Assembly (NCBI GenBank): GCA_024684455.1
Contig: JAIKWU010000036.1
Location: forward strand, 1-64,000
Direction: 5' to 3'
Origin: Bacteroidaceae bacterium
GTDB taxonomy: Bacteria > Bacteroidota > Bacteroidia > Bacteroidales > Bacteroidaceae
Length of the DNA: 64,000 bases
How positions within the stretch are numbered: the first letter of the stretch is position 1; every line of letters begins with the position of its first letter. Made by a program: the position numbers and the translations under genes. The notes beneath the pieces were generated by a model. It had not been told where the DNA came from and did not search any database. It was given only the letters and a program-made list of their open reading frames with translations. Of the stretch, positions 1-64,000 are shown one piece after another.

Positions 1-395
1 AGGCTGTGGAATTTCTCGTCCTCACCACCGTTAAGCATACGCTTATTGTACTGCGCACGCTGCTCAGTGCTGGCCACGTCGAACACCTCCTGAACGAGCG
101 ACGGATTGAACGACGACGCCATGCCCACAGGCTCGGGGAAGACGGTTACGTTCCCCTGATTGGCGGCTCCGTGCAAGGCCTCGCTCCACCAGAAAAACTT
201 CTTGATGCCCAGACGTGGAATGGCAGGGCTCTCGTCGAGCATGAGCAGCGACTTCTCCTCCAAAGTCAGGCGGCTGCACAAGTCGGCCGCACGCTCCTTT
301 GCACTGAGGTTCGGGTTTTGGTACGGCAACTGCTGAGCCGAAGCCGACAGCGTCGCAACGGCGGCCACGGTTAGCAACAAATGTTTCAGTTTCAT
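1..395 (-). CDS. Glycoside hydrolase family 3 (beta-glucosidase/xylosidase-like), N-terminal part, cut by window edge
   Basis: Minus-strand translation from ATG at 395: MKLKHLLLTVAAVATLSASAQQLPYQNPNLSAKERAADLCSRLTLEEKSLLMLDESPAIPRLGIKKFFWWSEALHGAANQGNVTVFPEPVGMASSF; signal peptide plus GH3 N-terminal motif; absent from ORF track because it runs off the edge. Confidence 0.85.
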   Translation of the reverse strand, partial: MKLKHLLLTVAAVATLSASAQQLPYQNPNLSAKERAADLCSRLTLEEKSLLMLDESPAIPRLGIKKFFWWSEALHGAANQGNVTVFPEPVGMASSFNPSLVQEVFDVASTEQRAQYNKRMLNGGEDEKFHS

Positions 396-424
396 AGGAT
401 GTATGGATTTTAGTTGAACTTTCT

Positions 425-2878
425 TCACTTGAGCAGCACTTTGCGGCCGTTAACGATGTAGAGACCAGGTTTTGTCACGCCTTGTGCGACAGACAAATTC
501 ACACGACGTCCCTGCAGGTCATAGACTGCACCATCGTGCGGCATCCTGCTTTCTGGTGTTTGAACCAGTTCGATGTCGGTAGCGGTTTCGTCCAGCGGTG
601 TGAGTGGGACAAGCATCCATTGACGATGGGTCGGTGCGTCGGTGTTGTCATACTGCCAAAGTCCGACAGCCGTACCTGCAGCCGTCGCCTCACGCACCAA
701 ATCCAATGCAAAGGCGGGTTCGGACACTGGCGCAATCTTCTGATAAGGGAAGTCGACGACATCGAGCGTGAAAGTCTGCTCTGCCGCCAATGCCGTCTGA
801 GCCGTTAGCGAAGTGCTGGATTCGGCACGATGGGCTGTCAGAACACGTCCGTCGGCACATTTCAGTTGATAGGCCTGACCATCGGGTACAAGAGTCCAAC
901 GTTGCGCGTCGCTGTAGTCGATGTCTTGCAGCGCGATATTTCCTTCGGCAGAAACCGTGATGGCACGGGTCATGGCGTGGCGTGGGACAATGAGATATTC
1001 GGTATCGGTGCGAGGCTGTTCTTCGTCAGCAACCAGAGGCTTTGCGAGGATGACAAAGGTCATGATGCTCTGTGCCGGCATGGTGAAGGTAAGCAGTTTG
1101 GTTTTTGAGTTGAACCCAAAGTCTGTGACACGCTGGCAGTTGTCGGACGATGTGGTACGATAGGCACGGAAGCGTGCCTTTGGAGAAAAGTCGGTAAAGT
1201 GTCGGAGGTCCACTGTCTGTTCCATCTGCCCTCCTTGGTTGAGGATTACAACAACCAAAGTGTCACCGCTGCCGCTCAGTGCAGCCAGACTGTTGTCGGC
1301 GAGCGAGGTAACGATGCTGTAACCTGCTGGGATGAAGCGTGAGAACTGCTGACGCACATAGTAGTTCTTGTTGCGTTGCATGGTCTGGTCGGCAAAGTTG
1401 CCCGTCACAGTACACCACTGGTCGTTCCACTCTTCCATAACCTGCCAGTCAATCCATGTGCGCGGTTGCAGATAACGCATGTCATCGATTAGTTTCTGAG
1501 CCAGACTCAGGTTACCGCCCAGCCCGCTGCCACCGGCTCCGACCTCGCTCATCCAAAGTGGAAGGTTGTTGACGTGGCAAAGGTAGGCTAAACGGGCGCG
1601 GTCGGCAGTCGAAACGCTATAGGTGTGTGTATTCCACTGACTGACAAGGGGCAGGACGTCTTGCTGCTTATACTGCCGCAAATCTGCTACCGACTGGGCC
1701 ACACGGGTCTCGTCGCTGGCCGAGATGACCGTATTGAGCCCCGACTGCTGGAGAATGGGAGAAAGCGTGCGCAGGAAGTTCACTTGCGAAGCGACATCGA
1801 AGTGGCATCCCTCCTGTGAACCTCCAGCATACCAGAAGTCGGTCATTGCCTCGTTGAAGGGTTCAAGCGTCTTGAATTCCAGTCCGTACTCATCCTTGTA
1901 ATGTCGGCACACGTCCACAAGATAATGGGCAAACTCTTCGTAATACTCTGGGCGCAGGTTGTCCTTGCCGCCATTCGCGTTTCCAGCCACACAGCCGCTG
2001 TAGGTCATGTAGAAAGGTGCCGAATTGCTGAATGCCTCGAACACCGCATCGGGCCGTCGGTCGCGTATCTTCAGCATGATGTTGCGCTGTCCCTCGTCGC
2101 GGTCCCAGTGGTAGTCGTCGTCCGACGAATCCTTGAAACCTTCCATCTCGGCACGCAGGCCCTTTCCCTCACCCATGTGGTGGGGTGTGCAGTTGGCATT
2201 GTCAGGGTCGTCGCCACCGCCGATATTGTAGCGGAAGATACTGTAGTTCAGCCCCGTAGGGCTCACCAGCCAATTGACGAGGGTGTTTACTTTGCTCGCT
2301 TCCCAGGTGCCGCACATGCGTGCCCACCAACACAGCGAGACGCCCCATCCGTCGAAATGCTGCCGAACGAGCGAAGGAACTACAAGACACGTCTGAGTGT
2401 CTGTTGGCGGCAGCGTATGCACATCATCGCTGAAGAACCACCAGTGGAGCGGCGACTGCCCGTTCTTGTCGGCATAGACCCAAGAATCAGGCGTCATGTC
2501 GTCGGTGCCAAGATATTTTCCGTTGGCCAGGCAACGAAAACGTAAGTAACTATCGTTCACGACATCGATGGAGAACATCGCTTCTTCAATATCCGGGTCG
2601 CTTTGGAAAACAGTATTCCACTGTCCCGACAGCGCGAGATAGAGCGATGTGCCGGCAGCCTGCAGACGAAAATAGCCTGTCCCGTCAGGAATCACCGTTA
2701 TCTTTGCAGGCGACGAGGCGTCGGCCGCCTCCAGTTGCCCCCTATTATCGGCTCCGCACTTCATGTGCAGACCGCTACTATGCATGAGAAACACGGTCGT
2801 GGGTTCCGTCATCGAGTTCTGTGCCTGCAAAGCCAAGCAGCAGACAGCAAACAGAACTGAGAGAATTTGTTTTTTCAT
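425..2878 (-). CDS. Secreted GH30-like glycosidase (endo-beta-1,6-galactanase type) with C-terminal ricin-like region and sorting-like tail
   Basis: FDGWGVSLCWWARMCG...YNIGGGD...LEPFNEAMTDFW; C-terminus YDLQGRRVN...GLYIVNGRKVLLK. Confidence 0.75.
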   Translation of the reverse strand: MKKQILSVLFAVCCLALQAQNSMTEPTTVFLMHSSGLHMKCGADNRGQLEAADASSPAKITVIPDGTGYFRLQAAGTSLYLALSGQWNTVFQSDPDIEEAMFSIDVVNDSYLRFRCLANGKYLGTDDMTPDSWVYADKNGQSPLHWWFFSDDVHTLPPTDTQTCLVVPSLVRQHFDGWGVSLCWWARMCGTWEASKVNTLVNWLVSPTGLNYSIFRYNIGGGDDPDNANCTPHHMGEGKGLRAEMEGFKDSSDDDYHWDRDEGQRNIMLKIRDRRPDAVFEAFSNSAPFYMTYSGCVAGNANGGKDNLRPEYYEEFAHYLVDVCRHYKDEYGLEFKTLEPFNEAMTDFWYAGGSQEGCHFDVASQVNFLRTLSPILQQSGLNTVISASDETRVAQSVADLRQYKQQDVLPLVSQWNTHTYSVSTADRARLAYLCHVNNLPLWMSEVGAGGSGLGGNLSLAQKLIDDMRYLQPRTWIDWQVMEEWNDQWCTVTGNFADQTMQRNKNYYVRQQFSRFIPAGYSIVTSLADNSLAALSGSGDTLVVVILNQGGQMEQTVDLRHFTDFSPKARFRAYRTTSSDNCQRVTDFGFNSKTKLLTFTMPAQSIMTFVILAKPLVADEEQPRTDTEYLIVPRHAMTRAITVSAEGNIALQDIDYSDAQRWTLVPDGQAYQLKCADGRVLTAHRAESSTSLTAQTALAAEQTFTLDVVDFPYQKIAPVSEPAFALDLVREATAAGTAVGLWQYDNTDAPTHRQWMLVPLTPLDETATDIELVQTPESRMPHDGAVYDLQGRRVNLSVAQGVTKPGLYIVNGRKVLLK

Positions 2879-2984
2879 AAGAAATCAATAATAAACGAGG
2901 TGCTATTGTTGGGACAAAGATAGGACTTTTTTACCAATTTACGCATTGTTCACCAGAAAAAAATAGCGATGTCGGACAAAAGTT

Positions 2985-3084
2985 TCAAGTGCTTGGAATT
3001 TTCACGCTAAGCACTTGGCGTGAGAACGCTAAGCACTTGGCATGATTACGCTAAGCACTTAGAGATTTCACGCCAAGCGCTTGG
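2985..3084 (+). repeat. 22-bp periodic palindrome array R1 (5 units)
   Basis: Cores at 2985, 3007, 3029, 3051, 3073: tCAAGTGCTTGG, CTAAGCACTTGG, CTAAGCACTTGG, CTAAGCACTTAG, CCAAGCGCTTGG. Confidence 0.97.
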
Positions 3085-3155
3085 AGGTTTAACGAAAATG
3101 CTTTATCTTTGCGCCACAAAAACTGATTTATTAACCCTTTAACACAGAAACGACT

Positions 3156-3317
3156 ATGCAAAAGTATGTATGTGACGTATGCGGTTGGGAGTACGACCCC
3201 GAAGTAGGTGTGCCCGAAGCAGGCATCGAGCCTGGCACAGCGTTTGAGGACCTGCCCGACGATTTTGAATGTCCGCTGTGCGGTGTTGGGAAGGACGAGT
3301 TCTCGCCTGCCGAGTAA
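3156..3317 (+). CDS. Rubredoxin
   Basis: 53-aa ORF below track cut-off: [53 protein letters not shown]; two CxxC motifs. Confidence 0.95.
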
Positions 3318-3329
3318 GTCATCCGCCAC

Positions 3330-4334
3330 TTGATGACCTTGATTCATAGCATCAAGACACGGCACATCTGTTTCATGCTGCTCTTTGCCGCATTTGCCTC
3401 ACTGGCAAGTGCGCAGGAGCGACATGGTCTGTTGCATACAGTGGACAGCCTCCTCACCCATCAATACTGGAACAGCGACATCGACTCCAACTACATCGTG
3501 CGTCCTTCGACAAAATGGAGAGTCACGGGCCGCTTCAACGTCTCCGGTGCTCAAATTAAAGATGAGGGTGTGGCCGACGGTGTTCACTTCCGTTCGCAAC
3601 TCGATGCCGACTACAAATCGACGGTGAGCGTAGGCTTGAGTTATCTGGGGCTGTCGCTCAACCTGTCGCTTAATCCCGCCCAACTGAGCGGCAAGTATCA
3701 GGACTACGAACTGAACCTCATGGCCTACGGCAAACGTATGGGCTTCGATTTCGCCTATCAGTATGCCCGCAACTTCAAGGGATGGCATGAGAACGACAAC
3801 GAGGCACGCATCGCACTGCCAGACGACATCCTGTCACTCAGGACGCTAAACTTCAACACCTACTATGTCTTCAACAACAGGCGTTTCTCCTATCCTGCCG
3901 CCTTTACCCAGTCGTACATCCAGCGCCGCTCGGCTGGCAGTTTCCTGCTGGCACTGTCGCTGCAAGGACAGCAAGGAGAGACGACGGCCCTGGAATCGCA
4001 GAAGACCAGTTTCAGCATGAGCAACATTGCCATCGGAGCAGGCTATGGCTACAACTGGGTTCCTCATCGCAACTGGCTGCTGCACATCTCTGCCCTGCCC
4101 ACCTTCATCGTGTGGAGCAAGGCATGGATCGACATCGACGGCATTCGCACCACCATGCCCTACCACTTCCCCGAGGTCATCATCAGCAGCCGAGGCTCAG
4201 TGGTCCGTCAGATGGGCAACTATTTCTGCGGTCTGGCGACGGTGTTCACCTTTACCAACGTAGGCGACCCCACCCGTCTGGAGTTCCATAACCTCAAGTG
4301 GTATAACCGTGTCTTCATCGGCTGCAGATTCTGA
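3330..4334 (+). CDS. DUF4421-like outer-membrane-type protein
   Basis: Signal peptide; beta-rich; YYVFNNRRFSYPAAFTQSYIQRRSAGSF motif shared with ORF 42555..43772. Confidence 0.6.
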   Translation: MMTLIHSIKTRHICFMLLFAAFASLASAQERHGLLHTVDSLLTHQYWNSDIDSNYIVRPSTKWRVTGRFNVSGAQIKDEGVADGVHFRSQLDADYKSTVSVGLSYLGLSLNLSLNPAQLSGKYQDYELNLMAYGKRMGFDFAYQYARNFKGWHENDNEARIALPDDILSLRTLNFNTYYVFNNRRFSYPAAFTQSYIQRRSAGSFLLALSLQGQQGETTALESQKTSFSMSNIAIGAGYGYNWVPHRNWLLHISALPTFIVWSKAWIDIDGIRTTMPYHFPEVIISSRGSVVRQMGNYFCGLATVFTFTNVGDPTRLEFHNLKWYNRVFIGCRF

Positions 4335-4427
4335 GAACAATAAAAAAAACGGCAAAATATTTTGCATTGTGTTCAATTTGCCGTATTTTTGCAACGTAAT
4401 ATCATTCAATTCATTAAAAAATAACGT

Positions 4428-5339
4428 ATGAAACCAACTCTTTTCCTGCTTGCAGCAGGCATGGGCAGCCGCTACGGCGGTCTGAAACAACTGGACGGTC
4501 TGGGCCCCAACGGCGAGACCATCATGGACTATAGTATCTACGACGCTATTCAGGCCGGATTCGGCAAGATTGTGTGGGTGATTCGCAAGGACTTCGAGGA
4601 GCAATTCCGCACACAGATTCTTGCAAAATATGAAGGCACTGTGCCGTGCGAACTCTGCTTCCAGAGCATCGATGCACTGCCCGAAGGCTTCAAGTGTCCC
4701 GAAGGCCGTCAGAAGCCTTGGGGTACGAACCACGCCGTGCTGATGGGTAAGGACGTCATCAAGGAGCCCTTCTGCGTCATCAACTGCGACGACTTCTACG
4801 GACGCGATGCCTTCATGCAGATTGGCAAGTTCCTGAGCGGACTGAAGGAAGGTTCGAAGAACGAATACGCCATGGTCGGCTTCCGCTGCTGCAACACGCT
4901 CAGCGAAAACGGTTCGGTGGCTCGCGGTGTGTGCGTCTATGACGACAAGCACCACCTGAAGGACGTCGTGGAACGCACCGAAATCATGCGCGTCGATGGT
5001 CCTATCTGCTACAAGGACGAAGAGGGCAAGTGGATTCCGCTCGAAGAGAACGTGCCTGTGTCGATGAACATGTGGGGCTTCACACCCGACTATTTCGAGT
5101 ACAGCGAGGCTTATTTCAAGGAGTTCCTGAGCGACCCGAAGAACATGGAGAACCTGAAGGCAGAGTTCTTCATTCCCCTCATGGTCAACAAACTCATCAA
5201 CGACGGCACTGCTACGGTCGAAGTGCTCGACACCACCTCAAAGTGGTTCGGCGTGACCTATGCTGCTGACCGCGAAGCCACGGTGGAGCGCATCGCCCAA
5301 CTCGTGAAGGACGGTGTCTATCCAGAGAAACTGTGGTAA
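4428..5339 (+). CDS. Sugar nucleotidyltransferase family protein
   Basis: MKPTLFLLAAGMGSRYGGLKQLDGLGPNGETIMDYSI nucleotidyltransferase signature. Confidence 0.85.
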   Translation: MKPTLFLLAAGMGSRYGGLKQLDGLGPNGETIMDYSIYDAIQAGFGKIVWVIRKDFEEQFRTQILAKYEGTVPCELCFQSIDALPEGFKCPEGRQKPWGTNHAVLMGKDVIKEPFCVINCDDFYGRDAFMQIGKFLSGLKEGSKNEYAMVGFRCCNTLSENGSVARGVCVYDDKHHLKDVVERTEIMRVDGPICYKDEEGKWIPLEENVPVSMNMWGFTPDYFEYSEAYFKEFLSDPKNMENLKAEFFIPLMVNKLINDGTATVEVLDTTSKWFGVTYAADREATVERIAQLVKDGVYPEKLW

Positions 5340-5438
5340 GAAGCCACACCGAGCGAAAGCATACCATTCCTGACCGTCCGGTCGCGGCGTGATGAGTAGT
5401 TCGGTTCTTGTTTCCCTGCGGGGAAACGCACTTTTTTC

Positions 5439-5474
5439 GGGATGCATTCGGGAATTTCTGAATGCATCCCTTTT
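5439..5474 (+). terminator. Putative intrinsic terminator
   Basis: GGGATGCATTC-N10-GAATGCATCCC followed by TTTT. Confidence 0.6.
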
Positions 5475-5509
5475 CTATAACGAAAAAAGTTCGTAACTTT
5501 GACGCTGAC

Positions 5510-6541
5510 ATGAGAAAGAAAGCATGGATATACGGCATTTTGCTACTGCTTCTGTCTGCCTGTAGTCATGGGACGACAGAGCAGGAACCGCAGCGCGACA
5601 GCGACACGGTGGCAGTAGCGGTGACGGTCATCAAAGCCGACGAAGTGGCTGTGCCCACCGACACGACATCTGCTCTGACGCCCCAGCAAATCGACAGCCT
5701 GCGCTTCCGCCTCACACACCACTACACCGAAAACTTCAACTTTCTCGTCAAAGCAGACTCGCTGCGACTGGTTCCACGACAGGGCGACACGCAAATGGAC
5801 ACCTGCACGGTCCATGACGACGACCTGATTGTCGTGGCACAAATCCACGTGCAATTGGCCCAGGATTCTCTCTCGAAAGACACCGTCTGGGTGAAGGTGG
5901 CACGCGACCAGCAGACGATGGGCTGGGTGGACGAACCATTGCTGCTCCGCTCCGCTGTGCCCGACGACCCCATCTCGCAGATACTCGACTCGCTCACATA
6001 CAGCCGTGGCGTGTGGATGTCGCTCTTCGTCTTTCTGGGCATCGTGGGCTTGTGGCTGGCACGACGCATCAAGCCACTCTCCATCCCCTCCTTCTACCCC
6101 ATCCTGATGCTGATGATCATTGCCGTCATCGCCTCGCTCTATGCAAGTGTACAGAACTTTGCACCTGAATACTGGCTGGAATACTACTTCCACCCGACCA
6201 TGAACCCGCTGCTGCTGCCGCCCGTAATGGCTGTGCTCGTCACCCTCGTGTGGGCTCTGCTGATTGTAACAGTGGCCGTGTTTATCGAGGTCTATCGCTA
6301 TCTCCATTTCCAGCACGCACTGATTTATCTGTTCCAACTCGGAGGCCTGTCCATGGTCGTCTATCTCGTCATTTCGTGGACCACACTCATCTACGTCGGC
6401 TACCTCCTGCTGCCGCTGTTTGTTCTCCTTCTCTTTTACTACTACAAGCATCGCATCCGCTGCACGATGCAGTGCGGCAACTGCGGCCGTCCGCTGCGCG
6501 AGAAAGGCATCTGCCCCACGTGCGGCGCCGTGAACGAGTGA
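5510..6541 (+). CDS. Membrane lipoprotein with C-terminal zinc ribbon
   Basis: MRKKAWIYGILLLLLSACSHG lipobox; several TM segments; C-terminal CGNCGRPLREKGICPTCG. Confidence 0.6.
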   Translation: MRKKAWIYGILLLLLSACSHGTTEQEPQRDSDTVAVAVTVIKADEVAVPTDTTSALTPQQIDSLRFRLTHHYTENFNFLVKADSLRLVPRQGDTQMDTCTVHDDDLIVVAQIHVQLAQDSLSKDTVWVKVARDQQTMGWVDEPLLLRSAVPDDPISQILDSLTYSRGVWMSLFVFLGIVGLWLARRIKPLSIPSFYPILMLMIIAVIASLYASVQNFAPEYWLEYYFHPTMNPLLLPPVMAVLVTLVWALLIVTVAVFIEVYRYLHFQHALIYLFQLGGLSMVVYLVISWTTLIYVGYLLLPLFVLLLFYYYKHRIRCTMQCGNCGRPLREKGICPTCGAVNE

Positions 6542-6648
6542 CAAATTCACCGCATTTCGTTTTTTTTCGTAACACATTGTGCCGAAATGCAAGAAATTCT
6601 TTGTAAATTTGCAATTCGTAAGCAACTATCCATCAAAAACAGAATAAC

Positions 6649-7668
6649 ATGACAACGAACATTGACTGGTCGAACCTCGGATTCGGCTACATGAAGACAG
6701 ACTACAACGTGCGCTGCTACTATCGCGACGGCGCATGGGGCGAAATCGAGACGTGCAGCGAGGAAACCATCCCTATGCACATGGCAGCAACGTGCCTGCA
6801 CTACGGTCAGGAAGCCTTCGAAGGCTTGAAGGCCTACCGCTGTCCCGACGGCAAGGTGCGCATCTTCCGCGTCGATGAAAATGCTGCACGCTTGCAATCC
6901 ACCTGCCGCGGCATCCTGATGCCCGAAGTGCCCACCGAACTGTTCACCGAAATGGTGAAACGCGTGGTGCGCCTCAACGAACGCTTTATTCCTCCCTACG
7001 AGAGCGGTGCCACGCTTTACGTGCGTCCGCTGCTCATTGGCACCAGCGCACAGGTGGGTGTACATCCCTCAAAGGAATACCTCTTCCTCATTTTCGTTAC
7101 GCCCGTAGGTCCGTACTTCAAGGGGGGCTTCGCCAGCAATCCCTACGTCATCATCCGCGAGTTCGACCGTTCGGCTCCGCTCGGTACGGGTAAGTACAAG
7201 GTCGGCGGCAACTACGCAGCCAGCCTCTATGCCAACAACGTGGCACACGAAAAAGGCTACGCCTGCGAGTTCTACCTCGACGCGAAGGAAAAGAAATACA
7301 TGGACGAATGTGGTGCCGCCAATTTCTTCGGCATCAAGAACAACACGTACGTCACTCCGAAATCGACTTCTATCCTGCCCTCCATCACCAACAAGAGCCT
7401 GATGCAGTTGGCCGAGGACTTCGGCATGAAGGTTGAGCGTCGCCAGATTCCCGAAGACGAACTCGAGACCTTCGAAGAGGCTGGTGCCTGCGGAACGGCT
7501 GCGGTCATTTCGCCCATCTCCTACATCGACGACCTCGACACGGGCAAGCGCTACGACTTCGGCAGCGAACCAGGTCCTGTCAGCCGCCGACTCTTCGAAC
7601 ATCTGCGCAACATCCAGTACGGTATCGAGCCCGACACACACGGCTGGACCACCGTCGTGATTGAATAA
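6649..7668 (+). CDS. ilvE: Branched-chain amino acid aminotransferase
   Basis: GQEAFEGLKAYR...GTGKYKVGGNYAASL...ECGAANFF; class IV aminotransferase. Confidence 0.92.
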   Translation: MTTNIDWSNLGFGYMKTDYNVRCYYRDGAWGEIETCSEETIPMHMAATCLHYGQEAFEGLKAYRCPDGKVRIFRVDENAARLQSTCRGILMPEVPTELFTEMVKRVVRLNERFIPPYESGATLYVRPLLIGTSAQVGVHPSKEYLFLIFVTPVGPYFKGGFASNPYVIIREFDRSAPLGTGKYKVGGNYAASLYANNVAHEKGYACEFYLDAKEKKYMDECGAANFFGIKNNTYVTPKSTSILPSITNKSLMQLAEDFGMKVERRQIPEDELETFEEAGACGTAAVISPISYIDDLDTGKRYDFGSEPGPVSRRLFEHLRNIQYGIEPDTHGWTTVVIE

Positions 7669-7716
7669 GTGGTCTGATTTCTCAGATTATTCAGAATACA
7701 CTGATTATTCCGAGGC

Positions 7717-8484
7717 ATGGGAAAAGGAAAACTGGCGAAATTCGCCGACATGGCCACTAACCCTCTTGTTGTGGAGTGCCCCTTCTGGCAGTTCCAGCAA
7801 GAGGGCTTTGCGTTGAAAGGCCGCTGGCACGCCGACTTTTTCCACAACCCGAACCCCATCACACTGGAGCTCGGTTGTGGACGCGGCGAATACACCGTCG
7901 GACTGGCGCGTCAGTTCCCCGACCGCAACTTCATCGGCGTTGACATCAAAGGTGCCCGCATGTGGCACGGTGCCCAGACAGCCATGAACGAAGGGTTGAC
8001 GAACGTCGGTTTTCTGCGCACCAACATCGAGTGCATACACGAACTATTCGGCCAAGACGAAGTGGATGAAATCTGGCTCACCTTCTCCGACCCGCAGATG
8101 AAGAAAGCGACGAAACGGCTCTCCTCCACCTATTTTCTGGAACGCTACCGCCGATTCCTCACCGACGGTGGACTCATCCACCTCAAGACCGACTCCCCCT
8201 TCCTCTACACCTACACCCGTCTCATGGCCGAGCACAACCACCTGCCCATCGAAGCCGCTACCGCCGATTTATACAGCCCGTCATACGAAGTCGATGAACC
8301 AGCCCTGCGCACCATCCGCACCTATTATGAGCAAATGTGGCTCGACCGCGATTTCACCATCAAGTATCTCCGTCTGCGTCTTCCCCACGAAGGCACACTG
8401 GAGGAGCCTGACGTCGACATTCCCGTCGATGGCTACCGCTCGTACAACCACGAGGTGCGCTCCACACGCACGACGGGACGATAA
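7717..8484 (+). CDS. trmB: tRNA (guanine-N7)-methyltransferase
   Basis: [34 protein letters not shown]...[14 protein letters not shown]. Confidence 0.9.
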
Positions 8485-8653
8485 GACGTTGTACGTTCAA
8501 CGAATCAATCACTCCAAGTGTTTAAAAGTCCGTATTGAAACGTATGAAACAGAGTTCATAGTTTTTATAAAAAAACTACGATGATATTTGCTGTTCTGCA
8601 GAAGTTTATGTATTTTTGCATCTGAAATCTATCATTTGACACAAATATCACCC

Positions 8654-10834
8654 ATGAAACACCTCCTCACACTTCTTCTTTTGACTTTTGCAAGCACCCT
8701 GTTTGCACAGCAGCCTGTGTATCTCGATGCATCGCAGCCGATTGAGCTGCGCATTGACGATGCCCTGAGCCGCATGACGGCTGCCGAGAAGGTGGGGTTG
8801 TGCCACGGCTGGGGCAAGTTCTACAGCGGCGGTGTGCCCCGTCTGGGCATTCCAGGGCTGTGGATGTCGGACGGACCACATGGAGTTCGCGCCGAGATTG
8901 CGTGGAACGAATGGAAAAATGCGGGATGGACCACTGACTCCTGCACGGCATTTCCTTCGCTTACATGCCTCGCTGCCACATGGAATCCGCTGCTCGCCGA
9001 GAAATACGGCAAGGCCATCGGCGAGGAGGCCGCCTATCGCGGAAAGCAGGTGCTGCTGGGCCCTGGCGTCAACATCTACCGAACGCCGCTCAACGGCCGC
9101 AACTTCGAGTACATGGGCGAAGACCCCGTGCTTTCGGCCACGATGTGCGTGCCTTACATACAAGGTGTGCAGTCGAACGGCGTGGCTTGCTGTGTGAAAC
9201 ATTACGCACTGAACAATCAGGAGGTGCAACGTTGGTCGGTCAACGTTGAGTGCAGCGAACGTGCCCTGCGCGAAATCTACCTGCCTGCGTTCCGCGCAGC
9301 AGTTCAGCAGGGCAAGGTGTGGAGTCTGATGGGCTCTTACAACAAGTTTCGCGGCACGCACTGCAGTCACAACGATTACCTGCTCAACCAAATTCTGAAG
9401 AAGGAATGGGGTTTCGACGGCGCGGTCGTTTCGGACTGGGATGCTGCGCACAACGCTCGTGAGGCTGCCATGAACGGCCTCGACATCGAAATGGGTACGA
9501 GCCAGCGTCCCGACAAAGGCATCAAGTGGGGACAGTTCACGTGGGACGAGTGCTATTTAGGCAATGATCTGCTGAAGGCTGTGCAGAGCGGTGAAGTGCC
9601 CGAAGAGGTGCTGAACGACAAGGCGCGTCGTGTGCTGCGTCTCATCATGCGCACCGCCATGAATCCCAATCGCCACCATGGCAACCAGGACTACGCAGCC
9701 CATTCGGAGGTGTGCCGTCAGATTGGCGACGAAGGCATTGTGCTGCTGAAGAATGAGAAGAAGGCTCTGCCGCTCATTACCGCCCAGAAGACCATCCTCA
9801 TCGTTGGAGACAATGCGGTGAGGAAATTGACCGAAGGCGGCGGTTCGTCGGAGTTGAAGGTTCAGCACGAGACCTCGGTGCTGGCAGCCATGAAGGCTGA
9901 GTTCGGCGACCGCGTACAGTTTGCCCAGGGCTATGTCCCAGGCCGCACAGACTACGAACGTGAACACAGCATCGCCCAACAGGTGACGGACTCGTTGCGC
10001 AACGAAGCCGTCGAGATGGTACGTCGCGCCGATGTCGTCATTCTGGTGGGAGGCCTCAACAAGAACAGGCATCAGGATTGCGAGGACAGCGACCGACGGA
10101 CCTACGACCTGCCGTTCGGCCAACCCGAACTGATTGAGGCGCTGACCGCTGTCAACAAGAACGTGATTGTCGTCCTGATGAGCGGCAATGCCGTGGCGAT
10201 GCCGTGGGAAAAGAACGTGAAAGCCATCGTGCAGGCGTGGTATCTGGGCAGCGAAACTGGCGTCGCTGTGACCGACGTGTTGACAGGCCGCATCAACCCC
10301 AGCGGCCATCTGCCCTTCTCCATCCCCGTAAACCAGAACGATTGCGCTGCCCACAGTTTCGGAACCATCGGTTATCCTGGAGACGGCAAGACGGTCGAGT
10401 ACAAGGAAGACGTGCTCGTGGGCTACCGCTGGCACGACACGAAGAGAATTCCTGCGCGTTTTGCCTTCGGTCACGGCCTGAGTTATACGACCTTCGACTA
10501 TGGCAAAGCCAAATGGGAACAGCAGGGCCAGGATGTAGTCATCACCGTTCCTGTCAAGAACACGGGCAAGGTGGCCGGCAAGGAAGTCGTGCAACTCTAC
10601 GTCGGCGAGGACAACCCGACGGTGTTGCGTCCGACGAAGGAACTGAAAGCCTTCGAGAAGGTGCTCCTTCAGCCAGGCGAGACGAAGGAGGTCACTTTCC
10701 GACTGACTCCTGCCAAGGATTTCGCCTTCTACGACGAAACCAAGCGGGAATGGCATGCCAACACGGGCCACTACACCTTCTACGTCGGCAGTTCGTCCGC
10801 CGACATTCGACAGACATTGAAATTTGATTTATAA
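8654..10834 (+). CDS. GH3 beta-glucosidase with fibronectin type III-like C-terminal domain
   Basis: Signal peptide; MSDGPHGVRAEI, VVSDWDAAHNA; C-terminal KNTGKVAGKEVVQLYVG. Confidence 0.9.
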   Translation: MKHLLTLLLLTFASTLFAQQPVYLDASQPIELRIDDALSRMTAAEKVGLCHGWGKFYSGGVPRLGIPGLWMSDGPHGVRAEIAWNEWKNAGWTTDSCTAFPSLTCLAATWNPLLAEKYGKAIGEEAAYRGKQVLLGPGVNIYRTPLNGRNFEYMGEDPVLSATMCVPYIQGVQSNGVACCVKHYALNNQEVQRWSVNVECSERALREIYLPAFRAAVQQGKVWSLMGSYNKFRGTHCSHNDYLLNQILKKEWGFDGAVVSDWDAAHNAREAAMNGLDIEMGTSQRPDKGIKWGQFTWDECYLGNDLLKAVQSGEVPEEVLNDKARRVLRLIMRTAMNPNRHHGNQDYAAHSEVCRQIGDEGIVLLKNEKKALPLITAQKTILIVGDNAVRKLTEGGGSSELKVQHETSVLAAMKAEFGDRVQFAQGYVPGRTDYEREHSIAQQVTDSLRNEAVEMVRRADVVILVGGLNKNRHQDCEDSDRRTYDLPFGQPELIEALTAVNKNVIVVLMSGNAVAMPWEKNVKAIVQAWYLGSETGVAVTDVLTGRINPSGHLPFSIPVNQNDCAAHSFGTIGYPGDGKTVEYKEDVLVGYRWHDTKRIPARFAFGHGLSYTTFDYGKAKWEQQGQDVVITVPVKNTGKVAGKEVVQLYVGEDNPTVLRPTKELKAFEKVLLQPGETKEVTFRLTPAKDFAFYDETKREWHANTGHYTFYVGSSSADIRQTLKFDL

Positions 10835-10865
10835 CATATTGTTTCACAACTAAAACTTAAACAAA

Positions 10866-11630
10866 ATGAAGAAATTCTATCTCATCGCAGCAATGGCCTG
10901 CATGGCATTGGCTGCCAGCGCTCAGCAGCGAGTTTCGCTGAGCACGTACCAAGGTACAGACATCAACAAGTACGATGGCAAAGAAATGGCTGTCACCGTG
11001 AGCCGCTACGTCATCACCGGTTGGAACACGCTGTCGCTGCCTTTCGCCATGACGGCTGACGAACTCAACACGGCCTTCGGAAGCGACTGCCGTCTGGAGC
11101 GTCTGGTCGGTGTCGAGAGCAACGACGCAGGCATCGTCCTCAACTTCCAGGACTGCAAAGCCGGTGGCGTTCAGCCCAACACGCCGTACATCCTGTACTA
11201 CACAGGCGAGAACGGCAGCAAGCGTATCGTGAAGACGACTACCCTCGTCAACGGCACTTCGATGGTCCATTTCACTGACAGCCGCACTGGTGCCACCGTC
11301 ACGATGGGTGGTGTGTCTCAGAAGACAGACGGCAAGGGCCTGTATGGCATTCTTGCCCGCGACAATGCAGAGGCTGCGTTTGTCAGCGCCGACGACGTGA
11401 CCAACGGCTTCTATGCCACACGTTGCTTCGTACAGGTGTCCAACGACAACAAGACTCCGCTCTTCACCCACCACATCGGCGAAGGTGAAGCCACAAGCAT
11501 CAACTCCGTAGCCCGTGCTGGCGAACGCGTTGAAGTGTTCAACGTCAGTGGTGTCAAGGTGGCCGACCGCATCGATGGTCTGCAGCCAGGTGTCTATGTT
11601 GTAAAGGGACGTAAGGTATTTGTCAAGTAA
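10866..11630 (+). CDS. Secreted protein of unknown function with sorting-like C-terminal tail
   Basis: Signal peptide MKKFYLIAAMACMALAASAQ; tail VEVFNVSGVKVADRIDGLQPGVYVVKGRKVFVK. Confidence 0.6.
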   Translation: MKKFYLIAAMACMALAASAQQRVSLSTYQGTDINKYDGKEMAVTVSRYVITGWNTLSLPFAMTADELNTAFGSDCRLERLVGVESNDAGIVLNFQDCKAGGVQPNTPYILYYTGENGSKRIVKTTTLVNGTSMVHFTDSRTGATVTMGGVSQKTDGKGLYGILARDNAEAAFVSADDVTNGFYATRCFVQVSNDNKTPLFTHHIGEGEATSINSVARAGERVEVFNVSGVKVADRIDGLQPGVYVVKGRKVFVK

Positions 11631-11671
11631 CACCCTGACACATCCATTTCCGACACATTTTGAAACCATGT

Positions 11672-11749
11672 CCAAGTGCTTGGCGTTTTCACGCTAAGCA
11701 CTTGGCGTGCGAACGCTAAGCGCTTAGCGTGTTTTTTCTAAGCACTTGG
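11672..11749 (+). repeat. 22-bp periodic palindrome array R2 (4 units)
   Basis: Cores at 11672, 11694, 11716, 11738: CCAAGTGCTTGG, CTAAGCACTTGG, CTAAGCGCTTAG, CTAAGCACTTGG. Confidence 0.97.
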
Positions 11750-11768
11750 AATAATTTTTAGATTGACT

Positions 11769-12590
11769 ATGAAACAACTGCAAAACAGAGTCTGCCGACT
11801 CCTCGTATCTACCATCGTTCTGTTGCCCCTGCTGTGTCAGGCGCAGAACACCGAAAACCCGCGCGGCATCTACAAACTCACGTCGATAATTGGCAAACAG
11901 GGCGAGACAAAAGCGCCTTTCGACCAGTACAAAATCTGCACCGACTCGGTCACGCTGATGCTCAACATTAGTGGCAACCGCTATAATCTCGGCAACACCG
12001 ACCACATCATCTTCAACTACACGGGCGAGGAGCCTGACCCCGTCAACGCTCATGCCTCACGCATCTACGACAGCAATGCCGAACGGTTCACACTGAAGTG
12101 GTGGAACACTACACCTGGTCACATGTTCTTCCCCGAGAACGACTGGTGCATCGAGAAATACGAGTCGGGACAGTATTCCGACACAGGTCGCCGTATCATC
12201 GACGCCCTCACCTCGACAAGCACAGCCGACAAGGCCAATCCGCTTATCGGTACCTGGCAAGTGCTGGGCATGATGGACGAACTGCGCGATGTCAAACCCA
12301 CGCTGCAGAAGATGCAGAAAGACTACTCGGAACGTCCGCTGCGCCGTCACTACTACGTCATTCTGACGAAGGAAAACCTCATCCACACAGGTCAGTCTTC
12401 GATATCTAATGTCTCCTTCCTCGACAAGAACAGCATGAAAGTGGGCAATCAGGTGATGAAAATCAAATGGCTGTCGAAAGACGTCGTCGCCTTGGAAGTC
12501 AAGCAGGACTGGCGCACCGACTACGAAATCTGGCAACGTGATACCGACGGTGTGCCTGTGCTGACTCGCATCGCCGGCGTTTACAGATAG
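11769..12590 (+). CDS. Secreted hypothetical protein (possibly lipocalin-like)
   Basis: Signal peptide MKQLQNRVCRLLVSTIVLLPLLCQAQ; GIYKLTSIIGKQGE, PLIGTWQVLGMMDEL repeats. Confidence 0.5.
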   Translation: MKQLQNRVCRLLVSTIVLLPLLCQAQNTENPRGIYKLTSIIGKQGETKAPFDQYKICTDSVTLMLNISGNRYNLGNTDHIIFNYTGEEPDPVNAHASRIYDSNAERFTLKWWNTTPGHMFFPENDWCIEKYESGQYSDTGRRIIDALTSTSTADKANPLIGTWQVLGMMDELRDVKPTLQKMQKDYSERPLRRHYYVILTKENLIHTGQSSISNVSFLDKNSMKVGNQVMKIKWLSKDVVALEVKQDWRTDYEIWQRDTDGVPVLTRIAGVYR

Positions 12591-12608
12591 ATAACCCAAG
12601 AAAACAAA

Positions 12609-13709
12609 ATGACTCTCTATCCTAAACTCATCCACGACGCCCTTGCCACGGTACGTTATCCTGGCAACGGCAAAAACCTCATCGAGAACGAGATGCTCGA
12701 CGACGACCTGCGCATCGACAGCATGAAGGTCTCCTTCTCTCTCATTTTCCCCAAACCGACCGACCCGTTCCGTAAGTCGATGATAGCGGCTGCCGAAACG
12801 GCTATTCATACCTACGTCAGCCCCGACGTCGAGGTCAGCATCAATGTGAAGTCCAAGACCGAACTGCCGCCCGAACCCGACAAACTCCTGCCTGGCGTGA
12901 AGAACATCATCGCCGTCTCGAGTGGCAAAGGCGGCGTGGGCAAGAGCACCGTGACCGCCAACCTGGCCATCGGACTGGCTCACCTCGGCTATCGCGTCGG
13001 ACTGCTCGATGCCGACATCTTCGGACCATCCATTCCCAAGATGTTCCAGGTCGAGGACGAACGCCCTTTTGCCGAAAACATCAACGGCCGCGACCTCATC
13101 GTGCCGATTGAGAAATACGGTGTAAAGTTGCTGAGCATCGGTTTCTTCGTTGACCCAGCACAGGCAACGCTCTGGCGCGGTGGTATGGCTTCGAATGCCC
13201 TGAAACAACTCATCGGCGAGACAAAGTGGGGCGACCTCGACTACTTCATCCTTGACACACCTCCAGGTACGAGCGACATCCACCTCACCCTGCTCCAGAC
13301 GCTGGGCATCACTGGCGCCGTCATCGTTTCGACACCACAGCAAGTGGCACTTGCCGACGCACGCAAAGGTGTCAGTATGTACCTGAACGACAAGGTCAAC
13401 GTGCCCATCCTCGGACTTGTCGAAAACATGGCGTGGTTTACTCCGGCACAGCATCCCGACGAGCGCTATTACATCTTCGGAAAAGACGGCTGCAAGAACC
13501 TCGCCGACGAACTGAAGGTGCCGCTGCTCGCCCAGATACCGCTCATTCAGGACGTTTGCGAAAGTGGCGATAACGGACTTCCCTCCGTGCTCGACCCTGC
13601 TTCACCCTCGGGCATGGCCTTCATGGCCCTCGCCGCCCGCGTAGTCACACAGGTCGATAAACGCAACATGGAATTACCCAAGACTGAGCGCGTCCATACG
13701 CACGGCTAA
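12609..13709 (+). CDS. Mrp/NBP35/ApbC-family P-loop ATPase (Fe-S carrier)
   Basis: VSSGKGGVGKSTVTANLAIGLAHLGYRVGLLDADIFGPSIPKMF. Confidence 0.92.
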   Translation: MTLYPKLIHDALATVRYPGNGKNLIENEMLDDDLRIDSMKVSFSLIFPKPTDPFRKSMIAAAETAIHTYVSPDVEVSINVKSKTELPPEPDKLLPGVKNIIAVSSGKGGVGKSTVTANLAIGLAHLGYRVGLLDADIFGPSIPKMFQVEDERPFAENINGRDLIVPIEKYGVKLLSIGFFVDPAQATLWRGGMASNALKQLIGETKWGDLDYFILDTPPGTSDIHLTLLQTLGITGAVIVSTPQQVALADARKGVSMYLNDKVNVPILGLVENMAWFTPAQHPDERYYIFGKDGCKNLADELKVPLLAQIPLIQDVCESGDNGLPSVLDPASPSGMAFMALAARVVTQVDKRNMELPKTERVHTHG

Positions 13710-13711
13710 GT

Positions 13712-15526
13712 TCAGGCTAAATAAAGTTGCATCATGCAGTTCTGGCAATCGAAGGCCAGACGAAAACGCGCACCATTCTCAAGCGAAAGGAACAACTCTT
13801 TCGGACCTTTCGCACCACCACGTTTCTGACACCACCCCATTGCATAGCGCAAGCAATGGCGGCATGTCATCACAGGCACATCGGCGCGGTGCTGCAACTC
13901 AAACGCAGGTTCAACTTCGCAGCCCTGCTGCTCATAAAAAACACGAGCAAGGCTGTTAGAAACATTTATCGGTTTGTAGGGGCATGGCTTGTCCATGCCC
14001 TTCTCATTTGTTGGGCATAGACCAGCTATGCTCCTACTCTTCGACAATTCTCCAACCAGTTCACGCCGCCATTCCGCCAGCACAGAAGAGGGGATAAAGT
14101 AATTCTTCTTCAATAATATATTTAAGGAGCGCAGGCGATACGGCGTGTCTCCGAGGCGCGAAAGTTGCCGCTGAATATTGTCGGATTGGTGAGTGCGGGC
14201 AAGTTCTGCAGCATATTCCTTGCGAATGAAAACCTGGCGCACACCATCATCGACAGCGAGAAGAAACGCCTCGCCGTCGTAGTCGAGCGTGAGGTCGAGA
14301 GGCACGGTGCGTGTAGCACTCTCCTTTGCCAAAATATCGTTGAAAGCCTTGTCGAAATTGCGGTAGAGCACCATCCCTGGCAGCAAGTCGTGCGGCACGG
14401 GATAAGGCCACACACGGCTGCCCTCCACTCGGTTCACACGGAGCCCAATCAACTTCTTCGCTCGGTTGAAGAAACAGAGGCCGTCGCCATTCTCCAACTT
14501 CACATCCCCCTCTAACACCAGACTTCCCTTGCCGATTTCTTCTACACGCCCCACTTCTACGCCAACGGATTTCGGCGTATCAAAAGAAAAGATATCGGGG
14601 TTACGTCCAAAAAGAAAATAATGAGTGAAGCCGCGATTGAACGACTTGCGCACATCAGGACGGAACTTCAGTTGCACCACGCCGCGCGAACTGCGGCGGT
14701 AACGGTCCGGAAATTTGGCGCACAGGGCATCTAGAGCCTCGCTGTAGGCAGCCGTCACATTCTTCACATACGCCATATCCTTCAGCCGCCCCTCAATCTT
14801 GAACGACGTGGCGCCAGCCTCGGCCAACTCCTCCAACACATCCAGTTGGCACAAGTCTTTGAGCGACAGCAGATGCTTCTTTTCCAGCAACTTATGTCCC
14901 TTCTCATCCTCCAGGTCAAACTCCATGCGGCACACCTGTGCACAGGCACCACGGTTGGCACTGCGACGGAACAGCGCTTCGCTCGCATAGCAACGGCCGC
15001 TCAGACTGACACACAGCGCGCCATGCACAAAGACCTCCAGACTCACGTCGGAACACTGCTCATGCACCTGCCGAATCTCCTCCAGCGACAGTTCGCGCGC
15101 CAGCACCACCTGTTCCGCGCCCATGTCACGCAGCCACTGCACCTGCTCCACCGTGCGGTTGTCCATCTGCGTCGATGCGTGCCAACGGCCGCCACAACGC
15201 CTGACGATGTCCACCATCGCCAAGTCCTGCACAATGAACGCATCCACACCGATCGCCAGCAAATCCTTCACAAGCCGCTCCACCTCAGCCAGTTCGTCGT
15301 CATACAGCAACGTGTTCAGCGTCACATAAACCCGTGCGTCAAACACATGAGCATAAGCCACCAGCCGCGCAATATCCTCAACCGAGTTGCCTGCAGCCTG
15401 ACGTGCTCCGAACCGCTCCGCACCAATATACACAGCATCGGCACCGTGGCGAATCGCCTCGATGCCAATGTCGGCTGTACGTGCCGGAGCCAGAAGTTCT
15501 AACTTATTCAATCTTACTGATGTCAT
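13712..15526 (-). CDS. U32 family peptidase (RlhA/TrhP-like)
   Basis: LELLAPARTADIGIEAIRHGADAVYIG...FVHGALCVSLSGRCYASEALFRRSANRGACAQVCR. Confidence 0.9.
   Translation of the reverse strand: MTSVRLNKLELLAPARTADIGIEAIRHGADAVYIGAERFGARQAAGNSVEDIARLVAYAHVFDARVYVTLNTLLYDDELAEVERLVKDLLAIGVDAFIVQDLAMVDIVRRCGGRWHASTQMDNRTVEQVQWLRDMGAEQVVLARELSLEEIRQVHEQCSDVSLEVFVHGALCVSLSGRCYASEALFRRSANRGACAQVCRMEFDLEDEKGHKLLEKKHLLSLKDLCQLDVLEELAEAGATSFKIEGRLKDMAYVKNVTAAYSEALDALCAKFPDRYRRSSRGVVQLKFRPDVRKSFNRGFTHYFLFGRNPDIFSFDTPKSVGVEVGRVEEIGKGSLVLEGDVKLENGDGLCFFNRAKKLIGLRVNRVEGSRVWPYPVPHDLLPGMVLYRNFDKAFNDILAKESATRTVPLDLTLDYDGEAFLLAVDDGVRQVFIRKEYAAELARTHQSDNIQRQLSRLGDTPYRLRSLNILLKKNYFIPSSVLAEWRRELVGELSKSRSIAGLCPTNEKGMDKPCPYKPINVSNSLARVFYEQQGCEVEPAFELQHRADVPVMTCRHCLRYAMGWCQKRGGAKGPKELFLSLENGARFRLAFDCQNCMMQLYLA
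13976..14037. repeat. Palindromic repeat element inside U32 peptidase gene
   Basis: GTAGGGGCATGGCTTGTCCATGCCC (13976-14000) vs reverse complement of 14013-14037 GTAGGAGCATAGCTGGTCTATGCCC (21/25 identical). Confidence 0.85.
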
Positions 15527-16421
15527 ACGGTGTCGTCTGATAGACGTAGTAGTTCAGCCAGTTCGTGAACAGCAAGTTCGCATGAGCACGCCAGCGCACA
15601 CGCGGCGGACGGCTCGGATCGTCGTCCTCGTAGTAGTTCTGAGGCGGAGCGATGGGCAGTCCTTTCTTCACGTCGCGCCGATACTCCGCATCCAGCGTCA
15701 GCGGCGCATACTCGCTGTGACCTGTGATGAAGAACTCACGACCCTCACGTGCCATCACAATGTGCACGCCCGCCACCGGCGACTCCGAAAGGAGAGTCAA
15801 CTCCTTCACCCGCTCGATATCCTCACGGCGCACCTCACTGTGACGGCTGTGCGGCGCAAAGAACACATCGTCGAACCCGCGGAAAATCGGCAGTTCGGGA
15901 TGCAGGACCTTGTGACGGAACACACCGAACACCTTGCCCTCGGTCGGATACTTCGGCACCCCGTAGAAATGGTACAGCGCCGCCTGAGCCGCCCAGCAGA
16001 TGTAGCAAGTCGATTGAACGTTATGATACGCCCAGTCAAACACCTCCTGCAACTCCGACCAGTAAGTGACATCTTTGAAATCCATCTGCTCCAACGGCGC
16101 ACCCGTCACAATCAAGCCGTCGTATTTCTCACGGCGCATCTCCGCAAAGTCACGGTAGAACGCCATCATGTGCTCCACCGGCGTATTCTTCGACGTATGG
16201 CTGCGAATCTTCATAAACTCGATTTCCACCTGCAGCGGCGTGTTCGACAGGATGCGGATAAAGTCCGTCTCCGTCGTAATCTTGATAGGCATCAAGTTCA
16301 AGATAGCCAGTCGCAGCGGACGGATATCCTGTCCGTGCGCCCGTGTCGAGTCCATCACGAAGATATTCTCACGTTTCAGCAGTTCAATGGCCGGAAGCCG
16401 GTCTGGCAAAGTCAATGGCAT
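15504..16421 (-). CDS. metA: Homoserine O-succinyl/acetyltransferase
   Basis: MPLTLPDRLPAIELLKRENIFVMDSTRAHGQDIRPLRLAILNLMPIK...ICWAAQAALYHFYG. Confidence 0.9.
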   Translation of the reverse strand: MPLTLPDRLPAIELLKRENIFVMDSTRAHGQDIRPLRLAILNLMPIKITTETDFIRILSNTPLQVEIEFMKIRSHTSKNTPVEHMMAFYRDFAEMRREKYDGLIVTGAPLEQMDFKDVTYWSELQEVFDWAYHNVQSTCYICWAAQAALYHFYGVPKYPTEGKVFGVFRHKVLHPELPIFRGFDDVFFAPHSRHSEVRREDIERVKELTLLSESPVAGVHIVMAREGREFFITGHSEYAPLTLDAEYRRDVKKGLPIAPPQNYYEDDDPSRPPRVRWRAHANLLFTNWLNYYVYQTTPYDISKIE

Positions 16422-16639
16422 AGTGAAAAGGACAAAAGTATGAAGTACAAAGGACAATGTACAAAAGACAAAGTACCAATTTATTTTGCAAAGTTACGCA
16501 ATAAAAATGAAAAGAAAAAGAAACACCCCGTTTTTCCCTTTTCCCCATCCACAAGCACCCCCGACTTCACCCTCGAAGCCACCGTCACACACACGCCCCC
16601 ACGCCCCATCCACCTCCCGACTGTGCACCGCTGAAAATT

Positions 16640-16672
16640 CTAAGTGCTTTAAAAAAATTTCCAAGTACTTAG
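16640..16672. repeat. Degenerate palindrome array R3 (2 units)
   Basis: CTAAGTGCTTTA at 16640 and CCAAGTACTTAG at 16661 (21-bp step). Confidence 0.7.
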
Positions 16673-16910
16673 AATTTTCTGTACACCACACCATGCATCT
16701 GAAACGAGCACAAATTGGACGTCCGCACACAACTTTCCTAATTGCGTAGTCTTATATTTCACCAGCACCAAGAACAATCAATTTATAGTAGTCGACAAAC
16801 AGTTATAAAAATTTTTCCATTCAATTATTTTTTTTCTTACTCAGATTTTTTGTACTTTTGCAGATATTAATCCACCCAACAAGAAGAACGGTGATATCCT
16901 CACTTAAAAT

Positions 16911-17870
16911 ATGGCTAAGACGATTTACACATATCTTTATAATGACGACTTGAGGGGATCTCGCATTATCACCATGGACAATTGCTTTTGCAAATTATTC
17001 AGCATTTGCCGTACAGATTATGCTTTCATGCAACAATTTAAGGAAGATCTTGAAAAACCAGCCTTGTACGTGTTGATTAACAGAAGCAAAAGACGTGCTT
17101 ATATTGGTGAGACCGATGCCTTTCTCACACGGCTTAATCAACACATCGCCAAAAAAGATTTCTGGACAGAAGCACTTGCTTTTATTTCAACCGATGATTC
17201 TTTGAGCAAGACAGAGGTGCAATATTTGGAGTCTCTTGCATATAAAACAGCAAAGAATGCACATACTTACGATTTAAGTGAGAACTCGATTATCCCCAAA
17301 GTCCCTCACATGAACTATATTCAGAAAAGTAAATCTGAAGAGTTTTTCAAGTTTGTGCAATATCTCATTAAGTTCATTGGCTGTGACGTCTTTGAAAAGA
17401 TTGGCAATATTATAAAGAAGCCTATTTCAGTCAAAACAGAGAAAACAGAGCCAATCTTCATAACCGACCATATAACAGCCGATGACTTAACAGGGAAAAT
17501 CGCAATTATACTAAATGGTAAATCGACAAATAAAAGTCGTTTAGGAGTGGCCGTTGTAAAGGAATATCTCATAAATCATCCAGAATCCACCTTCGAGAGT
17601 CTAAAGTCAGTCTTCCATAATGGACTTCTTGGGGAATGGAATCAATGGGGAATGCTGGAAAGCGATATAAAGTTAGCCAAAAGTCTAAAAAAAGAAACTG
17701 GTGCCTATCGACATCATACAAAAACTGAATTTGTTCTTAGAAGTGGCGATGGGATAAAGTTTGTCGTCTCTAACCAATGGAGTTCTGTTAACGTAATGAA
17801 TCTTATTCAGTTCATTAAAGAAGAAGGTTGGACCATCAAGATTAAAAAAGAGGCCACACAACATCATTAA
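16911..17870 (+). CDS. GIY-YIG nuclease-domain protein with DUF4357-like C-terminus
   Basis: ALYVLINRSKRRAYIGETDAFLTRLNQH; C-terminal TEFVLRSGDGIKFVVSNQWSS. Confidence 0.7.
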   Translation: MAKTIYTYLYNDDLRGSRIITMDNCFCKLFSICRTDYAFMQQFKEDLEKPALYVLINRSKRRAYIGETDAFLTRLNQHIAKKDFWTEALAFISTDDSLSKTEVQYLESLAYKTAKNAHTYDLSENSIIPKVPHMNYIQKSKSEEFFKFVQYLIKFIGCDVFEKIGNIIKKPISVKTEKTEPIFITDHITADDLTGKIAIILNGKSTNKSRLGVAVVKEYLINHPESTFESLKSVFHNGLLGEWNQWGMLESDIKLAKSLKKETGAYRHHTKTEFVLRSGDGIKFVVSNQWSSVNVMNLIQFIKEEGWTIKIKKEATQHH

Positions 17871-17928
17871 AAAAAGAGGTCAGAAAGAATAGATTATACG
17901 TAAGATTGGCTATATAAAAGCATGTGGA

Positions 17929-18594
17929 TTAGCCTAAATACTTAATTTCTGCATCGACCACAAAAATATCGCCCTCATCGTCAGCAAGCACATTTCGGGG
18001 AACAAGGTCCCACACTTCATATTCATTGTTATGAAAACGCCCTTTTTCTGGTGTTTTCACAAAACCCAATGCCGCCATATAGGTGTCAATCATAATCTGT
18101 GTGGCAGGATGGGCATTGGCAATGCGTGGCTGAACAATGACGGGCTGAACGGTACGTCCGTCAAAACCAGCAAATCCATAAAAGGAATAGGCTGTCTCGG
18201 GAAAAAGAAGGTTGTGCATCCATATCTTTCGGAGCAAGGCTACAATACTTCCGCTATTGAGCAGATTGTTCACTTTGAAAATGGATTTTTCAACAACATA
18301 TGTGTTGTTTTCATGACCACTGGGACCCGGTACACCTAAGTCAAAAATGTCCATCATTGGAATCCAGAAACCAGATTCCTTTGCCATCTGCTCGGCGACT
18401 CGCTGCTCTGCATCGAAATGACTTACATGCGGTTGGCCATTTCCAGATTGCGCTTCATATACTGAGCAAAGTCGCTCGAGTTCATCGGCGATTGCAGCGA
18501 TGCGGCGATTTTCCGCTTCTTGCGCTCGGTCACTTCCTTGTGGAACTGGTTGAGAAATTTCATCGTTCATCCTCTCATTTGTTTCTACCTGCAA
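17929..18594 (-). CDS. Hypothetical protein, kinase-like (polyvalent-protein kinase type)
   Basis: C-terminal VWDLVPRNVLADDEGDIFVVDAEIKYLG resembles a kinase DxxxxN...D motif. Confidence 0.45.
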   Translation of the reverse strand: MQVETNERMNDEISQPVPQGSDRAQEAENRRIAAIADELERLCSVYEAQSGNGQPHVSHFDAEQRVAEQMAKESGFWIPMMDIFDLGVPGPSGHENNTYVVEKSIFKVNNLLNSGSIVALLRKIWMHNLLFPETAYSFYGFAGFDGRTVQPVIVQPRIANAHPATQIMIDTYMAALGFVKTPEKGRFHNNEYEVWDLVPRNVLADDEGDIFVVDAEIKYLG

Positions 18595-18734
18595 AAATAC
18601 AAATTAAAAGTGAAACCACAAGCATCCATGTGATATTTATTTACGGGAAAGTGTTGTCTTTTGTTGTTTGAGTTGCTTTTCATAAGACAATCTTTACAAC
18701 AAAGGACAACTTTTCGTTGCAATGAAGAAACGAA

Positions 18735-18767
18735 ACAGGCAGGGAGCCGTGGTGGGTTCCCTGCCTG
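18735..18767 (-). terminator. Putative terminator downstream of M13 peptidase
   Basis: GGCAGGGAACCC..GGCTCCCTGCC stem-loop just past the stop codon. Confidence 0.5.
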
Positions 18768-18784
18768 CATATTATATAATGTGC

Positions 18785-20839
18785 TTACCAGATGGTGACG
18801 CGCTTTTCCTTCGGCACGAACATGGGGTCTTTCTCGGTGATGCCGAAGGCTTCGTACCAGGCATCGATGTGGGGAAGGGCTCCGTTGACACGCCACTCGC
18901 CGATGGAGTGCGGGTCGCGGGCAGTGAGGTCGCGGATGGCCTCGTCGGTGATGTTCTGTGCCCAAACGCCGGCGTATGCAAGGAAGAAGCGCTGGTCGGG
19001 GGTCAGGCCGTCAACCGTTTCCAGAGGCTTCTTGCCTTCGGCCTCGGCCTTCTTCTGTGCATTCTTGAAGGCGGTGTAGGCGACTTGCAGTCCGCCGTGG
19101 TCGGCAAGGTTCTCACCCAGCGTGAGTTCGCCGTTGCCCTTGAGGTCGGGCAGCACGTTGATGCTGGAGAAGAAATCGACCATGACTTGGGCGCGTTCCT
19201 TGAACTTGTCGGCATCGCCGGCAGCCCACCAGTCGCGGAAGTTACCATCCTTGTCGAACTGACGGCCTTGGTCGTCAAAGCCATGCGTCATTTCGTGGCC
19301 GATGACTACGCCGATGGCACCGTAGTTGAAGGCATCGTCGGCCTGCATGTCGAAGAAGGGATACTGCAAGATGCCGGCTGGGAAGCAGATTTCGTTGGTA
19401 GTCGGGTTGTAGTAGGCGTTGACGGTCTGCGGGGTCATGTACCACTCGTCGCGGTCAACGGGCTTGCCGTACTTCTCCTCGACTTCTTTCTTGGCTCGCC
19501 ATGTGCGCACGGCCTGCATGTTTTCGTAGAGTGTCTTGTCGGGGTCAATCTCGAGTTTGGAGTAGTCCTTCCACTTGTCAGGATAGCCAATCTTGACGTA
19601 GAAGGTGGAGAGTTTCTCCTTGGCGTATGCTTTGGTGGAGTCGCTCATCCACTCTTGTGCATCGATGCGCTCAGAGAGTGCTTCTTGCAGGTTCTTGACG
19701 AGTTCGACCATGCGTTCCTTGTTCTCAGCAGGGAAGTATTTCTCGACATAGAGTTGGCCGACAGCCTCGCCAAGGATGCCGCTGACGGTCGAAACAGAGC
19801 GCTTCCAGCGTGGCAGAGGCTCTTGCTGACCCTGCATGGTGCGGTTGTAAAAGTCGAAGTTCTGGTTGAAGATGTCGTCGCCGAGCACGGTTGCGTTGCC
19901 GTCGAGCAGGTTCCACTCCATCCAGTCTTTCAACTGACGTAGATCGGTCTGGTCGAGGATGGCCACGGCTTCCTTGATGGCTTCGGGCTGACCGACGGTC
20001 AGTTCCTTCAGGTCGTCGATGAAGTTGATGTGGCAGTAGCGGTCCCAGTCGTAACCCTTGAACTGCTCCTTGAACTCGTCATAAGTCATCTTGTGATAGT
20101 TGGACGCCGGGTCACGCAGTTCGACGCGGCTCTTCGAGGCCTTGGCCATGCGGGTCTCGATGGCCATGACCGACTCCATCTTGCGCTTGGCAGTCTCTTC
20201 ATCGTCGCCGATGAGTTGGAACATCTTGACAACGTGCTTCTTGAAGGCCTCGCGTATCTTGGCAAAGGCGGGATCGTCACTGAGGTAGTACTCTTTCTGT
20301 CCCATCGAAAGACCGCTCTGACCGATTTCCACGATGTTGTTCTTCGAATCCATCATGTCGGCTCCGATGCCTGCACCCCACAGTTCGCCGGCACCCTTAA
20401 AGGAATTCTCGACCATCATACGCAGGGCGTCGTCACGCACTTCAATGGCTTCAATGGCGGCGAGGTCGGCCTTGATAGGTTCAAAACCATCGGCATTCTG
20501 GCGCGTCGAGTCCATCATCATGCTGTAGAGGTCGGAAATCTTCTGATCCACACTGCCCTTCTCGTGTTTCTCTTCCGAGAGACCGAGGATAAGGTCTTTC
20601 ATCTGCTCGCGATTCAGTTCGGCAACGGCATCGAACGAGCCGAAGCGTGAATACTCAGGTTTGAGCGGATTGGCTTTAATCCATCCGCCGCAGGCATACT
20701 GATAGAAGTCGGTACCCGGAGCGACGGTGTCGTTCATATTTTCGGGCTTAATACCGATGCCCTGTTCTGCCGTGTTCTGCACACAGCCAACTGTTGTCAT
20801 TGCCATAGCAATAAACGGGATAATGTTTTTAAGTTTCAT
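18785..20839 (-). CDS. M13 family metallopeptidase (neprilysin/PepO-like), lipoprotein
   Basis: VVIGHEMTHGFDDQGRQFD (HExxH); NAYYNPTTNEICFPAGILQ; signal IAMAMTTVGC. Confidence 0.92.
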   Translation of the reverse strand: MKLKNIIPFIAMAMTTVGCVQNTAEQGIGIKPENMNDTVAPGTDFYQYACGGWIKANPLKPEYSRFGSFDAVAELNREQMKDLILGLSEEKHEKGSVDQKISDLYSMMMDSTRQNADGFEPIKADLAAIEAIEVRDDALRMMVENSFKGAGELWGAGIGADMMDSKNNIVEIGQSGLSMGQKEYYLSDDPAFAKIREAFKKHVVKMFQLIGDDEETAKRKMESVMAIETRMAKASKSRVELRDPASNYHKMTYDEFKEQFKGYDWDRYCHINFIDDLKELTVGQPEAIKEAVAILDQTDLRQLKDWMEWNLLDGNATVLGDDIFNQNFDFYNRTMQGQQEPLPRWKRSVSTVSGILGEAVGQLYVEKYFPAENKERMVELVKNLQEALSERIDAQEWMSDSTKAYAKEKLSTFYVKIGYPDKWKDYSKLEIDPDKTLYENMQAVRTWRAKKEVEEKYGKPVDRDEWYMTPQTVNAYYNPTTNEICFPAGILQYPFFDMQADDAFNYGAIGVVIGHEMTHGFDDQGRQFDKDGNFRDWWAAGDADKFKERAQVMVDFFSSINVLPDLKGNGELTLGENLADHGGLQVAYTAFKNAQKKAEAEGKKPLETVDGLTPDQRFFLAYAGVWAQNITDEAIRDLTARDPHSIGEWRVNGALPHIDAWYEAFGITEKDPMFVPKEKRVTIW

Positions 20840-20863
20840 AAGTATGGTTGATTAAATGTTTGT

Positions 20864-22759
20864 CTATCGGACGCCGCTACCGCCGCCGCCGGAGAAGCCG
20901 CCACCGCCGCCGAAGGAGGAGTGACCGCCACCACCAGAGTAACGGCGCTCACGCTCTGCACGGGCTTCGCGTTCAAGTCGTGCCTGACGCTCAAAGGCTG
21001 TTTCGTAAGTGGACGAGTAGCGGATGGTGTCGTAGGTGGCAATGCTGAGGAGCGAGACGTAGGAGAAAGCGTCGGTCGCACCGCTGCTCTCTTCGAGGAA
21101 GCGGCGTGTGAGGCCGTCGAGAGCGGTGTAGTCGGGGCATATCTTCTTCATGCCTTCACGCACTTTCTTCGCCATGCCATAGAGGGCACCAAAGACGAGA
21201 TAGTCTTTCCACAACTTGACCTCGACCACTTCGCGTTCGCCGATGATGGAGAAGTCGTTGAGGTATTCCCAGAAGCCGAACACCTGACGGGCTTCTTCAG
21301 GCTTGGTATTCTTGAAGGCGAACTCCGAAGAGTAGCGGTTATCGACAGCCGACGAGAGTTTGCTGGCGAAGTCGCGGACCGAGAGCACGTTCTTCTCGTT
21401 CTGGATAAAGGTCTTCAGTTCGTCGGGCTGCAGCAGATGGTCGTCGCCAGCAGCCCTGTAGAGCAAGTCTTGCAGGCCACGTTCCATCTCTTCATCGTCA
21501 GCGGGAGAAGAGATAATGGAGTACTTTTTGCGTATGTACTCTTGGATGATACTCTTATCAGACGCCTTGAGTTCGACGTTGTCATTGGATGAAACGGCTA
21601 CTGGCTCTTGGATGCGGAAGAGTTCGCGCGTCTCGCCTTTCTCGTTCTGTTCCATGGCGATGTCGATGTTACCTTTGTAGAGCAGACGTAGCAGCAAGGC
21701 TTCGGTAAATTCCTTCGTGCCAAACGTCGTCTTCACGTCCAGCATACCGAGGGTGTTTTTGAGAATACGCTGCGAGCCGATGAGGTTTCCGCCGAGCGGC
21801 GGCTCACGGTAATAGGGCACTTCATCGACATTGCCGAGCACTTTCAGAATGAGTTTGCGCTTACGGCGACGCTCCAGCGGCTTGTGTAAGATGAGTTTCA
21901 GGATGGCAAACAAGGGCAAACCGATGAAGACGAGCAGGCCTATCGCGATGTAGAAGTAGTGTTCGAACACGGACTCGTCGTCACCTCCCATGAACGATGA
22001 TTTTGAACCTTCACCAGGGTCGTCCATCGTGTAGTCGCTGTCGATGAAGGCGCGTTCCTTCACACGACTCTCAAAGGTCTCGTCGTGTTTTACCTCAGGA
22101 GAGAACAGACCTTTCTTGAACTGCATCATCAGTACGACTTTATCCCCATTGTCCAGGGCCTGCGTGCTCTTGAGCAGCACCTTTCCGCTCTCACTGAACC
22201 ATGCATCACCGTGGTACTTGAAGTGCCAGATTCCAGCGTTTTCAGGACTGAGCACGATGGTGGTATCGGATGCCCAGAGTGCCAGTTGAACATATTCAGC
22301 AGGAGGGTTGGCGGCATCGTAGAAACAGTGGTTGAAACCGTCGTAGTCGGTGTAAGACTGTACGAGATTGTGAAGCACGTAGGAAGTGGTGAAGGTGTGT
22401 GGACCAGGTTCACCGAAGCCCCAGCAGAGTTCGAGCCCTTCCTCGGTAGTGTTGATACCACAGCGTCCCGCCTTCCATGCACGGCTCTGGTTGACATCCC
22501 AACCGACCAGTTGATAGTCGCCATAGATGCTGTCGCTCACCCCAAAGTCGCTGATGCGCATCTCGCGATCTTCCAGGCCGTTCATCTTCTCATAGACTTC
22601 CGTACCCTGGTCGGCAAGATACATCGTGCGGTCTTCCTCGACAACGGCATCGCCGTTAGGAAGCAGCAGCACGTAGATTTTCAGTTCAGACAGTTCATGC
22701 TGCGCATGCACGCCAATGGCTAAGCACAGCAACAGCAGAAACATGATTTTTCTTAACAT
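20864..22759 (-). CDS. DUF2207-domain membrane protein with Gly-rich tail
   Basis: Signal peptide, central TM segment, C-terminal YSGGGGHSSFGGGGGFSGGGGSG; adjacent to LemA. Confidence 0.75.
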   Translation of the reverse strand: MLRKIMFLLLLCLAIGVHAQHELSELKIYVLLLPNGDAVVEEDRTMYLADQGTEVYEKMNGLEDREMRISDFGVSDSIYGDYQLVGWDVNQSRAWKAGRCGINTTEEGLELCWGFGEPGPHTFTTSYVLHNLVQSYTDYDGFNHCFYDAANPPAEYVQLALWASDTTIVLSPENAGIWHFKYHGDAWFSESGKVLLKSTQALDNGDKVVLMMQFKKGLFSPEVKHDETFESRVKERAFIDSDYTMDDPGEGSKSSFMGGDDESVFEHYFYIAIGLLVFIGLPLFAILKLILHKPLERRRKRKLILKVLGNVDEVPYYREPPLGGNLIGSQRILKNTLGMLDVKTTFGTKEFTEALLLRLLYKGNIDIAMEQNEKGETRELFRIQEPVAVSSNDNVELKASDKSIIQEYIRKKYSIISSPADDEEMERGLQDLLYRAAGDDHLLQPDELKTFIQNEKNVLSVRDFASKLSSAVDNRYSSEFAFKNTKPEEARQVFGFWEYLNDFSIIGEREVVEVKLWKDYLVFGALYGMAKKVREGMKKICPDYTALDGLTRRFLEESSGATDAFSYVSLLSIATYDTIRYSSTYETAFERQARLEREARAERERRYSGGGGHSSFGGGGGFSGGGGSGVR

Positions 22760-22780
22760 GACTTCTGTTTTTTAGGAATG

Positions 22781-22862
22781 GAAACACAGATTGAACGGAT
22801 TTGACGGATAATTTGTCAATAACGAATTAAAAAATCCGTCAAATCCGTCAAATCCGTGTTTC
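22781..22862. repeat. Imperfect inverted repeat (ACGGATTTGACGGAT type)
   Basis: GAAACACAGATTGAACGGATTTGACGGAT (22781-22809) vs reverse complement of 22834-22862 GAAACACGGATTTGACGGATTTGACGGAT. Confidence 0.85.
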
Positions 22863-22893
22863 AAAAAACATAAATAAAAATGTTTCCGTTGTG

Positions 22894-23460
22894 TTATTCG
22901 CCAAACAGCACTGGTGCGTCGCGCTTCTCTTCCTTATCGACTTTCAGATACTCAAGCACGTCGAAGTGGAGCATACTGGCAACGAACGACGACGGCCACT
23001 GGCGCACATAGCGATTCATGCGCGTAGCCGAGTCGTTGTAGATCATACGGCTCATGCGCACATTTTCCTCGTAGCCGTTCACCGCGTTCATCGTCTTGGT
23101 GAAGAGGTCGTTAGCCTTCAGGTCGGGATAAGCCTCAGATACAGCCATCAGACGGCTCAGCACGCCGCTGAACTCATGCTGCTGTGCCTCGACGTCGGCG
23201 GCGGTCTTTACCTCCGAACCGCGACGAGCCTGGATGGTCTGGATGAGCGTCTCGCTCTCGTGCTTGGCATACTGCGATGCCGTGCGTGCCAGATTCAGCA
23301 GGGCGTCCCAACGCGAATTGAGTTGCACCTCAATCTGGCTCAGCGCGTTCTTTGCCTTCTCGTCCAGGTTGACGAGTTCTCGCTGTGTGTTCATGAACCA
23401 AATGCCGATGATGACTGCCAGTACCACCAGCACAATCAGTGAAATAAGTCCTGTTCCCAT
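22894..23460 (-). CDS. LemA family protein
   Basis: NTQRELVNLDEKAKNALSQIEVQLNSRWDALLNLARTASQYAKHE. Confidence 0.92.
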   Translation of the reverse strand: MGTGLISLIVLVVLAVIIGIWFMNTQRELVNLDEKAKNALSQIEVQLNSRWDALLNLARTASQYAKHESETLIQTIQARRGSEVKTAADVEAQQHEFSGVLSRLMAVSEAYPDLKANDLFTKTMNAVNGYEENVRMSRMIYNDSATRMNRYVRQWPSSFVASMLHFDVLEYLKVDKEEKRDAPVLFGE

Positions 23461-23563
23461 AGTTGTTTTATTTGTTTTGAGTGAAAAAATTTGCTTAACT
23501 TGGCAAAGATAAGGTTTGTCGGCCAAACTACAAAATAAAATGCGAAGTTTTTTGCCTATGTAT

Positions 23564-23641
23564 ATAAGTACTTGGAAAAACTACGCTAAGCACTTGGAAA
23601 AATCACGCCAAGCACTTGGCGTTTTCACGCTAAGCACTTGG
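23564..23641 (+). repeat. 22-bp periodic palindrome array R4 (4 units)
   Basis: Cores at 23564, 23586, 23608, 23630: ATAAGTACTTGG, CTAAGCACTTGG, CCAAGCACTTGG, CTAAGCACTTGG. Confidence 0.97.
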
Positions 23642-23658
23642 CGCGTCATTTTCATCAC

Positions 23659-25563
23659 CTAATTTTGGAGTTCGGACAATGCCTCGGAAGCCTGTTCCCA
23701 ACGCTCCATCGCCTCGTCGAGTTCCTTCTTCACAGAAGCGTGGCGGGTGAAGAGCGCAGCGTCGGCGGCACCTTCGGGTGTAGAAAGGCGTGCCTCCACG
23801 TCGGACAATTCCTGTTCCAGCCGCTCCACATCAGCCTCACAGTCACTGACAGCCTTTTCGGCACGTCGCAACTGACGCTGGCGGTCTTTCCAGGAAGGCC
23901 CTCCCCCTGACGCCTCCCGAGAAGGGAGGGGAGAAGAATGACCATCCAGACGGTGCGACCACTCCCCTCCCTCTACGGGAGAGGTCAGGGGGAAGGTCTG
24001 CTCCTTCACTCCCCCATCGGCAAATACATAAGTCTTGTCCACCAGCCCAGCGAGGAAGTCGCGGTCGTGGCTGACGATGATGGCGGTACCGTCGAACTGC
24101 TGGATGGCGTGTTTCAGCACGTCCTTCGACGCCATGTCGAGATGGTTGGTCGGCTCGTCGAGAATGAGCAGGTTGACGGGTTCGAGCAAGAGGCGTATCA
24201 TGGCCAGACGACTACGCTCACCGCCCGAAAGTACGCGGACGAACTTGTCGCTGGCCTCGCCGCCGAACATGAACGCACCGAGGATGTCGCGAATCTTCGT
24301 GCGGACGTCACCACGGGCAACACGGTCGATGGTGTCATAGACGGTGATGCTGCCGTCGAGCAGTTGTGCCTGATTCTGAGCGAAATAGCCTATCTGCACA
24401 CCCTGTGCAATCTTCAGGTTTCCCTCGAACGGAATTTCTCCCATGATACATTTGACGAGGGTCGTCTTGCCTTCGCCATTGTTGCCCATGAAGGCCACCT
24501 TCTCGCCGCGACGGATGCTGAGGTTGACGCCTGAGAACACCTGGTGTGCCCCATAACTCTTCGCCACGTCCTCACAGATGACGGGCCAGTCGCCACTGCG
24601 CTGGCAAGGCGGAAAGCGCAGGTGGAGGTGGGCATTGTCGATTTCGTCAATCTCGACGGGTACCATCTTTTCAAGCATCTTGATACGGCTCTGCACCTGG
24701 TTCGACTTGGTAGGTTTGTAGCGGAAACGCTCGATGAAGTCGCGGGCCTCGGCAATCTCGCGCTGCTGGTTTTCATAGGCGCGGATTTGTGTGGCACGCC
24801 GCTCTTCGCGCAACTTCACATAGTCGTCATATTTCACACGGTAGTCGTTGATGCGGCTGCACGAAATCTCGATCGTGCGGGTGGTGACGTTGTTGATGAA
24901 CGCGCGGTCGTGGCTGACAAGGATGACGGCATTGGCACGCTGCAGGATGAACTGCTCCAGCCAAAGAATCGAACCGATGTCGAGGTGGTTCGTCGGTTCG
25001 TCGAGCAGCAGGAGGTCAGGCTTTTGCAAGAGAAGTTTAGCCAGTTCGATGCGCATGCGCCAACCACCCGAAAACTCGCTGGTCGGACGGTGCAAGTCGT
25101 CGCGACGGAAGCCGAGGCCCGTGAGCGTGCGTTCGATTTCCGCCACACGGTTCTGTCCGCCCATCATGTCGTAGCGGTCCTGCTCGTGAGTCAGACGCTC
25201 GACCAGCGACATGTAGTCATCGGTCTCGTAGTCGGTACGCTCGGCCACCTCCTGCTGCAGACGTGCGATGCGCTCCTCCAGTTCCTTGACATGGGCAAAG
25301 GCCGTCTCAGCCTCCTCCATCAGCGTGCGTTCGTCGGCGAGCACCATCACCTGCGGCAGATAACCAATCGTGATGTCGCGCTGACGTGCCACTGTGCCTC
25401 GTGTCGGCAACTGCTCGCCTGCAATGATTTTAAGCAGGGTCGATTTGCCTGCCCCGTTCTTGCCGACCAAGGCAATACGGTCCTTCGGACTAACGACGAA
25501 CGACACATCTTGAAGCAGCGGTTGTGCTCCGAATTCCACGCTCAAGTTATCGATAGAGACCAT
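23659..25563 (-). CDS. ABC-F family ATP-binding protein
   Basis: MVSIDNLSVEFGAQPLLQDVSF; two Walker A/ABC signature sets; C-terminal coiled coil. Confidence 0.93.
   Translation of the reverse strand: MVSIDNLSVEFGAQPLLQDVSFVVSPKDRIALVGKNGAGKSTLLKIIAGEQLPTRGTVARQRDITIGYLPQVMVLADERTLMEEAETAFAHVKELEERIARLQQEVAERTDYETDDYMSLVERLTHEQDRYDMMGGQNRVAEIERTLTGLGFRRDDLHRPTSEFSGGWRMRIELAKLLLQKPDLLLLDEPTNHLDIGSILWLEQFILQRANAVILVSHDRAFINNVTTRTIEISCSRINDYRVKYDDYVKLREERRATQIRAYENQQREIAEARDFIERFRYKPTKSNQVQSRIKMLEKMVPVEIDEIDNAHLHLRFPPCQRSGDWPVICEDVAKSYGAHQVFSGVNLSIRRGEKVAFMGNNGEGKTTLVKCIMGEIPFEGNLKIAQGVQIGYFAQNQAQLLDGSITVYDTIDRVARGDVRTKIRDILGAFMFGGEASDKFVRVLSGGERSRLAMIRLLLEPVNLLILDEPTNHLDMASKDVLKHAIQQFDGTAIIVSHDRDFLAGLVDKTYVFADGGVKEQTFPLTSPVEGGEWSHRLDGHSSPLPSREASGGGPSWKDRQRQLRRAEKAVSDCEADVERLEQELSDVEARLSTPEGAADAALFTRHASVKKELDEAMERWEQASEALSELQN
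23898..23997. repeat. C/G-rich palindromic repeat inside ABC-F gene
   Basis: CCCTCCCCCTGACGCCTCCCGAGAAGGGAGGGGAG ... reverse complement of right half CCTTCCCCCTGACCTCTCCCGTAGAGGGAGGGGAG. Confidence 0.85.
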
Positions 25564-25668
25564 AGAATTTGTTAATTTTGTGCAAAGGTACGACAAATCT
25601 TTAAGATTATTATTCGTTGTATTAAAGAAAAAATCGTAAATTTGCCGATGAATCTAATCTGAATCACT

Positions 25669-27030
25669 ATGACAGACCCACACAAACACAGCTTGAGCCG
25701 CCGCGACTTTCTGCGGCGAATGGGCATCGGTGCCGGTTCGGCCGTGGCACTCATGGCGCTCGAGCCGCTCAACATCTTTGCCGACGAACCGAAACGTACC
25801 AAAGTCACGGGCCGCATGACCTACCGCATTCAGCATGGCTCGAAAGAACAGATTTCGTTGTTGGGCTTCGGTATGATGCGACTGCCCGACGACCAGGAAG
25901 CCGTCAACCGCATGGTCGACTATGCCATCGAACATGGTGTGAACTATTTCGACACGGCTCCTATGTACATGGGCGGACGGTCGGAAGAACTGATGGGTGA
26001 AGCCCTCCGTCGGCACAACCTTAAGAAAATCTACATGGCCACGAAGATGTCGAACCAGAACCAGCGGCTATGGACCTTTGAAGAGTCGAAGAAACTCTAC
26101 TACAAGTCGATGGAGCGGCTGCAGACCGACTACATCGACTACTACCTGCTGCACGGCATCGGCGGCGGCGGGATGGATGCTCTGCGCGGACGATTCATCG
26201 ACAACGGAGTGCTCGATTTCCTCATGCAGGAGCGCAAGGCGGGGCGCATCCGTCACCTCGGGTTCTCCTACCACGGCGACGTGAGCGTGTTCGACTATCT
26301 GCTCGACCATAACGACGAATACCACTGGGATTTTGTGCAAATTCAGATGAACTTCCTCGACTGGCGCCATGCCGGTAACCGAGGCCGCCGGCGTGGTGGC
26401 GATGCCGACGCCGAATACCTGTATAACAAACTGGAGAAGTTAGGCATCCAGTGTGTCATCATGGAACCGCTGCGTGGCGGTGCCTTCGGACGTATGGCAC
26501 CCGAACTGGCAGAGCAACTCACCAAGGTCCGCCCACAGGACAGCACGGCACGCTGGGCTTTCCGTTGGGTAGGAAGTTTCCCGAATGTGCTCACGACGCT
26601 GAGCGGCATGAACAACATGGATCACCTGAAGGAGAATGTCGAGACCTTCTCACCGCTCGAAACATGCACCGAGGCCGAGAATGCCCTGCTGGCCAGCGTG
26701 GCCGACCAGATGGCAGGCTACCCGACCATTCCCTGCACCACCTGCAGTTATTGTATGCCCTGCCCCTACGGCGTCAACATTCCCGCCAACTTTGCCTACC
26801 ACAACGATGCCGTCAACCAAGGAATCCTGCCGTTGCCTTCGCCCACAGACCCCAGTTTTGCAGAACGGAAACGGCGGTTCATCGACGGCTACAAGGTTGC
26901 ACTACCCGACCGCGACGCCTGGGCACTCTCATGCGAGGACTGCGAAGAGTGTCTGCCCAAGTGTCCGCAGCAAATCCGCATTCCCAACCAGATGGCACGC
27001 CTCGTGGAGATGACAATGCTCAAGTCATAG
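25669..27030 (+). CDS. Tat-exported aldo/keto reductase with 4Fe-4S motifs
   Basis: SRRDFLRRMGIGAGSAVALMAL; AKR core; CTTCSYCMPCPYGVNIP and CEDCEECLPKCP. Confidence 0.88.
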   Translation: MTDPHKHSLSRRDFLRRMGIGAGSAVALMALEPLNIFADEPKRTKVTGRMTYRIQHGSKEQISLLGFGMMRLPDDQEAVNRMVDYAIEHGVNYFDTAPMYMGGRSEELMGEALRRHNLKKIYMATKMSNQNQRLWTFEESKKLYYKSMERLQTDYIDYYLLHGIGGGGMDALRGRFIDNGVLDFLMQERKAGRIRHLGFSYHGDVSVFDYLLDHNDEYHWDFVQIQMNFLDWRHAGNRGRRRGGDADAEYLYNKLEKLGIQCVIMEPLRGGAFGRMAPELAEQLTKVRPQDSTARWAFRWVGSFPNVLTTLSGMNNMDHLKENVETFSPLETCTEAENALLASVADQMAGYPTIPCTTCSYCMPCPYGVNIPANFAYHNDAVNQGILPLPSPTDPSFAERKRRFIDGYKVALPDRDAWALSCEDCEECLPKCPQQIRIPNQMARLVEMTMLKS

Positions 27031-27060
27031 ACGGACGTTATCAGTGAGAAAGAGTATAAA

Positions 27061-27100
27061 ACAGGGGGAGCACAGATTTGTGCTCCCCCTGTTTGTTTGT
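27061..27100 (+). terminator. Intrinsic terminator
   Basis: ACAGGGGGAGCACA-GATT-TGTGCTCCCCCTGT followed by TTGTTTGT. Confidence 0.85.
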
Positions 27101-27121
27101 AGATATGCTAAAAACTGCACA

Positions 27122-27646
27122 TTACTGGTTCATCAGACGGCCTTCTCCCCACTTGATGTCGGGATAGGCAGCCTTTAGGTCCTGACAGGCCTTGTCGATG
27201 CTCGAACTGCCACTTGTGGCAAAGGGACAGACGGTCTTGCCTGCGAAGTCGTAGGTTTCAAGGAAGGTGTTGATAATGGTCGGTGCCGTGTACCACCAGA
27301 TGGGAAAACCTACATAGACCGTGTCATAGGGCGTAAGGTCGAGCGTCACCTGCTTGATGGCAGGACGCGACGAGAGGTCTTTCATCTCGAGTGTCGAGCG
27401 CGATGTGCTGTCGCGCCAGTCGAGGTCGGCGTCGGTGTAGGGTGTCTCCGGCTGGATTTCGAAAAGGTCGCCATCTACCTCCTTGGCAATACGCTCGGCT
27501 GCAGCCTTCGTGGTACCTGTGGCTGAAAAATACGCCACCAATGTCTTCTTCATGTCTTGGTTCTCCTGTTTTTTTGCTGATTGTGAGCAGGCTGTAAGAC
27601 AGATGCCCAGCACAACTGCCAGCATGATCGAAATACGTTTCATCAT
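27122..27646 (-). CDS. Flavodoxin, exported lipoprotein form
   Basis: Lipobox LGICLTAC; TLVAYFSATGTTKAAAERIA...VYVGFPIWWYTAPTIINTFLE. Confidence 0.85.
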   Translation of the reverse strand: MMKRISIMLAVVLGICLTACSQSAKKQENQDMKKTLVAYFSATGTTKAAAERIAKEVDGDLFEIQPETPYTDADLDWRDSTSRSTLEMKDLSSRPAIKQVTLDLTPYDTVYVGFPIWWYTAPTIINTFLETYDFAGKTVCPFATSGSSSIDKACQDLKAAYPDIKWGEGRLMNQ

Positions 27647-27833
27647 TTTGTGATTGAGGATTGAGAATTAGCAAAAAAATTATAATCTTACTGCAAATTT
27701 ACCGTTTTTTTTCATAACACATTCAACTGTAGCCGTTTTTTTGCCGACAAGCAAGAAAAACATGCCGAACAAGCAGAACCGTAACAGGTAAACGACAAAA
27801 TGGCACCGGCTGAAAAGGTACGGAAAGACAACG

Positions 27834-27911
27834 CCAAGTGCTTAACGTGAACACGCCAAGTGCTTGGCGTTATTTCTCCAAGTGCTTAGCGTCGTTTCGC
27901 CAAGCACTTGG
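27834..27911 (-). repeat. 22-bp periodic palindrome array R5 (4 units)
   Basis: Cores at 27834, 27856, 27878, 27900: CCAAGTGCTTAA, CCAAGTGCTTGG, CCAAGTGCTTAG, CCAAGCACTTGG. Confidence 0.97.
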
Positions 27912-27944
27912 AGGGGTGAATGTGCTGCCCCACGGACGAATAGA

Positions 27945-29471
27945 CTACAGTCCAATCATTGTGAGCGAATGGGCAGGAATGCTGACGGCACCGTCTCTCC
28001 CGACCTTGAGCACTTGCTCCTGAGGAACGACATGCTCGCGATTGCGGTCGTTGTAGTCGTCGGGCGACTGTCCGCTCAGCACGGTGGCACGCAACTGGCG
28101 GGGCTGCCGCTTACCGAGGCTGGCAAAGTCGAGCGTCAGCGGCTGTGCCTTGTCAGGGTCTTTGTTCACGACCGCAAGCACATAGTGGCTGCGCGTCTCA
28201 TCAGCCGTCAGCACGAGGTCGAAAACACCTGTCTGACGGTCGCCGTGGGTCAACTTGTCAAATTTACCTTCGACGGGGACGATGTTGGGTTGCAGCAGGT
28301 TCGTGTACATCCACAGCACATAATAGGTCGAGCGTTTCACCAGTCCGTCCTTATCGACACGGATGGCACCGCGCGTATTGACGATGGGCGAGAAACAGGC
28401 TATTTCTACCCAGTCGGCATGGCGCAGACAGGCATTGAGGAAACAGGCGGAGAAAAGCGCATCAGCCTGGGTGTATGTGGCGTTGATATCGTTCTTACGA
28501 CGCGCTTCAAGGTCAAAACCGCGGCGCAGGTCGCCGTGCCACGGATGGTGCCAGTTGCGCAGGTTCCACTCGTCGTAGGCAATCTTGATGCGTCCGTCGC
28601 CCAGCCCAGCCTCGTGCAGGATGTCGATGGTGCGGCAGATGTCTGCCTCTGGAGCATCGGTCTTCATCATGCAGTCGATGTAGGTCGCAGGATTGTTCAC
28701 ATGGAACAGCGGGTCCCAATAACCGTGGATGGAGATGTAGTCGAGATAGGGCGCAGCCGCACGCAGCAAAGGCATCGTCCAGCCAGGGTCGGAAGTGGCT
28801 GCGGCGAAGAGTTTGGCATCCTTCGTCACGCTCCGCATCAGTTTAGCCGACTCGCGCACCAGCGGTCCCCACTCCTGCACGGTGCGCGCACCGAGTTCGT
28901 GAGCACCCCAGTTCTCGTTTCCCACGCTCCAATACTTCACGTTGTAAGGTTCGGGATGGCCGTTGCGAGCACGGAGTCGTCCCCATTTACCGACATTCAG
29001 GTTGCAGTATTCCACCCAGTCGCTCATTTCCTCGGGCGTACCCGTTCCCGCATTGGTGCAGATGTATGGTTCGCAACCTACCTTGCGGCACCACTTGATG
29101 TACTCGTCGGTGCCAAAGGTGTTGGGATCTTCGACCGACCATGTCTTGTCGAACACGGGCTGACGCTCGGGACCTACGCCGTCGAGCCAGTGGTAGGTCG
29201 AAACGAAGCAGCCGCCAGGCCAGCGCACGATGGGCGTCTTGATGGCCCGTAGCGCCTCGATGACATCGGTGCGAAACCCGTCTTCGTCGCTCAGCGGCGA
29301 CCCTGGGTCGTAGATGCCGCCATAGATTTGATTGTCAAAATGTTCGATGAACTGTCCGAAAATCATCGGGTTGTACTTCACCATCGGAGCGTCACGGACA
29401 ACGCTCACAGTGTTCTGGGCCGTAGCCAACAGGGGTGTCAGGCACAGGCCCAACAACATTTTCTTCCACAT
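27945..29471 (-). CDS. GH51 alpha-L-arabinofuranosidase
   Basis: MIFGQFIEHFDNQIYGGIYDPGSPLSDEDGFRTDVIEALRAIKTPIVRWPGGCF; KYWSVGNENWG. Confidence 0.92.
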   Translation of the reverse strand: MWKKMLLGLCLTPLLATAQNTVSVVRDAPMVKYNPMIFGQFIEHFDNQIYGGIYDPGSPLSDEDGFRTDVIEALRAIKTPIVRWPGGCFVSTYHWLDGVGPERQPVFDKTWSVEDPNTFGTDEYIKWCRKVGCEPYICTNAGTGTPEEMSDWVEYCNLNVGKWGRLRARNGHPEPYNVKYWSVGNENWGAHELGARTVQEWGPLVRESAKLMRSVTKDAKLFAAATSDPGWTMPLLRAAAPYLDYISIHGYWDPLFHVNNPATYIDCMMKTDAPEADICRTIDILHEAGLGDGRIKIAYDEWNLRNWHHPWHGDLRRGFDLEARRKNDINATYTQADALFSACFLNACLRHADWVEIACFSPIVNTRGAIRVDKDGLVKRSTYYVLWMYTNLLQPNIVPVEGKFDKLTHGDRQTGVFDLVLTADETRSHYVLAVVNKDPDKAQPLTLDFASLGKRQPRQLRATVLSGQSPDDYNDRNREHVVPQEQVLKVGRDGAVSIPAHSLTMIGL

Positions 29472-29585
29472 AATTTTCTGATAATGCTTTGTCTATAAGT
29501 TTTACGGCGGCAAAGTTACGTCATTTCCTTGAGAAACCCGTTTAGAAATTTCTCAAATTCTATAAAAATATGCGCATTGTGCGGT

Positions 29586-31862
29586 TCAGAGGTAGCGCGC
29601 CGTGATGCTCTCCTTGCATTGGCGCAGACCCTCGGGCGTTCCGCTGAAGAGGATGCGGCCACCCTGTTCGCCGGCACCAGGACCGAGTTCGACAACGTGG
29701 TCGGCAGCACGGATGACGTCGGTGTTGTGCTCAATGACATAGACGGTGTTGCCCTCGGAGACCATGTGGCGGAAGAGGTCGATGATGCGCTGCACGTCCT
29801 TCAGGTGCAGGCCGTCGGTGGGTTCGTCGATGATGAAGACCTTGCCTTTTTCGCCCAGATACGAGGCCAACTTCAGACGCTGCAATTCACCGCCGCTGAG
29901 GGTTGAAAGTGCCTGATTGAGATGCAGATAGCCCAGACCGACCTCGCGCAGCGGACGCAGTTTTTCCTCGATGACCGTGCCACGGAAAAACTCACTGGCC
30001 AGACGCACGCTGAGGTCGAAGACTTCGGCTATGTTCAACGAGACATCCTTGGTGCCGCCCGAGGTGAGCGTGCCAGACATTCGGTACTGCAGCACCTCTT
30101 GATTGTAGCGAAGTCCGCCACAGGCCTCACACGTTGTTTCAATGTTGTCCATAAAGGCCATCTCGCTGACAATGACGCCTTTACCTCCGCAGACGGGACA
30201 AGCACCACGGCCGTTGAAGGCGAAGTCGGTCTCCTTCATCTTGTGCTTTTTGGCAAAGAGTTTTCGGATGTCACCCGCCACGTCCATGTAGGTGGCAGGC
30301 GTCGAACGCAGACTCACGCCGATGTTCTTCTGCGAGATATACACCACATTGTCCAATCCCTCCTTCTGCCTGACGCACTCCATGAGCGAACTCTTTCCCG
30401 ATCCTGCCACGCCGCAGATGACGCAAAGCACGCCCGTAGGAAGGTCAATGCTGATGTCTTGCAGGTTGTGAAGCGTAGCATGTTCTATGGTTATGAAGCC
30501 CGAAGGCCGCAACACTCCCCCAATCGCAGGGAGATGGTGGGAGGCCAAGTACTTTCCTGTGTCCGTACCGCTCTTCAGCAACTCCTCGTATGTTCCTTCA
30601 AACACAATGTTGCCGCCTTCGATGCCAGGGCCAGGACCCATATCAACGATGTGGTCCGCCATGCGAATCATCTCCTTGTGGTGTTCGACAAGGATGACGG
30701 TGTTACCGGCATCACGAAGCCTTTGCACAGAGTGTTTCATGAGTTGGATGTCGTGATTGTGCAGTCCGACCGAGGGTTCGTCAAGAATGTACAGCACGTC
30801 GGACAAAGACGAATTGATGTACTTCGCTATCTTGCAGCGTTGTGCCTCGCCTCCCGAGAGCGTGCCGACGGCGCGGTCGAGCGAGAGATAGCCGAGGCCT
30901 ATCTCTTCGAGAGCCGTCAAACGTGCACCGATGGCAGCCTTCAAGTCGACCGCCAGCGGGTCGCTGATGCTGCGAATCCACTCGTTGAGCCGTGTGATGC
31001 TGAGTTGGCACACGTCGGCGATGTTACGGCCCTCAATCTTGCACGAACGCACACGGTCGTTGACACGCGTACCGCCACAATCAGGACAGCGTCCCATGCG
31101 CAGCATCGGATTGAGCACGGAGGCGTGAAGCAGACCCTCCTCCGAGTTGATAATACTGCGGTACATGCGCGGAATGAGCCCCTCGTACTTGGCGGTCTTT
31201 GGCCAGTTCGCAGGCGGATTCTTGAGGCGAATCTGCGGACTGTTGAGGAAAAGGTCGAGTTCTTCGGGCGAGTAATCGCGTATCTTCTTGTCAAGGTCGA
31301 ATAGGCCGCTGTGGGCATAGCGAATCCAGCGCCAACCGCCTTTACCGAAAGCGATATAGTGAATCGTATCCTCATCGTTGAGGCTCTTGTCGAAATCAAC
31401 GAGTTTATGAATATCGAGTTCGCGAATCTCGCCCAAACCGTTGCAGCGAGGGCACGAGCCTTCGGGATGGTTGAAGGAGAACGACTCAGCATAGCCCACG
31501 AAGGGCTTGCCCACACGCGAGAAGAGCAGGCGCAGCAGGGCATAGATATCGGTATAGGTGCCGACCGTCGAACGCGAGTTCTGTGCCGGTTTCTTCTGGT
31601 CGATGACAATGGCGATGGGCAGATTCTCGATGCTTTCGACATGCGGACGCCCATACTTCGGCAGGTATTGCTGGACGAACGTCGGGAAGGTGTCGTTCAG
31701 TTCACGCCGCGACTTGGCGGCAATCGTGTCCATCACCAGCGAACTTTTTCCACTTCCGCTCACACCCGTAAACACCGTAATCTGGTGTTTCGGTATCTCC
31801 AACGACACACCCTTCAGGTTGTTCTCCGTCGCCCCACGTATGATAATTTTGTCTTGGTTCAT
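29586..31862 (-). CDS. UvrA-like excinuclease ATPase (short form)
   Basis: IIIRGATENNLKGVSLEIPKHQITVFTGVSGSGKSSL; duplicated ABC signatures LSGGEAQRCKIA, LSGGELQRLKLA. Confidence 0.88.
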   Translation of the reverse strand: MNQDKIIIRGATENNLKGVSLEIPKHQITVFTGVSGSGKSSLVMDTIAAKSRRELNDTFPTFVQQYLPKYGRPHVESIENLPIAIVIDQKKPAQNSRSTVGTYTDIYALLRLLFSRVGKPFVGYAESFSFNHPEGSCPRCNGLGEIRELDIHKLVDFDKSLNDEDTIHYIAFGKGGWRWIRYAHSGLFDLDKKIRDYSPEELDLFLNSPQIRLKNPPANWPKTAKYEGLIPRMYRSIINSEEGLLHASVLNPMLRMGRCPDCGGTRVNDRVRSCKIEGRNIADVCQLSITRLNEWIRSISDPLAVDLKAAIGARLTALEEIGLGYLSLDRAVGTLSGGEAQRCKIAKYINSSLSDVLYILDEPSVGLHNHDIQLMKHSVQRLRDAGNTVILVEHHKEMIRMADHIVDMGPGPGIEGGNIVFEGTYEELLKSGTDTGKYLASHHLPAIGGVLRPSGFITIEHATLHNLQDISIDLPTGVLCVICGVAGSGKSSLMECVRQKEGLDNVVYISQKNIGVSLRSTPATYMDVAGDIRKLFAKKHKMKETDFAFNGRGACPVCGGKGVIVSEMAFMDNIETTCEACGGLRYNQEVLQYRMSGTLTSGGTKDVSLNIAEVFDLSVRLASEFFRGTVIEEKLRPLREVGLGYLHLNQALSTLSGGELQRLKLASYLGEKGKVFIIDEPTDGLHLKDVQRIIDLFRHMVSEGNTVYVIEHNTDVIRAADHVVELGPGAGEQGGRILFSGTPEGLRQCKESITARYL

Positions 31863-31882
31863 CGGTGTTCCACTTAAACAAT

Positions 31883-31923
31883 GGCAAAGGTACGATTAAG
31901 TGAGCACAATTCCAAGTTTATTT
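31883..31923 (-). promoter_or_regulatory. Conserved promoter cassette, copy 1 (toward UvrA-like gene)
   Basis: AAATAAACTTGGAATTGTGCTCACTTAATCGTACCTTTGCC on minus strand; -7 TACCTTTG. Confidence 0.6.
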
Positions 31924-31957
31924 GAGAATTGTCGAACGGGAGTACCTTCGACGAAGC

Positions 31958-32025
31958 CAAAGATACGACTATGCGAGCGAAAAAACAAATAAATTTGGAA
32001 ATTCGCTCGCATAGTCGTATCTTTG
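31958..32025. repeat. Perfect 24-bp inverted repeat with -7-like elements at both outer ends
   Basis: CAAAGATACGACTATGCGAGCGAA (31958-31981) and TTCGCTCGCATAGTCGTATCTTTG (32002-32025). Confidence 0.9.
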
Positions 32026-32027
32026 CC
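31987..32027 (+). promoter_or_regulatory. Conserved promoter cassette, copy 2 (toward rlpA-like gene)
   Basis: AAATAAATTTGGAAATTCGCTCGCATAGTCGTATCTTTGCC; -7 TATCTTTG. Confidence 0.6.
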
Positions 32028-32051
32028 ACGGAATATATATAATTTATTCGA

Positions 32052-32558
32052 ATGAGAAGATTTATCTTCTGTTTGCTAATGCTGTGGACTTGTACGTCAT
32101 TATGGGCACAGAAACCGTTTGAAGAGGACGGCGAAGCGTCGTACTACGGCTCTGCCTGGCACGGACGACGAACAGCGGACGGCGGCATCTACGACAAAGA
32201 TGCGCACATCTGCGCCCACAAGACACTGCCCTTTGGAACACGTATCAAGGTGACGAACAAGAAAAACGGGAAATTCACCATCGTCACCGTAACCGACCGT
32301 GGACCCTACGGTCGCGGTCGCATCGTCGATCTCTCGAATGCAGGAGCCCGCGACATCGACATCATCCGTTCTGGTGTTGCCCCCGTCCACCTCGAAGTGC
32401 TACCGCCAGAACTGGAGGTCTGCGTTGATTCCATTATGCAACAAATGCAAAAGCGGAACCTGATGTTGGTTCCGCTGCTCGAGACTCAGCCCACATGGCG
32501 TGGCCTTACACTAATGCAGATAGATTCGCTCACCCACACGTTTGGCAAGCGCCCGTGA
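32052..32558 (+). CDS. RlpA-family septal ring lytic transglycosylase
   Basis: EDGEASYYGSAWHGRRTADGGIYDKDAHICAHKTLPFGTRIKVTN...VTDRGPYGRGRIVDLS. Confidence 0.9.
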   Translation: MRRFIFCLLMLWTCTSLWAQKPFEEDGEASYYGSAWHGRRTADGGIYDKDAHICAHKTLPFGTRIKVTNKKNGKFTIVTVTDRGPYGRGRIVDLSNAGARDIDIIRSGVAPVHLEVLPPELEVCVDSIMQQMQKRNLMLVPLLETQPTWRGLTLMQIDSLTHTFGKRP

Positions 32559-34640
32559 GATGGCGTTCATGCGGACGAACTGCTGCATGACTTCATTTTG
32601 CTTGTCGATGTCGCCCATGACGGCGGGATCGGCAAGTTGTTTTTTTAGCGATTTCAGTTCGTCGTTGACAATCAGGAATTTATAGTCGAGCAGGAGGCGG
32701 CTGATGTACTCGCTCATCATTTCTTCCTCGGCAGGCATCTGCTGGCTCTTGCTCAGTTGGTAACGGTCGGCGAGCAGGTCGGTGGCCTCACGGCTCATGT
32801 CGAGGTCGGGACTGCTGACAAAGTAACGGCTGCACGAAAAACCTTCGCTGCCCACGTGTTGACAAGCCTCGTCCAGCATCCGAACATAGAGCGGATGGTG
32901 GAAAGTCAGGCCGTCAATTGTGAGTTCGTGCTGCACATACTGGGCCACGCTGGCTTTCTCGTCCTTTCCCTCCAGATTGACAAACGTCATGGGCAGTTCG
33001 CCATAGCGCACCACAAGCGTCATGATCATGCGCTCCAGACGGATGTAGGGGTCATGGTCGTCCGTCATCTTCCTCTCATAGGGCGAGGGCTCAGTACCAG
33101 CCAGTGGAGTGGCGATTGTTTCAGTCTGTGGAATATCTTCTACTGAAGGCGGAGGAGGCAACTCCGTTTCTTCTTGTAGGGACGACCCGTGGGGCGTCCC
33201 GATTGGTGTCATTTCCTTTTCCATCATGGACGCCCCACGGGTCGTCCCTACAGGGGCTTGCGCCTTACGTTCTTGCTCATGCACCTGACGCTGACGTTCA
33301 CGCTCACGTTCCACCTTACGCTGCTCAAGATAGGCACGGCGCATCTTTGAGCAGTTGCGGGCAAGCATCTGCTCGTCCATGTGCATCAGTTCGGCACATT
33401 CGTGCAGGTATGTCGAACGCAGGATTTCATCGGGGATGACTTTGATGCTGTCAAGAATGTTGTTGACGAGTTGGCTGCGCTTGAGCGGGTCTTTCCCAGC
33501 CTCGCTGATGAGCAGGTTGACCTTGAAGAGGATGAAGTCGGTCTGGTGCTGCTCGACATACTGCTTAAACTCGGTGGCATTGTGCTTTCGGGCGAACGAG
33601 TCGGGGTCGTCGCCGTCGGGCAGCAGCAAAACCTTGACGTTCATGCCCTCTGCCAGCAGCATGTCGGTTCCGCGCAGGGCAGCGTGGATACCCGCCTCGT
33701 CGCCGTCGTAAACGAGTGTGATATTAGAGGTAAAGCGGTGAAGCAGACGTATCTGCGCCTGGTTGAGGGCCGTTCCAGAGTTTGCCACGACGTTCTCGAT
33801 GCCGCATTGATGCATGGAGATGACGTCGGTGTAGCCTTCGACCATATACACCAGGTCTTCCTTCGCAATCTGCTTCTTCGCCTGGTAGATGCCGTAGAGT
33901 TCGTTGAGTTTGTGAAAAATCTCGCTGTCGTTGGAGTTGATGTACTTCTGCTCCACCCCCTTCGTGCGGCTGTCGAGTTTTCGTCCGCCGAAGGCCGAGA
34001 CCTTGCCGCTGACGTTGAACCACGGGAAGATGACGCGACCACGGAATTTGTCGATGAGACCGCCTTTGTCGCGCTTGATGCTCAGGCTGGTACGACAGAG
34101 GAAATCCTCCTTGTAACCGGCTTTCAGCGCAGCCTTAGACATGGCGTCCCACGAGTCGGGACTATAGCCCAGACGGAACTTCTCGATGATGTCGTCGCGG
34201 AAGCCTCGGTTGCGGAAATAGGCCAGGCCGACAGCACGGGCATCTTCATCCTTCAGCATCGTGTCGTGGAAGTAGCGGCTCGCCCACTCGTTGACAGCAA
34301 ACATGCTCTCTCGGTCGCTCTGACTCTGACGCTCCTCGTTGGTCATCTCGCGCTCCTTCACCTCGATGCCGTAGCGCTTGGCGAGGAACTTCAGCGCTTC
34401 GTAATAACGCAACTGCTCCTGTTCCATAATGAAGTGGACGACGTTGCCGCCCTTGCCGCAGGAGAAGCATTTGCAGATGCCACGGGCTGGATTGACATAG
34501 AACGACGGCGTCTTGTCGTCGTGGAACGGGCACAGACCTTTGTAACTCGCACCCGAGCGGCGCAAAGTCACATAGTCCGACACCACATCGACGATGTTGG
34601 CGGCGTCCATAATACGGTCTATCGTAGCCTGGTCAATCAT
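32511..34640 (-). CDS. dnaG: DNA primase
   Basis: MIDQATIDRIMDAANIVDVVSDYVTLRRSGASYKGLCPFHDDKTPSFYVNPARGICKCFSCGKGG. Confidence 0.95.
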   Translation of the reverse strand: MIDQATIDRIMDAANIVDVVSDYVTLRRSGASYKGLCPFHDDKTPSFYVNPARGICKCFSCGKGGNVVHFIMEQEQLRYYEALKFLAKRYGIEVKEREMTNEERQSQSDRESMFAVNEWASRYFHDTMLKDEDARAVGLAYFRNRGFRDDIIEKFRLGYSPDSWDAMSKAALKAGYKEDFLCRTSLSIKRDKGGLIDKFRGRVIFPWFNVSGKVSAFGGRKLDSRTKGVEQKYINSNDSEIFHKLNELYGIYQAKKQIAKEDLVYMVEGYTDVISMHQCGIENVVANSGTALNQAQIRLLHRFTSNITLVYDGDEAGIHAALRGTDMLLAEGMNVKVLLLPDGDDPDSFARKHNATEFKQYVEQHQTDFILFKVNLLISEAGKDPLKRSQLVNNILDSIKVIPDEILRSTYLHECAELMHMDEQMLARNCSKMRRAYLEQRKVERERERQRQVHEQERKAQAPVGTTRGASMMEKEMTPIGTPHGSSLQEETELPPPPSVEDIPQTETIATPLAGTEPSPYERKMTDDHDPYIRLERMIMTLVVRYGELPMTFVNLEGKDEKASVAQYVQHELTIDGLTFHHPLYVRMLDEACQHVGSEGFSCSRYFVSSPDLDMSREATDLLADRYQLSKSQQMPAEEEMMSEYISRLLLDYKFLIVNDELKSLKKQLADPAVMGDIDKQNEVMQQFVRMNAISRALAKRVGERIYLH
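33175..33252. repeat. Palindromic repeat element inside dnaG
   Basis: Perfect 25-bp inverted repeat TGTAGGGACGACCCGTGGGGCGTCC (33175-33199) / GGACGCCCCACGGGTCGTCCCTACA (33228-33252). Confidence 0.95.
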
Positions 34641-34664
34641 AGAGAGGGAAAAAAGAAGAAAGAA

Positions 34665-34755
34665 GCCCCCAGACCCCTCCCCAGCCCTCCCCAAGGGGAG
34701 GGAGATGGGGGTGCAAAAGTCCTCCCCCTCACAGAGGGAGATAGAGGGGCCTGTA
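34665..34755. repeat. C/G-rich palindromic intergenic repeat
   Basis: CCCCCAGACCCCTCCCCAGCCCTCCCCAAGGGGAGGGAGATGGGGG...CCTCCCCCTCACAGAGGGAGATAGAGGGG. Confidence 0.75.
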
Positions 34756-34761
34756 AGAATT

Positions 34762-35328
34762 TTACTTCAACAGGTTGAAAAACTCGTTGCGCTTTGCTTC
34801 GTCCTTGAATTCACCGCAGAGGTCGATGGTCTTCGTCACCGTTCCCTGCTTCTCGACGCCGCGCATCTGCATACACAAGTGCTGTGCCTCGACGACGACG
34901 ATAACACCCTTCGGGTGCAGCGTTTCCTGAATGCAGCGACGAATCTGTACGGTCAGATGCTCTTGGACCTGCAGGCGGCGTGCGAAGATATCGACGACGC
35001 GCGGAATCTTGCTCAGTCCGACAATCTCGCCGTCGGGGATGTAGCCCACGTGTACGCGACCGAAGAACGGAAGGACATGATGCTCGCAAAGCGAATAAAA
35101 CTCAATGTCCTTCACGACAATCATCTGCTTGTAGTCCTCGTGGAACTTCGCCGAGTTGAGCACAGCCACGGGGTCCATGTCGTAGCCGCAGGTGAGTTGG
35201 CGCATGGTGTTGGCGACACGCTGCGGAGTCTTCAGCAGACCTTCGCGCGTGGAATCCTCGCCGATGAGTTGCAGCATACGCTCGGTAAGTTGCTGCAATT
35301 CCTGTTTTTTCTGCTCGTCGTTCATCAC
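34762..35328 (-). CDS. folE: GTP cyclohydrolase I
   Basis: [29 protein letters not shown]...[22 protein letters not shown]. Confidence 0.95.
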
Positions 35329-35804
35329 TTGAATCTGATGATTTCACTGCGAACAACCACAGCGTCGCGGCTGATGCGTTTCACTCTGCCGAGGTATTCA
35401 TTAGCCTCCTCGCGTGTGGCAAAATCGCCGACCTGACAACGCCAGTGAGGTGCGCTGAAGGTGACGTAGGAACGCAGTTCGGGGAACGCTGCCGTGACCT
35501 GTGCACCGACACGCTGCGCCTTCTGCTGCTCAACACGCTGGCTGCTACCCCAATACACTTGGATGCGATAGCCCTTCAGGCGCTGGCGTTTGCCGACATG
35601 CATGGCAAAGTCGTTCTTTGGAGCCTCTTCCTCGGCCATCTCGATGTCCGCCCCATTCACGATTTCCGTGAGCCGCGCGTCCTGGGTCAGGGTTACAGTA
35701 CCCTGACCGCTGGACTGCTGCTCCAGATGCTCGGTGAACGTCTGGGCATGGCTGCTAAGCACAGCCCAAACGAGAAGCATACCTGCTAAAAACGTTCGCT
35801 TCAT
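35325..35804 (-). CDS. SPOR-domain protein
   Basis: [57 protein letters not shown]. Confidence 0.8.
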
Positions 35805-35815
35805 TCTATTTCAGT

Positions 35816-36574
35816 TTATTTCCAGGCGTCGATGATGCCCTTGAAGTCGGCTGCCTTGAGCGACGCACCGCCTATTAGGCCGCCGTCGATGTCGGGCTTG
35901 GCGAAGAGTTCGGGTGCATTCGAAGCCTTGCAACTGCCACCGTAGAGGATGCTGGTTTCTTCAGCAACATCCTTGCCATACTTCTCGGCGATGACTGAAC
36001 GGATGTAGGCGTGGATTTCCTCGGCCTGCTCGCTTGTGGCGGTCTTGCCCGTACCGATAGCCCAGATGGGCTCATAGGCAATCACGATTTTCTTGAAGTC
36101 TTCGGCACTGAGGTTGAACACGCTGCCTTCGAGTTCGGCCTTCACCACCTCGTTCTGCTTGTTGGCCTCGCGCTCAGCCAGGCTTTCACCGATGCAGAAG
36201 ATGACTTTCAGGCCGTTTTCGAGAGCAAGCAGCACCTTCTCCTTCAGGATTTCAGGAGTCTCGCTGTAATACTCGCGACGCTCCGAGTGTCCGAGGATAA
36301 CGTATTCGGCACCTGTCGATTTCACCATTTCGGCGCTGACTTCACCTGTGTAGGCACCGCTCTTCTTGTCGGCGCAGTTCTCTGCACCGAGTTGCAGAAC
36401 GCTGTGGTCGATCATGTCGCTCACCTTTGCCAGATGGATGAAGGGGGTGCAGATGACCACGTCACAGTTAGCCTTTTCGGCTTTCAGCATGTCGTTCAGT
36501 TCGGCAGCGAGTGCCATACCTTCCTGCAGGTTCTTGTTCATTTTCCAGTTGCCTGCAACAATTTTCTTTCTCAT
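35816..36574 (-). CDS. tpiA: Triosephosphate isomerase
   Basis: [19 protein letters not shown]...[11 protein letters not shown]...[17 protein letters not shown]. Confidence 0.97.
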
Positions 36575-36597
36575 GTTCGTTTCGTTTTTTTATGGGG

Positions 36598-37662
36598 TTA
36601 ATGGTTTTGAGGGGTTTGATGGAATGAGTGGGCAGCGAGGACGGCGTCCAGTTCTGCTTCGTCAGGGAGTGCCCAGTTGCTCCACTTCGCTATGACTTTG
36701 CCGTCGCAGAGGAGGATGAGCCCTGGATTGGCACGCACCATCGTCTTGAGGAGCCTTTCGTCGCTTTGGAGACAGGGGTATTCTGCGCCCGTGTGTTCGT
36801 TCCAGTAGTGCCGGTCCTGTTCATCGGAGGCGGTCAGGCAGTAGAACGGAATGCCGTGCATCTCAGCGTAGTCGTATGCCTCGTTCAGCAGTCCGACGCA
36901 GCCTTGGTCGGCAGCCCTCAGGTCGGGCGCAACAATGAGGAGCGTCGGACCCTCTGCGTAGATGATGTCGGTGCTGTGGTCGGCCTCGCTCGCTGCATCG
37001 ATGGCGTAAAACTCAGCCACATCGAGTTCGTGTACTCGGTAGGAGTGAGGGTCGTGCCGTTCGGGGTCGTCCATCATCCGACGCACATCGGCACCCACGT
37101 GCCAGGGTCGGAAATCGACAACGGGCAAAGCCCCGATGCAGTATAAGGCGTAAACCACGATGCCCACCATGAGGGGGGTCGAAATTAGCCACGCACTGGC
37201 CGGACGGACGAGCCGCAGTTGGTAGCGTGGTCGCCACCACACCAACAGGGCGCAGGCCAGCAAGACAAGGTTCTTGAGCAGTGTCTCCGTGTTGGTCAGA
37301 ATCAAGGCATCGCCAAAGCAGCCGCAATCCTCGACGGGGTTGAACACCGCCAGCCACACGGTCAGCAGGGTCATCACCGCCATCAGCACCAGGGTGAGCC
37401 GAGGTACCAACTTCCTGTTCAATCCAAACAGCAGACACACACCGAGGGAAAACTCGACGAACGCCAGACCGACACTGGCTACCAGCAACAGCATTCCTTC
37501 ACCGATGCCAAGTCCCAGGGCTGCACTGTAGTCGGTCAGTTTCACCATCGTCCCGATGGGGTCGTTGGCTTTTACCCAACCGGAAAACAGAAACGTCACG
37601 GCGAGCACGAATGCCGCTGCATTCACCAGCCCGTACGCTCCTCGCCTAAGCCGTTTGCTCAT
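36598..37662 (-). CDS. DoxX/BT_3928-family membrane protein
   Basis: AAFVLAVTFLFSGWVKANDPIGTMVKLTDYSAALG; multiple TM; in tpiA operon. Confidence 0.75.
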   Translation of the reverse strand: MSKRLRRGAYGLVNAAAFVLAVTFLFSGWVKANDPIGTMVKLTDYSAALGLGIGEGMLLLVASVGLAFVEFSLGVCLLFGLNRKLVPRLTLVLMAVMTLLTVWLAVFNPVEDCGCFGDALILTNTETLLKNLVLLACALLVWWRPRYQLRLVRPASAWLISTPLMVGIVVYALYCIGALPVVDFRPWHVGADVRRMMDDPERHDPHSYRVHELDVAEFYAIDAASEADHSTDIIYAEGPTLLIVAPDLRAADQGCVGLLNEAYDYAEMHGIPFYCLTASDEQDRHYWNEHTGAEYPCLQSDERLLKTMVRANPGLILLCDGKVIAKWSNWALPDEAELDAVLAAHSFHQTPQNH

Positions 37663-38218
37663 TCGCTTCCGTCAGTTTGATGAGTCCGAACACGGCGTAG
37701 TTAATCATGTCCATGTAATTGGCGTCGATGCCTTCGGAGACAATCGTCCGTCCGTCGTTCGACTCAATTTCCTTCGTGCGGTATATCTTCATCAGAATCA
37801 GGTCCGTATAACTGCTCACACGCATCGAGCGCCACGCCTCGTCGTAGTCGTGGTTCTTCCGTATCATCAGTTGCAGGGCGCGTTTGGCCTGCTTGTCGTA
37901 TTCGGCCAACGCCTCGTCGGGCGTCATGTCCTCCACCTCTGCAAAACCGTGCTCCAACTGAATCAGCGCCACGATGCCGTAGTTGACGATGCCCTGAAAC
38001 TCTGGAAAAATGCCTTCATCGACAAGAGCCTCTCCCTTGATTTCAAGACTGCGGATACGGTTGGCCTTGATAAAAATCTGGTCGGTCACCGACGACGGTC
38101 GCATGATGCGCCACGCGGCCCCGTAGTCCTTCAGTTTCTTGCTGAACAGTTCGCGGCACAGCGCCATTGCCTGTCGGAACTGCCCATTCGTATGTTCGAG
38201 TCGTGCGTCCATGTCCAT
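37646..38218 (-). CDS. DUF1599-domain protein
   Basis: MDMDARLEHTNGQFRQAMALCRELFSKKLKDYGAAWRIMRPSSVTDQIFIKANRIRSLE; duplicated motif KNHDYDEAWRSMRVSSYTDLILMKIYR. Confidence 0.8.
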   Translation of the reverse strand: MDMDARLEHTNGQFRQAMALCRELFSKKLKDYGAAWRIMRPSSVTDQIFIKANRIRSLEIKGEALVDEGIFPEFQGIVNYGIVALIQLEHGFAEVEDMTPDEALAEYDKQAKRALQLMIRKNHDYDEAWRSMRVSSYTDLILMKIYRTKEIESNDGRTIVSEGIDANYMDMINYAVFGLIKLTEANEQTA

Positions 38219-38353
38219 TACACATTTCGTTTGCAAAGTTACGACAAAAATGTCAAATGTCAAATGACAAATAGAAAAAATGGTGGCAGAGCGCAGATAT
38301 TTGTCAGAAACACACGTTTTCGCCCCCTTTTTCTGTTGGCACAAAATACAACG

Positions 38354-38431
38354 CTAAGTGCTTAGCGTGACAACGCCAAGTGCTTAGCGTAAATTCTCCA
38401 AGTGCTTAGCGTGATTTTTCCAAGCACTTGG
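38354..38431 (-). repeat. 22-bp periodic palindrome array R6 (4 units)
   Basis: Cores at 38354, 38376, 38398, 38420: CTAAGTGCTTAG, CCAAGTGCTTAG, CCAAGTGCTTAG, CCAAGCACTTGG. Confidence 0.97.
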
Positions 38432-38454
38432 ACATACCAGTCCGGTGGGGTGTG

Positions 38455-38946
38455 TTAATACTCCGTCTTGTCCGTTTTTTCGTCCCAAAGGCGGAACACG
38501 TGCATCGCCTCCGTGCCTTCCATCTTGACGATGGGCGTCGTGCGCTCCGACATCGGCAGTTCGAGTTCACGATAGATAAAGTCGTCGTCGAATCCGATGG
38601 CCCCAGCGTCCTTGCGGTCGTTGGCGTAGTAGATGCGGTCGAGGTGAGCCCAGTAGATGGCACCGAGACACATCGGGCATGGTTCGCACGAGGTATAGAT
38701 GACGCAGCCGCTGAGGTCGAACGTTCCGAGTGCCAGACATGCCTTGCGGATGCAGTTGACTTCGGCATGAGCCGTGGGGTCAGTGTCGATGGTGACGCTG
38801 TTGGACGAGCCGGCAATGATTTTTCCGTCCTTGACGATGACGGCACCGAAGGGTCCCCCACCCTTCTTCACACTCTCGGCCGAAAGGCGCACAGCCTCGG
38901 CCATGAAGGAGCGGTCCTGCTCTGTAATTTCAATACTTTTTTTCAT
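38455..38946 (-). CDS. Nucleoside deaminase (guanine/cytidine-deaminase-like)
   Basis: DPTAHAEVNCIRKACLALGTFDLSGCVIYTSCEPCPMCLGAIYWA. Confidence 0.9.
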   Translation of the reverse strand: MKKSIEITEQDRSFMAEAVRLSAESVKKGGGPFGAVIVKDGKIIAGSSNSVTIDTDPTAHAEVNCIRKACLALGTFDLSGCVIYTSCEPCPMCLGAIYWAHLDRIYYANDRKDAGAIGFDDDFIYRELELPMSERTTPIVKMEGTEAMHVFRLWDEKTDKTEY

Positions 38947-39101
38947 GGTTTCATTATTTGGAAATGTCATTGTTCGCTGCAAAAATAGGTAAAAATGGGC
39001 GAAACAGCAAATTTTTTTAATTTTTAATGGTGGATTATTCATTATTTCGTCGTACCTTTGCACTATATCAACACACATTTATTTATTAACACCCAACACA
39101 A

Positions 39102-40151
39102 ATGAAAAAGACATTGCTCAAATTGATGCTGGCCGCACTGATTGTGGCAGGATGCATCAGTTGCACAGAAAACGGACAGAAATTCCGTCTTGAAGGTGCT
39201 ATCGAAGGTTTGGAACAGGACGACACCCTCCTGCTCATCGACGCACTGACCGAAGACACCGTCGCCATGGTGCCCGTAGTCGGTGGAAAGATCACCCCCG
39301 TCGAAGGCAACGTAGCCGAAGCCGTCTATGCCGTGCTCGTCAACCGCGACCGCACTGCAGGACTCCAACCCATCTTCCTCGAAGAAGGCACCATCAGCGT
39401 CGAAGGCAACATCAACGGGATGCTCCTCACCAAGCAAATCGGCACACCCCTCAACAACGAGGCCGACTCGCTGTTCAAGGACATCATGGCCATCAACGAC
39501 GAATTCGCCTCGCAAGAGAACCCCGACTTCGACGAATTTTTGCAGAAGTTGGGCAGTAAGACCTCCGCTGCCATTCGCAAACATAAGGACGACCCCCTCG
39601 GCTACTTCCTCCTCACACAATTCAACGACGGCATCGAGGTGGACGAGATGCAGGAACTCATCGCCCTGATGGAACCGAAATACGGAACAAACGAGAACTT
39701 CCAGGCCATCAAGGAAAGTTACGAAATCAAGGCTGCTACGGACGAAGGCGAGATGTTTGCCGACTTCGAAGCCACTTACGAAGGCAAGACGACTAAACTC
39801 AGCGACTACGTCGGCAAGGGCCAGTACGTCCTCGTTGACTTCTGGGCATCGTGGTGCGGTCCCTGCCGCCAGGAGATTCCCAACCTGATTGCCGCCTACA
39901 ACAAGTACAAAGGCAAGGGTCTCGTAGTGCTGGGCGTGGCTACCTGGGACAAGCCCGAAGACACGCTGAAGGCCATCGACGAACTGAAGATTCCTTATCC
40001 CCAGATGATGAATGCACAAGACGCTGGCAGCAAGGCATACGGCATCGAAGGCATTCCGCAAATCATCCTCTTCGGCCCCGACGGCACCATTGTCGCTCGC
40101 GACCTGCGTGGCGACGCCATCGAAGAGAAACTGGCTGAAATTTACAAGTAA
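39102..40151 (+). CDS. TlpA-like thioredoxin-fold lipoprotein with DUF4369-like N-terminus
   Basis: Lipobox LIVAGC; VLVDFWASWCGPCRQEIPNLIAAYNKYKGKGLVVLGVATWD. Confidence 0.9.
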   Translation: MKKTLLKLMLAALIVAGCISCTENGQKFRLEGAIEGLEQDDTLLLIDALTEDTVAMVPVVGGKITPVEGNVAEAVYAVLVNRDRTAGLQPIFLEEGTISVEGNINGMLLTKQIGTPLNNEADSLFKDIMAINDEFASQENPDFDEFLQKLGSKTSAAIRKHKDDPLGYFLLTQFNDGIEVDEMQELIALMEPKYGTNENFQAIKESYEIKAATDEGEMFADFEATYEGKTTKLSDYVGKGQYVLVDFWASWCGPCRQEIPNLIAAYNKYKGKGLVVLGVATWDKPEDTLKAIDELKIPYPQMMNAQDAGSKAYGIEGIPQIILFGPDGTIVARDLRGDAIEEKLAEIYK

Positions 40152-40185
40152 CCCTATTTTTAACTTATCCAAAACACACAAAACA

Positions 40186-40677
40186 ATGAAAAAATTCTTT
40201 TTGATCGCATTGACACTCATGTCCCTGTCGCTCAGCGCCCTAGCACAGGACTGGACAGGTCGTGTCTATGAATGTAACGACAGCGAGTTGCTGCGCGAAC
40301 AGATGACGGCCCAGATGAAAGCCGACCCTGAGTTCCAAAGCATGGATTACATGGAAAAGCAACTGGTATCGACCGTCATCAACTGCATGAAACTGAAGAT
40401 GACGTTGAAGTTCAAGAAAGACCAGAAAGTAACGACCACGGCTTCTGTCACCCTCGACACGGAGAAAACGAAACTGATTCCTGGCATCGCCGACCTGCGT
40501 GAGGCTTTCGACGAAATGGCTCGCGATATGGCCAAGAGCATGAACTCCACCGACTCGTACACCATCAAGGGCAAGACTGTCGAAATCGACGGCTCAGCAT
40601 TCAACATTCTTGCAGACGGCAAGCAACTCCAAGTTAGTGAAGACGGCGTCACGCTCACCTTCGTACGCAAGAAATAA
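40186..40677 (+). CDS. Secreted hypothetical protein
   Basis: MKKFFLIALTLMSLSLSALAQDW signal peptide. Confidence 0.6.
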   Translation: MKKFFLIALTLMSLSLSALAQDWTGRVYECNDSELLREQMTAQMKADPEFQSMDYMEKQLVSTVINCMKLKMTLKFKKDQKVTTTASVTLDTEKTKLIPGIADLREAFDEMARDMAKSMNSTDSYTIKGKTVEIDGSAFNILADGKQLQVSEDGVTLTFVRKK

Positions 40678-40697
40678 GTTCACCGTCCATTATCAAC

Positions 40698-40740
40698 AAG
40701 GGAGGCACCTGCCCAATATCTGCAGGTGCCTCCCTTTTGT
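40698..40740 (+). terminator. Intrinsic terminator
   Basis: AAGGGAGGCACCTGC...GCAGGTGCCTCCCTTTTGT. Confidence 0.85.
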
Positions 40741-40755
40741 GCCGGCAACAGGGAA

Positions 40756-41292
40756 TCAGTCGCCGTAGAATTCAACATCCTCGACGGTGCCGTCGGCTTT
40801 AGTAAACTTGCTTATATAACTCTGACGCCCCCATTCCTGCTCGCCTTCTGCGTCGTAACCGATGGCTTCGTCGAACTCACCACTGAACTGACCGACGTAG
40901 GCCCCTGTCTCGGGGCAGTAGGCATTGACAACGAGCGTGCCATAGGTCGAAGTTTCGCTGCCCTCTCCCCCTTCGTAGAGCGTCTTCTCGCGGTTGGTTT
41001 CTTTGTAACTGACGAGGCGCAGGTCGTAGAGCGTTTTCCACTCCTCACCGTCCATCGAGGCCGTGATGGTGCCCTCAGTCTTCTCAATGTTAAACACCGC
41101 CACAGCATCCTGATAGTTCCCGTTGGTCATGGCGCAATTCACCTCGCCCTCGGGTTTCGGGGCCTGTGTGATGTCGCCCGGAGCGATGGAGTCGGCGGTA
41201 GTTTCCGACGTCGAAGCCGTAGAATTGTTGCACGACGCAGAGAGCGTCAGCACGGATGCCAGGAACAGCATCGGAAGAATCAGTTTTTTCAT
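40756..41292 (-). CDS. Lipoprotein of unknown function
   Basis: MKKLILPMLFLASVLTLSASCNNS signal/lipobox. Confidence 0.55.
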   Translation of the reverse strand: MKKLILPMLFLASVLTLSASCNNSTASTSETTADSIAPGDITQAPKPEGEVNCAMTNGNYQDAVAVFNIEKTEGTITASMDGEEWKTLYDLRLVSYKETNREKTLYEGGEGSETSTYGTLVVNAYCPETGAYVGQFSGEFDEAIGYDAEGEQEWGRQSYISKFTKADGTVEDVEFYGD

Positions 41293-41548
41293 AATATAGT
41301 GTAGTTTAGTTACATACTCACATGCAAAAATACGGCTTTTCGGTACACAAACAAAGTTTTTTCGCAAAATTTTTAATTATTAATTGTTCATTATTAATTT
41401 TTTACGTATCTTTGCAGCCGCTTTAGCGAAGCCGCTGACGAGATTGTACCCACAAAGCAGGGTGCATACAGGCTCGTGAGGAGCCGATGAGAGAGACTCG
41501 TGAATGCTTCGTTGGAACACAACCATCAAATTAAACAACCATAAAGAA

Positions 41549-41914
41549 ATGGACTTAATCAAAGTGGCCGAAGAGGCCTTTGCTACTGGTAAGCAGCATC
41601 CAGATTTCAAGGCCGGTGACACAATCACAGTGGCTTACAAAATCATCGAAGGCTCGAAGGAGCGTATTCAGCTCTATCGCGGCGTTGTCATTAAGATTAA
41701 CGGCGAGGGCACCAAGAAGCGTTTCACCGTCCGCAAAATGTCGGGCACGGTAGGTGTAGAGCGTATTTTCCCGCTCGAATCGCCGAACATTGAAAGCATC
41801 GAAATCAACAAAGTCGGTAAGGTACGCCGCGCCAAGTTGTATTACCTGCGCAAACTCACTGGTAAGAAGGCTCGCATCAAGGAGAAACTTACCCGCAAGA
41901 AGGAAGAGGCCTAA
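41549..41914 (+). CDS. rplS: 50S ribosomal protein L19
   Basis: [54 protein letters not shown]. Confidence 0.97.
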
Positions 41915-42068
41915 ACCATGCATCTTGAAGAATGCAACACACTGGCTTCGGACAGAAATCAAGGCATCCGCACTTTTCGTGTGGATGCTTTTTTTCTTTT
42001 CGACATTTTTTCTTTTCTAACAAAAAAAACGTACCTTTGCACTATATTTCAACATCAACAAGAGTATT

Positions 42069-42536
42069 ATGGAAAAATTAGTCATTAACTCCTACGACGA
42101 GTTTGCTTCGCATCTGGGCGAAGTATTGGGAACGAGCGACTGGCTCGAAGTGTCACAGGAACGTATCAACCTCTTTGCCGACGCCACGCTCGACCACCAG
42201 TGGATTCACGTCGATGTGGAACGTGCGAAGAAAGAGAGTCCTTATCAATCGACCATTGCACATGGCTACCTCACCCTCTCTCTGCTTCCCTACCTTTGGG
42301 ACCAGATTATCGAAGTGAACAACCTGAAGATGATGGTCAACTACGGCATGGACAAAATGCGCTTCGGACAGCCCGTCATCACAGGCAGCAGCGTACGGCT
42401 CGTCACCACCCTGCAATCCATTGTCAACCTGCGCGGCACGTGCAAGGCTGAGATTAAGTTCACCATCGAAATCAAAGATCAGCGCAAGCCCGCACTTGAA
42501 GGTGTGGCAACGTTCCTCTACTACTTCAACAACTAA
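42069..42536 (+). CDS. MaoC-family dehydratase
   Basis: SQERINLFADATLDHQWIHVDVERAKKESPYQSTIAHGYLTLSLLP. Confidence 0.92.
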   Translation: MEKLVINSYDEFASHLGEVLGTSDWLEVSQERINLFADATLDHQWIHVDVERAKKESPYQSTIAHGYLTLSLLPYLWDQIIEVNNLKMMVNYGMDKMRFGQPVITGSSVRLVTTLQSIVNLRGTCKAEIKFTIEIKDQRKPALEGVATFLYYFNN

Positions 42537-42554
42537 TCCGCCGCACCGAAGACG

Positions 42555-43772
42555 ATGAACATCGCCAGGCGTGCATTTCCGCTTCTCATCTGTCTGTGCA
42601 GCACGCTCGCAGCGTCTGCACAGACTTTTGTTTCCACCGACTCCGTAGCGGTGGACAGCACGCGGCGTGGGGGCGAGCAAGTGTTTGAGTTACTCGACCA
42701 TGCCTTCAACAACCTTGAGCAGTACACCGATCTCAGCCGACGAAAGAAGAAGAAACTCATCCGAGGCTATCTTGGTGCTCAGTTGAAGGAACTGAACAAC
42801 ATCGACACCACCTACATCACACCGCAACTCTACGACTTCGCTGCCATGCTGCAGACGACGACGACGTTCGAGAACTTTACCATTTCAGGCACAGGAACAC
42901 AGAAACAGTCGCTCGAGTTTGCACCTAAACCGACATTTCGTCTCGGCGGCTACTTCGGCTGGCGCTGGCTGTTCCTCGGATACACCTTCGACGTCGGTAG
43001 TTGGCTCGACAAGGAGAATGCCAGAAAGCAGAAGACCGAGTTCGACCTCAGTTTCTACACCTCACGGCTCGGTATCGACCTCTACTACCGCAAGACGGGT
43101 ACCGACTTCCGCTGCAAGAACTTCAGCCAACTCTTCGACGCTGAACATCCGCGCCCAGCCGACCTCAGCGACGATTTCGACGGGCTGAATCTCCAGACAC
43201 GCGGCATCAATATCTATTACATCTTCAACTACCGACACTTCTCCTGGCCTGCAGCCTTTTCACAGAGTACCGTCCAACGCCGTTCGTGTGGTTCCTTCAA
43301 ACTCGGCTTTTCCTTCACACACCACAAGATTACGTTTGACCGGTCGCGGCTTGACCCTCGGCTCGTTCCGCTCATCGACCCGTCTATCTACTTCGACGAG
43401 GTGAAGTACAACGACTACGGCATCAACTTCGGCTATGCCTATAACTGGGTATTCCGAAAGAACTGGCTTTTCTGTGCATCGTTCACGCCTGCCATCGCCT
43501 ACAACGTCGTCTATGTGGAACGAGAGAACATGCAGAAGAACAATGCGGAGGAAGAGTTCCGCCGGTTTCTCAACTTCAGCGACAACAAACTAAACCTCGA
43601 CTTCATCTGGCGTCTGGGGCTGGTCTATAACGACACGAAATGGTATGCCGGAGCGTCGTTCATCCTCCATTCCTTCAACTATCACAGCGAGCAAGTGCGC
43701 CTCAACAATGCCTTTGGCTCGCTCAACTTCTACGTCGGCTTCAATTTCAAGCGGAAGAAAGCCGTTCATTAG
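42555..43772 (+). CDS. DUF4421-like outer-membrane-type protein
   Basis: Signal peptide; YYIFNYRHFSWPAAFSQSTVQRRSCGSFKLGFSF, similar to ORF 3330..4334. Confidence 0.6.
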   Translation: MNIARRAFPLLICLCSTLAASAQTFVSTDSVAVDSTRRGGEQVFELLDHAFNNLEQYTDLSRRKKKKLIRGYLGAQLKELNNIDTTYITPQLYDFAAMLQTTTTFENFTISGTGTQKQSLEFAPKPTFRLGGYFGWRWLFLGYTFDVGSWLDKENARKQKTEFDLSFYTSRLGIDLYYRKTGTDFRCKNFSQLFDAEHPRPADLSDDFDGLNLQTRGINIYYIFNYRHFSWPAAFSQSTVQRRSCGSFKLGFSFTHHKITFDRSRLDPRLVPLIDPSIYFDEVKYNDYGINFGYAYNWVFRKNWLFCASFTPAIAYNVVYVERENMQKNNAEEEFRRFLNFSDNKLNLDFIWRLGLVYNDTKWYAGASFILHSFNYHSEQVRLNNAFGSLNFYVGFNFKRKKAVH

Positions 43773-43790
43773 CAACTCCCCTAAACAAAA

Positions 43791-43838
43791 AAGAAACCTC
43801 TGAAAGCCTGATAAAGAACGGCATTTCAGAGGTTTCTT
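43791..43838. terminator. Putative bidirectional terminator between DUF4421 gene and tRNA
   Basis: AAGAAACCTCTGAAA...TTTCAGAGGTTTCTT. Confidence 0.7.
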
Positions 43839-43840
43839 CG

Positions 43841-43914
43841 TAGCGAGAAAGGGACTTGAACCCTTGACCTTCGGATTATGAATCCGACGCTCTAACCAGC
43901 TGAGCTATCTCGCC
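43841..43914 (-). tRNA. tRNA with CAT anticodon (tRNA-Met; tRNA-Ile2 not excluded)
   Basis: GGCGAGATAGCTCAGCTGGTTAGAGCGTCGGATTCATAATCCGAAGGTCAAGGGTTCAAGTCCCTTTCTCGCTA folds as a cloverleaf. Confidence 0.93.
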
Positions 43915-43992
43915 ATCCCGCCTTCGGATTTCCGAAAGCGAGTGCAAAGGTAGTGTTTTTTCGGAAACTGACAAAACATTTTGTGCATTTTT

Positions 43993-44610
43993 TTACTCCT
44001 CCACGTGTTTCCGGCTCAAACTGCGGCCAAAGCGGAAGTCCTTCGGGTCGCCACTCACGACATGTTCCTCTCGTTCCGAGGCATCACGGCCCTTGGCATA
44101 GCCATAGTAATAGTCGTCGTAGTAACTGTAGCCGTAGTAACTGTAGGGGTCGTAGGAGTTCCACCCGTAGAAGTTGTAGAGTTTAACGAGACGGAAGTAG
44201 TCGTTGGTGTTGCCAAAGTAGCCTTCGAAATAATCGGAGTTGAGACGATAGTCGTGAATGGCCACGTCGAGGTCGTGGTTATACGGGAAACTGAGGTAGA
44301 TGACTCCGTGGCGGATTTCCCAGTGAAAATAGAAACTCTGGTAGCGGATGGGGCACGGCGGGCGGAAGAAGTCGATTTCCTCACCATAGCCGTGGGTGGC
44401 ATAGTCGTAGGAGGGCACGAAGCGGATGTCGGTGTAGTTTGCCCAGAACGTACGGTCAGAGTAGCCGTCGTAGTAGTACATACCGAAGTCGCCCGTCCAT
44501 TCGCCCGACAGGATGTAGGCTTCCTCACGGTCGCGGTCGCACGATGTCGCCGTCGTCATGGCCAGCAGCACCACTGCTGCCATCATCCAAATGTTGTAGA
44601 AAGTCTTCAT
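43993..44610 (-). CDS. Tyrosine-rich lipoprotein of unknown function
   Basis: MKTFYNIWMMAAVVLLAMTTATSCDRDRE; tail YNFYGWNSYDPYSYYGYSYYDDYYYGYAKGRD. Confidence 0.6.
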   Translation of the reverse strand: MKTFYNIWMMAAVVLLAMTTATSCDRDREEAYILSGEWTGDFGMYYYDGYSDRTFWANYTDIRFVPSYDYATHGYGEEIDFFRPPCPIRYQSFYFHWEIRHGVIYLSFPYNHDLDVAIHDYRLNSDYFEGYFGNTNDYFRLVKLYNFYGWNSYDPYSYYGYSYYDDYYYGYAKGRDASEREEHVVSGDPKDFRFGRSLSRKHVEE

Positions 44611-45131
44611 AATGCTATACCTATTTATATATAAAAGAGTGGATTTCGCCCCGTGAGAGGCATTTGTTTTCTGTTTTCGCCGCAAAGTTATAGTTTTATT
44701 TTTCCGCCTGCAAACATTTCAGAAAGAAAATGAATCCAACTGTGTGTTTTTTAGGATAACCCCTTCTGTCGGGTAGGAAGAGAAGGTGTGAACAGGGGAT
44801 TTTTCCCCCGCTCGGCGGTGTTTCCGCCTATGTTCAACAGGCCTTCCGTTGCTGTTCCGCATCTCTGTCCAAAATGCTGAAAGCCCCTTATAAATGTACA
44901 GAAGCGAAGAAGTCGGAGAAGAAAAATGAGAAAAACGAGAAAAAAAGTGTGAAAAAGTTTTAATGTAACAAAAAATTATTATATCTTTGCCAGCGAAAAG
45001 ATGCTCAATACTCAACACGGCGGGCGGTGATAGATTTCCACAACTGCACCCCTCTCTACATGAAAACATACGGATTCAACATCGTGTGAACCCAAAGAAA
45101 CAGAATATTAACCTCTAAATCCAACAACAGT

Positions 45132-45989
45132 ATGAAAAAACTCCTTATCATGATTGGCGTCATCGCCGCTTCGATGCAAGTGACGACGGCACGTGCCCAG
45201 GCCTACATGGGCACAGGCGTGGCAGAAGAAGACCCGATGATCTTCAACCACCTCTCAGCAGGCATCAACCTCGGAACCGACGGTTGGGGACTTGAAGTGG
45301 CCGCACCGATTACGCCCTATGTAGCCGTGCGCACAGGATTCTCCTCGATTCCTAAGATTGGATTCACCGTAAAGAACATTGACGTACACACCAACAGCAA
45401 GGCAAAAGCAGGTGAAGGTGGTTCATCGACCGAGAACATCAGCCTCGACTTCAAGTTGAAGATGACCAACTGGAAACTGCTCTTCGACATCTATCCTTCG
45501 AAGCACAACTCGTTCCACTTCACCTTCGGTGCCTTCATCGGTGGCGATGAATTCGTGACAGCCGAATACGACGGCGGACGTCCTGCCGACGGCAACTGGG
45601 CAGCCTACACCCCAGACCACCGTAACCAAGGCATCAAGGTCGGAGAAGACTGGTTTGGTATCACTGGAGATAACTGGACAAAGGCAGCCATCAAGGTAAA
45701 CAAGTTCAAGCCCTACCTCGGCATTGGTTTCGGCCGTGCTGTCAAGCAGGCACCAGGTCTCGCCTTCAACTTCGACATGGGTGTACAGTTCTGGGGTAAG
45801 CCCAAAATCTACGGTATGGTGCAGACCCTCGACCCCCTCGGCTTCGTAAACGGATACGAGTTCAGGGAAGCCGACATCAACGGCTATCAGGGCGACGGCA
45901 AGGAAGCAACGGAAGAAGCAGCCAAATGGCTCTCCAAACTCTCTGTATGGCCCACGCTCAGTTTCCGCCTGACCTACACCATCTTCTAA
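45132..45989 (+). CDS. Outer-membrane beta-barrel-like protein
   Basis: Signal peptide; alternating beta-strand pattern; ends with aromatic LTYTIF. Confidence 0.55.
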   Translation: MKKLLIMIGVIAASMQVTTARAQAYMGTGVAEEDPMIFNHLSAGINLGTDGWGLEVAAPITPYVAVRTGFSSIPKIGFTVKNIDVHTNSKAKAGEGGSSTENISLDFKLKMTNWKLLFDIYPSKHNSFHFTFGAFIGGDEFVTAEYDGGRPADGNWAAYTPDHRNQGIKVGEDWFGITGDNWTKAAIKVNKFKPYLGIGFGRAVKQAPGLAFNFDMGVQFWGKPKIYGMVQTLDPLGFVNGYEFREADINGYQGDGKEATEEAAKWLSKLSVWPTLSFRLTYTIF

Positions 45990-46044
45990 CCAAAGAAGTG
46001 TTATTTATTCACCTATAATTATTAACTAAAAAACCAAAAACACA

Positions 46045-47016
46045 ATGAAAAAGTATTTTGTAATGGCTCTTGCAGCCCTTTTGCCTCTGGCATTCGTTTC
46101 GTGTGGTAGCGACAATGACAGTCCAAGTCCTACTCCAACACCTACCACCACCCTCCCCAAACTGGACACCTCGAGAGCAGGACTGTTTGAGAAAATCGTT
46201 GCAAAAGATGGTACCACTGACGCTCAGAAGAAGAAGACTCCAGATTCAGGCGACATTGATCCCTTTGGAACCATAACACTTCACTTCCCGAAAATTGGTG
46301 GTGACGCAGGAAAGGGCAAGGTGCTCGACCTTGGCGGAAGTGCATCAAAGGCAAGAAAAGCCATCGCCATGGACGTTGCTTCAAATCCATGGGACTTCGA
46401 ATGGGTAATCGGTCAGTACACAGTAGAAGGCAACAACTACACAATCCCTGGCTTTGGTGTCATTGACATCTCTGGCGGTGCTGCCAACCTGAAGTTCACA
46501 TTCACGGACGGCACTACCACCAACGCTTCTGCCACGAAAGTACCCTATGACGCTGCTTATTCTCTTGGCGACCTGGCTATATGGGTATGCCGCAGATGGA
46601 AGCCAACGGCAACACGTATCGTCATCTACGAAACCGGTTCGGAGAAGTTCTCGGGACAGTGGGACGGTTGCAACCTCGCCACTATCGCCACGAACATCAA
46701 GAAAACTATCGGCGACTTCGACGACAGCGAACTGCAGCAACTCGGCAATCTCAACTACATCTACTTCTCACCCGCAAAACGCGTACAATTCAAATTCCAA
46801 GGTGCTTCATTGAGTATCAAGAGCGGTGCATGGAACCTGAAGTCCGACGGTTCCTTCACATGGAAACTTGAGGGCAATGCAGGCAACTCCATCATCAATG
46901 CTGAAGGTACTGGTGGTGTAGCATTCAACGGCAACGAATGTGGTGTTACCATGAGCATTATTGCCAACGGTGGCCAGTACACAGGTAACGTGATGTTCAG
47001 ACTCACTCCGTACTAA
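46045..47016 (+). CDS. Secreted lipoprotein of unknown function
   Basis: MKKYFVMALAALLPLAFVSCGSDNDSPSPTPTPTTT lipobox and Pro/Thr linker. Confidence 0.6.
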   Translation: MKKYFVMALAALLPLAFVSCGSDNDSPSPTPTPTTTLPKLDTSRAGLFEKIVAKDGTTDAQKKKTPDSGDIDPFGTITLHFPKIGGDAGKGKVLDLGGSASKARKAIAMDVASNPWDFEWVIGQYTVEGNNYTIPGFGVIDISGGAANLKFTFTDGTTTNASATKVPYDAAYSLGDLAIWVCRRWKPTATRIVIYETGSEKFSGQWDGCNLATIATNIKKTIGDFDDSELQQLGNLNYIYFSPAKRVQFKFQGASLSIKSGAWNLKSDGSFTWKLEGNAGNSIINAEGTGGVAFNGNECGVTMSIIANGGQYTGNVMFRLTPY

Positions 47017-47040
47017 TTCAAACTCTCTTATAGACAAACC

Positions 47041-47078
47041 GAGGGCAGGGACTCAAGTCCCTGCCCTCTTTGTTTTTT
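47041..47078 (+). terminator. Intrinsic terminator
   Basis: GAGGGCAGGGACTcaaGTCCCTGCCCTC followed by TTTGTTTTTT. Confidence 0.9.
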
Positions 47079-47098
47079 ATGAATACTGACCGAAGCCG

Positions 47099-48067
47099 CT
47101 ACTGCTCTTCGGTCTCCTCTGTCTCGCTTTCCTGTTTCTCTGAGGACACTTCGAGTGTAACGTGTTGGAGACCGAGTTTGTAGAGTTCGGCGCGGAGTTC
47201 GTGTTTCGTGGCGCTTGCCTGTTCAGGATGGAAGAGCGCGATGTGTGCCATGAGAGCCATCTCCGTATTGTCAATAGCCATGATGTGCATGTGACCGTAA
47301 CCGCGGACGTTGGCGTGCGTCTTGAAGACGGTTGAGACATAGTCGCGGTTAATTTTATCGGTGGCTCCGCCCATAGAGAAGCGCAGCATGGGGTAAAGCA
47401 GCATCACAGTCTCGACAAACATCAATGAAGCGCCGAAGAGAGCGGCGACGTTGTCGAAGAGGTCGTCTTCCACTTGCATTACGACCACACCTGCCACGGC
47501 TGTCACGGCCGACAGCAGGGTCGAGAGCCAGAGGGCTGTCGATGTACCCGCCACACTGTTGTGCTTACGTTCCCTCATCAGGAAGAACGCCGTCACGGCG
47601 TGCAGCACGATGCCGATGATTGCCACGCGCAGCATCATGCCACCGTTGGGCAGCGGAATCGTGTCGTCGAGTTCGATGGGCAGGTTCATGCGGCGAATGC
47701 CCTCGAAGGCAAGCGCTCCGGCCGATACGAGCATCAGCACGATTGCCACAAGCCGCAAATTGATGCTGCGATAACGGTAAGCATACGACTTGCGCGGCTT
47801 GTCCTTATGCGCATTCATCCGATGGATGAACAGAGCCACGGCAATGGCGAGGACGTTGGCCAAGGTGAACAGCGCATCGGACAGCAGCCCGAGCGAATGG
47901 GCAATGAAGCCTGCCACAAAGGCTACAACGACATAGATACAGTTCAACCAGATGCCGATGTTCAGCATCAGACTGTACGAGCCCTTCGCAATGGGCTTTT
48001 TCTTTTTCTTGTAATGATGACGATGATGGTGCTTATGCTCCTCTTGTTCTTTTTGTGTTGGTTCCAT
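47099..48067 (-). CDS. Cation diffusion facilitator-like transporter with His-rich N-terminus
   Basis: HKHHHRHHYKKKKK; SLGLLSDALFTLANVLAIAVALF; six predicted TM. Confidence 0.75.
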   Translation of the reverse strand: MEPTQKEQEEHKHHHRHHYKKKKKPIAKGSYSLMLNIGIWLNCIYVVVAFVAGFIAHSLGLLSDALFTLANVLAIAVALFIHRMNAHKDKPRKSYAYRYRSINLRLVAIVLMLVSAGALAFEGIRRMNLPIELDDTIPLPNGGMMLRVAIIGIVLHAVTAFFLMRERKHNSVAGTSTALWLSTLLSAVTAVAGVVVMQVEDDLFDNVAALFGASLMFVETVMLLYPMLRFSMGGATDKINRDYVSTVFKTHANVRGYGHMHIMAIDNTEMALMAHIALFHPEQASATKHELRAELYKLGLQHVTLEVSSEKQESETEETEEQ

Positions 48068-48167
48068 AGTGTTAGTCAATTGATTTGACTGCAAAGTTAC
48101 GATTTAACACGCATAAAGCAAAAAGAAAGTTAAAAAACTTTCATTTTTTCACACTAAAACAGTGATT

Positions 48168-48245
48168 CCAAGTACTTGGAAAATGAACGCCAAGTGCTTA
48201 GCGTGAAAACTCCAAGTGCTTGGAAGAAATTATCCAAGCACTTGG
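48168..48245 (-). repeat. 22-bp periodic palindrome array R7 (4 units)
   Basis: Cores at 48168, 48190, 48212, 48234: CCAAGTACTTGG, CCAAGTGCTTAG, CCAAGTGCTTGG, CCAAGCACTTGG. Confidence 0.97.
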
Positions 48246-48262
48246 AGCGTCATGTCGTCGGC

Positions 48263-48715
48263 CTACACATCGACAGTCTGCAACTTAGAGAATGAGAGGC
48301 GACTACGGCGTATGGGAAACGAGACATCGAAGCGTCCTTTCACCTTCTTCTTCCCCAGCGTGGCAGGCTTGAATTTCATTTTACGACACACTCGCTGTGC
48401 CTCCTGGTCGAACTCCGTTCCCATGCTGCGCACGATGTGTGTCTCGACCACTTTGCCTTTCTCGCCGACGATACAGGCCACGACCACCACACCTTCCAAC
48501 TGGTTGTGCCCTACCTCGGGATTCTTGAAGTTCTTCTGCACGAACGCCTGCACGGCCTTGTCGCCGCCCTTGAACTCAGGCGCGGTATATTTCTCCTGAG
48601 GCTGCTGACGACGCTGCATGAAAGGGTCGCCGCCAAATCCGAAGTCGAACCACTGCGCACGCAGACCAGCAGGCAGGACCATCATGCACAGAACGAACAA
48701 TAACTTTCTTGCCAT
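48263..48715 (-). CDS. TonB C-terminal-domain energy transducer
   Basis: VVVACIVGEKGKVVETHIVRSMGTEFDQEAQRVCRKMKFKPATLGKKKVKGRFDVSFPI. Confidence 0.85.
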   Translation of the reverse strand: MARKLLFVLCMMVLPAGLRAQWFDFGFGGDPFMQRRQQPQEKYTAPEFKGGDKAVQAFVQKNFKNPEVGHNQLEGVVVVACIVGEKGKVVETHIVRSMGTEFDQEAQRVCRKMKFKPATLGKKKVKGRFDVSFPIRRSRLSFSKLQTVDV

Positions 48716-48813
48716 AGTAAATACAGTTTGATGGTGCAAAAGTACGACTTTATCTTGAATAAAATGTTAAAAATGCGTACCTTTGCAAAGAAATTTAAGA
48801 AAGTTTACAGAAA

Positions 48814-49926
48814 ATGATTACTGCAGACCAACTGAAAGACATCCGCGAACGTACTGAAGCCCTGTACCGCTACCTCAACATCGAGCAGAAACTGGTGGAG
48901 GTGGAGGAAGAGGAACTGCGCACACAGGCACCAGGCTTCTGGGACGACGCCAAGGCAGCCGAAGTGCAGATGAAGAAAGTGAAGGACATCCGCAAATGGA
49001 TCGACGGCTACAACGAAGTGAAAAGCGCATACGACGAACTGGAACTGGCGTTCGAGTATTACAAGGAGGAACTCGTAACGGAAGAGGAAGTGGACCGTGA
49101 CTACGCGACTGCCATCTCGCTCATCGAGGACCTCGAACTGAAAAACATGCTGCGCGACGAGGCTGACTCGATGGACGCCGTGCTGAAGATTAACTCTGGC
49201 GCAGGCGGTACCGAATCGCAGGACTGGGCGCAGATGCTCATGCGCATGTACCAGCGATGGGCTGAGGCACACAAGTATAAAGTCACCGTCGTCAATTACC
49301 AGGACGGCGACGAAGCCGGCATTAAGACCGTCACCATGGAAATCGAAGGCGACCAGGCCTACGGCTTCCTCAAAGGAGAAAGCGGTGTACACCGTCTCGT
49401 GCGCGTCAGTCCGTACAACGCTCAGGGTAAGCGCATGACATCGTTTGCAAGCGTATTTGTCACACCGCTCGTGGACGATTCCATCGAGATTGTCGTCGAT
49501 AAGAGCAAACTGTCGTGGGACACATTCCGCTCCAGCGGAGCCGGCGGTCAGAACGTAAACAAGGTGGAGACAGGCGTTCGACTGCGCTACCAGTACGTTG
49601 ATCCCGACACCGGCGAGGAAGAAGAAATCCTCATCGAGAACACCGAGACGCGCAAGCAGCAGGAAAACCGCGAAAATGCCCTGCGCCTGCTGCGTTCGCA
49701 ACTCTACGACCGCGCGATGAAGAAGCGCATGGCCGAACAGGAGAAAATTGAGGCAGGAAAGAAGAAGATTGAGTGGGGCTCGCAAATCCGCTCCTACGTC
49801 TTCGACGACCGTCGCGTCAAGGATCACCGCACCAACTACCAGACCTCAGACGTCACCGGCGTCATGGACGGCAAACTTGACGACTTCATCAAAGCCTACC
49901 TGATGGAATTCGCGGGTAAAGAATAA
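48814..49926 (+). CDS. prfB: Peptide chain release factor 2
   Basis: INSGAGGTESQDWAQMLMRMYQRWA; SSGAGGQNVNKVETGVRL (GGQ). Confidence 0.95.
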   Translation: MITADQLKDIRERTEALYRYLNIEQKLVEVEEEELRTQAPGFWDDAKAAEVQMKKVKDIRKWIDGYNEVKSAYDELELAFEYYKEELVTEEEVDRDYATAISLIEDLELKNMLRDEADSMDAVLKINSGAGGTESQDWAQMLMRMYQRWAEAHKYKVTVVNYQDGDEAGIKTVTMEIEGDQAYGFLKGESGVHRLVRVSPYNAQGKRMTSFASVFVTPLVDDSIEIVVDKSKLSWDTFRSSGAGGQNVNKVETGVRLRYQYVDPDTGEEEEILIENTETRKQQENRENALRLLRSQLYDRAMKKRMAEQEKIEAGKKKIEWGSQIRSYVFDDRRVKDHRTNYQTSDVTGVMDGKLDDFIKAYLMEFAGKE

Positions 49927-49935
49927 TTAAGGAGG

Positions 49936-50060
49936 ACTCTCCCCCGACCCCTCCCTGTGAGGGAGGGGAGCAGTCAGAAAAAATATCAATCAATATGGAA
50001 AGACAAGGGCAAACAGTAACCTCTCCCCTCCCTCATAGTGAGGGGTCTGAGGAGAGACTC
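49936..50060. repeat. C/G-rich palindromic repeat spanning prfB-CYTH junction and CYTH N-terminus
   Basis: CTCTCCCCCGACCCCTCCCTGTGAGGGAGGGGAG ... CTCTCCCCTCCCTCATAGTGAGGGGTCTGAGGAGAG inverted halves. Confidence 0.85.
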
Positions 50061-50552
50061 CATTTTGAGATTGAACGCAAATTTATTGTGACGGGTGAGT
50101 GGAAGCATCTGGCCACGAGCAAGACGCACATTGAACAGGGGTATTTCGAGACTGCACCTGGACGGACGGTGCGCATCCGCATCCGCGACGACAAGGCCTA
50201 CTTGACCATCAAGGGACCATCGAACAAGGATGGGCTGGCACGTTATGAGTTCGAGACCGAGATACCGTTCGACGACGGAAAAAAACTGATGGAACTGTGC
50301 CGTCCAGGCCGCATCGACAAGACACGCTGGCTCGTGCCCGACGGACAGCACACCATCGAGGTTGACGAGTTTCACGGCGACAACGATGGGCTGGTCATGG
50401 CGGAAATCGAACTGGGCAGCGAGAACGAGGATTTTGTGAAGCCAACGTTCCTGGGCCGCGAAGTGACGGGCGACCGTCGCTTCTACAACAAACACCTCAT
50501 GAGTTATCCCTACATCATCTGGGGACGGCAGTTCGAAGCAGAAAACTCATAA
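49995..50552 (+). CDS. CYTH-domain protein
   Basis: LHFEIERKFIVTGEWKHLATSKTHIEQGYFETAPGRTVRIRIRDDKAYLTIKGPS. Confidence 0.9.
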   Translation: MERQGQTVTSPLPHSEGSEERLHFEIERKFIVTGEWKHLATSKTHIEQGYFETAPGRTVRIRIRDDKAYLTIKGPSNKDGLARYEFETEIPFDDGKKLMELCRPGRIDKTRWLVPDGQHTIEVDEFHGDNDGLVMAEIELGSENEDFVKPTFLGREVTGDRRFYNKHLMSYPYIIWGRQFEAENS

Positions 50553-50562
50553 TACGTTCCCG

Positions 50563-50973
50563 CTATCTACGACATAAACGCTTCCACAGTGCTCGTGCAT
50601 TGGGCCGTACAAGCCACAGACCTACAGGCAGTGCGATGAGCGTGCCCACGGTGTCGGCATAGAAGTCGAGCCATTCGCCCGAACGACACGTCGTCAGGTA
50701 AGCCTGCCAAAGTTCGAGGCAGCCACCGAGCATGATGGGATAGACCACTGCCCAGGTGAACACAGCAAAGGTCAGCCGCTGGTCCTCGCGATGGCGGTAC
50801 CAGTCGAACCACACGGCCAGCGCCACGAAGGCATACATCAGCATGTGTACCCACTTGTCGAACAGGGGGACGTCTTCCACTTGGGGCACTTCGGGAATGG
50901 GCACTACAGACAGCACAAACACACTCACAGAGGTCAGAATTGACCAAAAAAAGTTTCGAAAAGTACGTTTCAT
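50563..50973 (-). CDS. VanZ-family membrane protein
   Basis: DKWVHMLMYAFVALAVWFDWYRH...YPIMLGGCLELWQAYLTTCRSGEWLDFYADTVGTLIA. Confidence 0.8.
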   Translation of the reverse strand: MKRTFRNFFWSILTSVSVFVLSVVPIPEVPQVEDVPLFDKWVHMLMYAFVALAVWFDWYRHREDQRLTFAVFTWAVVYPIMLGGCLELWQAYLTTCRSGEWLDFYADTVGTLIALPVGLWLVRPNARALWKRLCRR

Positions 50974-51030
50974 CTCGGTTTTACTTACAATCTTACTGCA
51001 AAGTTACAGAAATTATTGTAACTTTGCAGC

Positions 51031-52398
51031 ATGAAACGTGAAAATTTCGGCAGCAAACTCGGTGCGATACTGGCAGCAGCAGGCTCGGCCGTAGGGCTTG
51101 GCAACATCTGGCGATTCCCCATCGAGACAGGTCGCAACGGTGGCGCTGCCTTCATCTTGGTTTATATCGCCTGCATCATCCTGCTGGGAATGCCTATTAT
51201 GATGAGCGAATTTCTCATCGGCCGTCACACCCAGTCGAACACCGCACGTGCCTATCAGAAACTCGCGCCTGGCACACCATGGAAATGGGTAGGACGCCTC
51301 GGTGTGTTCACAGGCTTTTTCATTCTCAGTTACTACGCCGTCGTGGCAGGCTGGACCATCGAGTATGCTGTGCTCGCCGTGAGCAACCAGTTTCAGGGGA
51401 TGACCACTAAGGCAGAGTTTGAGCAAGTCTTCACCAACTTCTCAAGCGACCCTCTTTGGCCCATCGTGTGGCTCATTGTCTTCATCCTGCTCACACACTT
51501 CATCATCGTGCGCGGTGTAGCACGCGGCATCGAACGGTGGTCGAAAGTACTGATGCCCATGCTGTTTATCATCATCGCCGTACTGGTGGTGTGCTCCGTC
51601 AGTATGCCTGGTGCGTCGAGCGGCGTGCAGTTCCTGCTCCAGCCAGACTTCTCCAAAGTGAACAGCCACGTCGTGCTCAGTGCCATGGGACAGGCGTTCT
51701 ACTCACTCTCGCTCGGCATGGGTTGTCTGTGTACTTACGCCTCCTATTTCGACCGCAAGACCAACCTTTCCAAGACAACGCTGCAAGTCTGTGTCATCGA
51801 CACCATGATTGCACTCATGGCAGGCTTCATCATCTTCCCTGCCGCTGCCGCTGCCAACTATGGGCTCACGCCACAGGACATCGGCCCGTCGCTCATCTTC
51901 ATCACCCTGCCCAATGTGTTCCAGCAGGCGTTCGGCAGTATACCCGTGCTGGCATACGTGTTCAGTGTCATGTTCTACCTGCTGCTCATCGTCGCAGCGC
52001 TCACCAGCACGATTTCCATGCATGAGGTGGTGACGAGTTACATGGCCGAAGAGTTTCACCTGAAGCGCAACCGCTCGGCCCTGATTGAGACATGCCTGAG
52101 CATCTTCCTTGGCATCTTCTGCGCACTGTCGTTCGGCTGTCTGAGCGATGTAAAACTGTTCGACATGACCATCTTCGACATCTTCGACTGGACGGCCTCC
52201 AACATCTGCCTGCCTGTAGGCGGCATGTTCATCGCCATCTTCACAGGCTGGTATCTGGACAAACAACTTTTCCGCGACGAAGTGACCAACGGAGGCACCG
52301 TCCACGCACCCTATTTCAAGGCACTCATCTTCGTGCTCCGTTACATCACGCCACTTGCCATCCTTGCCATCATCCTCGGCAATTTCGGTCTGTTCTAA
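51031..52398 (+). CDS. Sodium-dependent (NSS/SNF family) transporter
   Basis: GAILAAAGSAVGLGNIWRFPIETGRNGGAAFILVYI. Confidence 0.95.
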   Translation: MKRENFGSKLGAILAAAGSAVGLGNIWRFPIETGRNGGAAFILVYIACIILLGMPIMMSEFLIGRHTQSNTARAYQKLAPGTPWKWVGRLGVFTGFFILSYYAVVAGWTIEYAVLAVSNQFQGMTTKAEFEQVFTNFSSDPLWPIVWLIVFILLTHFIIVRGVARGIERWSKVLMPMLFIIIAVLVVCSVSMPGASSGVQFLLQPDFSKVNSHVVLSAMGQAFYSLSLGMGCLCTYASYFDRKTNLSKTTLQVCVIDTMIALMAGFIIFPAAAAANYGLTPQDIGPSLIFITLPNVFQQAFGSIPVLAYVFSVMFYLLLIVAALTSTISMHEVVTSYMAEEFHLKRNRSALIETCLSIFLGIFCALSFGCLSDVKLFDMTIFDIFDWTASNICLPVGGMFIAIFTGWYLDKQLFRDEVTNGGTVHAPYFKALIFVLRYITPLAILAIILGNFGLF

Positions 52399-52403
52399 AA
52401 ACT

Positions 52404-53870
52404 TTATTGTCTTTTTAAGTTACGCTCGGCATCCATTCTCAAGAAGATAAATAGGAGAATGGTGAAGCCCCATAGCGAACTGCCACCGTAGGAGAAGAAC
52501 GGCAACGGGATGCCGATGACAGGCGTCAATCCCAGCACCATGCCGACGTTGATGAACAGGTGGAACAGGAAAATGCACGAGACGCTGTAGCCATAGACAC
52601 GGCCCAGTGTGTCGGGTTGTCGTTCGGAGAGTTTCAACAGACGAAGTATGAAGATGAGGTAGCAGACAAGCACACCTGTCGCCCCGACAAAGCCCTCTTC
52701 CTCGCCGACCGTACAGAAGATGAAGTCGGTGTTCTGTTCCGGTACATATTTAAGTTTCGTCTGTGTACCATTCAGGAACCCCTTGCCAGTAACACCGCCA
52801 GAGCCGATGGCAATCTTCGCCTGATTGACGTTATAGCCCGCGCCTCGCAAGTCATCGCGCTTACCCAGCAGCACCTCGATGCGCACACGCTGGTGGTCGT
52901 CAAGATGTTCCAGTATCGTGTCGCAGACATAGAACATCGATGCGGAAAACAGCGCAAACACAGCGATAAGGGCATGTCGCCACGACTGACGTTGGATGGA
53001 AAGCCATATCAAGAATCCAGCCTGCAGCACCACAATGCCCAGCAGAATCCAGCACAAGTTGAACGGTATGACAAACTTTGAGAAAAGGAAGGCAAGCAGA
53101 CTGAGACCGACGCCTCCATACAGCATGATGCGTGTGTCATGCCAGCGGTTGCCATACACCTGCGTCATCGCCGTCGTGAATAATTGCGCCAGCAGCAAAA
53201 CCGCAAATTCGCCGATGACGACGGGCATATTCTCAATCATGACATCGCCGTAGCGCACTCCCACCACGAAATATACCACGGCGGCAAAGGCTGTAAACAG
53301 CAGGCTGCCTGTCATTCCCTCGCGGTAGAGCACGAGGAAGAACGTCAGATAAACCAGCGCTGTCCCCGTTTCCTTCTGTAGCACAATGAGCAGCATCGGA
53401 ACGATGAAGAACGCGCAAGTCGCAATAAAATTCTTAGGTTTGCTCAGATAGAATCCGTAGCGGCTCATAAACTTTCCCATCGCCAGCGCAACGGTAAACT
53501 TCGCAAACTCGGCCGGCTGCAGTTTGATGCCCGCACCTAGCGGAATCCACGAGTGGGAACCCTTCGTGTCTGGAGCAATGAAAATCGTGACAACGAGCAA
53601 GAGCATCATCGCCACATAAAGGAAATAGGCTGAAATCTCATAGAAACGCTTCTCGACAAAGAGCAATATCACCGCCAAAAACACACTCGAGCCAATCCAC
53701 ACCAGTTGTTTGCCTGAGAACTCCTCGAAACTGAACAGGTCAGGATTCTCAAAACTGTAACTCGCGCCACACACAGAGAACCAACCCCACACGAGCAGCA
53801 CGAGGTAGAACACGATGGTGACCCAATCGAGCGAGAGAAAGATTCCTTTGTTGTTACTTCCTGTTTCCAT
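52404..53870 (-). CDS. rodA: Rod shape-determining protein RodA
   Basis: METGSNNKGIFLSLDWVTIVFYLVLLVWGWF; SEDS pattern; LTPVIGIPLPFFSYGGSS. Confidence 0.93.
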   Translation of the reverse strand: METGSNNKGIFLSLDWVTIVFYLVLLVWGWFSVCGASYSFENPDLFSFEEFSGKQLVWIGSSVFLAVILLFVEKRFYEISAYFLYVAMMLLLVVTIFIAPDTKGSHSWIPLGAGIKLQPAEFAKFTVALAMGKFMSRYGFYLSKPKNFIATCAFFIVPMLLIVLQKETGTALVYLTFFLVLYREGMTGSLLFTAFAAVVYFVVGVRYGDVMIENMPVVIGEFAVLLLAQLFTTAMTQVYGNRWHDTRIMLYGGVGLSLLAFLFSKFVIPFNLCWILLGIVVLQAGFLIWLSIQRQSWRHALIAVFALFSASMFYVCDTILEHLDDHQRVRIEVLLGKRDDLRGAGYNVNQAKIAIGSGGVTGKGFLNGTQTKLKYVPEQNTDFIFCTVGEEEGFVGATGVLVCYLIFILRLLKLSERQPDTLGRVYGYSVSCIFLFHLFINVGMVLGLTPVIGIPLPFFSYGGSSLWGFTILLFIFLRMDAERNLKRQ

Positions 53871-55719
53871 AAGAGATGTGGCGGTTTTGGAATGCGGTAG
53901 CCTTGGCTTCGCTGGCTGGTGAGAGATGTCCGTTGATATACTGCTCAATCATCAGTGCACCGATGGGTACGCCGAAGGTGGCGCCCCACTTGCCATTCTC
54001 GACATAGACACAGATGGCTATCTGCGGGTCATCCTTCGGTGCGAATCCCATGAAGGCACTGTGGTCCTGTCCATGGGGGTTCTGTGCAGTGCCGGTCTTT
54101 CCGCAGGTCTCGAACCAGGGATTATTGGCACCCTTACACGTACCGCCGAGGACAGCCTTACGCATTCCATCGACGACGTATTCATAATACTCGGGACTTA
54201 CTTTCGTTGTATGCTTGACAAGTAGGCTGTCGGCGAGACTGCCGCCCTTAACTTCCTTCACGACGTGGGGGGTGATGTAGTAGCCTCTGTTGGCTATCGT
54301 CGCACTGAGATTGGCGATCTGCAGGGGTGTGAGCAGCACTTCACCCTGCCCGATGGAGATGGAGATGACGGAGATGGCATTCCAGTTAGGCTTGTTGTTC
54401 TTCTTGTCGAAGTGTGCCTTGTCGTAGTAGGGTGCATTGGGGATGAGTCCGCGCAATTCGCTGGGCAGGTCGATGCCGAGTTTGTAACCAAAGCCCATCG
54501 AGACCATGTAGTCTTTCCATGTGGTCAGGGCGTCCTGTATGGTCTTGTACTTGGTGCGGTTGTTGAGCATGTGGTAGAGTCCCCAGCCAAAGTAGCCGTT
54601 GCAGGAGGTGGCAATGGCTGGGATGAGGGGCAGGGGTGCAGGGTGTCCGTGGCAGCCCATCTTGAAGCCGCTGACTCGGAATCCGCGTGCACAGGGATAG
54701 GCGGTCTGGGGAGTGATGATGCCTTCTTGCAAGAAAGTAAGGGCTTGCGAGGGCTTGAACGTGGAGCCTGGCGGATAGGTGCCCATGACAGCGCGGTTGA
54801 GCAGAGGCTTCAAGGGGTCTTTTCCCATTTCTATCATCTGTTTGCCACGCTCTTTGCCTTCGAGAAGACGAGGGTCATAGGTGGGCGACGACACCATACA
54901 GAGCACTTCGCCCGTCTTCGGTTCGATGGCGACGATGGCCCCGAGTTTTCCCTCCATCAGCCGCTCTCCCAGTGCCTGCAGGTCAAGGTCGATGCTGAGC
55001 GTGAGGTCGCGTCCTGGCACAGGTTTGCGATCGCGCTGTCCGTTCTTGTAATGGCCCTGAATGCGTCCGCGGGCATCGCGGAGCAAGACTTCAACTCCTT
55101 TCACGCCACGAAGGTCTGTTTCGTAACTACGCTCCACGCCTTGCTTACCGATGTAGTCGCCCGACTGGTAGTAGGGGTCGTTATCAACGTCGAATTGCGA
55201 CACTTCGGCTACGTCGCCAAGGACATGTGCCAAATAGGGATAAGTATATTTGCGAACGGTGCGCCGACGGATGTAGAAGCCTCTGTAGCGGAACATTTTC
55301 TCTTGCAGCACAGAGTAGTCGGCAGCAGGCATCTGTGTCATAAACACCTGCTGGGTGTAAGAGGAATAGCCAGGATTCTTGTTGAGGTCACGGATTTGAG
55401 CGAGACGTTGCTCAAACCAGTCGGGTGTGATGCCCAGTGTGCGACAGAAGTCCAGTGTGTCCAGCCCATCGAGTTCGTTCGTCACGACCATCAGGTCGTA
55501 GGCCGGCTGGTTATAGACGAGCATCTTGCCGTTGCGGTCATAGATGGTGCCGCGCGACGGATAGAGCACATTGTTATAGAAGGCATTGTTGTCGGCACTT
55601 TCCTTGTAGTCGGCACTCATCAACTGCAAAAAGGCGAGGCGGGCTACATAGGCCACGACAATGATGACGGCAATGCTGCTCAGTACGTAACGTCTGTTTT
55701 CAAGAATGTTGTTGCTCAC
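53854..55719 (-). CDS. mrdA: Penicillin-binding protein 2
   Basis: Likely GTG start VSNNILENRRYVLSS; YPPGSTFKPSQALTFLQEG; TCGKTGTAQNPHGQDHSAFMGFAPK. Confidence 0.92.
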   Translation of the reverse strand: MSNNILENRRYVLSSIAVIIVVAYVARLAFLQLMSADYKESADNNAFYNNVLYPSRGTIYDRNGKMLVYNQPAYDLMVVTNELDGLDTLDFCRTLGITPDWFEQRLAQIRDLNKNPGYSSYTQQVFMTQMPAADYSVLQEKMFRYRGFYIRRRTVRKYTYPYLAHVLGDVAEVSQFDVDNDPYYQSGDYIGKQGVERSYETDLRGVKGVEVLLRDARGRIQGHYKNGQRDRKPVPGRDLTLSIDLDLQALGERLMEGKLGAIVAIEPKTGEVLCMVSSPTYDPRLLEGKERGKQMIEMGKDPLKPLLNRAVMGTYPPGSTFKPSQALTFLQEGIITPQTAYPCARGFRVSGFKMGCHGHPAPLPLIPAIATSCNGYFGWGLYHMLNNRTKYKTIQDALTTWKDYMVSMGFGYKLGIDLPSELRGLIPNAPYYDKAHFDKKNNKPNWNAISVISISIGQGEVLLTPLQIANLSATIANRGYYITPHVVKEVKGGSLADSLLVKHTTKVSPEYYEYVVDGMRKAVLGGTCKGANNPWFETCGKTGTAQNPHGQDHSAFMGFAPKDDPQIAICVYVENGKWGATFGVPIGALMIEQYINGHLSPASEAKATAFQNRHISYGNRK

Positions 55720-56230
55720 GGGAAGAACGGATGGAGGAGGACAACAATTGAACGAACACGACAAAGAGGAACGCCATCAACGTGGAGCAGGCCATCGCCA
55801 TGAGGGTCACTGGCCAGTTCTGCAACGTAAAAGCGTCGAGTGCATAGAACACCACGTGGTAGATGAGCATGGTGAGAAAGACATAGAGAAGATAGAGGCG
55901 AGCCCCCATCGTACGCATCGAGGGGAGCAGGTCTTCCGGCGCATCGTTGGGAGCGAAAAGTTTCAGCAGCACGGGTTGCAGCATGGCGAGCATCGTGCCT
56001 GTGGCCATGCCAAGCCCCATCGTGTTGGAGAATACGTCGTAGATGAGTCCACCGACGAACCCCCAAATGAGCAGTTCGACGCGCGACGAACCGCGATGAC
56101 AAGGGATAGTCAGATAGGCCAAGACAACAGGAGTGGCATATCCGAACAGGTGGATATGATTCAGCAGCACCAACTGCACCAGCAAGAGCAGCAACATGCG
56201 CCACAACCGTGTCAATACTGTCGTACTCAT
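55700..56230 (-). CDS. mreD: Rod shape-determining protein MreD
   Basis: Small multi-TM protein between mrdA and mreC. Confidence 0.88.
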   Translation of the reverse strand: MSTTVLTRLWRMLLLLLVQLVLLNHIHLFGYATPVVLAYLTIPCHRGSSRVELLIWGFVGGLIYDVFSNTMGLGMATGTMLAMLQPVLLKLFAPNDAPEDLLPSMRTMGARLYLLYVFLTMLIYHVVFYALDAFTLQNWPVTLMAMACSTLMAFLFVVFVQLLSSSIRSSREQQHS

Positions 56231-57090
56231 TCTTCACTGACCATCATGAGCGAGTCTGCCTTCTGTTCCAGCAGACGCCGTTCGGGTTTTGAATAATTCG
56301 TGATGACAGACACATTGCGCAGAGTCTTGAAATCGACGCTCAATTTCACCGTCAGGCGGTAGGCCATACCGTCAACTGAGTCGCCTATCTTTACGACCTT
56401 GCCCACAGGGATGCCTTCGGGGAAAATGTCCGAAAAGCCGTTTGTCTCAATCCAGTCACCCTTTTTCACCTGAGCATGGCGGGGGATGCCGTTCACATAA
56501 CTGTAGTCGGCATCGCCGCGTTCCCACTGCATCGTCCCAAAATACTCAGAGCCACGCAGACGGCAAGAGGTTTGTGAATGTTGGTTGAGCAGCGGAATCA
56601 CAATACTGTAATGCTGGGAGGTAAGATAGACGATGCCTACGACACCGTTGCTGCTGACGACGCCCATTTCGGGACGCACCCCGTCACGCTCTCCCTTATC
56701 GATGGTCATAAGGTTGTTCGCCTTGTGGAGCGTCATGCTGCAGACCTGGGCCTGCACAAATCGGTAATCGCTCTCGCTCTGTTCTTCGTTGACTGGCAAC
56801 GAGTCAGGCACGACGTTCATCTGCCGCATCTGCTGCTGCAAGTCGTGCAGTTGCTTACGCAGGAGTTCGTTCTCCGTCTCGAGCGCAGCATTTTCCTCAC
56901 CGAGATGGAAGTAGGCTACCACGTTACTGCCCATACGATAGGCTGTGCCTACCACCTCATTGGCCGTCGTGAACACGACGCTGCCCTGATAACTGTTGTA
57001 CCTGACAAGCGAAAGTAGGCTGATGACCTCGAGCACGAGGAACACCAGCCAATACAGATAACGTTGCAGAAACTCTATCAGGTTGCGCAT
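56227..57090 (-). CDS. mreC: Rod shape-determining protein MreC
   Basis: N-terminal TM, coiled coil, MTIDKGERDGVRPEMGVVSSNGVVGIV. Confidence 0.92.
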   Translation of the reverse strand: MRNLIEFLQRYLYWLVFLVLEVISLLSLVRYNSYQGSVVFTTANEVVGTAYRMGSNVVAYFHLGEENAALETENELLRKQLHDLQQQMRQMNVVPDSLPVNEEQSESDYRFVQAQVCSMTLHKANNLMTIDKGERDGVRPEMGVVSSNGVVGIVYLTSQHYSIVIPLLNQHSQTSCRLRGSEYFGTMQWERGDADYSYVNGIPRHAQVKKGDWIETNGFSDIFPEGIPVGKVVKIGDSVDGMAYRLTVKLSVDFKTLRNVSVITNYSKPERRLLEQKADSLMMVSEE

Positions 57091-57115
57091 CAGTGATAGT
57101 TTTCCATCAAGAATC

Positions 57116-58135
57116 TTATCGCATCAGGAACGAGAAGTTGTGTACGTTCTTCAGCGCAATGCCAGTACCCTTTGCCACGCTGTGCAACGGGTCTTCAGCC
57201 ACCTTGAACTCAATCTTAATCTTGTCCGTCAGACGCTTATCCAGTCCGCGCAGCAGGGCACCACCGCCTGTAAGCCAAATGCCGTTCTTCACGATGTCGG
57301 CATACAGTTCTGGCGGTGTGTTCTCAAGGGCTGAGAGCACAGCCGTCTCAATCTTGGCGATGGTCTTGTCGATGCAGTGGGCAATCTCCTGATAGTTGAC
57401 CGACAGGTGCATCGGCAGCGCGGTGATGCGGTTCGGGCCATGCACAAGATAGTCCTCTGGCGGATTCTCCAGTTCGGTCAGTGCCGAACCGACGTTAATC
57501 TTGATACGTTCAGCCATACGTTCGCTGACTTTGACGTTGTGCTGACGGCTCATGTAGTCCTGTATGTCGGCAGTGAGCTCATCACCCGCCTCGCGGATGC
57601 TGCTGTTCGTCACGATGCCACCGAGCGAGATGACGGCAATCTCAGTCGAGCCGCCGCCGATGTCAACGACCATGTTGCCTTCTGGTGCTTCGACGTCGAG
57701 GCCCACACCGATAGCCGCCGCCATAGGCTCGAAGAGCAGATAGACATCGCGTCCGCCGGCATGTTCCGCACTGTCGCGCACGGCACGCAGTTCCACTTCC
57801 GTTGCACCCGAGGGTACGCCGATGACCATGCGTAGCGATTGTGAGAAGAGGTGGTGTCCTGTCTTCATCATCTTGATCATGCCCTGCATCATCACTTCGC
57901 ACGCCTTGAAGTCGGCAATCACACCGTCGCGCAGCGGACGGCACGTCTGAATGTTCTCGTTTGTCTTTTCATACATCATCTTCGCCTGCGTACCCACCGC
58001 AATCATCTTCTTCGTGTTGCGGTCCAGGGCAACGACCGACGGCTCGTCCACCACAATCTTACCGTTGCAGGTGATGATGGTGTTCGCCGTACCGAGGTCC
58101 ATGGCGATATCCTGTGTCAAACTAAAAAATCCCAT
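57116..58135 (-). CDS. mreB: Rod shape-determining protein MreB
   Basis: DIAMDLGTANTIITCNGKIVVDEPSVVALDRNTKKMIAVGTQAKMM. Confidence 0.96.
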   Translation of the reverse strand: MGFFSLTQDIAMDLGTANTIITCNGKIVVDEPSVVALDRNTKKMIAVGTQAKMMYEKTNENIQTCRPLRDGVIADFKACEVMMQGMIKMMKTGHHLFSQSLRMVIGVPSGATEVELRAVRDSAEHAGGRDVYLLFEPMAAAIGVGLDVEAPEGNMVVDIGGGSTEIAVISLGGIVTNSSIREAGDELTADIQDYMSRQHNVKVSERMAERIKINVGSALTELENPPEDYLVHGPNRITALPMHLSVNYQEIAHCIDKTIAKIETAVLSALENTPPELYADIVKNGIWLTGGGALLRGLDKRLTDKIKIEFKVAEDPLHSVAKGTGIALKNVHNFSFLMR

Positions 58136-58163
58136 TTTTAAGTTAATTGTTAATTGTTCATTA

Positions 58164-58757
58164 TTAATTGTTAAACCAGTCGTGGATGGCTGTGTCGTAG
58201 TGGCTGCTCACACCGAATGCACGGGTGGCAAACCAGCGGCGCTGTTCCTTCGTCGTTTCCGCGCCCTGCTCCTTGACCAGTTTCAGCAGAGGCTCGTACT
58301 CCGCCTTGCTCGGCACGATGACCACGTCGTCGAAGTTCTTCGCTGCCGCACGAATGAGCGAGATGCCACCGATGTCAATCTTCTCGATGATGTCAGCCTC
58401 CACGTTCGTGTTCCGAACCGTCTCCTCGAAGGGATAAAGGTCAACGACGACGAGGTCGATTTCGGGAATCTCATACTGCTGCATCTCCATGCGGTCGCCC
58501 TCGTTCGAGCGACGGCCAAGAATGCCGCCGAACACCTTCGGGTGCAGTGTCTTCACACGTCCGCCCAGGATAGACGGGTACGTGGTCAGCGTCTCCACCT
58601 TCTCACAGGGATAGCCCAGACTCTCGATAAAAGCCTGCGTGCCGCCTGTTGACAGGAACTTCACGCCACAGTCGTTCAGCGCTTTCAGCAACTCGTCGAG
58701 CCCATCCTTGTGATAGACCGACACGAGTGCCGTCTTCATCCTTTTTACATCTTTCAT
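58164..58757 (-). CDS. IMP cyclohydrolase (PurH N-terminal domain only)
   Basis: MKTALVSVYHKDGLDELLKALNDCGVKFLSTGGTQAFIESLGYPCEKVETLTTYPSILGGRVKTLHPKVFGGIL; stops after FGVSSHYDTAIHDWFNN. Confidence 0.85.
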   Translation of the reverse strand: MKDVKRMKTALVSVYHKDGLDELLKALNDCGVKFLSTGGTQAFIESLGYPCEKVETLTTYPSILGGRVKTLHPKVFGGILGRRSNEGDRMEMQQYEIPEIDLVVVDLYPFEETVRNTNVEADIIEKIDIGGISLIRAAAKNFDDVVIVPSKAEYEPLLKLVKEQGAETTKEQRRWFATRAFGVSSHYDTAIHDWFNN

Positions 58758-58921
58758 ACCTTTTCTACTTATTAAGAGTTTACACACGCGTTTTGAACTG
58801 CAAAGTTACTCATTTTTCACGACACGCTTTCCATCCTTATACAACTTTTTGATGCCGACCGCACATTTTTTTATTTTTCGACCCACTTTGCCATTTCTGA
58901 ATAGACAATCCGAACATATCT

Positions 58922-58999
58922 CCAAGTGCTTGGCGTGAAAACGCTAAGTGCTTAGCGTACGAACGCCAAGTGCTTAGCGTGTTTTTTCCAAGCACTCCG
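58922..58999 (-). repeat. 22-bp periodic palindrome array R8 (4 units)
   Basis: Cores at 58922, 58944, 58966, 58988: CCAAGTGCTTGG, CTAAGTGCTTAG, CCAAGTGCTTAG, CCAAGCACTCCG. Confidence 0.97.
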
Positions 59000-59213
59000 A
59001 CATGCATGTCTGTCACACCCTGTCTGCCCGTCTTCTTCTCTTATACAAAACATTCAAAATGTTTCAAAATTCCGTCAAACTTGTATTTTTTGTAAAAAAA
59101 CATTTGTTCTAATGACTAATATCTCCTTAACTTTGCAACCGGAGTTCGGCACTCATTGCAGTCGTACCCCCATCGCTCCTTGCAGAAACTAACAACTAAT
59201 CATCAATACACTT

Positions 59214-62200
59214 ATGAAGAAATTATTCATCACTCTGACACTCCTTGCAGCCTGCGCTTTCATGCAGGCACAAGTGACATTCAATCTCAATGCCGCCCGT
59301 CGTGGATCAGCCATCAACCCGCTCCACTACGGCATCTTCTTCGAAGAAATCAACCATGCAGGCGAAGGAGGTCTGTATGCCGAGATGGTGCGCAACCGCT
59401 CGTTCGAGGAAAATGCCTCGGCTCCCGACTTTTGGAGCACCACCGGCACGGCACAGATGGAACTGGACAAGAGCCTGCCCCTCAACGCCAACAACCCGAC
59501 AGCCCTGAAAGTCACTGTCGACGGTTCGCGCTGCAGCATCATCAACGAAGGATTCTGGGGAATGGCTTTCAGCCGCAACAAGACATACACCGTCTCGTTT
59601 TGGGTACGCTGCTCACGGCCCGACTTCGGAGGCATCATCCGCGTCGAACTGCAAGACAATACAGGCACCTCGGTAGGCGGTACAGCCGTTTCTGGTATCA
59701 CAGACCAATGGCAAAAATTCACCGTCACGATCAAAGCCACAAAGAACGTCACGAACGGACGTCTGGCCCTGTTCCCCTTGCGTGAGGAGGCTACGTTCTA
59801 CTTCGACATGGTCAGCCTCTTCCCACCCACTTTCAAGGATCGTGAAAACGGTTGCCGCATCGGCCTGGCACAGATGCTGGCCGACCTCAACCCCGCCTTC
59901 ATGCGATTTCCCGGCGGTTGCTACGTCGAAGGCAACTGGACAGCCGAGCATCCGCAGTCGAACCACTTCCGATGGAAAGAGACCATCGGCCCCATCGAGC
60001 AGCGTCCCGGACACTTCAACAACAACTGGGGCTATCCCGTCAGCGACGGACTCGGCATGATGGAGTTTCTGCTGCTGTGCGAAGACCTCGACTGCGAACC
60101 GCTCTATGTCGTCAACATGGGCATGGGACATGGCTGGGAAGACCCCAACGTCGAATGGTACATACAGGATGCCCTCGACGCAATCGAGTTCTGCAATGGC
60201 GATGCCGAAACCACAACGTGGGGCCGCCGGCGTGCCGAACTTGGACACCCTGAGCCTTTCAACCTCCGTCTTCTTGAAATCGGCAACGAGAACTACTGGT
60301 TCGGTCCCTACGGCTATCGCTACGGTCTGTTCCGCGAACGCATCGCCGCCCAACATCCCGAAATCATCTTCATTGGCGACGGCGATGGCATCACCTGGGG
60401 ACTCCCCCACCCAGTCGACGCCATCGACCAGCACTACTACATGACACCTGCCTGGTTCACAGGCGAGTACCACCGTTACGACGGCTATCAGCGAGGCACC
60501 TACACCATCTACGTCGGAGAATATGCCGTGACAGGAGCCTGCGGCCATTACGGCAACATGAACGCTGCTCTGGGCGAAGCCGTCTTCATGTGCGGAATGG
60601 AGAACAACAGCGACGTCGTCACGATGACTTCCTATGCACCCATCTTTTGCAACGAAAACAACTACCAGTGGGCCCCCGACATCATCCGCTTCAACAGCAG
60701 CCTGAGTTATGGCACACCCTCTTATTATGTACAGCAAATGATGGCCACCAACGTGGGACGTCAGAACATACGATGGACAGAGGCAAACAACACCTACGAC
60801 ACAGCGAACAAGGTGGGCCTCAGCACCTACGGCACAACCGCAACCTACGACAACCTGCTCGTCACTACACTCGAAGGCGACACGCTCTACTTCAACGACT
60901 TCACCAGCAACAACCTCAGCGACTTCCAGAACAGTGGCGGCACATGGGCAGTAAGCAATGGAAAACTCGCCCAGACCGACCCCAACCTGGCTGGTGGCAT
61001 CCTGGCCCTCAACCGCACCTTCGGCAGCGACTACATCGTAGAGTGCGACGCCGTGAAGACTGGTGGTAACGAGGGATTCCTGCTCTGTTTCAACATCACC
61101 GGAACGAACGACTACGCCTGGTGGAACGTCGGAGGCTGGGGCAACACCAAGCAGGGCGTGGAGCAATGCATGAGCGGCACACGCGGCAACGACGCCGGTG
61201 ACTCGAAAAACATGGACGCCGTGGCCAAAGGACAGAACTACCACCTGAAAGTGCGCGTACAGGGCAACCTGGCACGCTGCTTCCTCAACAACGCCGAGGT
61301 GAACAGCAAGACGCTCACCACCAAGACGCAGAAACTCTATCTCGCCGCCAGCATCGACGACGACACACAGACCCTCTACGTCAAAGTGGTGAACCCTTAC
61401 GAAACGATGCAGACGGCCGTCTTCAACCTGCAAGGCGCCACTTACGAGTTCGGCACAGTCGTGACGTTGAGCAGCGGCAGCGGTTCGGATGAGAACACGA
61501 CCAGCAACCCCAACAAGATTACACCTCAGACCCGCAAACTGACCTCCACACAACTACAAGAACAAGTGCTCACCTACAGCATTCCTGCTCATGGCTTCTG
61601 CATCTTCCGCCTCACAGTAGGGCCGCAGGAGGTCGAGCGTGAAACGCTGCCTGAACCGCTCGTGCTCTATTCCTTCGAAACAAGTCAACCTACCGACGAC
61701 AGCGGTACATGGCCCTACACCCTCCAGGGCGACGGCACGGTGAGCCAACTCTTCGACGGCAGCCACGCCTTCTTCTCATCGGGTACAGGCTACCTCAACA
61801 TGGGCAGCGACATGGCAAACGACGTGCTCAGCCAACTCACGGGCGACTACACCGTGAGCATCGACATCATGCCCACTTCGATGGATCCACTTTGGCACTT
61901 CAGTTGGGCCTACGGCCTGAGCGACGGCACCGAACGCTACATCGGACTGGTCAACAGCCCGAGCAACCGCAACTGGTACTACGAAGTACGCAATTCGCCT
62001 TCCAACACCTCAGTCTATTCCGACGGCGGTCTGCTGACCGAACGCTGGCACAACGTCACCTACACGCAACAAGACGGACTCGGCAGCATCTACATCGACG
62101 GCGTGCTGCTGGGCACGAAACAAGCCGACGGCACACAGCCTTCAGACTTCGCCGCACGTCTCACATCAGCCTGTCTGGCCCGCTCACCCTTCGGAGGCGA

Positions 62201-62483
62201 TGCGCTGATGAGCCAGACCTGGTTCGACGACTTCCAAATCTTTGGCAGCGCACTGAGCGAAGGTCAAGTGGCCACCCTCTACGACCGCACCCTGCGCCGT
62301 GCCACAGCCGACAGTATGCCCACCGCCATCACCACGGCCACTCCAGACCGAAACGACCTGAAAGGCAGCACCTACAGCGGTGTGTTCAACCTGCAAGGCC
62401 AGCGCATTGCCGACACGCCCGACCAACTCACCAACTACCACGGCATCGTCGTATGGCGCGGACGCAAACTGCTGATGCGCTAA
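59214..62483 (+). CDS. GH51-type alpha-L-arabinofuranosidase with LamG/concanavalin-like C-terminal module
   Basis: HYGIFFEEINHAGEGGLYAEMVRNRSFEE; FMRFPGGCYVEGNW; LEIGNENYW; tail GVFNLQGQRIAD...GIVVWRGRKLLMR. Confidence 0.88.
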   Translation: MKKLFITLTLLAACAFMQAQVTFNLNAARRGSAINPLHYGIFFEEINHAGEGGLYAEMVRNRSFEENASAPDFWSTTGTAQMELDKSLPLNANNPTALKVTVDGSRCSIINEGFWGMAFSRNKTYTVSFWVRCSRPDFGGIIRVELQDNTGTSVGGTAVSGITDQWQKFTVTIKATKNVTNGRLALFPLREEATFYFDMVSLFPPTFKDRENGCRIGLAQMLADLNPAFMRFPGGCYVEGNWTAEHPQSNHFRWKETIGPIEQRPGHFNNNWGYPVSDGLGMMEFLLLCEDLDCEPLYVVNMGMGHGWEDPNVEWYIQDALDAIEFCNGDAETTTWGRRRAELGHPEPFNLRLLEIGNENYWFGPYGYRYGLFRERIAAQHPEIIFIGDGDGITWGLPHPVDAIDQHYYMTPAWFTGEYHRYDGYQRGTYTIYVGEYAVTGACGHYGNMNAALGEAVFMCGMENNSDVVTMTSYAPIFCNENNYQWAPDIIRFNSSLSYGTPSYYVQQMMATNVGRQNIRWTEANNTYDTANKVGLSTYGTTATYDNLLVTTLEGDTLYFNDFTSNNLSDFQNSGGTWAVSNGKLAQTDPNLAGGILALNRTFGSDYIVECDAVKTGGNEGFLLCFNITGTNDYAWWNVGGWGNTKQGVEQCMSGTRGNDAGDSKNMDAVAKGQNYHLKVRVQGNLARCFLNNAEVNSKTLTTKTQKLYLAASIDDDTQTLYVKVVNPYETMQTAVFNLQGATYEFGTVVTLSSGSGSDENTTSNPNKITPQTRKLTSTQLQEQVLTYSIPAHGFCIFRLTVGPQEVERETLPEPLVLYSFETSQPTDDSGTWPYTLQGDGTVSQLFDGSHAFFSSGTGYLNMGSDMANDVLSQLTGDYTVSIDIMPTSMDPLWHFSWAYGLSDGTERYIGLVNSPSNRNWYYEVRNSPSNTSVYSDGGLLTERWHNVTYTQQDGLGSIYIDGVLLGTKQADGTQPSDFAARLTSACLARSPFGGDALMSQTWFDDFQIFGSALSEGQVATLYDRTLRRATADSMPTAITTATPDRNDLKGSTYSGVFNLQGQRIADTPDQLTNYHGIVVWRGRKLLMR

Positions 62484-62512
62484 ACACAACTAACGCATCA
62501 TATTCATTCACC

Positions 62513-62568
62513 CCAGGCGCTTGGCGGTTATACGCTAAGCGCCTGGCGTGTTTTTTCCAAACACCCAG
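62513..62568. repeat. Degenerate palindrome array R9 (3 units, 22-bp period)
   Basis: Cores at 62513, 62535, 62557: CCAGGCGCTTGG, CTAAGCGCCTGG, CCAAACACCCAG. Confidence 0.85.
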
Positions 62569-62592
62569 AAAGGATCACGCTCGGAAATAATC

Positions 62593-62633
62593 CAATAAAT
62601 TTGGTTTTCCGCTCGCTTAATCGTACCTTTGCA
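62593..62633 (+). promoter_or_regulatory. Conserved promoter cassette, copy 3
   Basis: CAATAAATTTGGTTTTCCGCTCGCTTAATCGTACCTTTGCA. Confidence 0.6.
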
Positions 62634-62652
62634 GCATAGAACGTGACAAGAC

Positions 62653-63714
62653 ATGACTTACAGTCCGCAAACACATGAGGCGGTCAGCCTGCTCAAGCGT
62701 CTCATCGCCACACCGTCGGTGAGCCGCGACGAAGGGGCCGCCGCCGAACTCATCTTTCGTTTCCTCCAAGATAAGGGTGCTCGTCCTCAGCGTCTCGGCA
62801 ATAATGTCTGGGCCATCGGCGAGCCTTTCGACCCGACACGGCCGACGATTCTGCTGAATGCGCACATCGACACGGTCCGACCTGTGAGCGGATGGCAGCG
62901 CGACCCGTTCACGCCAGTGCTCGAGGGCGACCGACTCTACGGGCTGGGAGCCAACGACTGCGGAGGCGGGCTGGTGAGCCTGCTGGAGACATTTATAGCC
63001 TCCCTCCAACTTCCCTCGATGGGGGGCGAGCCCGCCGTAAATCTCGTATTCCTGGCCTCTGCCGAGGAGGAAGTGTCAGGCGGCAGTGGCATCGAAAGTG
63101 TGCGCGACCTGTTGCCGAAGATTGACTTTGCCATTGTCGGCGAACCGACAGGAATGCAGCCCGCCATTGCTGAAAAGGGCCTGATGGTGGTCGATGCCGT
63201 GGCACACGGTCGTGCTGGACATGCCGCCCGCAACGAGGGTGTGAACGCCATCGACATCGCCGTGGCCGACATCCAGCGACTGAAAGACCTCGAGTGGAAG
63301 ACGTCGCCGTTGCTTGGTTCCGTGAAGACGACGGTCACCATCATCTCGGCTGGCACACAACACAACGTCATTCCCGACACGTGCCAGTTCACCATCGACG
63401 TGCGTTCAAACGAACTCTATCGGAACGAGGAAATCTTCGCCATCCTGCAGCAGAACCTGCAGAGCGAACTCAAGGCACGTTCGTTCCGCCTCTCGTCGAG
63501 CAGCATCGAAACAGAGCATCCGTTTGTGCAACGCTGCATCGCCCGTGGCATGAAGCCTTTCGGCTCCCCTACCCTCAGCGACCAAGCGCTTATGCCGTGG
63601 CCGTCGCTCAAACTCGGGCCTGGCGACTCTGCACGCTCGCACACAGCCGACGAGTATATCTGTCTGAGCGAAATCGACGAGGCCATCCGTCTTTATTCCG
63701 AACTTCTAAATTAA
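62653..63714 (+). CDS. M20 family acetylornithine deacetylase-like protein
   Basis: ILLNAHIDTVRPVSGWQRDPFTPVLEGDRLYGLGANDCGGGLVSLLETF; ASAEEEVSGGSGIESV. Confidence 0.88.
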   Translation: MTYSPQTHEAVSLLKRLIATPSVSRDEGAAAELIFRFLQDKGARPQRLGNNVWAIGEPFDPTRPTILLNAHIDTVRPVSGWQRDPFTPVLEGDRLYGLGANDCGGGLVSLLETFIASLQLPSMGGEPAVNLVFLASAEEEVSGGSGIESVRDLLPKIDFAIVGEPTGMQPAIAEKGLMVVDAVAHGRAGHAARNEGVNAIDIAVADIQRLKDLEWKTSPLLGSVKTTVTIISAGTQHNVIPDTCQFTIDVRSNELYRNEEIFAILQQNLQSELKARSFRLSSSSIETEHPFVQRCIARGMKPFGSPTLSDQALMPWPSLKLGPGDSARSHTADEYICLSEIDEAIRLYSELLN

Positions 63715-63736
63715 AACATCAAAAACGATCAACCTC

Positions 63737-64000
63737 ATGAGCAAAGAAACTCCCACTCAGGGACTCCCTGAGAATGCCTTCCGCCCACTGAAGGAAGGCG
63801 AAAAGTATGAACCAATCATGAAGCCCGGCATGGCCTACTCCGAAGTGAACGCGTGGTCGGTGACGTGGGGCATTCTGATGGCTGTGCTCTTCTCCGCAGC
63901 AGCCGCCTATCTGGGCCTGAAAGTAGGACAGGTGTTCGAAGCCGCCATTCCCATCGCTATCATCGCCGTGGGCGTATCGACGGCAGCCAAGCGAAACAAG
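63737..64000 (+). CDS. OPT-family oligopeptide transporter, N-terminal part, cut by window edge
   Basis: MSKETPTQGLPENAFRPLKEGEKYEPIMKPGMAYSEVNAWSVTWGILMAVLFSAAAAYLGLKVGQVFEAAIPIAIIAVG. Confidence 0.8.
   Translation, partial: MSKETPTQGLPENAFRPLKEGEKYEPIMKPGMAYSEVNAWSVTWGILMAVLFSAAAAYLGLKVGQVFEAAIPIAIIAVGVSTAAKRNK

Follow-up and report, generated by a model that had tools for sequence, protein, structure and literature searches.

A GTAG-type REP doublet in frame within the primase gene dnaG of a rumen Prevotellaceae bacterium

The dnaG reading frame contains a 78-bp inverted repeat

The window analysed here, a 64,000-nucleotide stretch of DNA, belongs to a 2.79-Mb rumen Prevotellaceae MAG (genome G000; 98 contigs, 87.6% complete, 4.8% contamination). 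On its minus strand lies a dnaG gene with an uninterrupted ORF, listed as 32511–34694 from a TTG; the homologous ATG is found at 34637 and yields a protein of 708 residues. The gene and the element inside it have the following layout, with DnaG domain bounds according to Pfam:

32511–34637, minus strand: dnaG, 708 aa; zinc ribbon (residues 2–96), DNAG_N (123–254), Toprim (~262–352), DnaB_bind (383–423), variable linker with the element (~425–530), C-terminal region
33175–33252, no strand assigned: REPIN (head-to-head REP doublet), 78 bp, in frame in dnaG, residues 463–488 on the minus strand
33175–33199, plus strand: REP arm 1, TGTAG foot and bulged GC-rich hairpin GGGACG(a)CCC-gtg-GGGCGTCC; the stem closes with C33200
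33200–33227, plus strand: 28-nt spacer, resembling the spacer of other 78-bp copies of the family
33228–33252, minus strand: REP arm 2, inverted, identical to arm 1

The two 25-nt arms (33175–33199 and 33228–33252) are 100% complementary and lie 28 nt apart, so that the perfect inverted repeat and 28-bp loop described in a first-pass annotation of this DNA are indeed present. As single-stranded DNA, positions 33170–33257 fold with –36.5 kcal/mol, compared to a shuffle mean of –12.2 kcal/mol (z = –11; none of 200 shuffles was as good), and the corresponding RNA hairpin is very stable (–62 kcal/mol). Each single arm folds into a hairpin in which the TGTAG foot stays unpaired and one A is bulged out, i.e. 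it displays the GTAG tetranucleotide 5' of an imperfect 20–40 nt hairpin that characterizes GTAG REPs; in doublets, a foot is located at each outer end.

The minus-strand ORF reads through the element, as the same annotation had stated. From the third position of codon 462 onward the sequence is that of the element, which encodes residues V463–Q488 (VGTTRGASMMEKEMTPIGTPHGSSLQ); the 30-residue string previously ascribed to it contains these residues, but also flanking ones (AP before and EE after). Solved primase structures align to DnaG up to residue 428 and, together with the Pfam domains, they position the element past the catalytic core in the stretch ahead of the C-terminal region, in agreement with its earlier placement in a linker before the C-terminal domain. 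Judging from the open frame, the insert peptide should be translated, and its predicted tryptic peptides are GASMMEK and EMTPIGTPHGSSLQEETELPPPPSVEDIPQTETIATPLAGTEPSPYER. The same bin contains a second dnaG (G000:C17:486-2582; 62% identical), which probably represents contamination.

The element belongs to a dispersed, predominantly intergenic repeat family

The full arm, searched with up to three mismatches, matched the G000 genome 87 times (41 matches exact), while a reversed control pattern gave no matches; a 21-mer comprising the arm minus its first four bases (again ≤3 mismatches) matched twice in the window, compared to 0.01 matches expected from window shuffles. The 87 arm copies group into 55 sites, about 30 of which are inverted, head-to-head doublets of 71–118 bp, most often 78 bp, with GTAG at the outer ends; a few tail-to-tail pairs, one compound site, 30-bp single hairpins and solitary arms also occur. 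Based on a codon-usage gene caller purpose-written for this analysis, 53 of the 55 sites are intergenic, with the two genic sites residing in dnaG and in a gene for an AraC-type regulator. As 82% of the sampled DNA was called coding, the probability of two or fewer genic sites is about 1e-37. The family thus has the many, mostly extragenic copies typical of GTAG REPs and REPINs. Together with the absence of the element from the nearest DnaG orthologues (see below), these copies uphold the core of the original proposal, namely that a mobile palindromic element with copies elsewhere in the genome is tolerated in DnaG as a peptide insert.

Other repeats accompany the family. An intergenic repeat, GAAGTTATAGGGAACTC, and variants of it adjoin many REPINs (loci L066, L076, L082, L084, L094, L099, L101 and others). 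The window itself bears a second REP family at 13975–14038, a doublet of TGTAGGGGCATGGCTTGTCCATGCCC and an inverted, diverged partner, with 13 arm matches in the genome. Rfam returned only a tRNA in the window and no match in locus L085; an rRNA context considered for the REP copy in L085 was rejected.

Within the genus, large but distinct arm expansions are seen, of GTAGGGACG in G000 and of a GTAGAGACG variant in genomes G009 and G012. G010, G007 and G005 harbor one or two arm copies each and seven species of the genus none; outside the genus, an arm match was found in 2 of 288 other sampled family members. In GTDB r220 contigs, a search that may leave out records of the window's own genome, exact arm matches were confined to two uncultured Prevotellaceae, RUG733 and RUG483. 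RUG names denote rumen genomes. The element in dnaG is one copy of a lineage-specific REP family that has expanded in this species of rumen Prevotellaceae.

The element lies in a variable DnaG linker

The nearest DnaG proteins, those of G010 (85% identity) and G007 (78% identity), lack the element; homology to the G007 protein (L033) extends to the sequence ERKAQ, two codons short of it. Across the family, the DnaG linker varies in both length and sequence. It spans 118 residues here and 109, 113 and 113 residues in the three nearest relatives, and this difference of only five to nine residues does not match a clean gain of 26 residues or a precise empty site. Indeed, with 26 residues subtracted, the linker would be shorter than those of the relatives, which counts against the insertion reading. 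Possibly, insertion was accompanied by loss of adjoining sequence, or linker length drifted separately. The orthologue comparison that the first-pass annotation had proposed as a check thus confirmed that the nearest relatives are devoid of the element, but not a 26-residue difference in length.

Both arms of the element in dnaG have exactly the sequence most common in the family, which suggests that this copy is probably a recent arrival. We also considered that the dnaG copy could be an assembly chimera joined at a dispersed repeat, given the fragmentation of the MAG into 98 contigs, its 4.8% contamination and the second, 62%-identical dnaG on C17. However, the sequences on either side code, in a single frame, for the two halves of the same DnaG, this protein aligns end to end with that of G010 at 85% identity, and the repeat is shorter than usual reads, rendering a chimera highly improbable.

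Junctions and related transposase loci point to REP-type mobilization

No target-site duplication was found at any head-to-head doublet (34 sites of at least 60 bp checked); flank matches of 2–5 bp were restricted to tail-to-tail pairs and there belong to the repeat itself. A CT dinucleotide directly precedes TGTAG at 20 of 67 non-redundant ends (30%), compared to 5% in intergenic DNA (P = 6e-11), and at 56 of the 67 ends a pyrimidine adjoins the element. The dnaG copy ends in ...CT|TGTAG on one side and in ...CC|TGTAG on the other. Enriched CT junctions and a lack of target duplications at head-to-head doublets are hallmarks of GTAG REPs and REPINs; TnpA-REP enzymes cleave at CT 5' or 3' of a REP, GTAG is important, and the E. 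coli enzyme requires the bulge in the stem (PMC8266576).

In G000, no Y1 transposase was detected with PF01797 or NF047646 (the MAG being 87.6% complete), and a RAYT (Y1/HUH REP-associated transposase) from G321, used as a query, gave a best match of only E = 0.94. Hence no RAYT flanked by its own TGTAGGGACG REPs was found in this incomplete genome; related REPs do flank RAYTs in G012, G007 and G321. In the same genus, the RAYT-like gene of G012:C158 has CTTGTAGGGGCGGATC..GTATCCGCCCG hairpins on both sides in inverted order, and that of G007:C37 has a doublet of CTTGTAGGGGCGGATC..GTATCCGCCCG-type hairpins on one side. In another genus of the family, a Y1 gene (PF01797) on G321:C3 is bordered on either side by TGTAGGGACGCACC..GGTGCGTCC REPs, of which one lies at the gene's own 5' end. 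The RAYT-flanking REPs of the sister species and of the other genus share the head TGTAGGG(A/G)CG with the window's element. The REPs beside the RAYT-like genes of G012 and G007 were found with a generic GTAG-hairpin scan; the window's arm and its G009/G012 variant had no match in the sequences flanking the genus's PF01797 loci. We infer that the window's REPs spread by means of a RAYT akin to those of G012, G007 and G321. A candidate counterpart is RAYT (TnpA-REP) subclass 2.4, which is abundant in Bacteroidetes and in which REPs are often inserted into the transposase gene itself (PMC6006769), an arrangement seen in G321 at the 5' end of its RAYT gene.

With 25-bp terminal inverted repeats, a size of 70–80 bp and many copies, the element could also be taken for a MITE, mobilized by a DDE transposase acting on the terminal repeats. 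A DDE enzyme would be expected to leave target-site duplications, which are missing at head-to-head doublets; moreover, each arm is by itself a GTAG-tagged hairpin, solitary arms and tail-to-tail pairs occur, CT is enriched at the junctions and related REPs flank RAYT genes. We therefore regard a MITE as unlikely.

The first-pass annotation had likened the element to Rickettsia palindromic elements (RPEs), with which it shares a palindrome in frame within protein-coding genes that acts as a peptide insert (PMC10969869). Yet RPE-4 and RPE-6 are CGTC-tagged and other RPEs measure about 150 bp (PMC3733652, PMC10969869), whereas the unpaired terminal motif of the present element is GTAG and its length 78 bp; furthermore, nearly half of the RPEs lie in ORFs (PMC10969869), compared to merely two of 55 sites here. 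The GTAG foot, the bulged hairpin, the head-to-head doublets, the lack of target duplication and the CT enrichment identify a REP doublet (REPIN) rather than a Rickettsia-type RPE, and with related, RAYT-linked REPs also at hand, this assignment was abandoned. A closer parallel is provided by the REPINs of Pseudomonas fluorescens SBW25, which likewise are inverted REP pairs with a short spacer, of high copy number, mainly extragenic and able to form an ssDNA/RNA hairpin (PMC3116915). The present family differs from them in its Bacteroidota host, its own stem sequence, the lack of a RAYT found in the MAG and the presence of one copy that is intragenic and in frame.

Based on these results, the element is very probably a GTAG REPIN, most likely spread by a RAYT, that landed in frame in a variable DnaG linker where its 26 residues are tolerated. 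In this lineage, the RAYT would most likely process the hairpin in trans as single-stranded DNA: it would cleave on the 5' side of the GTAG foot, at CT-like sites, and transfer the element to a new location without target duplication. One such transfer would have placed a copy in the linker that separates the DnaG catalytic core from the C-terminal region. The reading frame survived because the 78-bp length is divisible by three and stops are missing from four of the six frames, and the variability of the linker would explain why 26 extra residues are tolerated. Accommodated in this region, the ~26 added residues are predicted to be harmless or neutral.

In-frame REPs in other proteins

Further in-frame copies were found in the same family of bacteria. 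In G000 (C5:41455), a single arm lies in frame in a 520-residue AraC-type helix-turn-helix protein, immediately N-terminal to the DNA-binding domain; at this position, the residues of the G010, G003 and G007 orthologues are unrelated. Both genic copies of G000 are thus in frame and in variable interdomain linkers. An independent REPIN on G321:C41 (L260, 2980–3095) is a full doublet and reads in frame (VGTHHGAS...DAPRCVPTFK) within a protein whose N-terminal domain is BT4734-like. Coding selection on the element's frame was considered and rejected, since nearly all doublets have four of their six frames free of stops and the frame in use differs between genes. With this many open frames, a copy will often preserve a frame if its length is divisible by three; the scarcity of copies within genes shows that most insertions of this kind are lost.

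In 2013, Di Nocera et al. described GTAG REPs with head-to-head dimers and in-frame intragenic copies encoding 20–30 residues, many of them located in genes for DNA replication and repair; they also proposed that flexible linkers tolerate inserts and noted that the GTAG tag can supply stop codons (PMC3733652). The present element shares the tag, the dimeric organization and an insert of that size; it differs in its host, as that survey (PMC3733652) assigns GTAG REPs to Proteobacteria, Cyanobacteria, Chloroflexi and the PVC group, and to Bacteroidetes CGTC REPs only. Its main text does not mention dnaG or primase (PMC3733652). The in-frame REPIN in a Bacteroidota dnaG is thus a new instance of an already known mechanism, ordinary in mechanism but a neat example. 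Such insertion of REPs in frame had been known chiefly in Proteobacteria and Verrucomicrobia; the present results add Bacteroidota, where a single family provides at least three independent cases (DnaG, the AraC-type regulator and the BT4734-like protein). Both cases with alignable orthologues sit in linkers that vary among species. In-frame REPs are a ready source of new linker peptides, here within the replication primase.

The element might instead be retained for a function in dnaG, with the mRNA hairpin slowing ribosomes between domains or tuning message decay, or with the peptide modifying the linker. The very stable RNA hairpin is compatible with this idea, and a functional effect has been speculated upon for other in-frame REPs in replication and repair genes (PMC3733652). 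However, the element occurs in dnaG of one species only and is absent from the orthologues, its arms match the commonest arm and insertion was thus probably recent, and insertion into a variable linker suffices as an explanation; retention for function appears doubtful at best. Adding DnaG and the BT4734-like protein to the earlier list of UvrA, RecB, DnaE2 and Pol I could also be read as REPs entering replication and repair genes non-randomly, with in-frame copies possibly modulating the very machinery of replication whose ssDNA is thought to be the substrate of RAYTs, a reading that we deem speculative and improbable.

In G009, many REPs overlap the last bases of ORFs such that the TAG of the GTAG foot serves as the stop codon (L168, L170, L176, L183, L198, L205 and others), as also reported for GTAG REPs elsewhere (PMC3733652). 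Among the G009 REPs, no in-frame internal copy was found; one REP is located near the end of a 172-codon predicted ORF. Finally, at L225 (G010:C157), a RAYT domain (NF047646, 88 bits) lies in frame within a 1188-residue open frame that, judged by eye, resembles a DNA methyltransferase, and this domain is flanked on both sides by in-frame repeats, NRSAGVSPAS(D/Y)ITAGGT, that are palindromic as DNA.
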